This document shows positions 1 through 40,403 of a stretch of 40,403 nucleotides of DNA, one piece after another. Source of the DNA: Cyclobacteriaceae bacterium. Lineage in GTDB: Bacteria > Bacteroidota > Bacteroidia > Cytophagales > Cyclobacteriaceae. The translations under genes were made by a program, and so were the position numbers. The notes beneath the pieces were generated by a model. The model was not told where the DNA came from. It searched no databases and saw only the letters and a program-made list of their open reading frames with translations. The DNA is taken from NCBI GenBank assembly GCA_012033595.1, contig JAAUQL010000048.1, forward strand, positions 1 to 40,403, given 5' to 3'. How positions within the stretch are numbered: the first letter of the stretch is position 1; each line of letters starts with the position of its first letter.

Positions 1-84
1 CCATACATCACTACAATCGACTTTCTAAACACAAAACCCCGATTCCAGCACGCAGTACATGATTTGTACAAGAAAATATCTTAA
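1..84 (+). CDS. Possible 3' end of a gene entering from the left
   Basis: Frame 1 is open from the window edge to a TAA at 82-84 and would encode 28 residues ending HAVHDLYKKIS. The composition looks protein-like, and the next gene on the same strand starts about 260 bp later. There is no start codon and too little sequence to recognise a family, so this may equally be chance. The call rests only on the open frame. Confidence 0.25.
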   Translation, partial: PYITTIDFLNTKPRFQHAVHDLYKKIS

Positions 85-348
85 AATTTGTGTTTTCGAT
101 GCCCTTCCGGTGCAAGTTGGGTTAACATGCCAATGTAGCATTGCCTGGCCGGAACACGGAGGCGAAGTAAACAAGAATAAAATGATCGTCACGATGACAA
201 TATCCCCGGCAAGCCGCGGTCGTATGAATGCCGCTTTACCGGCAAACAATTGATTTATATCTTTGGAAAGGTGCAAATGCCAAAAAATATAAGCACAATC
301 CTCGTATATTTGGGCGCTTTTTAAAATTACCACATAATTATAGTTTCT
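85..348 (+). promoter_or_regulatory. Intergenic region with candidate -7 boxes ahead of the kinase-galU pair
   Basis: No convincing gene is seen here. Two matches to the Bacteroidota -7 consensus TAnnTTTG are present: TATCTTTG at 258-265 and TATATTTG at 305-312. The second would give a leader of roughly 30 nt to the kinase ATG at 349. No well-spaced -33 TTG accompanies either box, so the promoter assignment is tentative. Confidence 0.3.
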
Positions 349-1343
349 ATGATTTTTGAGTCAAGAGCATATGCACGTGCCGGTTTGCTTGGCAACCCCT
401 CGGATGGATATTTTGGTAAGACTATTTCTATTTCGGTGAGGAATTTCGGCGCGCATGTATCGCTGTACGAATCACCCGAGTTGCACATAGAACCGCAAGC
501 TGAAGACAAAAATATATTCCGCAATATTTATCAATTGGTCGAAAGCGTGGATCTGACCGGCTACTATGGAGCGATCGCCTGGTAAAAGCAGCGGTTAAGA
601 AGTTTGTCGAATATTGCGACAGTCAATCCATAAAACTGCATAGTCAAAATTTCACCATCCGCTACCGATCATCCATTCCCCGCCAGGTAGGGCTTGCGGG
701 CTCCAGTGCCATAATTACGGCTACCATCAAGGCGCTTATGGCCTTTTATCAAGTAGAAATAAAAGAAGAGCTCATTCCCAAACTGGTGCTTTCTGTAGAA
801 ACTGAGGAGCTGGGCATCAATGCAGGTCTTCAAGACAGGGTTATACAAACGTACGAGGGTTGTATGTATATGGATTTTGACAAAAGGTTGATGGAAACCC
901 AGCATCATGGCAAGTATGAACGCCTTGATGTGGCGTTATTGCCCAACCTGTATATCGCCTACAAAGTAAATTTGGGCAAGGTTTCGGGCGCAGTTTTCAA
1001 TGATGTAAAGGCAAGATTTGAAGAGGGCGATCCTTTGGTTGTAAATACCTTGGCGGAAATTGCCCAGGTAGCCGAAGATGGCAAAAAGGCAATATTGGAG
1101 GGCGATCTTGATCAGCTGGCCAAATTGATTAATAAAAACTTTAACCTTCGTGCAAAAATTTTTAATATCAGTGAAAGCAATATGGAACTGGTGAAAACAG
1201 CCAGAAAATGCGGAGCTTCAGCCAAATTTACCGGTTCGGGAGGCTCCATAATCGGTACCTACCCCAATGATGAAACCCTGCGCTCGCTTATTATCAATAT
1301 GCAAAAACTCAACGCACGGGTCATCAAACCATTTATAGTATAA
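349..1343 (+). pseudogene. GHMP-family sugar kinase, single frameshift
   Basis: The protein is a GHMP-superfamily small-molecule kinase, resembling glucuronokinase and other sugar-1-kinases, expected to phosphorylate a sugar with ATP in the cytoplasm. The reading frame starts at ATG 349 (MIFESRAYARAGLLGNPSDG, the usual N-terminal substrate motif) and stops at 585. The same protein continues in another frame from about 573 (DRLVKAAVKKF) through the ATP-binding motif PRQVGLAGSSA near residue 115, to TAA at 1343. Adding one G at about 569-572 (GGAGCGAT to GGAGGCGAT) restores a 331-residue protein of normal length. The C-terminal GHMP motif KFTGSGGSIIG is present. The gene lies 13 bp upstream of galU, suggesting a two-step route from free sugar through sugar-1-phosphate to UDP-sugar. 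The exact substrate cannot be read from the sequence. The break may be a sequencing error. Confidence 0.85.
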
Positions 1344-1356
1344 AATTTTATATCCA

Positions 1357-2232
1357 ATGATAAAAAAAGCCGTAATTCCCGCAGCAGGACTGGGAACCAG
1401 ATTTTTGCCTGCCACCAAAGCACAACCTAAAGAAATGCTTCCTATCATCGATACCCCTACCATCCAATTTGTGGTACAGGAGGCTGTCGATTCCGGAATA
1501 GAAGATATTCTGATCATAAGTGGAAGGAACAAACGTGCCATGGAAGATCATTTCGACAGAAATACAGAGTTGGAAGAGCGATTGTCCAAAGAAGAAAAGG
1601 ATACCTTGTTCAATGAAATCAGGCATATAGCAGACATGGCCAACATTCACTATGTCCGTCAAAAAGAAATACTCGGTTTGGGCGATGCGATTTACTATGC
1701 CCGCTTCCATACCGGCAACGAGCCTTTTGCGGTGCTGCTGGGCGATACCATCATCAACTCTGTGATGCCGGTGACACAGCAGCTCATTGATGTATATGAA
1801 CAGTACCAGGCAACTACCGTGGCCGTAGAGGTGGTGCCTCGCGAAAAAGTATCTCGCTATGGCATTGTGGGAGGCAACAAGCTGAGCGACCACATCATGG
1901 AGGTTTTGGAGTTTATCGAAAAGCCAAGCATCGAAGAGGCGCCATCCAACCTGGCCATAGCCGGCAGATACATTCTGACCCCGGAGATATACAAAGCTTT
2001 GGAGCAAACCCCCAAAGGCAAAAACAATGAGTTGCAACTTACCGATGCGTTGATGTTGCTTTCTAAAAAAGAAAAGGTGGTGTCGCATACCATCGAAGGC
2101 AAGCGATACGATATTGGCAATAAGCTTGACTATCTGAAAACTACAGTAGAATATGCGCTGCGTCGCAAGGAGTTTGCCAAGCCTTTCTATGAATATCTAA
2201 AGAAAATAGTTGAGCAAAATCATATTGAGTAA
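1357..2232 (+). CDS. galU: UTP--glucose-1-phosphate uridylyltransferase
   Basis: This is a nucleotidyltransferase that makes UDP-glucose (or a related UDP-sugar) and pyrophosphate from UTP and sugar-1-phosphate in the cytoplasm. The 291-residue length is typical of bacterial GalU. The N-terminal nucleotide-binding signature AAGLGTRFLPATKAQPKEML is intact, followed by family blocks such as IQFVVQEAVDSGIEDIL, AVLLGDTI, YGIVGG, FIEKPS, AGRYILTP and ELQLTDA. The ATG at 1357 directly gives the motif, so the start is secure. It follows a sugar kinase by 13 bp, which suggests co-transcription and that the true substrate could be the kinase product rather than only glucose-1-phosphate. Confidence 0.93.
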   Translation: MIKKAVIPAAGLGTRFLPATKAQPKEMLPIIDTPTIQFVVQEAVDSGIEDILIISGRNKRAMEDHFDRNTELEERLSKEEKDTLFNEIRHIADMANIHYVRQKEILGLGDAIYYARFHTGNEPFAVLLGDTIINSVMPVTQQLIDVYEQYQATTVAVEVVPREKVSRYGIVGGNKLSDHIMEVLEFIEKPSIEEAPSNLAIAGRYILTPEIYKALEQTPKGKNNELQLTDALMLLSKKEKVVSHTIEGKRYDIGNKLDYLKTTVEYALRRKEFAKPFYEYLKKIVEQNHIE

Positions 2233-2277
2233 GGTTGGCTTCATATTTCATCGGGTCGGGGCTGGAGATTAGCGCTC

Positions 2278-2296
2278 TACGGGCACCGAACCCGTA
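2278..2296 (+). other. Short perfect hairpin after galU
   Basis: TACGGG (2278-2283) pairs with CCCGTA (2291-2296) across a 7-nt loop, 46 bp after the galU stop. No T-run follows, so it is not a classical intrinsic terminator, though it may mark the end of the kinase-galU transcript. Confidence 0.3.
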
Positions 2297-2449
2297 CTAT
2301 AGCAGGCCGGCAATAATTATTTAAACAAAGTGAGGCCGGGGAATGTATAAATTGGCAATAGCAATATTCAGCTCAAAAAGAAGTTGGTTTCTAATAGGGA
2401 AATAAACATTTTTGCGGGTAAATTTCTCCTAATCAACATTTACAGCAAC

Positions 2450-3229
2450 TTGAAATACAGCATTTTTCTTCTGGTATTTATTGTTTCGTTGACTGCCAGG
2501 TCACAAAATACGGAATATACCATGACCGGGGAATACCAGGGCAAAAATGTGTATGTGCAAAATCCGTTGTCAAGAGACAAAATAAATTTTTGTGCTTCTG
2601 AGGTGTACCTCAACGAACAGTTGATCAACACCTCGCCCAAAACCTCGGCATTTGAAATCGACTTGTCAAATCTCGCGGTTGGGGCTTCTGTTTTTATCAA
2701 AATAGTACACAAGGAGGGGTGCGTTCCAAAAATCATCAATCCTCAAGTGATCAGGAGTAAAAGCAAATTTCAATTTCTGATTGTCAATGCGGACGCCCAA
2801 TCCATCAGCTGGTCTACTATGGGAGAACTGCCTTTTGGCAAATTTTTCCTGGAGCAATACCGCAACAAAGCCTGGGTGAATATTTCTACCATCAGTGGCA
2901 AGGGATCTTTTGAATCTAATCAATACAGCCTGCCCCCGGCTCATCACAGTGGCGACAATAAATACAGACTAAAACATGTGCAAAACGATGGTAAAATATT
3001 CTTCAGTCCGGTGTTCAATTACTTCAGCGATGTAGATCCTGTAAGCTTTTTCCCGACTATGGTTGTGGACAAAATCACGCTTTCGCGCGAGTCGGAATAC
3101 AAGGTTGTTGATTCATTCGGCAATCAGATCACCCAGGGCAAAGGCAAAGAAATTGATTTGCAGCGCTTAAAGGCGGGACTGTATTTCCTCTATGTCGACA
3201 ATCGTGAGGAGCGTTTTGTAAAGAAGTGA
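2450..3229 (+). CDS. Secreted protein of unknown function with T9SS sorting domain
   Basis: The family is not recognised. From a TTG at 2450 the protein begins LKYSIFLLVFIVSLTARSQ, a good signal peptide, giving about 259 residues. The frame is open further upstream to another TTG at 2384, which would put 22 less likely residues ahead of it; no in-frame ATG exists near the start. The middle part is beta-rich with no recognised catalytic motif. The last 75 residues resemble a type IX secretion type A sorting domain (FPTMVVDKITL, then GLYFLYVDN and a basic end), so the mature protein is probably exported through the outer membrane. It stands alone, convergent with mtaB. Confidence 0.75.
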   Translation: MKYSIFLLVFIVSLTARSQNTEYTMTGEYQGKNVYVQNPLSRDKINFCASEVYLNEQLINTSPKTSAFEIDLSNLAVGASVFIKIVHKEGCVPKIINPQVIRSKSKFQFLIVNADAQSISWSTMGELPFGKFFLEQYRNKAWVNISTISGKGSFESNQYSLPPAHHSGDNKYRLKHVQNDGKIFFSPVFNYFSDVDPVSFFPTMVVDKITLSRESEYKVVDSFGNQITQGKGKEIDLQRLKAGLYFLYVDNREERFVKK

Positions 3230-3422
3230 TATCCTTCCGGATTTGAAAATGTGTACGATCGACTGGTATTGCCACGAGTATTTTTCGGTTCATCGTCATA
3301 GCTTTCATTTGAGCTCATCATTTGTGTTCATTCTTGCGCGCACCATAGCTGGGCAAAAAAACGACTGTGGCCGGTCTGTCTGAAGGTTTATTCTTTTTCC
3401 ATGATGTTCTTTGGCAACTGAA

Positions 3423-4745
3423 TTAGCAAAATTGAGCCGGAACACTATTGACCACTTCACCTTGCATGATGCCATTTGCCCCCGATTTCACCATTTTCAC
3501 CATCATTAGCTGGTTGATGTATTCCGGATCAAAATCTACGGCTACCCTGATATAGTTGTCAGTAAAACCATGAATTTTGCCACCTTCTATGTCTTTTTCA
3601 AACAGTACATTGAGCGTTTTACCGACAAACTGATCATAGAAATAGCGACGTTTTTTTTCTGAAAGCGACCTGAGCATTTTCGATCTATTGTTTCGTTCTT
3701 TCATCGGTACTATCTCTCCAAGCTCGATTGCCTGGGTGTTGGCCCGTTCAGAATATGTAAAAACATGGAGATAAGAAATGTCTAGCTCGTTTAGAAATCG
3801 ATAAGTTTCAAGAAAATCTTCATGGCTTTCGCCCGGAAAACCGACGATTACATCTACGCCGATACAGCAATGCGGCATCTCCTTCTTGATGATGGCTACA
3901 CGGTCTACATACAAGTCGCTCAGATATCTCCTTCGCATTTGTCTGAGCATTTTGTCACTTCCCGACTGCAGGGGGATATGAAAGTGCGGGACAAAAAGCT
4001 TTGAATTCGCTACGAAATCGACAATTTCGGGCGTGAGCAAATTGGGTTCGATAGATGAAATGCGGATGCGTTCTATACCCTCTACCAGATCCAGCGCAGT
4101 GATCAGGTCAATGAATCTGTCTTGACGCTGGCCATTTCTGATGCCAAAATCACCGGTGTTTACTCCTGTCAGCACTATTTCCTTTACCTCATTGGCGGCA
4201 ATGTCCCGGGCAGATTTCACTACATTTTCGATGGTATCACTCCTGCTTTTACCTCTGGCCAGTGGTATGGTGCAAAAGGAGCAGGAATAATCGCATCCAT
4301 CCTGAACCTTCAGGAAAGTTCTGGTGCGGTCATTTAGCGAGTAGGCGTTGTTAAAGGTGGTGGCTTCGGCAATGTCGCTGGCATACACCCGGGTTTTGGG
4401 GTGCTTTTCAAATCCATCGAGCAACTCAATTAGCCTGAATTTTTCGGATGCCCCCAATACCGCATCTACGCCGGGGATTTCGGCAATCTCCTGCGGTTTA
4501 AGCTGTGCGTAGCAGCCGATAATGATGATGTATGGATCATGGCTGGCTTTTTTTGCTTCTTTCACCACTTGCCTGCATTTTCTGTCGGCATTGTCAGTTA
4601 CAGAGCAGGTGTTCACCACAATGATATCAGGCGAATCGTAAAATTCAACCTTTTGATAGCTATGTTGCTGAAACATGCGCATGATAGATGAAGTTTCGGA
4701 GAAATTGAGCTTGCAACCCAATGTGTAGAACGCAACTTTTTTCAT
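3423..4745 (-). CDS. mtaB: tRNA (N6-L-threonylcarbamoyladenosine(37)-C2)-methylthiotransferase MtaB
   Basis: This is a radical-SAM methylthiotransferase that converts t6A37 to ms2t6A37 in ANN-decoding tRNAs. Numbered from the ATG at 4745 (MKKVAFYTLGCKLNFSETSS), the 440-residue protein has the N-terminal UPF0004 cluster cysteines C11, C47 and C78. The radical-SAM motif lies in DGCDYSCSFC (C151, C155, C158), and a C-terminal TRAM-like RNA-binding region follows. GCKLN rather than GCQMN, together with the length, favours MtaB over MiaB. The ATG at 4754 would add three residues, but a TAATTTTG -7-like box (minus strand, 4759-4752) overlaps it, which favours 4745 and an almost leaderless mRNA. The gene is monocistronic in appearance. 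Confidence 0.92.
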   Translation of the reverse strand: MKKVAFYTLGCKLNFSETSSIMRMFQQHSYQKVEFYDSPDIIVVNTCSVTDNADRKCRQVVKEAKKASHDPYIIIIGCYAQLKPQEIAEIPGVDAVLGASEKFRLIELLDGFEKHPKTRVYASDIAEATTFNNAYSLNDRTRTFLKVQDGCDYSCSFCTIPLARGKSRSDTIENVVKSARDIAANEVKEIVLTGVNTGDFGIRNGQRQDRFIDLITALDLVEGIERIRISSIEPNLLTPEIVDFVANSKLFVPHFHIPLQSGSDKMLRQMRRRYLSDLYVDRVAIIKKEMPHCCIGVDVIVGFPGESHEDFLETYRFLNELDISYLHVFTYSERANTQAIELGEIVPMKERNNRSKMLRSLSEKKRRYFYDQFVGKTLNVLFEKDIEGGKIHGFTDNYIRVAVDFDPEYINQLMMVKMVKSGANGIMQGEVVNSVPAQFC

Positions 4746-5076
4746 AGCCTGCAAAATTATGAATTTTATAAAAGAAAGTATTGCTATAAGGCCAAATCCA
4801 ATTTGCTATGTATGGAAAGTGACTTGTATTCTGGTTGCGCCAAACAGGGCTACCCCAAGAAGCGGGAACAGCCTGACTGGCTGTTAACCAATGCCAATCC
4901 ATATAAGACCATATGAAATATTCAAAAATCCCAAATCTCAACTGACAAATCTCAGTTTCTTTCCATTATCAGAAAATTCATAATCGAAAGCGCCTTTGAG
5001 CGTGTGGATTTTGGCTTTTGATCGTTATTCGCTGAGCGCACATTATCGATAGGCTCCAACCAGCATCATCTGATAG
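4746..5076. other. Intergenic region, no gene seen
   Basis: About 330 bp lie between mtaB and the end of the AstE-like gene. Apart from the TAATTTTG box next to mtaB (4752-4759), no convincing frame, hairpin with T-run or repeat was seen. A 93-codon open frame on the minus strand overlaps the start of mtaB and has no protein-like features. Confidence 0.5.
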
Positions 5077-6298
5077 CTACTCCTGAAGCAATCGCAGGTA
5101 ATTGCTGAAATTATCCTGTACCTTCTTGATTTTTGGTGATCGTCGGTCGTATGGCCGCCGCGACATGCGCAGCAGCCTACCGCTGTAGTGTACCTTGCGG
5201 TAGCCCAGTAAATGAAGCAGGGAGATCACCTTGTTCCATTGCCTGTTTTTGTCGATAAGGAACGCATCCCTGGCAAATTTCGCCTTATGGATACCCGGTA
5301 AAATATTAATGGTTTTGTCAAGTTTCCACTTGCGCGTACGCGATGAGAGTTGAAACCAAAAATCTTTGATTTCCTGCACCAAAAAAAATCCATCGCAGCC
5401 CTGATCCTGGTACAAAGGCATAAAGATATGCGCATTGCGGGTGGAAGCGACGGGGCCATGATTATCGTGAGCCAATATTTCCCCTTTGTCCACATGTTGA
5501 AAGTTGACATAACCAGCTTTCATGGCGAAATGGTCTGAGTCACTTACGGGATACCTGTATTTTATTTCAAATATTTTACTGCCCCCGGGGTATGTTTTTG
5601 AGTAAGGTGAAGGGGTCGTTGTTTCCGGGGATACGCTTTTTACTAATACATTTCAGCTTTGCTAACATTGTCCAAATAAATGCCACATGGTTTTCGACGC
5701 TTGACATCGCCTGATGCTGGCCCGCCTCGAACAAAATAGCCGGCAGACCCATTTCGCTAAAGAAACTAAACATCGGGCCGTCAAGCAATTCTTCCAGTCC
5801 AAGGATAAGGTGAACAGGAATGCTTTTGATGATCCGGCGGTTTTTGAGGGTATCGCTGATAGAAATAAATGGCATACTATGCGACGAGGTGGTATGCAGA
5901 TCGAAAATGTAGGTAGGCTGTCCATTGTCCAGGATGGAGACCAACAGCTTGAGGATGTCTATTTTTTCTCTGTATTCGGCGACATAATTTCTTTCTGATG
6001 GCGGAATGATGGAGTTAGGATACCAAATCCTGTTAAGGTCTTTATGGATATACCTCGACCCTCCTTTCAGGGCTTTGATATTGCCTGCGATGGCATACAT
6101 GTTTCCTCTAAAAGACCCGGCGTCTGACTGCAATCGGTCAAGAATATGTTTAAGGGCATAAATTCCGGCAGGTTCGTTGCCGTGAATACCAGCAAAAAAA
6201 ATAAGGTTTGGGCCTGGTTGTCGGCCATGATGCGAACCTATCAAGCGTTCGATATTTTGTATCGGGGGCGTCAAATGGCTATGTGGTAATTTATCCAA
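5077..6298 (-). pseudogene. AstE/aspartoacylase-family zinc deacylase, single frameshift
   Basis: The protein belongs to the M14-like succinylglutamate desuccinylase/aspartoacylase family, zinc hydrolases that remove acyl groups from N-acyl amino acids. The start ATG at 6298 leads to the zinc motif GIHGNEPAG (H39, E42), then HKDLNRIW, the third ligand in FDLHTTSS (H135) and the catalytic glutamate in FEAGQH (E191). The frame stops at 5576 just after a C5G4 tract (plus strand 5582-5590). Removing one base there continues as KIFEIKYRYP and then into MKAGYVNFQHVDKGEILA and the C-terminal domain, ending at 5077. The restored protein has about 406 residues, a full family length. It lies downstream of the glutamate-cysteine-ligase-like gene on the same strand, suggesting a shared gamma-glutamyl or N-acyl amino acid pathway. 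The single homopolymer indel looks like a sequencing error. Confidence 0.82.
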
Positions 6299-6473
6299 CG
6301 GTTATCCTTGTCTTTATCGGCAATTGGAAAATAAATTGCCGGATCATGAAAATGCTTCAACATTGTACTCAATTCAGCAGCAAGATCAAAGTCAGGTTCA
6401 AATTTCATTTCAAGGGCATACGCCTTGCCGCTCGTAAATGTGCAATATGGCAGACGTTCACCTTCATCGTCAT
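6271..6473 (-). CDS. Possible tiny coupled gene between the GCL-like and AstE-like genes
   Basis: On the minus strand the frame reading YCTFTSGKAYALEMKFEP, then DFDLAAELSTMLKHFHD and KDNRWINYHIAI, is open to a TGA at 6271-6273, with protein-like composition. It has no start codon in frame, but one extra base near 6466 would join it to an ATG at 6473 that overlaps the upstream stop as ATGA. That gives 67 residues, and the 3' end overlaps the AstE-like start at 6298. The family is not recognised. The case rests on composition and on the tight overlaps at both ends. Alternatives are a 45-residue product from an internal ATG, or no gene at all. Confidence 0.4.
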
Positions 6474-8374
6474 TTCAAATCGCGCAGCAATTTGGCCGAG
6501 ACTTTTACAAAATGACGGTCTGTGACCATTCCCACAAGTTTTTTATCATCAACCACCAGCAAGCAACTGGTTTTTTTCTCAATCATGGTAGCGACCGAGT
6601 CGGAGATACTTGTTTCCGGAGACACCCATACCGGGTTTTTGTTCATCAAGTCTCTGATCCGGCTGTTTTGCTTTTTTTCTTTGTCGCTTTTGCACAAGAA
6701 ATTAACGAGCAACCCGGCGGTCATGAGGCCCACCAGGTCACCTTTCTCGTTTTCCACTGGGATTTCCCGTACTTGTTTCCAGTCCATAATGTTAGCTACC
6801 AGATCTATGAGGTCATCCTCCTTTACGGTCACTATGTCCGTGGTCATGATCTGGTCAATATGCAGATAGTAGTTGAGAAAGTTACCTGCCTCGTCTATGG
6901 TGGCCAGGTTCCACTGTGCGATGGGTTTCATTTCCTGTTGCCGGTGGTATATTGCCGCTGTGGTAGCCACCAGGGCCTGATCGCGTGTACCCGTCTTGCG
7001 CAGGTTGTTGTATGAGTCTATCATCCATTGCGAGCCGGTTTTTCCCAGGTTTACCCGCTCTTCTACCAGCCCAAGGTAGTGATCAATATCGGGTTTGTCG
7101 ATATGGGCATTTATCAATCCCTGACGAGCCATCGGAAGCAGTATTTGCAGTATTAATTCCTGTGCAGCGTATTTTTTGTCGTCCATCCACATAAATTTGT
7201 TGTCAAGACCGTCGCGGGCTGCTTTCAAAAAATTGGTCTTGGCAGCGTCAAATTCGAACTTATCTGCCAGGTGTCGGTATTCTTTGGGCATAGCAGACAT
7301 CAAGCCAAACCAAAATGCCGCATTGGCCACCTGATCGGGCAGGGTAGGCCCCGAAGCCAAATATCTGTTTTCGATACGCAGATGAGGCTTGCCGTTGAAA
7401 ACCCCATAGCAAGGGCGGTTCCATTTATAAATGGTACTATTGTGTACGAGCAGGGCATCCAGGCTGGGTATTTTTCCTTCTTCCAGCAGCTTCATCGAGT
7501 TGGTCTTTTCATCATTACTCAGCAAGGTGTCGAAGCGGATAATGTCTTCCTTGAATGCATCAGCAATGGAATCGTGGATCCAGCGACTGCCAAATGATAC
7601 CCTCGAACTTTGTTCGCGGAGGTGGTCTTTGGATTGCCGGATATCGATGGACTGCTGAAACAAGGCTATGCGTGTCTCGCGCCACAGCCGCTTGCCAAGC
7701 AACAGCGGCGAATTGGTAGATGCCGCCAAAACAGGTCCGCTGATCATTTGCGCCCAATTATAATGGTCCACGAACTCAGCAGCTGACACCTGAAAATGGA
7801 GTTGGAAGCTGGTATTGCAGCTTTCAAACATCACTGTATCGTGGGTAGTAATCAGTTCGTCGGTGCCACTGATATGAAATTCAAACATGCCATTTCTCAA
7901 CTTGCTCAAGCTATTGGCCAGGGCATGGTATCGCTCCAGCGGGGTCATGTTCGAAATATTGAGGTCTTTGTTGCGGATGGTTGGCAATATGCCGGTCAGC
8001 AATACTTTGGCATTGACATTTTTTAAGGCTGTTTCCACCTTTTTGATGTTTTTGAGCAAATTGGATTGAAGTACCGAAAGACAATTTTTTTCGAAAGGTA
8101 AAGGGTCAAGATTGATTTCAAGATTGAATTTAGCCAGTTCAGTGGTGAAGCGTTCGTCTTTGATTAAGGGCAAAATATCGAGAATAATGGGTGCGGGTCG
8201 CCAATGCTCATCTACCAGGCATAGCTCCTGCTCAGCACCGATACGCACTATCCCGGATTCTATCATGTCGTGCTCGATCATATGCTCCAGGGCTTTGATG
8301 TCGTTGAGCAGATATTTCACGAACCTTTCTTTGTCTTTGCTATTAGAAATGATAGATACAGTTTTAAGACCCAT
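6470..8374 (-). CDS. Glutamate-cysteine ligase-like enzyme fused to a CBS domain pair
   Basis: This 634-residue protein has an N-terminal GCS2/carboxylate-amine ligase-like domain (about residues 40-420) with family blocks GAEQELCLVD, NLEINLDP, HISGTDELIT, CNTSFQLHFQV and RIENRYLASGP. Such enzymes form gamma-glutamyl amide bonds with ATP. The C-terminus carries two CBS motifs (about 505-560, starting IDQIMTTDIVTV, and about 570-630, starting IRDLMNKNPVWVSP). CBS pairs usually bind adenine nucleotides and regulate the attached enzyme. The ATG at 8374 is supported by an open frame with no better downstream start. The gene precedes the AstE-like deacylase on the same strand. The specific substrate is unknown; it need not be cysteine. 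Confidence 0.8.
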   Translation of the reverse strand: MGLKTVSIISNSKDKERFVKYLLNDIKALEHMIEHDMIESGIVRIGAEQELCLVDEHWRPAPIILDILPLIKDERFTTELAKFNLEINLDPLPFEKNCLSVLQSNLLKNIKKVETALKNVNAKVLLTGILPTIRNKDLNISNMTPLERYHALANSLSKLRNGMFEFHISGTDELITTHDTVMFESCNTSFQLHFQVSAAEFVDHYNWAQMISGPVLAASTNSPLLLGKRLWRETRIALFQQSIDIRQSKDHLREQSSRVSFGSRWIHDSIADAFKEDIIRFDTLLSNDEKTNSMKLLEEGKIPSLDALLVHNSTIYKWNRPCYGVFNGKPHLRIENRYLASGPTLPDQVANAAFWFGLMSAMPKEYRHLADKFEFDAAKTNFLKAARDGLDNKFMWMDDKKYAAQELILQILLPMARQGLINAHIDKPDIDHYLGLVEERVNLGKTGSQWMIDSYNNLRKTGTRDQALVATTAAIYHRQQEMKPIAQWNLATIDEAGNFLNYYLHIDQIMTTDIVTVKEDDLIDLVANIMDWKQVREIPVENEKGDLVGLMTAGLLVNFLCKSDKEKKQNSRIRDLMNKNPVWVSPETSISDSVATMIEKKTSCLLVVDDKKLVGMVTDRHFVKVSAKLLRDLK

Positions 8375-8521
8375 AGTGCCTTGTTGGTGAGTTTGGGTGA
8401 TAAAATAGCAATAATATCAGAAAAAACGATTAGCGGAAGCGAAAATGAATGATCACTTCCAAAAATCATTGTACGGTATGCTGCACAAGGGGGCTTCATT
8501 TTGAGCAACAACCCATTGGGT

Positions 8522-8881
8522 TTATTTGAGTCGGAGTGGGCTGGGAACAACCTGGTCTAAGCGATGGAGTTCATCGATTTTGCCAGTAAAGGGGTAATAT
8601 AAGTCGTACTTTTTGATTCGCATGGCATAGTTGATATCTCGCCGGATCGACATCTTGGGCATTTTTGACATATTGTGCTTATTCGGGTGAAACACAGGCA
8701 TTTGTCCTGCTGTTTCCTGGCCAGGCAAAGTGGTGTCATTTAGTTTTGCTATTTGGTGATTTTCAAGTCGCTGGTGGAATCTTTCTTTGTCGAAGCTGTA
8801 TTGTTTATTAAATCTTGACTGGGCAAACAGGGTGGTAGTTGAACAAATGAGTACAGCCGCCAATATATATTTTGCGTTCAT
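8522..8881 (-). CDS. Small secreted protein of unknown function
   Basis: The protein has 119 residues, with a clear signal peptide (MNAKYILAAVLICSTTTLFA, cleavage expected just before QSRFNKQ). The remainder is charged and rich in Met, Lys and His, with no recognised domain or membrane segment. It lies between the GCL-like gene and a Tat-exported protein, about 150 bp upstream of the GCL-like start, and so could share its transcript. Confidence that it is real rests on the signal peptide and the length of the frame. Confidence 0.6.
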   Translation of the reverse strand: MNAKYILAAVLICSTTTLFAQSRFNKQYSFDKERFHQRLENHQIAKLNDTTLPGQETAGQMPVFHPNKHNMSKMPKMSIRRDINYAMRIKKYDLYYPFTGKIDELHRLDQVVPSPLRLK

Positions 8882-9061
8882 TTCGTCTTTATTTCAGTGA
8901 TACAAGGCGTTTTACGCCTGCGTGATTGTATTAAAATTACTCAAATGTCCCGGCAAAATCAACCGCTGTATAAAAAGACGCTGGTGTGGGGTAAAGGAAT
9001 GGCTCAAAGGCGGATAAAACCCACCGCAATGAATCTGGTGGAAAGCCGGCAAGCGCTCATC

Positions 9062-10000
9062 CTACATCACAGATTTGATATAGCTCAGGTCATCTGCCAT
9101 GGCCTTGAGCACCTGGCTTCCGGGAATACTGATTTGTGTGTTGCCGTGATCAGCTCCTCCAAGTGGATATTCAAAATGAATAGAAATCGGGGCTGCTATT
9201 GCCAGTTCATTCAATAACTTAAAAAAAACCCTAAAATCGACAGCTCCCTGGCCGAGCGGAACGTTTTGAACCATCCATTTGCCATCCTGTTTTGTCCATT
9301 CAAAGTCCTTGATGTCGAGTGTGTGGATGTGTGGTGCCAAAAGTCTGAGCCCCAGGGGCCATGAATTCATTCCTTCCACCATGGCATGCCTTATGTCGTA
9401 TTGCACGCCCAAATATGGTGAGTTGGCCAATTTGAGTATTTCGTGAACATCCCACACCGGAGATCCTGCAGAAGTGCCGGCATGGTTTTGATAATCTGCG
9501 ATCAGGTTATACCTGGCGTTGAGCTCAGCAATTTTCGCCATTGCGATGGAAAACTGCCTGATATTTTCGGAAATGGAGATGGAAAGATCGTATTTGAACC
9601 AACCCAGGCGATAGAACTTAATGCCCAGATTCGATGCAGTGCTAAGTATGTTTTCAGTATGTTGTTCAGAAGCATCAGTAATGGCCGTGGTGATCATTTT
9701 TACTTCCAAACCCTGCTTGTCTGCTGCTTCCACCGCCCTGGGCAAGTCGCGGACTACATGTTGCGGTTGCACATGCCCTTTGGGTCTTACCGTCAGGTCG
9801 ATGCCATCGTAGCCCAGATCAGACACCATGCTGCTCATTTCGTCATAGCCCACCCAATGCAAATGTTTGGAAAATAAATAGATTTTCCGGGTGATCGGTT
9901 TGGGCAATACCCTGCCGGCCAAAGACATGACGGGCTGGCTAATGCCCGCCATAGCTGCGATACCCAACCCGGTTTTCAGAACTTTTCTTCTATGCATCAT
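9062..10000 (-). CDS. Tat-exported sugar phosphate isomerase/epimerase-like protein
   Basis: This is a 312-residue AP-endonuclease-2/xylose-isomerase-like TIM-barrel protein. It begins MMHRRKVLKTGLGIAAMAG, a twin-arginine-type signal (HRRKVLK), so a periplasmic location is expected; the real start may be the second Met at 9997. Barrel blocks include GYDGIDLTVRPKGHV, GLEVKMITTAI, ADYQNHAG, VQYDIRHA and HTLDIKDF, which supply the acidic and His residues that bind a divalent metal in this family. Members act on keto-sugars, inositols or modified sugars in periplasmic glycan metabolism, but the reaction cannot be predicted here. Confidence 0.82.
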   Translation of the reverse strand: MMHRRKVLKTGLGIAAMAGISQPVMSLAGRVLPKPITRKIYLFSKHLHWVGYDEMSSMVSDLGYDGIDLTVRPKGHVQPQHVVRDLPRAVEAADKQGLEVKMITTAITDASEQHTENILSTASNLGIKFYRLGWFKYDLSISISENIRQFSIAMAKIAELNARYNLIADYQNHAGTSAGSPVWDVHEILKLANSPYLGVQYDIRHAMVEGMNSWPLGLRLLAPHIHTLDIKDFEWTKQDGKWMVQNVPLGQGAVDFRVFFKLLNELAIAAPISIHFEYPLGGADHGNTQISIPGSQVLKAMADDLSYIKSVM

Positions 10001-10534
10001 GTCAGTTGAGAAATAGTATAAAACAAAAGCGGGAAATATTCTGGTCGAATACTCCCCGCTTCACCCATTGGCGACCGTAGTCTCCAATCTGTGCCAGGCT
10101 ACAGTTATTGTGGCTTTTCATCCAGTTGCCCGGAATCTTAACCGTAGGTTTAAAACCCTTCTTCCAGGCCTTTCGGCTTAGGACGATGAACGCGCGCAAT
10201 TCTGTGGTTTCCCTTTTCAGACTTCCACCTTCCGGTTTTGGCCCCTTCTTGCTGGTTCTCAGGTTTCTAATCCCTGATCCGGAATTGTACTTCCGGCCTT
10301 TTATCTCTTACCTGGTATATTCAAATGTATATGAAATGCCGGGCAGAAGCAAAATAGAACGATCCACTTTCCCACAACTTTTGCACCCGGGCTTGGGGGA
10401 TATTAAGGCCTTTATTCACGCGCATAGCATGTTATAGACAGACTTATCCACAATACTGAGGTACAATCGGCCCACTTCCCCTTTTTCTCAAGGGGGCATG
10501 AGGATTCGTTAAAAGCGTTGTGTAACAAATCGTT
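10001..10534. other. Intergenic region without a recognised gene
   Basis: About 530 bp lie between the Tat-exported protein gene and the satD operator array. A perfect hairpin CCGGAA-TTGTAC-TTCCGG lies at 10279-10296. A minus-strand frame ending at 10002 has some protein-like composition but only a late ATG and no recognised family. Nothing else was supported. Confidence 0.5.
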
Positions 10535-10536
10535 TT

Positions 10537-10694
10537 ATCGGTCAATTAGCCGATATTACCAATTATCGGTCAATTGGCCGATATTTTTAATTATCGGCTT
10601 TTTGGGTGATATTTACGATTATCGGTTAATTAGCCGATATTTTGAATTATCGGCTTTTTAGGTGATATTTGCGATTATCGGTCGATTGGCCGAT
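10537..10694 (+). repeat. Six palindromic operator-like repeats at exact 28-bp spacing upstream of satD
   Basis: Six 18-bp units start at 10537, 10565, 10593, 10621, 10649 and 10677, each exactly 28 bp from the last. Units 1, 2, 4 and 6 are near-perfect palindromes of the form ATCGGnnAATTnnCCGAT (for example ATCGGTCAATTAGCCGAT; unit 6 has GATT at the centre). Units 3 and 5 share a different, asymmetric version (ATCGGCTTTTTGGGTGAT and ATCGGCTTTTTAGGTGAT). The 10-bp linkers are AT-rich (ATTTnnnATT). The last unit ends 17 bp before the satD ATG, abutting a -7-like box. The arrangement implies cooperative binding of a dimeric regulator, plausibly SatD itself. That assignment is inference. Confidence 0.9.
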
Positions 10695-10697
10695 ATT

Positions 10698-10705
10698 TAA
10701 ATTTG
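10698..10705 (+). promoter_or_regulatory. Candidate -7 box of the satD promoter
   Basis: TAAATTTG matches the Bacteroidota -7 consensus TAnnTTTG and ends 6 bp before the ATG at 10712, so the transcript would be leaderless or nearly so. The -33 region would fall inside the sixth palindrome, so a bound regulator would compete with or recruit RNA polymerase. No clear -33 TTG is present at the usual spacing. Confidence 0.45.
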
Positions 10706-10711
10706 TGTAAA

Positions 10712-11314
10712 ATGAAAACAAGCGTGCTCACCGGCGACCTCATCAATTCCCGCTCGATACCGGGCAAAGAATGGATGCCCTTGTTCAAAGAAGCCTTGAA
10801 TAGATACGGCAGCGAACCCGCTCAGTGGGAAATCTTTCGGGGAGATAGTTTTCAGTTGGAATTGTCGCCTGAAAAGGCCGTAATGGCGGTGCTGCACATC
10901 AAAGCCACCATCAAGCAACTGAAGTCGCTCGACGTACGCATAGGCATAGGAATAGGGGAAAAAAACTATAAAGCCAATAAAGTCACCCAATGCAATGGAA
11001 GTGCTTTTGTCCATTCGGGCGAAGCATTCGAATCGCTCAAACGGAAGATATTGTCACTGAAATCAGACTGGCCGGAATTTGACGTGGAGATAAACCAATA
11101 CCTTGATCTGGCCTCTCTGGTGATGAACAATTGGCCGGCCACTTCGGCCATCATCTTTAAGGCAGCACTGGAGCATCCCGGGCTCAACCAGGCGCAATTG
11201 GCCGAAAAACTGGGAAAAAGCCAAAGCTCTATCAGCGAGAGCCTGTCCAGGACGGGCTTTGAGGAAATAATGAACATGGAAAAAAGATACCGAGAACTAC
11301 TCCAAAAGCAATGA
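10712..11314 (+). CDS. satD: SatD-family protein with C-terminal helix-turn-helix
   Basis: This is a 200-residue SatD-like protein. The N-terminal part starts MKTSVLTGDLINSRSI, the family signature, followed by EIFRGDSFQLEL and VRIGIGIGE, a layout resembling a degenerate nucleotide-cyclase-like fold. The C-terminus carries a helix-turn-helix (AQLAEKLGKSQSSISESLSR, about residues 154-175). The ATG at 10712 is chosen because the family motif starts there; a TTG at 10703 is in frame but lies within the -7 box. The stop overlaps the next start by 4 bp (ATGA), implying translational coupling with the DUF3307 membrane protein. The upstream palindrome array makes autoregulation likely. The cellular role of SatD proteins is poorly known. 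Confidence 0.85.
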   Translation: MKTSVLTGDLINSRSIPGKEWMPLFKEALNRYGSEPAQWEIFRGDSFQLELSPEKAVMAVLHIKATIKQLKSLDVRIGIGIGEKNYKANKVTQCNGSAFVHSGEAFESLKRKILSLKSDWPEFDVEINQYLDLASLVMNNWPATSAIIFKAALEHPGLNQAQLAEKLGKSQSSISESLSRTGFEEIMNMEKRYRELLQKQ

Positions 11315-12033
11315 CCCTACTGATACTTCAACTACTCCTGGCGCATATCCTTGGTGATTTCCTCTTTCAGCCTGCCCGATGGGTAGCGCAAAAGCAGGCA
11401 GGGATGCACCGATCCAAATACCTGTACTGGCATATTGGCGTTCACGCCCTCACACTGTTGCTGGCCTTGCGGTTTGACCTGCAATACTGGGCAGGCATCC
11501 TGTTTATTTTGATATCGCACTACCTCATAGACCTGATCAGACTAAAACTGACAGGAAGGGTGGGGGACAGGTTGTTGTTCTTTGCCGACCAGGCATTGCA
11601 CCTGCTGGCCATCACCCTGGTGGTCTATTGGTACGAGCCGTTTCAGCCCGACTTTTCCATGATGTATTCCGGCAAGGTACTGTTGCTGCTCATCTCCGTT
11701 TTGCTCCTCACACAGGTAGCGTCTGTGGTGATGAAAACGCTCGTTACCAAGTGGGATTTTGTGGAAGATGAAGCCGGCAATTCGCTCGATAAAGCCGGCA
11801 AATACATCGGCATGCTGGAGCGCTTATTTGTCTTCGGCTTCATCGTGTTTCAGCAGTGGCAGGCCATTGGCTTTTTGCTCGCTGCTAAGTCGGTATTCCG
11901 CTTTGGCGACCTTACCAAGGCCAAAGACCGCAAGCTCACCGAGTACATCCTCATTGGCACCTTGCTAAGCTTTGGAATGGCCATCATCATCGGTTTGGGG
12001 TATGTACATTTTGTCGGAAAGATAGCCGGGTAG
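11311..12033 (+). CDS. DUF3307-family membrane protein
   Basis: This is a 240-residue multi-pass inner-membrane protein with about six hydrophobic segments. The start (MTLLILQLLLAHILGDFLFQ, then PARWVAQKQA) is the typical DUF3307 opening, with HILGDF and the later HIGVHALTLLL and ISHYLIDLIRLKL conserved. The RFGDLTKAKDRKLTEYILIG block near the C-terminus is also usual in this family. It overlaps the satD stop by 4 bp and so forms a two-gene operon with that regulator, a pairing that recurs in Bacteroidota. The transported or sensed ligand is unknown. Confidence 0.85.
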   Translation: MTLLILQLLLAHILGDFLFQPARWVAQKQAGMHRSKYLYWHIGVHALTLLLALRFDLQYWAGILFILISHYLIDLIRLKLTGRVGDRLLFFADQALHLLAITLVVYWYEPFQPDFSMMYSGKVLLLLISVLLLTQVASVVMKTLVTKWDFVEDEAGNSLDKAGKYIGMLERLFVFGFIVFQQWQAIGFLLAAKSVFRFGDLTKAKDRKLTEYILIGTLLSFGMAIIIGLGYVHFVGKIAG

Positions 12034-12500
12034 CCGGCGTGCGCAAGAGCGCGATACCACGGCGAAACAGGAAAAGAAGGACTTGATAAAATACCGGGGA
12101 TGCCTGCCTGGCATCGAGGGAGAAGGCGCCGCCAAACAAATAACGTAAGGAAAATCTGCAAATTCCGGGTAAAAATCAGTATTTCAAAAAGATTCAGATC
12201 ATTTCATTGGAGCCTTCGCCTTGGTTTGCGCCGTCAGGCATCAGCACCTGGTAAATCATCTGGATACTCGTCAGAAATTATGCTACTCCCAGCAAGCATA
12301 TTTCGCCTTATGCTTGCATGTCCAAGTTCAATATTGTAGTCCGACCGTTCAAATTTATTCGCAATACATATTTTTGAAAAAAACTGTCGTTTTTCTGCTT
12401 TTGTGGTTTGATTTCATTGATATTAAATAGAAATTGATGGAAAATCGCAAAAAGGAACATTTTTAGCGGTCATTTTTCACAATTTAACCAATCAAAACAA
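12034..12500 (+). promoter_or_regulatory. Long upstream region of the nitric oxide reductase gene
   Basis: About 465 bp without a supported gene. A TATTTTTG (-7-like) box at 12369-12376 would give a leader of about 120 nt to the ATG at 12501. The leader is AT-rich and contains ATTTC and GAAAT arms 14 bp apart around 12411-12434, which could be a regulator site. The match to known NO-responsive boxes (NsrR, NnrR/DNR) is poor, so no regulator is assigned. Confidence 0.3.
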
Positions 12501-14741
12501 ATGAACCAACATAGAAAACTCTGGGTCGCCTTCATACTGGTGGTCAGCATCTCCTTTGCCGTGTTAGGGTACTACGGCTACGAGATATACCAACAAGCGC
12601 CTCCGATACCGGTACAAGTATCCACTCCCGATGGCCAGGTTTTGTTTACCGGGCAAGATATCAAAGACGGACAAAATGTATGGCAAAGCATGGGAGGACA
12701 AGAAGTAGGCACTGTTTGGGGTCATGGCGCTTATGTGGCTCCGGACTGGACGGCAGACTGGCTGCACCGCGAGGCTACCTTTATCCTCGACCAATATGCC
12801 CAAAAGGATTTTGGCAAGCCATTCGACCAGCTCGACAAAGAAAACAAGGCGGCACTGGAGCAGCGCCTGCAAAGTGAGTTGAGAAACAATACCTACGACC
12901 CACAGTCGCAGGTGCTTACCATTTCGCCTATGCGAAAGCAAGCCTATCTGTTTCTCAAAGATTACTATACCTCACTTTTTACCGATGATCCGGCACTTGA
13001 CCAACTGAGGTCGTACTATGCCATTCCAAAAAATGCCATAAAAGACAAGGAGCGTATGGATCAAATGGCTCAGTTTTTCTTCTGGGCATCGTGGGCTTGT
13101 GTCACAGAGCGACCGGGGGAGCGCATTACCTACACCCACAACTGGCCTTCTGATCCACAGATCGGCAACAACCCTACCGGGTCATTGATGTTGTGGACAG
13201 GTTTTAGTGTCATCATGTTGTTGGTCGGCATCGGTATTTTGGTTTTCTACCACGCCAAAAATAGCGAAGAAGAGCCTCAGGCACCAAAGGAGGATCCTTT
13301 GATGCGACAAAATATCACCCCTTCGATGAAGGCGGTAGAAAAGTACTTCTGGGTGGTGAATCTATTGCTGCTGCTTCAGGTGGTATTTGGTGTGGTCACC
13401 GCACACTATGGGGTAGAAGGGGATGGTTTCTATGGTTTTCCCCTGGCCGATGTACTGCCCTATGCAGTCTCCCGAACCTGGCATGTACAGTTGGCCATAC
13501 TATGGATCGCGACCGCATGGCTGGCCACCGGTTTGTATATTGGCCCATCTTTATTGGGCAAAGATCCAAAATTCCAGAAAATCGGAGTCAACTTTTTGTT
13601 TGTGGCGTTGCTCATTATTGTGGTGGGTTCTATGGCCGGCCAATGGATGGGGGTGATGCAAAAACTGGGGCTGGTCGAAAACTTCTGGTTTGGTCATCAG
13701 GGCTATGAATATGTGGATTTGGGACGGTTTTGGCAAATATTCCTTTTCGTCGGTTTGTTGATCTGGCTTACCCTCATGGCGAGACCCATTTTGCCTGTAC
13801 TTCGGCAAAGGACTGAGGAGCGACATTTATTGATACTATTTCTGATTTCCTGTACTGCTATTGCCTTGTTTTACGCTGCCGGACTGATGTGGGGCAGGCA
13901 AACCAATCTGGCCATCGCGGAGTATTGGCGCTGGTGGGTCGTACACCTGTGGGTGGAGGGGTTTTTCGAAGTATTTGCCACAGTGGTTGCCGCTTTTCTT
14001 TTTACCAGAATGGGGCTGCTTCGCACCAATACAGCCACCTCCAGTGTGATATTTGCGACTGTTATATTTCTTTCAGGCGGTATTTTGGGCACTTTTCACC
14101 ATTTGTATTTTTCCGGTACACCTACTGCCGTCATGGCGCTCGGTGCCACTTTTAGCGCGCTGGAAGTGGTTCCCCTGGTGATCATTGGTTTTGAGGCCTT
14201 TCACAACTATCGCCTCAGCAAGGCTACCGAATGGCTCAAAGACTATAAATGGCCCATTTACTGCCTGCTGTCAGTTTCATTCTGGAACTTTCTCGGTGCG
14301 GGTATATTTGGATTTTTAATCAACCCGCCCATCGCCTTATACTACATGCAAGGTCTCAACACTACCGCTGTGCATGGCCACACGGCCTTGTTTGGTGTGT
14401 ATGGAATGCTGGGTATTGGACTGATGCTATTTGTATTGAGAAATATGTATAGGAATGTGAAGTGGAACGATAAGTTGCTTGCGTTTTCTTTTTGGTCTAT
14501 CAATGGCGGACTTGTGCTCATGGTGGTGCTCAGCTTGTTACCGGTCGGATTTTTACAAACTGTGGCCAGCGTGAATGTGGGCATGTGGTATGCCCGTTCT
14601 GCAGAATTGATGCAGTTGCCCCACATGCACACATTCAAATGGCTGAGGGTGGTTGGTGACACCGTTTTTGCTATAGGAACAGTAACCTTATGTTGGTTTG
14701 TTTTCAGTCTTATCAAAACCAAAAAAATGATGCGTGAATAG
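12501..14741 (+). CDS. norZ: Quinol-dependent nitric oxide reductase (qNOR)
   Basis: This 746-residue inner-membrane enzyme reduces NO to N2O with electrons from quinol. The N-terminal transmembrane helix is followed by a periplasmic cytochrome-c-like domain without haem motif (GQDIKDGQNVWQSMGGQEVG), as in single-subunit qNOR. The catalytic core follows. Candidate haem ligands are H328 in SRTWHVQLAILW and H625/H627 in AVHGHTALFGVYG; non-haem iron ligands H482 (HLWVEGFFEVFA, with E486 and E490) and H533/H534 (GTFHHLYFSG). The length is normal and no residue is obviously missing. No other denitrification gene is nearby, so NO detoxification or the NO step of partial denitrification are both possible. 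A terminator follows directly. Confidence 0.95.
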   Translation: MNQHRKLWVAFILVVSISFAVLGYYGYEIYQQAPPIPVQVSTPDGQVLFTGQDIKDGQNVWQSMGGQEVGTVWGHGAYVAPDWTADWLHREATFILDQYAQKDFGKPFDQLDKENKAALEQRLQSELRNNTYDPQSQVLTISPMRKQAYLFLKDYYTSLFTDDPALDQLRSYYAIPKNAIKDKERMDQMAQFFFWASWACVTERPGERITYTHNWPSDPQIGNNPTGSLMLWTGFSVIMLLVGIGILVFYHAKNSEEEPQAPKEDPLMRQNITPSMKAVEKYFWVVNLLLLLQVVFGVVTAHYGVEGDGFYGFPLADVLPYAVSRTWHVQLAILWIATAWLATGLYIGPSLLGKDPKFQKIGVNFLFVALLIIVVGSMAGQWMGVMQKLGLVENFWFGHQGYEYVDLGRFWQIFLFVGLLIWLTLMARPILPVLRQRTEERHLLILFLISCTAIALFYAAGLMWGRQTNLAIAEYWRWWVVHLWVEGFFEVFATVVAAFLFTRMGLLRTNTATSSVIFATVIFLSGGILGTFHHLYFSGTPTAVMALGATFSALEVVPLVIIGFEAFHNYRLSKATEWLKDYKWPIYCLLSVSFWNFLGAGIFGFLINPPIALYYMQGLNTTAVHGHTALFGVYGMLGIGLMLFVLRNMYRNVKWNDKLLAFSFWSINGGLVLMVVLSLLPVGFLQTVASVNVGMWYARSAELMQLPHMHTFKWLRVVGDTVFAIGTVTLCWFVFSLIKTKKMMRE

Positions 14742-14765
14742 GGCATCGAACCTATTTTCAACTTC

Positions 14766-14811
14766 AAAAATCCATGTTTGCGAACCATTGCGGCATGGAT
14801 TTTTTCTTTTT
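14766..14811 (+). terminator. Intrinsic terminator after qNOR
   Basis: An 11-bp stem, AAAAATCCATG (14766-14776) with CATGGATTTTT (14794-14804), has a 17-nt loop and runs on into TTCTTTTTTT. It lies 24 bp after the qNOR stop. The A-rich 5' arm means it could also stop minus-strand transcription. Confidence 0.8.
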
Positions 14812-14892
14812 TTAGAATAGAGGTATATGCAGGTTTACTTCATTAAATGAAGTGTGATTTGTGAAATGCCATCCTTGCATCAGGAACTACCC

Positions 14893-15057
14893 TCAGATAT
14901 TGATTTGAAAAATGGCTGGCACAGCGTCTGTGTTTTCATCACTACATCTACGGGTAGGTGCTTGTACCAGGTCGATGCATATGGCAGAATTCGTGGTTTT
15001 TTCTGCGCATGCGGAAAAAGTCAATGTGTCTATCAAAAGCAGGATGGTTCTAATCAT
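14893..15057 (-). CDS. Possible small lipoprotein
   Basis: The minus-strand frame from ATG 15057 begins MIRTILLLIDTLTFSACAEK, which resembles a short lipoprotein signal with a lipobox-like LTFSAC, and ends 54 residues later at 14893. An Asp within the hydrophobic stretch is unusual, and no family is recognised. A shadow frame exists on the other strand. The region could also be a decayed or frame-damaged gene. Confidence 0.3.
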   Translation of the reverse strand: MIRTILLLIDTLTFSACAEKTTNSAICIDLVQAPTRRCSDENTDAVPAIFQINI

Positions 15058-15285
15058 TTCTTTGAGTCGTCCTTCTGGTTTTAGCATAAAAATCCCTTTG
15101 TTCTCCTTGTGAAAACATTGTACCTGACCATCCGTTTTTTAGGGTTCACATCGATGCGGGGTCATTCCTCTTTAGCTCAAGGATGGTGTGCGGCAATCGC
15201 CCCATTTGGCATTCCGGGTTAACAGCGCCCCCCACTAAGGCCATTTAGCCTTCGTCGGGCTTTGCTTTTGCACGATGCCATTTTT
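15058..15285. other. Intergenic region downstream of the lipoprotein/membrane pair
   Basis: No gene is seen. A short hairpin AAGGC-CATTTA-GCCTT lies near 15237-15252 just past the 3' end of the minus-strand operon, without a T-run on either side. Its role as a terminator is uncertain. Confidence 0.35.
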
Positions 15286-15738
15286 TTATTCAAAATACAG
15301 CCGATAGTCATGAAGATATTCAGCGATCTCATTTACATTGTCCATGTATGTATCGACGCCCAACCGTGATATTTTGCCCTTTAGCGGTATCAGGTAGTTG
15401 TGCAACTGTTCATGTGCTTCGCCTGTCATGGTGCATTGCTGGAAGATCATCTTAAATTCATTTTCCAGTTTTTCTTTTAGCAGGGAGATATCATCTCCGC
15501 TTTTGTAAGCTTCCACCTGACCTATCATGGCATCAATCCCCTGGGTTGTTTCCGGATTGGCTGTCCACTTTTTGCCATCATTTAGCTCAACAGCATGGGC
15601 ACCGTCGCTGCTGTGGTGTGGAATGCCCACCTCAGCAGCCGGCAAGGCTTCACTATTCCTGGCTTTTTCGGAGGGACTTTTGCAGGCAAACATCAGGCTC
15701 AGCGCAGCAGTGCACATATAAATGCTTCTAATTTTCAT
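15286..15738 (-). CDS. Lipoprotein of unknown function
   Basis: From ATG 15738 the 150-residue protein starts MKIRSIYMCTAALSLMFACK, a lipoprotein signal with lipobox SLMFAC and lipidated Cys19. Upstream in-frame ATGs give an unlikely N-terminus that overlaps the neighbouring gene heavily. The mature part is polar and predicted helical (GIDAMIGQVEAYKSGDD, LLKEKLENEFKMIFQQCTM, EAHEQLHNYLIPLKGKI). It resembles small heme- or metal-handling helical proteins by general character only; the family is not recognised. Its start overlaps the stop of the membrane protein gene by 11 bp, so the two are co-translated. Confidence 0.7.
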   Translation of the reverse strand: MKIRSIYMCTAALSLMFACKSPSEKARNSEALPAAEVGIPHHSSDGAHAVELNDGKKWTANPETTQGIDAMIGQVEAYKSGDDISLLKEKLENEFKMIFQQCTMTGEAHEQLHNYLIPLKGKISRLGVDTYMDNVNEIAEYLHDYRLYFE

Positions 15739-16156
15739 AATAAGACTGTTTTTTGTTTGTATTAACTTTCCACGAAAATAGGGTAAAAACAAGGGTAAGG
15801 ACAATGCGGAACAACATGGCATAAATTGTTTTGGTTTCGTAGTTTCCTCCCTGGTAGATAAGTATAACCAGGGCGGCAAAACTGATGATCAGGATCAACA
15901 GCACTACAGCCAATACTATAGTCGTCCATTTTGCCCTTTTCAGAAATCCCCAAGCAGACAAGAGGTAGCCAAGAGCACTGAAAAAGTTGGCCCAGACAAT
16001 AAATTCCACATATTCACCTTCTAACACTCTGATACCAAACAAGTCGAGAAGTACAGAAGTGGTCATAAAAAGCGTCATTAGTCCGAACACAGCCAAGACA
16101 ATGGCAACTATTTTTTGAGCAAGGGAAGTCTTAGATTTTTTTATTGGTGCATTCAT
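15728..16156 (-). CDS. Four-helix membrane protein of unknown function
   Basis: This 142-residue integral membrane protein, read from ATG 16156 (MNAPIKKSKTSLAQKIVAIV), has four hydrophobic segments: VAIVLAVFGLMTLFMTTSVL, IVWANFFSALGYLLSAWGF, TTIVLAVVLLILIISFAAL and AMLFRIVLTLVFTLFSW. An ATG three codons upstream (16165) is an alternative start. It is the first gene of a two-gene operon with the overlapping lipoprotein gene. No domain is recognised. Confidence 0.7.
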   Translation of the reverse strand: MNAPIKKSKTSLAQKIVAIVLAVFGLMTLFMTTSVLLDLFGIRVLEGEYVEFIVWANFFSALGYLLSAWGFLKRAKWTTIVLAVVLLILIISFAALVILIYQGGNYETKTIYAMLFRIVLTLVFTLFSWKVNTNKKQSYYEN

Positions 16157-16675
16157 AAAGTGCAAGTTATTAAATTATCCTTTTTTCAATGGTCAATTCA
16201 TTGTGAATTTGGAGGCTTCCATGGCAGACTTCCAATTTAGCCCTGGTGGTTTGCCGAAAGCTGTCACGCTGAGTTTATTATTTATTGATCAGAATAGAAT
16301 ATGACCCCATTTCAGGCCGGGTTCATTTCATCGGCTACCCCGGACGGTTTTATCTCACCCATTCAGGTCACTAATAAAAATGCGTGATGATAGGCTTTTG
16401 CAGCAAAGCAGGGTTTGTGTAATGTGGGGTTATCAGTGCGAAAAGCGGCAAATTGAAGTGTTTCCGGGGAGCTTTTAGGGAGAATGTGCCACCTATAGAT
16501 TGGGATTTCGGCAATCACAATTATGCAAGATGGATTGATGAGCAAGCATGTTTATCGGCTCATTCAAAAAACCAGACCGCTTTTTTTCGTCATTTGCTCA
16601 GGCAAATAAGAATGTTGCGTTTCAATTTTTTTTGGCAATAATTTTTACTTTTACTGCACCAAAATAAAACTACTC
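16157..16675. other. Intergenic region between divergent units
   Basis: About 520 bp separate the membrane protein pair (minus) from the ECF sigma gene (plus). No supported gene was seen. The 60 bp before the sigma gene are AT-rich and contain TACTTTTA at about 16647, one base off the -7 consensus, which is the best candidate for a sigma-gene promoter. Confidence 0.4.
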
Positions 16676-17266
16676 TTGGCAAGGCGCTACTTCGATATTG
16701 CTTCAGCAGTTCATGCTATCATTCATTCTGATGATAAAAATGCATTCGAATTTTTGTTCGATCATTTTTATGTTTCGCTTATACGCGTGGCCACCTACTA
16801 TCTTAAAAAGGAAGCCTTAGCAGAGGATGCAGTAGCGGAGGTTTTCTTAAAATTGTGGGAAAGCAGACACAAAATCCACAAGATTGAAAATCTGGAAAAG
16901 TATCTGATGGTTATGTGCAAAAATCAGTGTTTGTACACCATCAGATCCACAAAGAAAGTAGAATACAATGAAGAGTTGATGGATTTTCACCAACAAATTA
17001 TCTTAGACAGCCCGGAGTCTGGCATCATTTCGCAAGAATTTATTTCTTTTTTCAACAAAACCATCCACGAACTTCCTCCAAAATGCCAGGTAATTTTTTT
17101 GATGGTGAAAGAAGATGGCATGAAATACAAGGAGGTAGCCTCAGTGTTGAGTATTTCAATAAAAACGGTTGAAAATCAAATGACCAAAGCCATCGCTCAC
17201 TGCCGCAAAAGTCTCCGCTTGTTTCAAGACTACCACAAGCAAATAGATCAGTCTGAAAAAAAATAG
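16676..17266 (+). CDS. ECF-type RNA polymerase sigma factor of the PUL
   Basis: This is a 196-residue sigma-70-family ECF factor of the kind paired with FecR in Bacteroidota. Region 2 lies at about residues 24-62 (FEFLFDHFYVSLIRVATYYL, then AEDAVAEVFLKLWE) and region 4 at about 130-182 (LPPKCQVIFLMVKEDGMKYK, then VASVLSISIKTVENQM). The start is a TTG at 16676; the frame stays open upstream but offers no ATG, and TTG gives the usual N-terminal length. It lies 73 bp before fecR and upstream of a SusC with an STN domain, so it very likely transcribes this PUL once released by the anti-sigma factor. Confidence 0.9.
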   Translation: MARRYFDIASAVHAIIHSDDKNAFEFLFDHFYVSLIRVATYYLKKEALAEDAVAEVFLKLWESRHKIHKIENLEKYLMVMCKNQCLYTIRSTKKVEYNEELMDFHQQIILDSPESGIISQEFISFFNKTIHELPPKCQVIFLMVKEDGMKYKEVASVLSISIKTVENQMTKAIAHCRKSLRLFQDYHKQIDQSEKK

Positions 17267-17339
17267 AAATTGCTCATAGGGGTATTTCGATTCATGTGCA
17301 TCCTTAGTGCAAATGCAATTTTTTTAGAGCGATTTTTAG

Positions 17340-18362
17340 ATGATCAATACCCAAATTGAGAGCATAATTTCCAGATACCTGTCGGGGGAGGCCACACCTG
17401 CTGAGCAGGACGATTTTAGAAAATGGATACTTTCTGACGCCAGGAATAGAGAGGAATTTGACAAACTGGCCTCGATTTACCAACAGACGAAATCCCGTGT
17501 GTCGGCCAGCCAGAAAGAGCGCGTCCTTGGCAAACTTCAGGATAAAATCGCCCAAAGCGATTCGCGCAACATACACAGACATCACCGGCACACACCCTGG
17601 GTAAAAATTGCCCTTGGAGCCGCTGCAGTGTTGCTAGCCATCTTTTCAGTAGGATATTTGTATTTTTTAAACTACCCCGGACCAGATTCTAATTCTGCTG
17701 TAGCCAGTGCTTTGATGATAAAGACCAATCCTATTGGTCAAAAATCAAAAATATTTTTGCCCGATGGTTCCATTGTTTGGCTCAACTCGGCCTCCACCCT
17801 TAGCTACGAAAAAGAGTTCAATGATTCGATACGGTATCTCAAGTTAGAAGGCGAAGCATTTTTCGAAGTTCAGAAGGACGCCTCGAGGCCCTTTGTGGTG
17901 CAAAGTGGACAGGTATCGACTACCGCATTGGGAACTGCCTTCAATATACAAGCTTATCACAACGAGGCCATGGTCGTTTCTTTGGTGAGAGGCAGTGTAA
18001 ATGTGGCACTGGAAAGCCAAAAGAGCGAGCGTGGTGTGGTACTCACCCAGGGCCAGGGAGTCAGGTACGACCCCGATGATGCCAACAAGTCGTTGCAGAT
18101 GATCAGCATCGATATTCTATCGGTAAACAGTTGGAAAGACGGACAATTGCGACTAAAAAACGCATCCTTGCCCAACACTATCACCATGCTGCAAAGGTGG
18201 TATGGAATTGAGATACATTGTATCAATGAGCCTTCAGGTAGCTGGAACGTTAACGGTACTTTCGACAACGAATACCTTGAAAATGTGCTCAATGCATTGA
18301 GCTTTTCTTATGGATTTGATTATACAATTAATGGTAAAAATGTGGATATAAAATTTAAATAG
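17340..18362 (+). CDS. FecR-family anti-sigma factor
   Basis: This is a 340-residue single-pass inner-membrane anti-sigma regulator. The N-terminal cytoplasmic part (about 1-85, including RYLSGEATPAEQDDFRKWI) would bind the ECF factor. A transmembrane helix covers about residues 89-110 (KIALGAAAVLLAIFSVGYLY). The periplasmic FecR domain follows (about 130-225: KIFLPDGSIVWLNSASTLSY, GEAFFEVQKD, PFVVQSG, ALGTAFNI), and then a DUF4974 domain (LPNTITMLQRWYGIEI, FDNEYLENVLNAL). It expects its signal from the STN domain of the SusC gene that follows. The length is typical and no key block is missing. Confidence 0.93.
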   Translation: MINTQIESIISRYLSGEATPAEQDDFRKWILSDARNREEFDKLASIYQQTKSRVSASQKERVLGKLQDKIAQSDSRNIHRHHRHTPWVKIALGAAAVLLAIFSVGYLYFLNYPGPDSNSAVASALMIKTNPIGQKSKIFLPDGSIVWLNSASTLSYEKEFNDSIRYLKLEGEAFFEVQKDASRPFVVQSGQVSTTALGTAFNIQAYHNEAMVVSLVRGSVNVALESQKSERGVVLTQGQGVRYDPDDANKSLQMISIDILSVNSWKDGQLRLKNASLPNTITMLQRWYGIEIHCINEPSGSWNVNGTFDNEYLENVLNALSFSYGFDYTINGKNVDIKFK

Positions 18363-18394
18363 AGCTGCCTATGAAAAAAGAATAAACACAAAAA

Positions 18395-18419
18395 AACCGG
18401 TGAAAAAAATCCACCGGTT
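18395..18419 (+). other. Hairpin between fecR and the first susC
   Basis: AACCGGTG (18395-18402) and CACCGGTT (18412-18419) form a perfect 8-bp stem around AAAAAAATC. No T-run follows, so it is a weak terminator or an RNA-stabilising structure separating the regulator pair from the high-level susC transcript. A second, looser GCGAGT/ACTCGC pairing lies just downstream (about 18434-18466). Confidence 0.45.
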
Positions 18420-18516
18420 GGTAATCGGCGCTAAGCGAGTGACAGATTTGGCGGTTTGCAACTCGCGTCTAGCAAATTGTTTAAGTATTTTTTAATCACC
18501 TAAACTCAACAAATAT

Positions 18517-21500
18517 ATGAAATTTAAACTATTACGATACGTAATTATGCTATCGAAATCTGCACTCAGGATATGGGTTGTACAGCTGCTTTGTATAAGC
18601 CTGGCCCTAGGAAGTGACGGCAACGCACAGAGCGCTGTCAGCGTGAAGAAAACCAAAATTGAGGTTGGTTTTCAAAATGCAAAACTTCCTGATGTTCTCT
18701 CCAAAATAGAGAGTGAAACCACCTACAAATTCATTTACGATGCCAAAGACCTGGGCGAAAAACCCACTTTTAGCATTTCGAATAAAACACGAACCGTTGC
18801 GGATTTGCTTATTGAAATTTCTAAATCATGCGATCTGTATTTTAAGCAAGTCAACAACAACATTAGTGTGAAACAAGGCAAAGTGGCCGGTATGCAAGGT
18901 GAAAGCCTGCAAGTGATCATTGACGGAATAGAAGTGACGGGCAAGGTGATTTCCGGTGAAGACAACACCGGCATTCCCGGTGTCAATATTGTGCTGAAAG
19001 GCACCTCGATAGGTACCATCACAGATGTGAACGGCAATTACACCATAGAAGTGCCTGGCGCCGATGCGACACTGGTTTTTAGTTCTGTCGGATATCGGAC
19101 TCAGGAAGTGCAAGTCAATAACAAGGGGGTGATTGATGTGGTGCTCAATGCCGACGTTACTGCCCTGGATGAAATTGTGGTGATAGGCTATGGCGAGCAA
19201 AGGAAAGCAAGCGTAGTGGGCTCCATCGTGCAGACTTCCGGTGAGCAACTCATGCAATCTGGCGGGGTTAGTACCATCGGGCAGGCGCTCTCGGGCAGGC
19301 TTCCTGGGGTCATCACGGTGATGTCGAGTGGAAGACCCGGTGCTGAAGCACCTCAAATTTTTATTCGCGGACAAAGCACATGGAATGGTGGCGGTCAGCC
19401 TTTGATTTTGGTTGATGGTATAGAACGTAGCATGAATGATATCGATATCAACGAAGTGGAAAATATATCGGTGCTCAAAGATGCTTCGGCAACAGCTGTA
19501 TATGGAGTAAAGGGCGCCAATGGGGTAATTTTGATCACCACCAAACGGGGCAAATCGGGTAAGACTCAACTATCGATTTCAGCAAACTCTACGGTAAAAA
19601 CACCTTCGAAACTGCCGGACAAATACGATGCTTTCGACGGTTACGGTGTGGTAAATGAGGCCATAGTCCGCGAAGTGGCCATGAAAGAAGAGAGCTGGCA
19701 GGATTTTGTTCCAGAAGAAGAAAGATACAAATACCGGTTTCCGGCCAACCAATATGAAAGAGAACGCTACCCAAACCCACTGTGGAAAGATTTGGTGTTG
19801 AAGGACTATGCCATGGATCACCGGGTCAACTTATCTGTTCGGGGTGGTACCGACTTTGCCAAATATTTTGGGTCCTTGTCGTATCAGCATGTAGGAGATA
19901 TCTTTAATGCCGGCAAATTTGACAATGGGCGCGATTATACTACCCGCTTCGACTACAACAGGTACAACTACAGAAGCAACCTCGATTTTGACCTTACTAA
20001 AACCACCAAGTTTTCGGTAAACCTTGCAGGGTACTACGGGGTGCAAAACGGCAACGCCGGCGATATGCGCCTCATCAACTCTGCGGTTTATATACAGCCT
20101 CCGGGGCTCTACTATCCGCTACACGAAGATGGCACCTATGGCGATGCCAATACCAACATTTGGGATCATACCAACCCGGTGATGGTCATGACCACTAAAG
20201 GCTCTACCAAAGAACACCGGATACAGGTAAATAGTGATTTTGCCCTGGAGCAAAAGCTCGATTTCATTACTCCGGGTCTAAAGTTTAGAGGATCCATTTC
20301 TTATGACAACAACTGGAAGGGCAATTCGGGGATTTCCGAGCCCAACCCGGGTGGTATAGACAATGTGATCAAAAAAGTATATCTGGATAATGGTGACGAA
20401 CTCCTCATCACGCCTGCAGGCACCAATCAGTATGACTTCGTGTTGATGCCCTGGAGCAGAAATGCTTTTTCTATTTTAGATAGCGACACCGAAAGAAGGC
20501 TGTTTTACATGTTTCAGTTCAACTATGACAGAACCTTCGGCGACAAGCATAATGTAAGTGTATTGGCGTTGATGAACAGGGAAAAATACGCCTATGGGTC
20601 TATGTTTCCGCGTTACCGTGAAGATTGGGTAGGCAGGTTCACCTACAACTACGACTATCGCTATTTTATCGATATCAATGGCGCATACAACGGCTCTGAG
20701 CAATTTGGTCCTGGTTATCGTTTTGACCTTTTCCCTTCTATTGCACTGGGTTGGACGGTTTCTAATGAAAGTTTTATGGATGGTGCTACCTGGCTCGACA
20801 ATTTGAAATTCAGAGGATCTTACGGAATAGTCGGTGACGATAGAGTGAGCAACAAAAGATGGTTGTACATTACCCAGTGGGCATCGGGAGGCAGCGCATT
20901 TATGGCTACTCAAAATGTGTGGGGCGCCAGATCACCCTATACCTTTTTCAAGGAAGATGTAATAGGAAACCCGGATTTGCATTGGGAAACATCCACAAAA
21001 GCCAACTATGGCCTCGACATGGCGGTATTCAATAATCTCATCACCCTTGAGGCAGATTATTTTACCGAACAGCGAAATGATATTCTAATCGCAGGCAATG
21101 AACAGGCTGTTCCAGACCATGCGGGTATCAGGGCGCCTGAGGCAAATCTTGGACGAACAGAAGTTAGTGGTTTTGAAATAAGTGTAGGGGTGAATCATTA
21201 CATCAATCCAAAGCTAAAAGTTTGGGCAAACCTCAACTACGCCAAAGCCAAAGATAAAATTCTATTCAAAGCAGAACCTGAGCTTCGCGAAGCACATCTC
21301 AAAGAAGAAAATTACGCGATTGGCTTGCCAAAATTGAGCATCAACGATTATCTGATGACCAGTTGGAACGATGTGTATATGTCAGTGCCATTTGAAACAG
21401 ATCAAGAATTGAGAAGACCAGGCTATTACGATTTGGTGGACTTCAACGCCGATGGCATTCATCAGGATAATTTCGACAGGGCTCCCTACGGGTATCCGGA

Positions 21501-21972
21501 ACGACCGCAAGATTCATGGAATGTGAGCCTGGGTACCGAATACAAGGGATTTAGCATAATGATACAATTTTATGGCGCATTCAATGCGACCAAAAACCTG
21601 ACCACATGGGATTTTCATAATCAGACGGCACTATTTTTCGATCACTACAGCGACTATTGGTCGATAGACAATCCCGAAGGAGAATACATTCTTCCAGGTT
21701 GGAGAGCGGGTGGTGCTACCGATGCTACAAGGCATTGGTTTGATGCCTCTTACGTGCGGCTCAAAACAGCCGAAATCGCCTACAGTTTGCCAAAACATGT
21801 TAGTGGGCGAATGGGAATCGCTGACATCCGGTTTTTTGTGAATGGCAACAACCTCTTTTTGTGGTCTCACCTGCCAGACGACAGGGAAGTAAATGGAGAC
21901 AACGAAGCCAGTTCCAGAGGAGATTATCCAACATTTAGGCGTGTCAACGTCGGCTTCAATGTCAACTTCTAA
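18517..21972 (+). CDS. SusC/RagA TonB-linked outer membrane transporter with STN domain (XusA-like)
   Basis: This 1151-residue TonB-dependent glycan importer has an extended signal peptide (cleavage near NAQS, residue 38) and then an STN signalling domain (about 48-118, IEVGFQNAKLPDVLSKIES and onward) that should contact FecR. A carboxypeptidase-regulatory-like domain follows (about 140-220, VTGKVISGEDNTGIPGVNIV). The plug domain begins at DEIVVIGYGEQRKASVVGSI (about 218) and ends with NGVILITTKRGK; the rest is the 22-strand barrel, ending FRRVNVGFNVNF with a terminal aromatic. It pairs with the SusD gene 11 bp downstream, which forms the lid. STN plus ECF/FecR implies substrate-induced expression. 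Position one of a SusC-D-C-D series matches XusA of the Prevotella xylan system. Confidence 0.95.
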   Translation: MKFKLLRYVIMLSKSALRIWVVQLLCISLALGSDGNAQSAVSVKKTKIEVGFQNAKLPDVLSKIESETTYKFIYDAKDLGEKPTFSISNKTRTVADLLIEISKSCDLYFKQVNNNISVKQGKVAGMQGESLQVIIDGIEVTGKVISGEDNTGIPGVNIVLKGTSIGTITDVNGNYTIEVPGADATLVFSSVGYRTQEVQVNNKGVIDVVLNADVTALDEIVVIGYGEQRKASVVGSIVQTSGEQLMQSGGVSTIGQALSGRLPGVITVMSSGRPGAEAPQIFIRGQSTWNGGGQPLILVDGIERSMNDIDINEVENISVLKDASATAVYGVKGANGVILITTKRGKSGKTQLSISANSTVKTPSKLPDKYDAFDGYGVVNEAIVREVAMKEESWQDFVPEEERYKYRFPANQYERERYPNPLWKDLVLKDYAMDHRVNLSVRGGTDFAKYFGSLSYQHVGDIFNAGKFDNGRDYTTRFDYNRYNYRSNLDFDLTKTTKFSVNLAGYYGVQNGNAGDMRLINSAVYIQPPGLYYPLHEDGTYGDANTNIWDHTNPVMVMTTKGSTKEHRIQVNSDFALEQKLDFITPGLKFRGSISYDNNWKGNSGISEPNPGGIDNVIKKVYLDNGDELLITPAGTNQYDFVLMPWSRNAFSILDSDTERRLFYMFQFNYDRTFGDKHNVSVLALMNREKYAYGSMFPRYREDWVGRFTYNYDYRYFIDINGAYNGSEQFGPGYRFDLFPSIALGWTVSNESFMDGATWLDNLKFRGSYGIVGDDRVSNKRWLYITQWASGGSAFMATQNVWGARSPYTFFKEDVIGNPDLHWETSTKANYGLDMAVFNNLITLEADYFTEQRNDILIAGNEQAVPDHAGIRAPEANLGRTEVSGFEISVGVNHYINPKLKVWANLNYAKAKDKILFKAEPELREAHLKEENYAIGLPKLSINDYLMTSWNDVYMSVPFETDQELRRPGYYDLVDFNADGIHQDNFDRAPYGYPERPQDSWNVSLGTEYKGFSIMIQFYGAFNATKNLTTWDFHNQTALFFDHYSDYWSIDNPEGEYILPGWRAGGATDATRHWFDASYVRLKTAEIAYSLPKHVSGRMGIADIRFFVNGNNLFLWSHLPDDREVNGDNEASSRGDYPTFRRVNVGFNVNF

Positions 21973-21983
21973 AGCATAACATT

Positions 21984-23807
21984 ATGAAAAAATATATAGC
22001 AGTTATTTTTATAGCAGCTTCACTATTTGTGTTTAGTGGTTGCGAAGATTATTTGGACAAATCGATCGAAACAGATTTGGCTATTGACGATGTATTCAAA
22101 AACTTTGTTAATGCCCAGGGTTTTGTAGAGGAGATGTACGCGCAAATGGTGGATTATGGTACCGCCATGCACTGGCAGTCTTATATGTGCCTGGGCGAAG
22201 ATGCCGTGGGCAGTGATACCTGGATGTTTGACTACCGGATAGACGAAGGTAGATACTGGAGCTGGGATCAAAACGATGGAATGGGAACGATTTTTTATCT
22301 GAACCGACCCTGGAACAATCCTCCACATCCCAATACCAATGCCGAATTGCCTTTTGAACGAAGCGGTATTTGGAATAGTAGCTGGCCTGGCATTCGCAAA
22401 GCAAATATTGTTATTGCCAATGTCGATGAATTAATGGTAGATGCCACCCAGGACGAGAGGAATGTCATTCTTGGGCAGGCGTATTTTTTTAGGGCATTTT
22501 TTCATCATGAATTGATGAAGTTTTGGGGTCCTCTGCCGTACATCACCGAAGTATTGGATGCGACCAATTGGCAAATACCCAGACCAAAAACCTGGAACGA
22601 AAACGTAGAATTGTTTAAAAGTGATCTCAAAAAGGCAGCTGAACTTCTGCCGGTTGATTGGAATGAAATGGCGTATGGCCAAAAATCATTAAATGACAAT
22701 CAATTCAGGATCACCAAAGGGGCGGCATGGGGTCTGCTGGGCAAGCACCTCCTTTTTGCAGCCAGTCCGCTGATGAAGGGTTCCAAAGACCCTTATGACT
22801 ACGACAAGCAACTGTGCATCGAGGCAGTAGATGCATTTAATGAGCTGTTTAAAATAGCAAAAACCGGAAGGTATGAATTGGCAGCGTGGAATAATTATGA
22901 AGAGGTATTCTATGGTTTCAACTACAACTATCCTTTGGGCAAAGAAATGATCTTTAGCCAGCCGGGTACTGTGGCATGGTTTCCACGTTTTCTGGCGATG
23001 GCGTTTCAGTTAGCAACACACGACAACCAGAGTAATATGCACTCCCCCACACACAATTACATTCATAATTATTTTGGGATGAACGACGGGCTGGCATGTG
23101 AGGATAGTCCGCTCTACGATGCCAGCAAACCTTTTGAAAACAGAGATTCTCGTTTTTATAAATGGATTGTGGTTGATGGAGATCAATTGATCGAAAATCT
23201 AGGTGCTGCTACCGGCGACAATGAAAAGCACCGCTATGCTCAGTTTTATGATGGAGGAGCGCATCGCAGACCCACCACCAATGTTGGCACTCAAACAGGA
23301 TACCTGGTTAAAAAGTGGTACCCCCGTTCTTTCAATAAATTCGACAATAGAATTGATGGAATGATGCCCTTCAGATTGCACATGCGCTATACCGATGTTT
23401 ATTTGATGTTTGCCGAAGCTGCGGCTATTGCCTATGGCCCGGATGCATCGACCCCTGCAGGTATGTCATCGGCAGATGCCATCAATGCACTGAGAGATCG
23501 TGCCGGTATGCCACATGTACAAGCTATCTACCTGGCCAACCCACAAAAATATATGGATGAAGTCAGGCGGGAAAGGGCCGTAGAACTCAGCTATGAAGGC
23601 CATCGATGGATGGATGTGCGTAGATGGAGGTTGGGTGAAGACATGAAGTATAAGCTGAAAACGGGCTTGAGGTTCGACAAAGACCATACCTACTTCAAAG
23701 AAGAGGTGATCAGAACCAAGGTGTTTGATGAGCGGCACTATTGGCTGCCTTTGCCACAGGGCTATACAGAATTGTATCCTGGTTTCGACCAAAACCCCGG
23801 CTGGTAA
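21984..23807 (+). CDS. SusD/RagB-family surface glycan-binding lipoprotein (XusB-like)
   Basis: This is a 607-residue SusD-family outer-membrane lipoprotein. The signal MKKYIAVIFIAASLFVFSGC places the lipidated Cys at 20. TPR-type SusD blocks include RKANIVIANVDELM, GQAYFFRAFFHHELMKFWGP and the C-terminal AINALRDRAGMP and RRERAVELSYEGHRWMDVRR, with the usual end PGFDQNPGW. It should sit as the lid on the SusC encoded 11 bp upstream and bind oligosaccharides at the cell surface. Many aromatic residues fit a sugar-binding face, but the exact glycan cannot be read. Confidence 0.94.
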   Translation: MKKYIAVIFIAASLFVFSGCEDYLDKSIETDLAIDDVFKNFVNAQGFVEEMYAQMVDYGTAMHWQSYMCLGEDAVGSDTWMFDYRIDEGRYWSWDQNDGMGTIFYLNRPWNNPPHPNTNAELPFERSGIWNSSWPGIRKANIVIANVDELMVDATQDERNVILGQAYFFRAFFHHELMKFWGPLPYITEVLDATNWQIPRPKTWNENVELFKSDLKKAAELLPVDWNEMAYGQKSLNDNQFRITKGAAWGLLGKHLLFAASPLMKGSKDPYDYDKQLCIEAVDAFNELFKIAKTGRYELAAWNNYEEVFYGFNYNYPLGKEMIFSQPGTVAWFPRFLAMAFQLATHDNQSNMHSPTHNYIHNYFGMNDGLACEDSPLYDASKPFENRDSRFYKWIVVDGDQLIENLGAATGDNEKHRYAQFYDGGAHRRPTTNVGTQTGYLVKKWYPRSFNKFDNRIDGMMPFRLHMRYTDVYLMFAEAAAIAYGPDASTPAGMSSADAINALRDRAGMPHVQAIYLANPQKYMDEVRRERAVELSYEGHRWMDVRRWRLGEDMKYKLKTGLRFDKDHTYFKEEVIRTKVFDERHYWLPLPQGYTELYPGFDQNPGW

Positions 23808-23857
23808 TGCAAGAGCCACCACGCTTTTGCGATTTCTTAAACTACATTCAGAAGACA

Positions 23858-26800
23858 ATGAAGAATATAAAAAACATATTTAGAATAGCCTGTTTGATGT
23901 CCGCCACACTATGCATACTGATATTGACAGCACGTGCGCAATCGGATAAGGGCACAGATAAAATCAAAGTATCTACCATAGTGGTAGATGAGCAGGGTGA
24001 CCCGGTCGTCGGAGCAGCTGTGTACAATGCTGCCGGGAGCTTTGCGGTAACCAATGAAGATGGGGGTTTCGAATTGGAGACACCCTCAGGCGCCACGCTG
24101 GTCATCGAAAAAGATGGCTATGCTTCTCAAACCTTAGAAGTGGCTGATCTTGCAGAACAATTGACTATGCCCAAGTTGGGTCTGTTGCTGTCAGAACAGG
24201 ATTTGGTAAATGTCGGATTTTCCTATAAAAAGAAGCGCGACATTGTAGGTGCGGTAACTACCATTACCCCAAGTGAATTTATGAAATACGATAACACCCA
24301 GTGGGCCTTTGATGCCATCAACGGCAGGCTGACAGGCGTAATCGGCAGCCAAAACGTAAGGGGGTTGGGAGACGCTATGATCGTGGTAGATGGAATTCCC
24401 GGACGATTTTTGGATATCCTCAATATGGAGGAAATAGAAGAAATCACCGTGCTCAAAGATGCCAATGCCGCAGCTATGTATGGCGCCATGGGTAGAAATG
24501 GCGTCATCGTGATCACCACCAAAAGAGGCAAAGCGCATCATAAAGACGTGAATGTAAACGTGAACTATGGGGTGAAAGATCCTATTTCTTTTCCCAAATT
24601 TCTCGGTTCTGCAGATTACATGACCTTGTTCAATGAGGCCAGAGCCAATGATGGTACTTTGCCACAGTTTACCGAAGAACAAATTGAAAACTACCGGTTT
24701 GGTGATAAGATCCGGTATCCGGATATTGACTATTATTCATCGGAATATATAAAACCAAGGACGAGCTTCGCCAATGTGCTAGCCGATTTTACCGGTGGCA
24801 GCGAAAATACCCAGTACTATGTGAGTCTCGGATACAAAAGGGATGGTTCTATCATCAATCTAAATCCGGATGTCAACGCCGGCGGAAACCAGTTTAATGT
24901 CCGTGGCAACATCGACTTTAAAGTAAACGACTGGATAAAAAGTAGCATAGATATAGTGTCGGTACTTTTCGAAGAAAAGAGTGCCTTATCAAATATCCTT
25001 AGCGCCGGAACCACCCGAAAACCCTATACCTTTTCCCCCTTGCTTCCTCTGTCGTATTTTGATACTGTTGGCAATAAGACCCTGCAGGGACAGCTAAAAG
25101 CTGCCAATTTGTATGACAACAGCGTTTTGGGGGTTTCAAACGCCTTTAGAGACAACACCCCGATCGCATCAGCCTATGCAGGTGGCTACCAGAAGAATAG
25201 CTGGAAAATGACTCAATTCAATAATGCCATCGATTTTGATCTTGGTGGTATTGCGGAAGGTTTATCTGCCAAAACCTATTTGAGTTTTGACTTTTATAAC
25301 TATCAAAACACAGCTGTCCGCAATGAATATTCCTTGTACGAACCAACATGGGCAGCCGATGATGATAAAATCATTGGTCTTACCCAATATGGCCGCGATA
25401 GAAAAGACCAGGTTGAAAATATTTCTAATCCACTTTTTGTCAGACGAATGGGTTTCTATGGCACCATTAACTATGACAAGCAAATTGGTGAAAACCATCG
25501 ATTGAATCTCGCTGTTTTGGGGTTTGCCAATAGCACCCAAATCAAAAATGTGACCCAGGTAGATAGGTTCAGCCACCTCGGATGGCAGTTGGGCTATACC
25601 TACAAAGACAAGCTGATGGCCGACTTTAGTGGCTCTTATGTTCATTCCATCAAGCTCCCAGACGGAAACAGAAACGGGCTTTCACCCACGTTGGCATTGG
25701 CCTATGTACTGAGCGAAGAGGCTTTTATGCAAGGTGTGGGCTGGCTCGATTACCTCAAAATTCGAGGATCAGCTGGCAGAATATACTCTGATATTGGTAT
25801 AAGCGGCTATTATCTTTATGATGAACTCTATGACTACAACAGCGACTCCAGAAGATACTATGAATGGGGTGATGCCTATGTAAGCCGCGAAACACTGGTA
25901 GATCACGGACGCAATTTCGATTTCGATTTCGAAGAGCGTCTGGACTTCAATATAGGCTTAGAAGCCTTTGCATTTAATAAGTTGTGGGTGGAATGGAACA
26001 TGTTCAGGTCGGATATAGCCAACCAGCAAACCAGGTTGTACGCTCAATATCCAAGTTTCTACACGCCTTTTATTCCTTACAGCAACTACAATACCGACAG
26101 ATACAGCGGTACAGAGCTTGGGATTACCTATAAGGAATATGTCGGAGAGTTGGCCATAACCTTAGGCGGCAGGTTTATGTACACCATGTCTCAACGAACC
26201 AAAGTAGATGAGATTTACGAAAATGACTATCAAAACCGCCAGGGAACCTTAGTCACAGCCCTCTGGGGACTGGAAGATAGAGGCTTCTATTCGCAAAGCG
26301 ATTTCGATGCCAATGGCAAACTTATAGAAAGTCTGCCCCAACCTGCTTGGAGTAAAGTACAGCCTGGCGATATCAAATACATAGACCAAAACAAGGACGG
26401 TCAGGTAAATGACCAGGATATGGTAACTATTGGAGATTGGAGACATCCGGTAAGTTACGGTGCAGACATGAAACTGGAATACAAAAACTTCACGTTGTTT
26501 GCGTTATTTACAGGTATGGCAGGAGGAGATGCCCTCACCTCAGGCGATTACTTTTGGGTAGATGGACAAGATAAATATTCAGAGGTAGTGCTGGACAGAT
26601 GGACTCCCGAAACCGCTTCGACCGCTACGTTTCCCAGACTCACTTCAGGCGCAAGCACCAACAATTTCAGGAATTCCACTTTCTGGTTATACGACAATTC
26701 CTATTTCAAAATCCAGCGGGCACAGTTAACTTACCTGATCCCCCAGAAAACGGCAAGCAAAATATTGATGAAAAGCCTGAGACTGTATGTGGCCGGATCT

Positions 26801-26902
26801 AATCTGTTGGAGATAAGCCAAAATGCCGATCTGCGTCAATTAAATATTGGTGGTCAGCCGCAGTACAGATACTATTCAGTGGGTCTAAGGGCTATGTTTT
26901 AA
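23858..26902 (+). CDS. Second SusC/RagA TonB-linked outer membrane transporter (XusC-like)
   Basis: This is a 1014-residue SusC-family importer. The start is ATG 23858 (MKNIKNIFRIACLMSATLCI, signal peptide to about ARAQS); the frame is open upstream only by chance into the susD coding region. There is no STN domain. A carboxypeptidase-like domain (VSTIVVDEQGDPVVGAAVYN) is followed by a plug with an atypical opening (DLVNVGFSYKKKRDIVGAVT in place of the usual GYG motif) and closing NGVIVITTKRGK, then the barrel, ending YRYYSVGLRAMF. It lies 50 bp after the first susD and 22 bp before its own susD. Its lack of STN suggests transport without signalling. Confidence 0.93.
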   Translation: MKNIKNIFRIACLMSATLCILILTARAQSDKGTDKIKVSTIVVDEQGDPVVGAAVYNAAGSFAVTNEDGGFELETPSGATLVIEKDGYASQTLEVADLAEQLTMPKLGLLLSEQDLVNVGFSYKKKRDIVGAVTTITPSEFMKYDNTQWAFDAINGRLTGVIGSQNVRGLGDAMIVVDGIPGRFLDILNMEEIEEITVLKDANAAAMYGAMGRNGVIVITTKRGKAHHKDVNVNVNYGVKDPISFPKFLGSADYMTLFNEARANDGTLPQFTEEQIENYRFGDKIRYPDIDYYSSEYIKPRTSFANVLADFTGGSENTQYYVSLGYKRDGSIINLNPDVNAGGNQFNVRGNIDFKVNDWIKSSIDIVSVLFEEKSALSNILSAGTTRKPYTFSPLLPLSYFDTVGNKTLQGQLKAANLYDNSVLGVSNAFRDNTPIASAYAGGYQKNSWKMTQFNNAIDFDLGGIAEGLSAKTYLSFDFYNYQNTAVRNEYSLYEPTWAADDDKIIGLTQYGRDRKDQVENISNPLFVRRMGFYGTINYDKQIGENHRLNLAVLGFANSTQIKNVTQVDRFSHLGWQLGYTYKDKLMADFSGSYVHSIKLPDGNRNGLSPTLALAYVLSEEAFMQGVGWLDYLKIRGSAGRIYSDIGISGYYLYDELYDYNSDSRRYYEWGDAYVSRETLVDHGRNFDFDFEERLDFNIGLEAFAFNKLWVEWNMFRSDIANQQTRLYAQYPSFYTPFIPYSNYNTDRYSGTELGITYKEYVGELAITLGGRFMYTMSQRTKVDEIYENDYQNRQGTLVTALWGLEDRGFYSQSDFDANGKLIESLPQPAWSKVQPGDIKYIDQNKDGQVNDQDMVTIGDWRHPVSYGADMKLEYKNFTLFALFTGMAGGDALTSGDYFWVDGQDKYSEVVLDRWTPETASTATFPRLTSGASTNNFRNSTFWLYDNSYFKIQRAQLTYLIPQKTASKILMKSLRLYVAGSNLLEISQNADLRQLNIGGQPQYRYYSVGLRAMF

Positions 26903-26924
26903 TTAAAAAAAAACGAAGAAAATT

Positions 26925-28637
26925 ATGAAAAGCATATTTCAATATATTTTTATAGGTCTGCTGGTCTTCATGTCATTTGGCTGTGAAGACTACCTGGAGC
27001 CGCTGGATGAGAATCTTTCATCAGAAGACCGACTGCTATTTGACCCGGCATTTGCCGAAGGGGTGTTATTGAATTCCTATATCGAAATGTTCGATTATTT
27101 TGGGATGGGCAATGTCAATACCGATGATGCCGTAGCCAACAATTTGGATAATTTCAACAGACGAATGGCCATTGGCGAGTGGAGGGCAGACAACAACCCC
27201 ATGAGTAGGTGGAACAAATATGAATCTGTATTCTTTATCAACAGATTTATCAGCTCTATCGATAATGTACAGTGGAAAAGAGATGAAGTCACCAATGAGC
27301 TGTTTAAAATGAGGCTGAGCGGGGAGGCTTATGCCATGCGTGCAATATTCCATTACTTTATTCTTCAGGCACATGCTGGCAAATCCGATGGAGGTGAATT
27401 GCTGGGAATTCCCTATTACGATGTATTTATTCCGACAGATGGCGATTTCAACCTCCCCCGACTGACTTTTCAGCAAACCCTGGACAGGATCGATGAAGAT
27501 TTGAACGCAGCCTTGGAGCTACTGCCGCTCGATTATTCCGATAGCCCCGATGCTGTACCTCCCCACTATCAATCCTATAGTTTCGATACCTATAAGTTTG
27601 TATTTGGTGCCCTGAACAAAGGCAGAGTTGATGGCCGGTGTGTGAAAGCTTTTCAAGCAAAATTGTATTTGCTGGCCGCAAGTCCGGCATATCTCAATGG
27701 AGCAGGATATTGGGAGAAAGCTGCTGAAAAAGCAGCGGCCATTCTTGCCGACAAAGGTGGCTTGTCTTACCTCGATCCGCTTGGAGGTGTGTACTATGCG
27801 CAAAATGAAGCAACTATGCTTTCTTTAAAAGAATTGATGTGGCGCGGTTCGGTTTATACAGGGGCATGGGTCGAAGAAGCGCAATTGCCTCCGTCGCTCA
27901 ACGGCAGGGCAGAAACCAACCCCACTCAGGATTTAGTGGATGCTTTCCCGATGGCAGACGGCACCCCAATTGGTATGTCCACAGCATATGACCCAAATAT
28001 GCCTTATACCGCCAGAGACCCGCGTCTTGCCAGGTATATCCTCTACAATGGCAACGAGATCGGCGGCAGGGTAATTTACACCGGCAAAGGCGCAGGTATA
28101 AATACTGTTGACTCAATAGCCAGTTTGTCAACACGCTCAGGTTACTATCTCAAAAAATTGTTGCAGCCCAATGTAGTGATTTCTAATGACGGTACGGTCA
28201 CCTCGGTACCACGCACAAATGTGTTTTTGCGCTATACCGATATCTTTCTGGTATTGGCAGAGGCAGCTAATGAAGCAGGAGGGCCTGATTTTACCGTAGA
28301 GGGGATGTCTGCCAGAAATATTCTTGCTGCCATCCGCCAACGTGCAGGTATCACCGGCGATAGCTATCTGGCTTCGATCAGCAGTAAAGAGGAGATGAGA
28401 AATTTGATTCAGAACGAACGGAGAATAGAGCTGTGCTTCGAGGGACAAAGATTTTGGGATATGAGACGATGGGAACTTGACCTCAATGAGTCGCTGCAAG
28501 GCATATATCATAATGGCTCTTCGTACCAATATTTCAAGGTTGAAGACAGGGTATATCCCCCTCATGGAATCTATGGTCCAATTCCCTATCTAGAGACGAT
28601 AAAGTTTAATGCGTTGAAGCAAAACGCGGGTTGGTAA
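26925..28637 (+). CDS. Second SusD/RagB-family glycan-binding lipoprotein (XusD-like)
   Basis: This is a 570-residue SusD homologue with lipoprotein signal MKSIFQYIFIGLLVFMSFGC (Cys20) followed by EDYLEPLDE. Family blocks include SGEAYAMRAIFHYFILQAHA, KAFQAKLYLLAASPAY, AAIRQRAGITG and ERRIELCFEGQRFWDMRRWE, with an ending LKQNAGW. It is the partner of the second SusC. Its short distance to neighbours (22 bp upstream, 19 bp downstream) supports one operon. Confidence 0.94.
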   Translation: MKSIFQYIFIGLLVFMSFGCEDYLEPLDENLSSEDRLLFDPAFAEGVLLNSYIEMFDYFGMGNVNTDDAVANNLDNFNRRMAIGEWRADNNPMSRWNKYESVFFINRFISSIDNVQWKRDEVTNELFKMRLSGEAYAMRAIFHYFILQAHAGKSDGGELLGIPYYDVFIPTDGDFNLPRLTFQQTLDRIDEDLNAALELLPLDYSDSPDAVPPHYQSYSFDTYKFVFGALNKGRVDGRCVKAFQAKLYLLAASPAYLNGAGYWEKAAEKAAAILADKGGLSYLDPLGGVYYAQNEATMLSLKELMWRGSVYTGAWVEEAQLPPSLNGRAETNPTQDLVDAFPMADGTPIGMSTAYDPNMPYTARDPRLARYILYNGNEIGGRVIYTGKGAGINTVDSIASLSTRSGYYLKKLLQPNVVISNDGTVTSVPRTNVFLRYTDIFLVLAEAANEAGGPDFTVEGMSARNILAAIRQRAGITGDSYLASISSKEEMRNLIQNERRIELCFEGQRFWDMRRWELDLNESLQGIYHNGSSYQYFKVEDRVYPPHGIYGPIPYLETIKFNALKQNAGW

Positions 28638-28656
28638 CACCAGTATCTAAAAGAAC

Positions 28657-29694
28657 ATGAATATGAAAAATATAATTAAAATAGCATTCATCATTGTGGC
28701 AGGCATACTCGTAGCCTGCAACAATCAGGAGCCGGTTTTTCCTGACTATTACTATACTTCTGTCTATTTTCCCATTCAATATCCAGCCCGAACGCTGATA
28801 CTTGGTGAATATTCAGAAGGCGACAATTCAATGGACTTGGAGGGTAGATTTGAAATCGGCGTCACTATGTCCGGGGTATATTCCAATAAGGTGGACAGAA
28901 AGGTATATTTTGAAATCGACAACAGCCTGCTCGACAACGTGGCCAATGTTAGAGCCCTGCCTGCTACCCACTATACCTTAGAGCTTGCCAGTCCGGTTAC
29001 TATTCCGGCAGGTAGCATGAAAGGCCGCATTACCGTGCAACTGACGGAGGCATTTTTCAATGATACGCTCGCGATTGCGCCGGTAAAAAATACGAATTAT
29101 GTGATTCCGCTGGTAATAACGCAAATCGAAAACCTGGATTCGCTTTTGTCGGGCATTCCGGCGGTGCAATCGCCGCGTGTGCATGCCATTGAAGATTGGG
29201 AAGCACTTCCCCAGGATTTTACCATGTACGGCATCAAGTATATGAATGAATATCATGGCCATTATCTGAGAAGGGGCGTGGACGTAATGACAAAGTCAAG
29301 TGGAGAAACCGTAAGTTCGACCTATCATGCCGACTATGTGGTAAGGGATGAATTGGTTATGTTGACTACCTCCGGTCGCAATAAAGTGATGTACGAAAAC
29401 ATGGTGAGAAGAGGCACAGAAGGTAGCCCCGGAAACGTAAAGATGGAGCTTAATTTCAGCGATGGCAATACGGGTTCTATCTCTGGAGTGAGAGACGGCC
29501 AATACAATGTTTCGGGAGTTGGCAAGTTTGTGCCCGATGGCGACGAATGGGGAGGCAAGGCTCAGGATGTCATTTATCTGGATTATTCTTATACTGATGT
29601 TGCCAACAGCGAAACCCACGCTGTGAAAGATACACTCGTGATAAGAGACCGGGCAGCGATATTTGAGGAATACAGCGTAGCGCTTTTCGACTAG
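28657..29694 (+). CDS. DUF1735/DUF5627-type surface lipoprotein (XusE position)
   Basis: This 345-residue outer-membrane lipoprotein has the signal IIKIAFIIVAGILVACNN with lipobox ILVAC (Cys21, or Cys19 if translation starts at the second ATG at 28663). The N-terminal part (about 50-170) resembles DUF1735, with FEIGVTMSGVYSNKVDRKVY, LPATHYTLE and IPAGSMKGRITVQL. The C-terminal part (about 185-340) resembles DUF5627, with FTMYGIKYMNEYHGHYLRRG and a beta-rich tail. Genes of this type occupy the fifth position of xylan PULs, after SusC-D-C-D, and act as accessory surface glycan-binding proteins. Domain names come from memory of family features and position. Confidence 0.82.
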   Translation: MNMKNIIKIAFIIVAGILVACNNQEPVFPDYYYTSVYFPIQYPARTLILGEYSEGDNSMDLEGRFEIGVTMSGVYSNKVDRKVYFEIDNSLLDNVANVRALPATHYTLELASPVTIPAGSMKGRITVQLTEAFFNDTLAIAPVKNTNYVIPLVITQIENLDSLLSGIPAVQSPRVHAIEDWEALPQDFTMYGIKYMNEYHGHYLRRGVDVMTKSSGETVSSTYHADYVVRDELVMLTTSGRNKVMYENMVRRGTEGSPGNVKMELNFSDGNTGSISGVRDGQYNVSGVGKFVPDGDEWGGKAQDVIYLDYSYTDVANSETHAVKDTLVIRDRAAIFEEYSVALFD

Positions 29695-29720
29695 TTCTAA
29701 TTTTTAAAAAAGTTACGAAC

Positions 29721-31319
29721 ATGAAAAATTTTATAACGAACAAACTTGTCTTCAGGTACGGCATATTGCTGGCTGGTTTTGCATTGCTTTTTATAAGTTC
29801 TTGCAATGATGAAAGTGATGAAATAGGAAGTGCAGCCAGCATGTCCATGAAAACCATGCCCAAAGTGCACTATGTGATCGGCGAGACGCTGGATCTTTCC
29901 AGCATGGTGATAACAGAAGGTCAGGGTAGCGCGGCAAAAGATATCCCTTACGCATCGTTTGCCAGCGAAGGGATAATCTGCGAACCCGAAAATGGAACGA
30001 CACTGACTTTTGATCATGAGTCGCTGATTGTAAAAAATACGAAAACAGGCGCAGGATTGACGCAGGACATAGACGTGACCAACAGCATAGCCGCTATGGT
30101 GGTGAAAACTCCTCCTTTGACCGATTATTTCACAGGTGAGTTACTCGATTTAACCGGGCTGGTGGTTGAGGCAACTTTAGAAAACGGCAATAAGATAGAT
30201 ATACCGTTGGATGAACTGGGGCAGCGCTACACGGTGACCCCGCCTCACGGCCAGGTGCTTGCAGCATCCAATGATCAGGTCAAAATCACCCACATTGCCA
30301 CCAACGTGAGCACCATGTTGCCCTTATCTGTAACTGACTTCATTCCTACCTCGGCAATGGTAGTGAGCGGACCGGCTAAATCAAGCTATAATATCGGTGA
30401 AAAGATGGCTTTGGATGGGTTGGTAGTGAAATATGAAACAACTGCCGGAATTACCAAAGAAATAGCCGCAGCCAATTTCGATCTGTATGGAATAAGTACA
30501 AGCCCGGCAGACAAAGCCCTGGTTGGGGTCTCGACATCTGCGATACAGATCGTACATCAGGCAACTGGGGTCAATACCTTCTTCGATTTAGAGGTCATTC
30601 CGCTGGAGATTACCGCCATGTCCATCAAATTTAAGCCAAACAAAACCTTGTATGAGGTCGGACAAGCAATTGATCTCTCCGGATTAATCCTTACCCTATC
30701 AGTACCTGGCAGTAGCAGCATAGAGGTAGAAGCTGCCAATTTCGATATTTACGGCATTGTGACAGATCCCGCTCAAGGCGAAACGTATACCAGCTCTATG
30801 AGTGAGATAGTGATTTCTTATCCGGGATATGGTTCAACACTTTCTATTGCTCTGGGTTCGGAAATCATTTATGAATCCGACTTTGCCAACGCCGGAACAG
30901 CAAGCTGGTTTCTGGGTAAGAATGATGGAGGATCAGGCAAACTTTTGGTTGAAAATGGAAACTTGGTAGTAAAAGATATTGTGAAAGGTGCCTACCCCTG
31001 GTCGGTACAATTGATGATACCAGATATCACCATAGAAAAGGGGAGCAAATACAAATACACCATTGTTTCCAGAAAATATGATCCTGGTGTACCCGATTAC
31101 TGGTTGACTGTTTCCATCGGGGATGGCGATGGTCGTGATGGATGGGGAGCATACGACGGAGGTGACAATGGAATATGGTTTGCTGCAAATGCCTGGCAAA
31201 CGGTTACCAAGGAGTTTGTGATGGGTAAGGAAACCACCGACAAGGCGCGACTAGTATTCGAAATAGGGGGAAATGCCTATCCACTTGAGATTCAATATGT
31301 GAAAATTGAGAAACTGTAA
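29721..31319 (+). CDS. Lipoprotein with four Ig-like repeats and a C-terminal carbohydrate-binding module
   Basis: This 532-residue outer-membrane lipoprotein has lipobox LFISSC (Cys28). Four tandem bacterial Ig-like modules of 85-88 residues follow. Each carries a motif of the type GExLDLxGLVV at about residues 54, 139, 226 and 314, with internal blocks such as AANFDLYGISTSPA and AANFDIYGIVTDPA. From about residue 382 a beta-sandwich resembling a CBM4/9-type module begins (IIYESDFANAGTASWFLGK) and runs to the end. The design suggests a stalk that projects a glycan-binding head from the cell surface, serving the SusC/SusD transporters encoded upstream. It is the last gene before the operon terminator. 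The family assignment of the head is by fold pattern only. Confidence 0.82.
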   Translation: MKNFITNKLVFRYGILLAGFALLFISSCNDESDEIGSAASMSMKTMPKVHYVIGETLDLSSMVITEGQGSAAKDIPYASFASEGIICEPENGTTLTFDHESLIVKNTKTGAGLTQDIDVTNSIAAMVVKTPPLTDYFTGELLDLTGLVVEATLENGNKIDIPLDELGQRYTVTPPHGQVLAASNDQVKITHIATNVSTMLPLSVTDFIPTSAMVVSGPAKSSYNIGEKMALDGLVVKYETTAGITKEIAAANFDLYGISTSPADKALVGVSTSAIQIVHQATGVNTFFDLEVIPLEITAMSIKFKPNKTLYEVGQAIDLSGLILTLSVPGSSSIEVEAANFDIYGIVTDPAQGETYTSSMSEIVISYPGYGSTLSIALGSEIIYESDFANAGTASWFLGKNDGGSGKLLVENGNLVVKDIVKGAYPWSVQLMIPDITIEKGSKYKYTIVSRKYDPGVPDYWLTVSIGDGDGRDGWGAYDGGDNGIWFAANAWQTVTKEFVMGKETTDKARLVFEIGGNAYPLEIQYVKIEKL

Positions 31320-31358
31320 AAGTATCAGCAGTTTCATAAGAAGATTCCTGTTTTATCG

Positions 31359-31386
31359 AAAAGGAGCACCAAAAATGCTCCTTTTT
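31359..31386 (+). terminator. Strong intrinsic terminator of the susCD operon
   Basis: AAAAGGAGCA (31359-31368) pairs with TGCTCCTTTT (31376-31385) around a 7-nt loop, and the T-rich 3' arm serves as the U-tract. It lies 40 bp after the Ig/CBM lipoprotein stop and separates the import operon from the glycoside hydrolase genes. Confidence 0.88.
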
Positions 31387-31580
31387 AATAAATCAATTTC
31401 AGATTGGTTCTGCTGTTTGTTTTGAAGGAGATCAATTTTCAATTTTTAAAATCATACAATACAGGCACATGGCATACCTGATTTTTTACATGAAGATCAA
31501 ATCAAACGCATTGAAAGCGTCAGATACTATTAATGGCTTATACAGCATACTTTATAAGCTAAAACTATAAGCGAAATGTT
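31387..31580 (+). promoter_or_regulatory. Upstream region of the GH10 gene
   Basis: About 195 bp of AT-rich sequence after the operon terminator must hold the GH10 promoter. The 12-mer ATACTATTAATG at 31524-31535 also occurs directly before the GH5 gene (35884-35895). No clear TAnnTTTG box is seen, consistent with use of another sigma factor, but not proof of it. Confidence 0.35.
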
Positions 31581-33697
31581 ATGAAAAAATATGTCTATTG
31601 TCAGTCGCGCTGGTATTACTTAGCGCGTACTACAGCAAAGGGGATCAAGTCCCTCCCGGTGGCCAAAATATCATCCTGGATGCCCTGTCAAACTATTCCA
31701 CGGTTGGAGGAAACGAAATTGGAAGTATAGAAATCCTTGATGTTGACCATTCAGCATTCAGCAAAGCATTTAAGGTAGAAGTCAAAAACATCCCGGCCAA
31801 TTCTTACAATTTCCAATTGAAGTTCAAGCCGCATAGGGAATTTAAAAAGGATGATGTTTATCTCTTATCATTCTGGGCTCGATGCACTGTGTCTTCATCT
31901 GAGGCCGGCGATGGCCTGCTCACGGCCATTATCGAGCATAGCCGCACCTACGACAAAGTGCTGGATTATTCGGCATCGCCTGGTGCGGAATGGAGGCATT
32001 TTCTGTATGGCTTTGAAGGAAGCAACGACCTCGCTTTGGAAAATCTTAATGTGGCCATGTTTCTTGGCCATGGCATTCAAACCATAGAAATAGCCGATAT
32101 TCAAGTTTTGAGTTACGGCACAAGCTTAAAATTGGAGGATTTGCCGGTAATCGAGATCTACTACAATGGAAAGGAAGAAGATGCCCCCTGGCGTGTCGAG
32201 GCAAATGAACGGATTGCCAGGTTTAGGAAAGGCGCATTGAATCTGATTCTGGAAAATGGTGGAGCAGCCGTGTCGGGAGCAGAAGTGACCATCGCAATGA
32301 AAAAACACAAGTTTTCGTTTGGTTCTGCCATAGATGGCTCCTTATACCTGGAGAACAAAAAGTATAGAGATACATTTCATAGTCTGTTCAACGAAGCAGT
32401 GTTCGAAAACGATTTGAAGTGGCCAAACTGGGTATGGAAAAAAGACCACAGCTACATCAAATCTGTCTTGGATTCATTGGATAAGAGAAATACAAGCGCA
32501 AGAGGTCATAATGCCATTTGGCCGGGATGGCAATTTTTACCGGATTTTGTGGAGGATTTAAAGTACGATCCGGCAGCACTGAAAAAGGCCTGCGAAGACC
32601 ACATCGATGAAGTGATTGGTTTTACCCGGGGTCGAATGGCAGACTGGGACATCATGAATGAGCCGAGGGTCAATCATGACATTCAGGATATTCTTGGCGA
32701 TGAAGTTATGGCCGACTGGTTTATCCGCGCCAAACGCCTCGACCCTACCATGAAATGCTATATCAATGACTACGGCATCCTGACCAATGGGGGCTTTCAG
32801 CAAAACTACCAGGATACCTACTACAACACCATTGAATATATCGAGAACATTGGTGGAGCAGTAGATGGCATTGGCATTCAGGGTCATTTTGCAGAGGCCG
32901 TTACCGGTATTCCCCGCGTGCTCACTATCCTGGATCGATTTTCAAACCTGGGCAAGGAAATCAAGATTACCGAATTTGATGTAAATTCGACCAACGATGA
33001 GTTGAAATCTTCGTACACCAGAGATTTTCTTACCGCACTTTTTAGCCATCCTTATGTCGGTGGCGTATTGAGTTGGGGATTTTGGGCCGGGCGTCACTGG
33101 AGGCCTGAAGCTGCTTATATCGATGAACAATGGAATCTTAATGCCAATGGAAAGATGTTTGAAAAGCTTGTGCATGAAGACTGGTGGACAGCCGCGCAAA
33201 CTGGCCAAACGGCAGCCGATGGAAGGCTGAATTTCGGCGATGTATTTCTTGGCCAATACGAGATCACCATCAGCAATGGAGGGGAAAAAACAGTGATCAC
33301 TACCGATATCCATTTCAATGATATCAATATCATCACCATAGATTTAAGCACAAATACGGTAAAGTCAGCAATCGGCGAAAACCATCCTGAAACTCCGGTA
33401 TTTACCATTGCCGCCCCGAATGAACCTGAGATCATTACTTCCGCCCATGAGCAAACTTACTTTGCCGACAGCGGTATTAAAATATTCCCCAACCCCAGTG
33501 GTGGGCGTATCCACGTGAGGTCTGATGAAGCAGAGCTGGCGCGCGTGAGTATCCGGGACCTGAGCGGAAGATGTATGTATGATACAAAAGCTTGTGGTAG
33601 CACCTATGAGGGAGAAACCAACCTGAGGCAAGGTGTTTATTTGCTCACCGTACAGACCGAAGACAAAATCCATGAGTGCAAGATCGTGATCAACTGA
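31581..33697 (+). CDS. GH10 endo-beta-1,4-xylanase with N-terminal CBM-like and T9SS sorting domains
   Basis: This is a secreted xylanase. The main frame opens at 31598 without ATG; adding one A to the A6 run at 31584-31589 joins it to ATG 31581 and gives a good signal peptide, MKKICLLSVALVLLSAYY (705 residues). Residues of about 25-175 form a CBM4/9-like beta-sandwich. The GH10 barrel follows (about 205-545), with ENDLKWPNW, ARGHNAIWPGW, the acid/base Glu in DWDIMNEP (E361) and the nucleophile Glu in KITEFDVN (E465). The C-terminal 75 residues are a T9SS type A sorting domain (IKIFPNPSGGRIHV to IVIN). It cuts the xylan backbone outside the cell and feeds the upstream SusCD systems. The start-proximal indel is probably a sequencing error. 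Confidence 0.93.
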
Positions 33698-33852
33698 TCT
33701 TAATTTCAAGCGATTCAACAATGCCGCATAATTCGCGCTTTGGAGAAATTGCCTGTGCAAAGGAATAACATATAGATGTGGTGATCGGTATATTTATCAA
33801 GGCTTACCATGGGGTTTTAGATAACATTCAGCAATCATAAAAATTTTGAGTG

Positions 33853-35807
33853 ATGATGTGTAACATATTTGGGTTCACCCTTTTTCGAGGGAGAATCGGC
33901 AATGCGATTGCATTTGCGGCACCACATAATATTTTGAAAGGTGCGTTTATCGCAATGTGTGTGTTGAGTCCCCCGGCATTTTCCCAGATCTCAGTTACAG
34001 TTGATTTGGAGCAGGAAGGGCGGGCATATTCAAAATATATATTTGGAAAAACAATTCTTTTCTGGGCGATCCAAACAGCCAGTTGTCGGTAGCTGAGCAC
34101 CTGAGGCTCAAAGATTCGGGAATCACCATTTTTCGGGAAAATGGGGGTAACAACAGTACCAAATACAATTGGCGACGCAAAATGAGCAGCCATCCAGACT
34201 GGTACAACAATGTATATACCCATAGCTGGGACTACAAGGCGCAAACCATTGCCGGGCACTTCCCTGACGCACAGGCAATATTCGGATTGCAGCTTATTGG
34301 CAAGTCGGCCAAAACCAACCAGCATAATTTCAACGATTGGGGATACAACCAGTCAAAATGGTGGGATGGGGTACATCAAAACCTGGCTGGAAGCGGGATT
34401 GTCAATCCTTCAGGTGGGGGCTTAGCCTTAGCAGAGGGCAACCCCGAGCTTTATTTGATGGACTGGCCGGCAGATTCTACCGTGGAGATATTTGACCTTT
34501 GGTTTGGAGAAAATGGGCTGGGGCTGGATCAAAACCAGTTTGCCTATTGGTGCATGGACAATGAACCAAGTATCTGGGAAGGTACGCATGACGACATTGC
34601 CAAAGAAAGTGACACTGCAGAAGATTACTTTCAAAAGTACCTCAAGGTAGCTAAAGCGGCCAGAGCCAAATTTCCGGCCATCAAATTGATCGGCCCTATT
34701 TTGGCCAATGAGTGGCAGTGGTACAACTGGCACAACAAGCGGGTGGCATACAAGGGGGAGACCTATAGCACACTCGAATATTTTATTCTACGCATAGGCG
34801 AAGAGCAAAAGGCTACCGGCATCCGGTTGTTGGACGTGTTGGCCATTCACTTTTATCCTGGCAATACCAACGTATTCGAGGTTGTTCAATTCCACAGAGT
34901 ATTTTTTGACCAATCCTACCACTACCCAGATGCCAATGGAGTGAAAACCATCAATGGAGGCTGGGACAATTCCATCACCACTGAGTACATTTTTAAGCGG
35001 GCCTTGGGGTGGATGGAAAAACACATTGGCGAAGATCACAAGGTAGGATTGGGCATGACAGAAACCGGGGTGAATATTACTGATCAAAACGGAGTGGCCG
35101 TGTGGTATGCTTCCACGTTGGGGGAATTTATGAAATACAATGTTGAAATCTTTACGCCATGGAGCTGGCAGCCAGCCATGTGGGAAGTAGTTAACGTATT
35201 TACTGGATTATCATATGACACGTATTACGATGCAGTATCAAATAATGAAGAGCTGGTTTCTGCCTATACCACAGCCGATCTGGCCAAGGCAAAAGTGACA
35301 AGCATATTGGTGAACAGATCGACCGAAAGCGCACAGGATGTTATTCTGAATATGGAAGGAAGGTATGTGGACAAAGGTTCAGTAAAAGCATATCAATTGA
35401 GCAATCTTGGCAGAGAAGAAACATTCAAATCAGATATCGATAATGCGTTGATCGAAACCAATGTGAAATCCAGTAGCAGCGCCATCACCATCACCATGCC
35501 GCCACTATCTGTGGTAGCAATTACCTTCAACACCAGCACCGAAGTGCTTACCGGCTTCCAAGCACCATTTCGAAGCAACACTTTCAGGGTTTATCCTAGT
35601 CCTTGCCAGAGCGGATTTTTGACCATAGAATATGATGATGTACAAGCTAAGCACATTAGCCTGTTTTCTGCCGATGGAAAAGAAATCAGATACATTGCCA
35701 ATCCTTCTCATGAGATAGATTTAAGGCATTTGGCGCCTGGTCTTTACTTCCTCCACATAAATTCCGACAAAGGGACTTTTGCAGAGCGCATACTGATCAA
35801 TTATTGA
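33853..35807 (+). pseudogene. GH44 endoglucanase/xyloglucanase with T9SS sorting domain, single frameshift
   Basis: This is a secreted GH44 retaining endo-glycanase acting on cellulose-type glucans or xyloglucan. The first frame (ATG 33853) runs through a signal peptide (cleavage near PPAFSQ) and into SVTVDLEQEGRAYSKYIFGK. It is broken at an A5 run (34047-34051); one more A continues as NNSFLGDPNSQLSVAEHLRL into the main frame ending at 35807. The restored length is 651 residues. The acid/base is E238 in WCMDNEPSIW and the nucleophile E404 in GMTETGVN. A beta-sandwich domain and a type A sorting domain (FRVYPSPCQSGFLTIEY to RILINY) follow. The catalytic spacing of 166 residues fits GH44. It sits between GH10 and GH5 genes. 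The lone homopolymer indel suggests an intact gene in vivo. Confidence 0.87.
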
Positions 35808-35897
35808 AGCAACAGGAATGGGGCAGTTGTGAATAATGAACACTATGAAACGTAGTTTTAGAAGACATAAATATTTCCATACCATACTATTAATGAC

Positions 35898-36890
35898 ATG
35901 AAAAATATAGTTACACTTTTCGCTTTGTTCATATTTGTTCAGATGAATGCATTGGCTCAGCTTTCGAGGCTCAGCGTGTCTGGCAATAAAATAGTGAACG
36001 AAGCCGGCGAAACCATTGTATTGCGCGGCCTCAATGCCAGTGATCCTGCCAAGCTGCATCGTGAAGGTCACTGGGACCGCGCCTACTTTGAGGAAGTCAA
36101 AAAATGGGGAGCGAATGTCATCCGCTTTCCGGTTCATCCCGATCAATGGCGGCAGCTTGGTGAAAAGGAATATGTACAGTTGCTGGATTTGGGGGTAGAA
36201 TGGGCTGGCGAATTGGGCATATATGTCATCATCGATTGGCACAGCATAGGCAATCTGCGCACTTCCCTCTATCAAAATGATACGTACGACACCGATTTGA
36301 AGGAGACCTATCGGTTTTGGCGTACTATGGCCAGGCAGTATAAAAGCAACCACACCGTAGCCTTTTTCGAATTTTTCAACGAGCCAACAGTGATCAACGG
36401 CCAACTGGGCACTTGTACCTGGGCGGAGTGGCGAGCAATGATGGAGGAATTGATACTAATAGTGCGTGCTAATGGAGCCAGCGCCATACCGCTCATTGCC
36501 GGGTTTAACTGGGCTTATGATCTTACGGAAGTGATGAAAAACCCTGTCAATGCCGAAGGTATAGCCTATGTGAGCCATCCTTATCCGCAAAAGCGCGATA
36601 AGCCCTGGGAGGAGAAATGGACTGCGGACTGGGGACATGTGGCGGAAAAATACCCTATAGTGCTCACTGAAATCGGATTTAGTGGAGCCGACGAACGGGG
36701 CGCCCACATACCAGTCATCAGCGATGAATCGTATGGAGAGGCCATTGTGGCATATTGCGATAAAAAAGGCATATCATACCTCGTGTGGGTGTTTGACCCG
36801 CAGTGGGCACCCATGCTCTTTAGCGACTGGGATTTCACCCCTACACGACAAGGCCGCTTTTTCAAGAAAGTACTTCAGGGCTATCGGTAG
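35898..36890 (+). CDS. GH5-family secreted endo-glycanase (cellulase type)
   Basis: This is a 330-residue single-domain GH5 enzyme with signal peptide MKNIVTLFALFIFVQMNALA. GH5 blocks in order are IVLRGLNASDP, WGANVIRFPVHPDQW, YVIIDWHSIGN, the acid/base in FFEFFNEPTV (E162), YVSHPYPQKRDKPWEE, the nucleophile in VLTEIGFSGA (E258) and YLVWVFDPQWAP. It acts on beta-1,4-glucan-type chains, but the subfamily and so the exact substrate is uncertain. Unlike the GH10 and GH44 products it has no T9SS sorting domain and stops right after the barrel, so it may stay periplasmic and process imported oligosaccharides. Confidence 0.9.
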   Translation: MKNIVTLFALFIFVQMNALAQLSRLSVSGNKIVNEAGETIVLRGLNASDPAKLHREGHWDRAYFEEVKKWGANVIRFPVHPDQWRQLGEKEYVQLLDLGVEWAGELGIYVIIDWHSIGNLRTSLYQNDTYDTDLKETYRFWRTMARQYKSNHTVAFFEFFNEPTVINGQLGTCTWAEWRAMMEELILIVRANGASAIPLIAGFNWAYDLTEVMKNPVNAEGIAYVSHPYPQKRDKPWEEKWTADWGHVAEKYPIVLTEIGFSGADERGAHIPVISDESYGEAIVAYCDKKGISYLVWVFDPQWAPMLFSDWDFTPTRQGRFFKKVLQGYR

Positions 36891-37071
36891 TTTATCCCTA
36901 AGCTGGGGATCCATTCATAGGTGAAAGACCCCGGGAGGTATGCGATCCAATATTTCTATCTATTCTTCCGGGTCAATAAGCGACGCTGTTGCCGTGTTGA
37001 TTGCCCAACTTATTGAAGTGCAATACGTCTTATAGCATAAACCTACAATAATCAGGAAACCAACTATAACC

Positions 37072-37493
37072 ATGCAAACAACATATACATCGGCCTACAC
37101 CACGGTGATCAAGGCGCCGGTACCTTCCGTGTGGAATGCGCTTACCGATCCTGAAAAAGTAAAAAAATATTTCTTCGGCTCCGACCAGCAATGCGACTGG
37201 AAAGTGGGCAGCGATATTATCTGGAAAGGTTCCTATGATGGCAAAACTTATGAGGACAAGGGCAAAATATTGGCGTATGAGCCCATGAAGCGTATTATTT
37301 ATAGCTATCTCAGCAACTGGAGCGGACTGCCCGACAAGCCGAAAATTACCTTCGGGTAAGCTACGAATTGAGCCCTGTGGACGAAGGCACCAAGCTGACC
37401 ATCACCCAGTCCAACTATGATCAGGAAAAGGCAAACCACTCTGCAGCTAACTGGGCCAGGGTGATCGATGGATTAAAGCAAATCGTGGAATAG
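37072..37493 (+). pseudogene. SRPBCC (AHSA1-like) domain protein, single frameshift
   Basis: This is a START/Bet v1-like SRPBCC protein of the AHSA1/activator type, a small cytoplasmic hydrophobic-pocket fold. The first frame (ATG 37072, TTVIKAPVPSVWNALTDPEK, then KVGSDIIWKGSYDGK) stops at 37359. One added base in TTCGGGTAAG (37351-37360) continues the protein as VSYELSPVDEGTKLTITQSN and on to TAG at 37493, giving 140 residues, the usual length. The ligand is unknown. No operon partner is evident. The break is again a single base in a short homopolymer context. Confidence 0.82.
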
Positions 37494-37693
37494 CCTCATC
37501 AGGGTCATACGCTACTTTTGGGGGAACGCTTTCGGAAATATGTTTAAATGAGCTTTCTCATTTCCCATTTTGTAGCTGTTTTTCTACGCTTGTTTATTAT
37601 TTTACTCATACATAAGGCACTCAGCATCATCAAATACCCAATAAAACCCATTGGCATGATTTCTATTAACATGATTATATCAATGTTTATACT

Positions 37694-37897
37694 ATGGAAA
37701 TTTTAGATATAATCAGTCGCCTATTTGTGAGTTTTTGTGTATTCTCCACCCTGGTCTTGTCGGCGTTTATGCTTTTGTTTCGATTTGTGCTTTACGATCC
37801 ACACCTCGATTCAAATGATTCCGTAAACTATTTGAGACAGGTTGGCGAAAATGTAGGCGGGTCGCAAAGAATAAAGCAAAGTTGGAAAAAGCCATAG
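37694..37897 (+). CDS. Small membrane protein of unknown function
   Basis: This 67-residue protein begins MEILDIISRLFVSFCVFSTL and has one hydrophobic helix, continued by LSAFMLLFRFVLYDP, and then a polar C-terminus. It is not recognised. It lies about 80 bp upstream of a lone receiver-domain gene on the same strand and could share its transcript. Confidence 0.45.
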   Translation: MEILDIISRLFVSFCVFSTLVLSAFMLLFRFVLYDPHLDSNDSVNYLRQVGENVGGSQRIKQSWKKP

Positions 37898-37974
37898 ATC
37901 GATAGGAAAACTGAATTTTTGGAATAATTCAAAACGTTTGGGCTATTTCGATTCTTGTCTATGGCGGTAACATA

Positions 37975-38468
37975 ATGGATCATAAAAAATTTAGGCAGAT
38001 CAGGATTTTATATGCCGATGACGACCACGAAGAGCGCGCATTGGCCAAGGAATCCTTTGCCGAATGCAGACTGGCAAATAAGGTGTTTTTCGTAGAGAAT
38101 GGGCATGAATTGCTGGACTATTTGCTTCATGAAGGTCGGTTCAATGCACACAATGCCCCTCGCCCCGATTTGATTCTGCTCGATTTGAACATGCCAAAAA
38201 GGAGGGGAAGCGCGCACTCAAAAAAATAAAAAAGGATCCCTGCTTACGGCGCATTCCTGTGGTGATCATGACCACAAGTAAACTGGAGCAAAACGTTATA
38301 AAAAGCTTTAAATACGGCGTGGCAGGGTTTATCCACAAGCCTATTACCTTCGAAAAACTCGTGCCTGTGATCAAAAGTATTGGCAAATACTATTTTGAGA
38401 TCGTCATCCATCCCAAAGACGACGAACTGGAAGAAACAGTAAGCAAAAGAATAAAGATGACCAATTGA
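37975..38468 (+). pseudogene. Stand-alone response regulator receiver domain, single frameshift
   Basis: This is a CheY-like/Rcp1-type single receiver domain that would be phosphorylated by a histidine kinase. The first frame (ATG 37975) contains the acidic pocket IRILYADDDHEE (D15-D17) and the phospho-acceptor D70 in LILLDLNMP. It runs off at an A5 run (38196-38200). One added A gives MPKKEGKRALKKIKKD and then VVIMTTSKLEQN and GVAGFIHKPITFEKLVPVIK, including the conserved Thr/Ser and Lys, to the stop at 38468. The restored length is 164 residues. No output domain or kinase is nearby, so it is probably a phosphorelay or protein-interaction module. Confidence 0.86.
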
Positions 38469-38613
38469 AGCTTGCCTATCCAGAAGTGCTTTTTATAGAT
38501 GATCAAATGTAGGGAAATGAGCGGTGAGTCAACAAAACATCGGGGTGAGGTAAACAGTGTGCATCCTGGAATTTAGCACAACTTTGACTTTTTTATATAC
38601 CTGGGGTAGGTAG

Positions 38614-38955
38614 TTACTCTTCTAAAACTCTTATTAATGTATTTCTAACTTCTACCAAATCATTTATTTTTTTATTAATAGCTTCAAGTTTCGATTTAGC
38701 CACATTTCTTTTAAACTCACTTTTGTTGGGATTTTCGTCCATTTCTTGTAGCACATCCCTGCATTCTTTTAGCGTAAAGCCAAATTTCTTTAAACATTTA
38801 ATTATTACGATTCGCTTTAAATTTTCTTCTGGATAATCTTTATAATTATTCCACTCGTTGGGTCTTTTAACATCTACCATCAACAAATTTTTTTCGTAGA
38901 ATCTGATTGTATCTCTTGATACAGACGCTTTTTTAGACAATTCTCCAATTTTCAT
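38614..38955 (-). CDS. MerR-family transcriptional regulator
   Basis: This is a 113-residue MerR-type regulator starting at ATG 38955 (MKIGELSKKASVSRDTIRFY), the canonical winged helix-turn-helix opening; an in-frame ATG 14 codons earlier gives an unlikely extension. The C-terminal half is a coiled-coil dimerisation helix (KRNVAKSKLEAINKKINDLV). There is no cysteine cluster for metal binding. It is divergent from the NmrA-like gene and faces a MerR-type dyad in the shared promoter, so it probably controls that gene. Codon use is more AT-rich than in the PUL genes. Confidence 0.88.
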   Translation of the reverse strand: MKIGELSKKASVSRDTIRFYEKNLLMVDVKRPNEWNNYKDYPEENLKRIVIIKCLKKFGFTLKECRDVLQEMDENPNKSEFKRNVAKSKLEAINKKINDLVEVRNTLIRVLEE

Positions 38956-38975
38956 AAAATTAGTTGATTTTTTGC

Positions 38976-39009
38976 TTGACCATTGACTATAGTCCACGGT
39001 TTATCTTTG
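38976..39009 (+). promoter_or_regulatory. MerR-type operator within a Bacteroidota promoter
   Basis: TTG at 38976-38978 (-33-like) and TATCTTTG at 39002-39009 (-7, TAnnTTTG) are 23 bp apart. Between them lies the perfect dyad GACTATAGTC (38985-38994) within the broader imperfect palindrome CCATTGACTATAGTCCACGG. An over-long spacer with a central dyad is the hallmark of MerR-activated promoters. The NmrA-like ATG lies about 40 bp downstream. Confidence 0.65.
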
Positions 39010-39049
39010 TCAACAATACTTATTTAATCCTATAAAATCAAAAAAAATC

Positions 39050-39927
39050 ATGAATGTTTCCATATTTGGTTCAACTGGGCAGCAAGGTGCTGCAGTGGTG
39101 AGGGAGGCTTTAAGCAGAGGCTTCAAGGTAAAAGCAGTTGCGAGAAGCAAAGAGAAGATTGATAGTCGCTATGGTGCAGAAGTAGAATCGGTTGAGGCAG
39201 ATTTCAACGACGCGCAATCAATAATCCATGCAATCGATGGTCAGGATGCGGCATTTATCCATTTGCCCAATCCGTCAAATATCCGTGAACCAGCCGAATG
39301 GATAAGCAATTTAATTGAAGCACTTAATAAGACCTCATTGTCTTTACTGGTTTTTACTACAAGTGGACCTACTGGCACACGCTACCCACCAAAACAGGCA
39401 ATTGTAGGCAATTCTAATTTAGCCGAGACACTATTAAAATTGAAAGTGCCAACTATAGTGTTGATGCCGACGCTTTATCTGGAAAATTTGCAAGTGCCCA
39501 TCATAGTTCCAAGGCTATTAGATGGTATTTTAGATTACCCTGCGTCTAAAAGTGACAAAAAATTATGTGGACTTCGCATCAAGACCAGGCCAAAATTGCG
39601 GTGGCGGCTTTTGCAAAATCCGAACTTGCAGGAAAGGCTTATGAAATTGCTACACCTTCTGCTAAAACAGGAAAGGAACTCGCTGGTATATTGACAAATT
39701 ACGTTGGGAAACCAGTTGAATTTGTAGAGACTACAGCAAATGACTTCGCAAATAGGGTGAAAATGGCTTTTCCTGATGCCGAACTGTCTAAAATGATGGC
39801 GGGTACTTATCGAGCCATCGAAGAATTAGATAATGATGAAATGGTAATCGATACAGGCCAAATCGAAAAAATATTTGGAGTAAAACTTACGGCTATTGAA
39901 GAACATATTTCAAGTTGGAAAAATTAA
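39050..39927 (+). pseudogene. NmrA-like NAD(P)-binding reductase, single frameshift
   Basis: This is an atypical short-chain dehydrogenase of the NmrA/quinone-oxidoreductase-2 type. The dinucleotide motif is IFGSTGQQGAAVVREAL, followed by ADFNDAQSIIHAIDGQDA and FTTSGPTGTRYPPK. The first frame continues to 39694 but leaves the family after SDKK at an A6 run (39557-39562). One more A gives SDKKIMWTSHQDQAKIAVAA and the true C-terminus, ending at 39927, for 292 residues. Such proteins bind NADPH and reduce quinones or sense redox state. Its promoter carries a MerR dyad. An SDR gene follows 11 bp later, suggesting a small MerR-controlled detoxification operon. Confidence 0.85.
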
Positions 39928-39938
39928 AATCATAAAGC

Positions 39939-40276
39939 ATGACTACTAAAATTACAGTTGTAACGGGAGCAACGGGTGGAATTGGGGAAGAAATTTCTCT
40001 TCTACTTGCCAGAAACGGATGGAACCTCATTCTTTTGAACAGAGATCAATCTAAATCCGAATCTTTGAAGCAAAGAATAAATCAGAAATATCCAACTATC
40101 GAAGTCGATTACTATATCGTGGATTTATCCATACCGAGACAAATAGAAAATATTGTTGAAAAAATTAGTAAGCAGTACAACAGCATTGATGCTTTGATAA
40201 ATAATGCAGGCGTTTTATTCAAGAAAAATATTTTCTCTAAAAGCGGCAATGATATGCACTTTCAAGTAAACGTGGT
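39939..40276 (+). pseudogene. SDR-family oxidoreductase, cut by an insertion sequence
   Basis: This is the N-terminal part of a classical short-chain dehydrogenase/reductase: cofactor motif VTGATGGIGEEISLLLAR, the acidic block YYIVDLS and the structural NNAGV motif. The homologous sequence stops after HFQVNVV at 40276, where a normal protein would go on through the catalytic Ser-Tyr-Lys. From 40277 the DNA resembles the left end of an IS256-type element, which supplies a TAA-like stop by 40286. The product lacks the active site and should be inactive. It lies 11 bp after the NmrA-like gene in the same operon. Confidence 0.85.
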
Positions 40277-40403
40277 GAGACTGTAAACTGAACTCTGTCT
40301 ATTGCAAAAATAGTTTAAACTTGTATTAGAAAACAGAGAGAATGGAATCAGAAGAATTTAAAACAATGCAGGCCAAAGCACTGGATCAGTTGCGCAGAGG
40401 CCA
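40277..40403 (+). mobile_element. Left end of an IS256-type insertion sequence
   Basis: Beginning with GAGACTGTAAACTGAACTCT at 40277, the sequence leaves the SDR gene, shows the G-A-G-ACTGTAAA type of inverted-repeat end seen in IS256-family elements, and is followed by a transposase start at 40342. The other end and the full terminal repeat lie outside the window, so the exact boundary and the family are inferred. The flanking bases AACGTGGT (40269-40276) would be the expected 8-bp target duplication. Confidence 0.65.
40342..40403 (+). CDS. IS256-type transposase, N-terminal fragment at window edge
   Basis: ATG 40342 follows an AGAGAGA ribosome-binding-like stretch and reads MESEEFKTMQAKALDQLRRG before the window ends. 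This short N-terminus, with its A-x-x-Q-L-R-x-G pattern, resembles IS256-family transposases, which usually go on to a GK-D-G-type motif. Only about 20 residues are visible, so the family call leans on the adjoining inverted-repeat-like end. Confidence 0.6.
   Translation, partial: MESEEFKTMQAKALDQLRRG

Follow-up and report, generated by a model that had tools for sequence, protein, structure and literature searches.

A 28-29 bp operator array upstream of satD-DUF3307 and its probable reading by the SatD recognition helix

In a 40,403-nucleotide stretch of DNA from a Cyclobacteriaceae bacterium (JAAUQL010000048.1; the whole stretch is referred to below as the window), the satD gene and the DUF3307 gene are directly preceded by six 20-bp units of the form TATC-N12-GATA, repeated at an exact 28-bp period with 8-bp linkers (10536-10695). 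As judged from the comparison of a large set of satD loci, SatD is very probably the protein that binds this array and the autoregulator of the satD-DUF3307 operon. SatD is proposed as the binder because the letters of the sites co-vary with its recognition helix, a relationship that survives a test against shared ancestry. The SatD family (PF16264) owes its name to satD of the sat operon of Streptococcus mutans. For SatD elsewhere, the one study found to name the family mentions only a “role in acid resistance” (PMC10326533). No SatD operator, DNA binding or palm fold was found among the papers listed, which lay mostly outside subscription journals.

Results

The array in the window

The coordinates of the features are collected in Table 1. 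The first-pass annotation of this DNA had described six units of 18 bp starting at 10535; their number and exact period were recovered, whereas the unit is 20 bp long and starts at 10536. The same annotation had separated palindromic units (1, 2, 4 and 6) from a distinct asymmetric variant (3 and 5), and this separation was also recovered. Indeed, the former are near-perfect palindromes with 8, 9, 9 and 8 complementary pairs out of 10, respectively, as compared with 5 and 6 for units 3 and 5. These two units share 19/20 positions with each other and 13-15/20 with the remaining units, and the linkers alternate in the same pattern. Because a 56-bp period with 90% matches is also reported by TRF, and because units and linkers alternate together, the simplest source of the alternation is probably the local duplication of a two-unit, 56-bp block. 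Such a duplication would explain the window without the two interleaved site classes that had been proposed, and units with unequal arms are in any case widespread (314/564 units, in 147 of the 172 loci of the comparative set described below).

In a scan scoring palindromes and repetition together, the array region reached 26.0, as compared with 24.5 for the highest of 500 shuffles; when the same scan covered the 403 tiles of the window, the best tile off the array scored 20.25. Across the 5.75-Mb genome, the pattern TATCGG-N8-CCGATA occurs exactly four times, all inside the array, and with one mismatch allowed it matches 27 places vs 26 for the reversed control pattern. The search for further copies confined the exact site to the satD promoter. 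A scattered genome-wide repeat was ruled out, the exact site being present at one place only.

Table 1. Position of the array units, promoter element, genes and protein regions in the window, and of the arrays on gammaproteobacterial plasmids
Feature	Position	Strand	Remarks
Operator unit 1	10536..10555	.	TATCGGTCAATTAGCCGATA
Operator unit 2	10564..10583	.	TATCGGTCAATTGGCCGATA
Operator unit 3	10592..10611	.	TATCGGCTTTTTGGGTGATA; asymmetric
Operator unit 4	10620..10639	.	TATCGGTTAATTAGCCGATA
Operator unit 5	10648..10667	.	Asymmetric, near-copy of unit 3
Operator unit 6	10676..10695	.	Promoter-proximal (predicted promoter position)
-7 box	10698-10705	+	TAAATTTG; matches Bacteroidota TAnnTTTG; two bases past unit 6
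satD (PF16264), 200 aa	10712..11314	+	E 2.9e-9, 37.3 bits, cut-off 29
SatD palm domain, residues 1-117	10712..11062	+	Limits from secondary structure; D9 and D45 near-invariant
SatD HTH recognition helix, residues 171-180	11222..11251	+	Co-variation with operator letters at 176, 173, 172 and 180
DUF3307 membrane protein	11311..12033	+	ATGA overlap with satD
Gammaproteobacterial plasmid arrays, 28-29 bp	L268:1371-1444; L269:1347-1394; L270:1430-1475		DUF3307 annotated adjacent in L268 and L269

Promoter and operon organization

The -7 box that had been noticed before satD does match the TAnnTTTG motif. According to a flavobacterial study, this box lies at -12 to -5 (PMC9723704), and applying that rule to TAAATTTG leads to a predicted transcription start at about 10710. 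The satD mRNA would accordingly be nearly leaderless, and unit 6 would span the predicted promoter from about -34 to about -15. Leaderless mRNAs are a minority of 5.5% in the flavobacterial study (PMC9723704), and about 3.7% of the 5' UTRs of Bacteroides are shorter than 10 nt (PMC7366714). The gap between unit 6 and the start of satD is 16 bases.

The array very probably serves the satD-DUF3307 operon as its operator. A filled array should block transcription, promoter occlusion by SatD (autorepression) being the simplest outcome. Repression is the likely direction of control, because unit 6 covers the predicted promoter region given above, with its end two bases short of the -7 box. Among the 172 array loci compared, only 74 have an exact TAnnTTTG box near the start. 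In 35 of these 74, site and box overlap, the box beginning 2 to 6 bp before the last unit ends, and in 23 the box starts 20-29 bp past the last unit. In the latter arrangement the array would end near -33, so that activation would also be possible: SatD would bind the array but activate the promoter, or activate and repress it depending on a ligand. Such a role is rather unlikely; the 23 loci in which the array would immediately precede the -33 region speak for it, but the overlap in the 35 loci and the position of unit 6 in the window, two bases away from the box, argue for repression instead.

Of the 181 loci whose downstream sequence reaches 700 bp or more, 178 have a DUF3307-like ORF 3' of satD in the same orientation (the exceptions being L044, L049 and L050), and the median gap between the two genes is -4. 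The DUF3307 protein is predicted to be all-helical, and its invariant residues D16, H41, H70, D74, D93 and H97 (37 sequences) are all located in predicted helices. These histidines and aspartates may perhaps form a membrane-embedded metal site. A fold search with DUF3307 gave no match (best E 0.93), and PADLOC returned zero matches for it. As for other genes of the window, satD-DUF3307 is followed on the same strand by a gene for a nitric oxide reductase (NorB cytochrome c-like and COX1 domains, 12501-14741), and the minus strand encodes, at 5576-8374, a protein of 634 aa that has two matches to CBS domains and adjoins an AstE/AspA-like hydrolase.

Recurrence and spacing of the array across satD loci

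A total of 250 satD loci (L002-L251) were gathered, from 60/61, 49/52 and 61/86 of the matches in the sets used and from the best 80 of 594 relatives. The 61 were hand-picked for spread, many of the unused members of that set coming from genomes or genera already represented; the 80 were found with one peptide pattern, so that the sample leans to Flavobacteriaceae. Removal of duplicates (L052, L053, L065, L084, L133, L144 and L244) left 243 distinct loci, of which 242 were scored, L051 being excluded for its short upstream stretch, where a TATAGG array is visible by eye. A family-model search gave 78/395, which is a lower bound, since the model missed the window's own genome.

Chains of TAT-N14-ATA units at 27-29 bp (a 28-bp step, with 27 and 29 bp allowed at a penalty) were detected in 174/242 upstream regions, as compared with 3/2,420 shuffles. 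Adjacent strong units were separated by 28 bp 171 times, by 29 bp 29 times and by 56 bp 12 times (141 loci), the arrays contained from 2 to 8 units, and they were mostly located within 60 bases of the satD start codon. An open scan assumed neither letters nor period (periods of 18-60 bp, a pass being a score above the 99th percentile of shuffles). It was passed by 134 of the 172 TAT-type loci, with a period of 28 bp in 90, 56 bp in 26, 29 bp in 13 and others in five, and failed by 38. Of the remaining 70 loci, 31 passed, at 29 bp (21), 28 bp (7), 56 bp (2) or 58 bp (1). Two of these 31, L167 and L197, were already counted among the 174; hence 29 of the 68 upstream regions without a TAT-type chain pass the open scan, at 28, 29, 56 or 58 bp only. 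The units of these non-TAT arrays, which belong to more distant SatDs, differ strongly, e.g., AACCAnnnTGGTT, GAAACAAT..ATTGTTTC or AGAACC..GGTTCT. Taken together (174 + 29), an array was found by one test or the other in 203/242 regions, so that most of the satD upstream regions examined do carry one.

On sequence grounds, the conserved feature is the 28-29 bp step more than the letters of the site. The first-pass annotation had supposed that every third site returns to the same face of the DNA (84 bp, about eight turns); this is not general, as the 29-bp spacing is also frequent. Neither test was passed by 39/242 regions. These include L178, which was scored from a wrong anchor base and shows an array on re-reading, and several regions in which a pair 28-29 bp apart is visible and the threshold is narrowly missed. 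In others (e.g., L049, L050, L141, L157, L173, L198, L199, L202, L222, L231, L235 and L239), none or one unit was seen by eye. Array length also varies: upstream of satD, L145, with seven TATC-N12-GATA units, and L204, with a long row of near-identical units, have longer arrays than the window, which suggests that slippage or duplication alters the number of copies.

Arrays also precede satD homologues on plasmids of Gammaproteobacteria, at 28 bp in Vibrio lentus and in two near-identical Pseudoalteromonas records and at 29 bp in Enterobacter kobei, with 0/300 shuffles scoring as well for each of the Vibrio, Enterobacter and Pseudoalteromonas arrays. On the V. lentus and E. kobei plasmids, an annotated DUF3307 gene is located beside the SatD homologue. 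In Segatella (L267), one clear unit is accompanied by a degenerate second one, and 2/300 shuffles score as high. No phage SatD homologue was found at E 0.001.

Five copies of satD homologues are carried by plasmids and, together with the tandem sites, the membrane-protein partner and a weak similarity of the SatD HTH to ParB/Noc, they would fit an array serving chiefly for DNA anchoring or in a partition-like role, SatD being supposed to spread along it and to tie the DNA to the membrane via DUF3307. However, this role is very improbable, since the arrays lie at satD's own promoter, at the short distance from the start codon noted above, and since, in contrast with ParB/Noc, the exact sites are confined to one promoter, with none elsewhere in the window's genome. 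Moreover, the ParB/Noc match involves the HTH portion only and is far below the family cut-off (14.9 bits for TIGR00180, cut-off 58.45), which does not make SatD a member of that family.

Co-variation of the operator letters with SatD

A half-site consensus was derived for each locus from all units and both arms, in a set of 172 loci that had been selected for TAT-type arrays and from which L167 and L197 were excluded for their short proteins. The commonest half-sites were TATCGG (41), TATCGT (35), TATTAG (22) and TATCTG (15). Mutual information was computed between operator positions 4-7 and the SatD columns, after down-weighting similar sequences and regressing out entropy. The highest value was obtained for residue 176 (z 6.7), followed by 173 (z 2.7), 185, 33, 172 and 180; residues 185 and 33, ranked third and fourth, lie off the recognition helix. 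This is illustrated by a glutamate at 176, which goes with C at operator position 4 in 75/78 loci, a glutamine with T or A at this position in 38/38 and a glycine with T at position 6 in 22/23. Likewise, a threonine at 173 goes with G at operator position 5 in 34/35 loci, and an alanine with A in 20/23.

Shared ancestry alone yields some correlation in many SatD columns. As a control, a tree was built from SatD residues 1-140, and a count was made of the branches on which a column changes together with the operator core. With 62 inferred operator-core changes on the tree of the 172 loci, the observed vs expected co-changes were 25 vs 10.8 for residue 176, 27 vs 12.2 for 173, 11 vs 5.2 for 180 and 15 vs 9.4 for 172. 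These are the top four of 180 columns, and all four are located in the recognition helix. When the SatD columns were ranked jointly with 233 columns of DUF3307, used as a co-inherited control (137 loci), residues 176 (z 8.1) and 173 (z 4.1) again led, followed by 185; the best DUF3307 column had a z of 1.9, residue 172 was tenth and 180 was absent from the top 14. When loci with 40-60% identity outside the HTH were compared in pairs, residues 173 and 176 were both equal in 1-10% of the cases when the operators differ, as compared with 27-55% when they are the same, and above 70% identity same- and different-operator pairs were not separated.

Correlation through common ancestry is also what would be expected if an unlinked regulator read the array and SatD merely followed phylogenetically. 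Such a regulator is highly improbable, given that the strongest correlations are located in the recognition helix rather than elsewhere in SatD or in DUF3307, and that they survive the tree test. Palindromic units in tandem could also stem from a selfish or structural repeat, or form hairpins in a leader RNA, but the array is present at a single genomic location and would be left untranscribed by the predicted start at 10710, and its arms change along with the recognition helix. Both of these readings are scarcely credible.

Predicted fold of SatD

The SatD protein of the window, encoded beside DUF3307, is a member of its family above the Pfam cut-off, and the HTH announced by the first-pass annotation is found at about residues 150-180. 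Solved relatives searched by sequence gave only weak matches in the HTH region (best E 0.5), as did PADLOC (best E 0.0012). The AlphaFold2 model of SatD had a pLDDT of 96.2, and its best Foldseek matches were Csm1/Cas10 (E 2.8e-4), the adenylyl cyclase Ma1120 (E 4.2e-4) and the GGDEF protein DgcB (E 8.9e-4), GTP cyclohydrolase III being also matched (E 3e-3). Ten matches had E <= 0.001, with a probability of 1.0 and a modest TM of about 0.4 by query and about 0.5 by target (cyclases). According to this model, SatD is a palm domain of the class III cyclase/GGDEF/Cas10 type followed by a C-terminal HTH, the limits of the palm (1-117) being set from the succession of secondary-structure elements and from an aligned length of about 120.

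Two aspartates of the palm are kept in nearly all proteins, D9 in 236/240 and D45 in 235/240. In the predicted model, D9 closes strand 1 and D45 lies in the turn between strands 2 and 3, which we take to be the places of the metal-binding aspartates in the cyclase, GGDEF and Cas10 families. The predicted fold, which resembles class III cyclase, GGDEF and Cas10 palms, and these two aspartates suggest nucleotide binding by SatD. By eye, neither the transition-state Asn/Arg pair of cyclases nor the GGDEF catalytic set is evident in the SatD sequence. SatD differs from these palms in being small, fused to an HTH and linked to an operator. The palm domain may sense or process a nucleotide that sets the grip of SatD on DNA; the chances that SatD is under nucleotide control are about even.

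Discussion

In the mechanism that we propose, each 20-bp unit would be read by two SatD HTHs, one per half-site. The half-site cores are 11 bp apart, i.e., about one helical turn, and a half-site spacing of one turn is usual for an ordinary HTH dimer. Neighbouring SatD dimers would be 28-29 bp apart and probably touch each other, so that the array would fill cooperatively. Cooperative autoregulation by SatD had been put forward in the first-pass annotation; its autoregulatory part is backed by the co-variation, the confinement of the sites and the recurrence of the array, whereas its cooperative part is drawn from the conserved geometry only. We infer cooperative filling from the conserved spacing, considered together with the co-variation.

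The phage lambda CI repressor, acting at OR, is an autoregulator with tandem palindromic operators. SatD resembles it as an HTH protein associated with several spaced palindromes at its own promoter, which is here a predicted one. However, satD arrays range from 2 to 8 units and keep their 28-29 bp step while the letters drift, and SatD has a palm domain where the repressor has its own sensor.

The nucleotide-set grip of SatD would in turn switch the membrane protein DUF3307. As a whole, we tentatively picture SatD as a regulator that is gated by a nucleotide and polymerises on the promoter of its own gene, the palm binding or making a nucleotide that sets the contacts between neighbours at the fixed 28-29 bp step and thereby switches a DUF3307 effector; the step would be conserved and the letters would be free to follow changes of the recognition helix, both in Bacteroidota and on gammaproteobacterial plasmids. 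This complete scheme is possible rather than probable. It would give the poorly characterised SatD family a specific and testable job, with a cognate site in most of the genomes examined and a predicted nucleotide-binding fold. Besides, the satD loci may offer a natural experiment in protein-DNA recognition, in which changes of the operator core are matched to a few residues while the spacing hardly changes.
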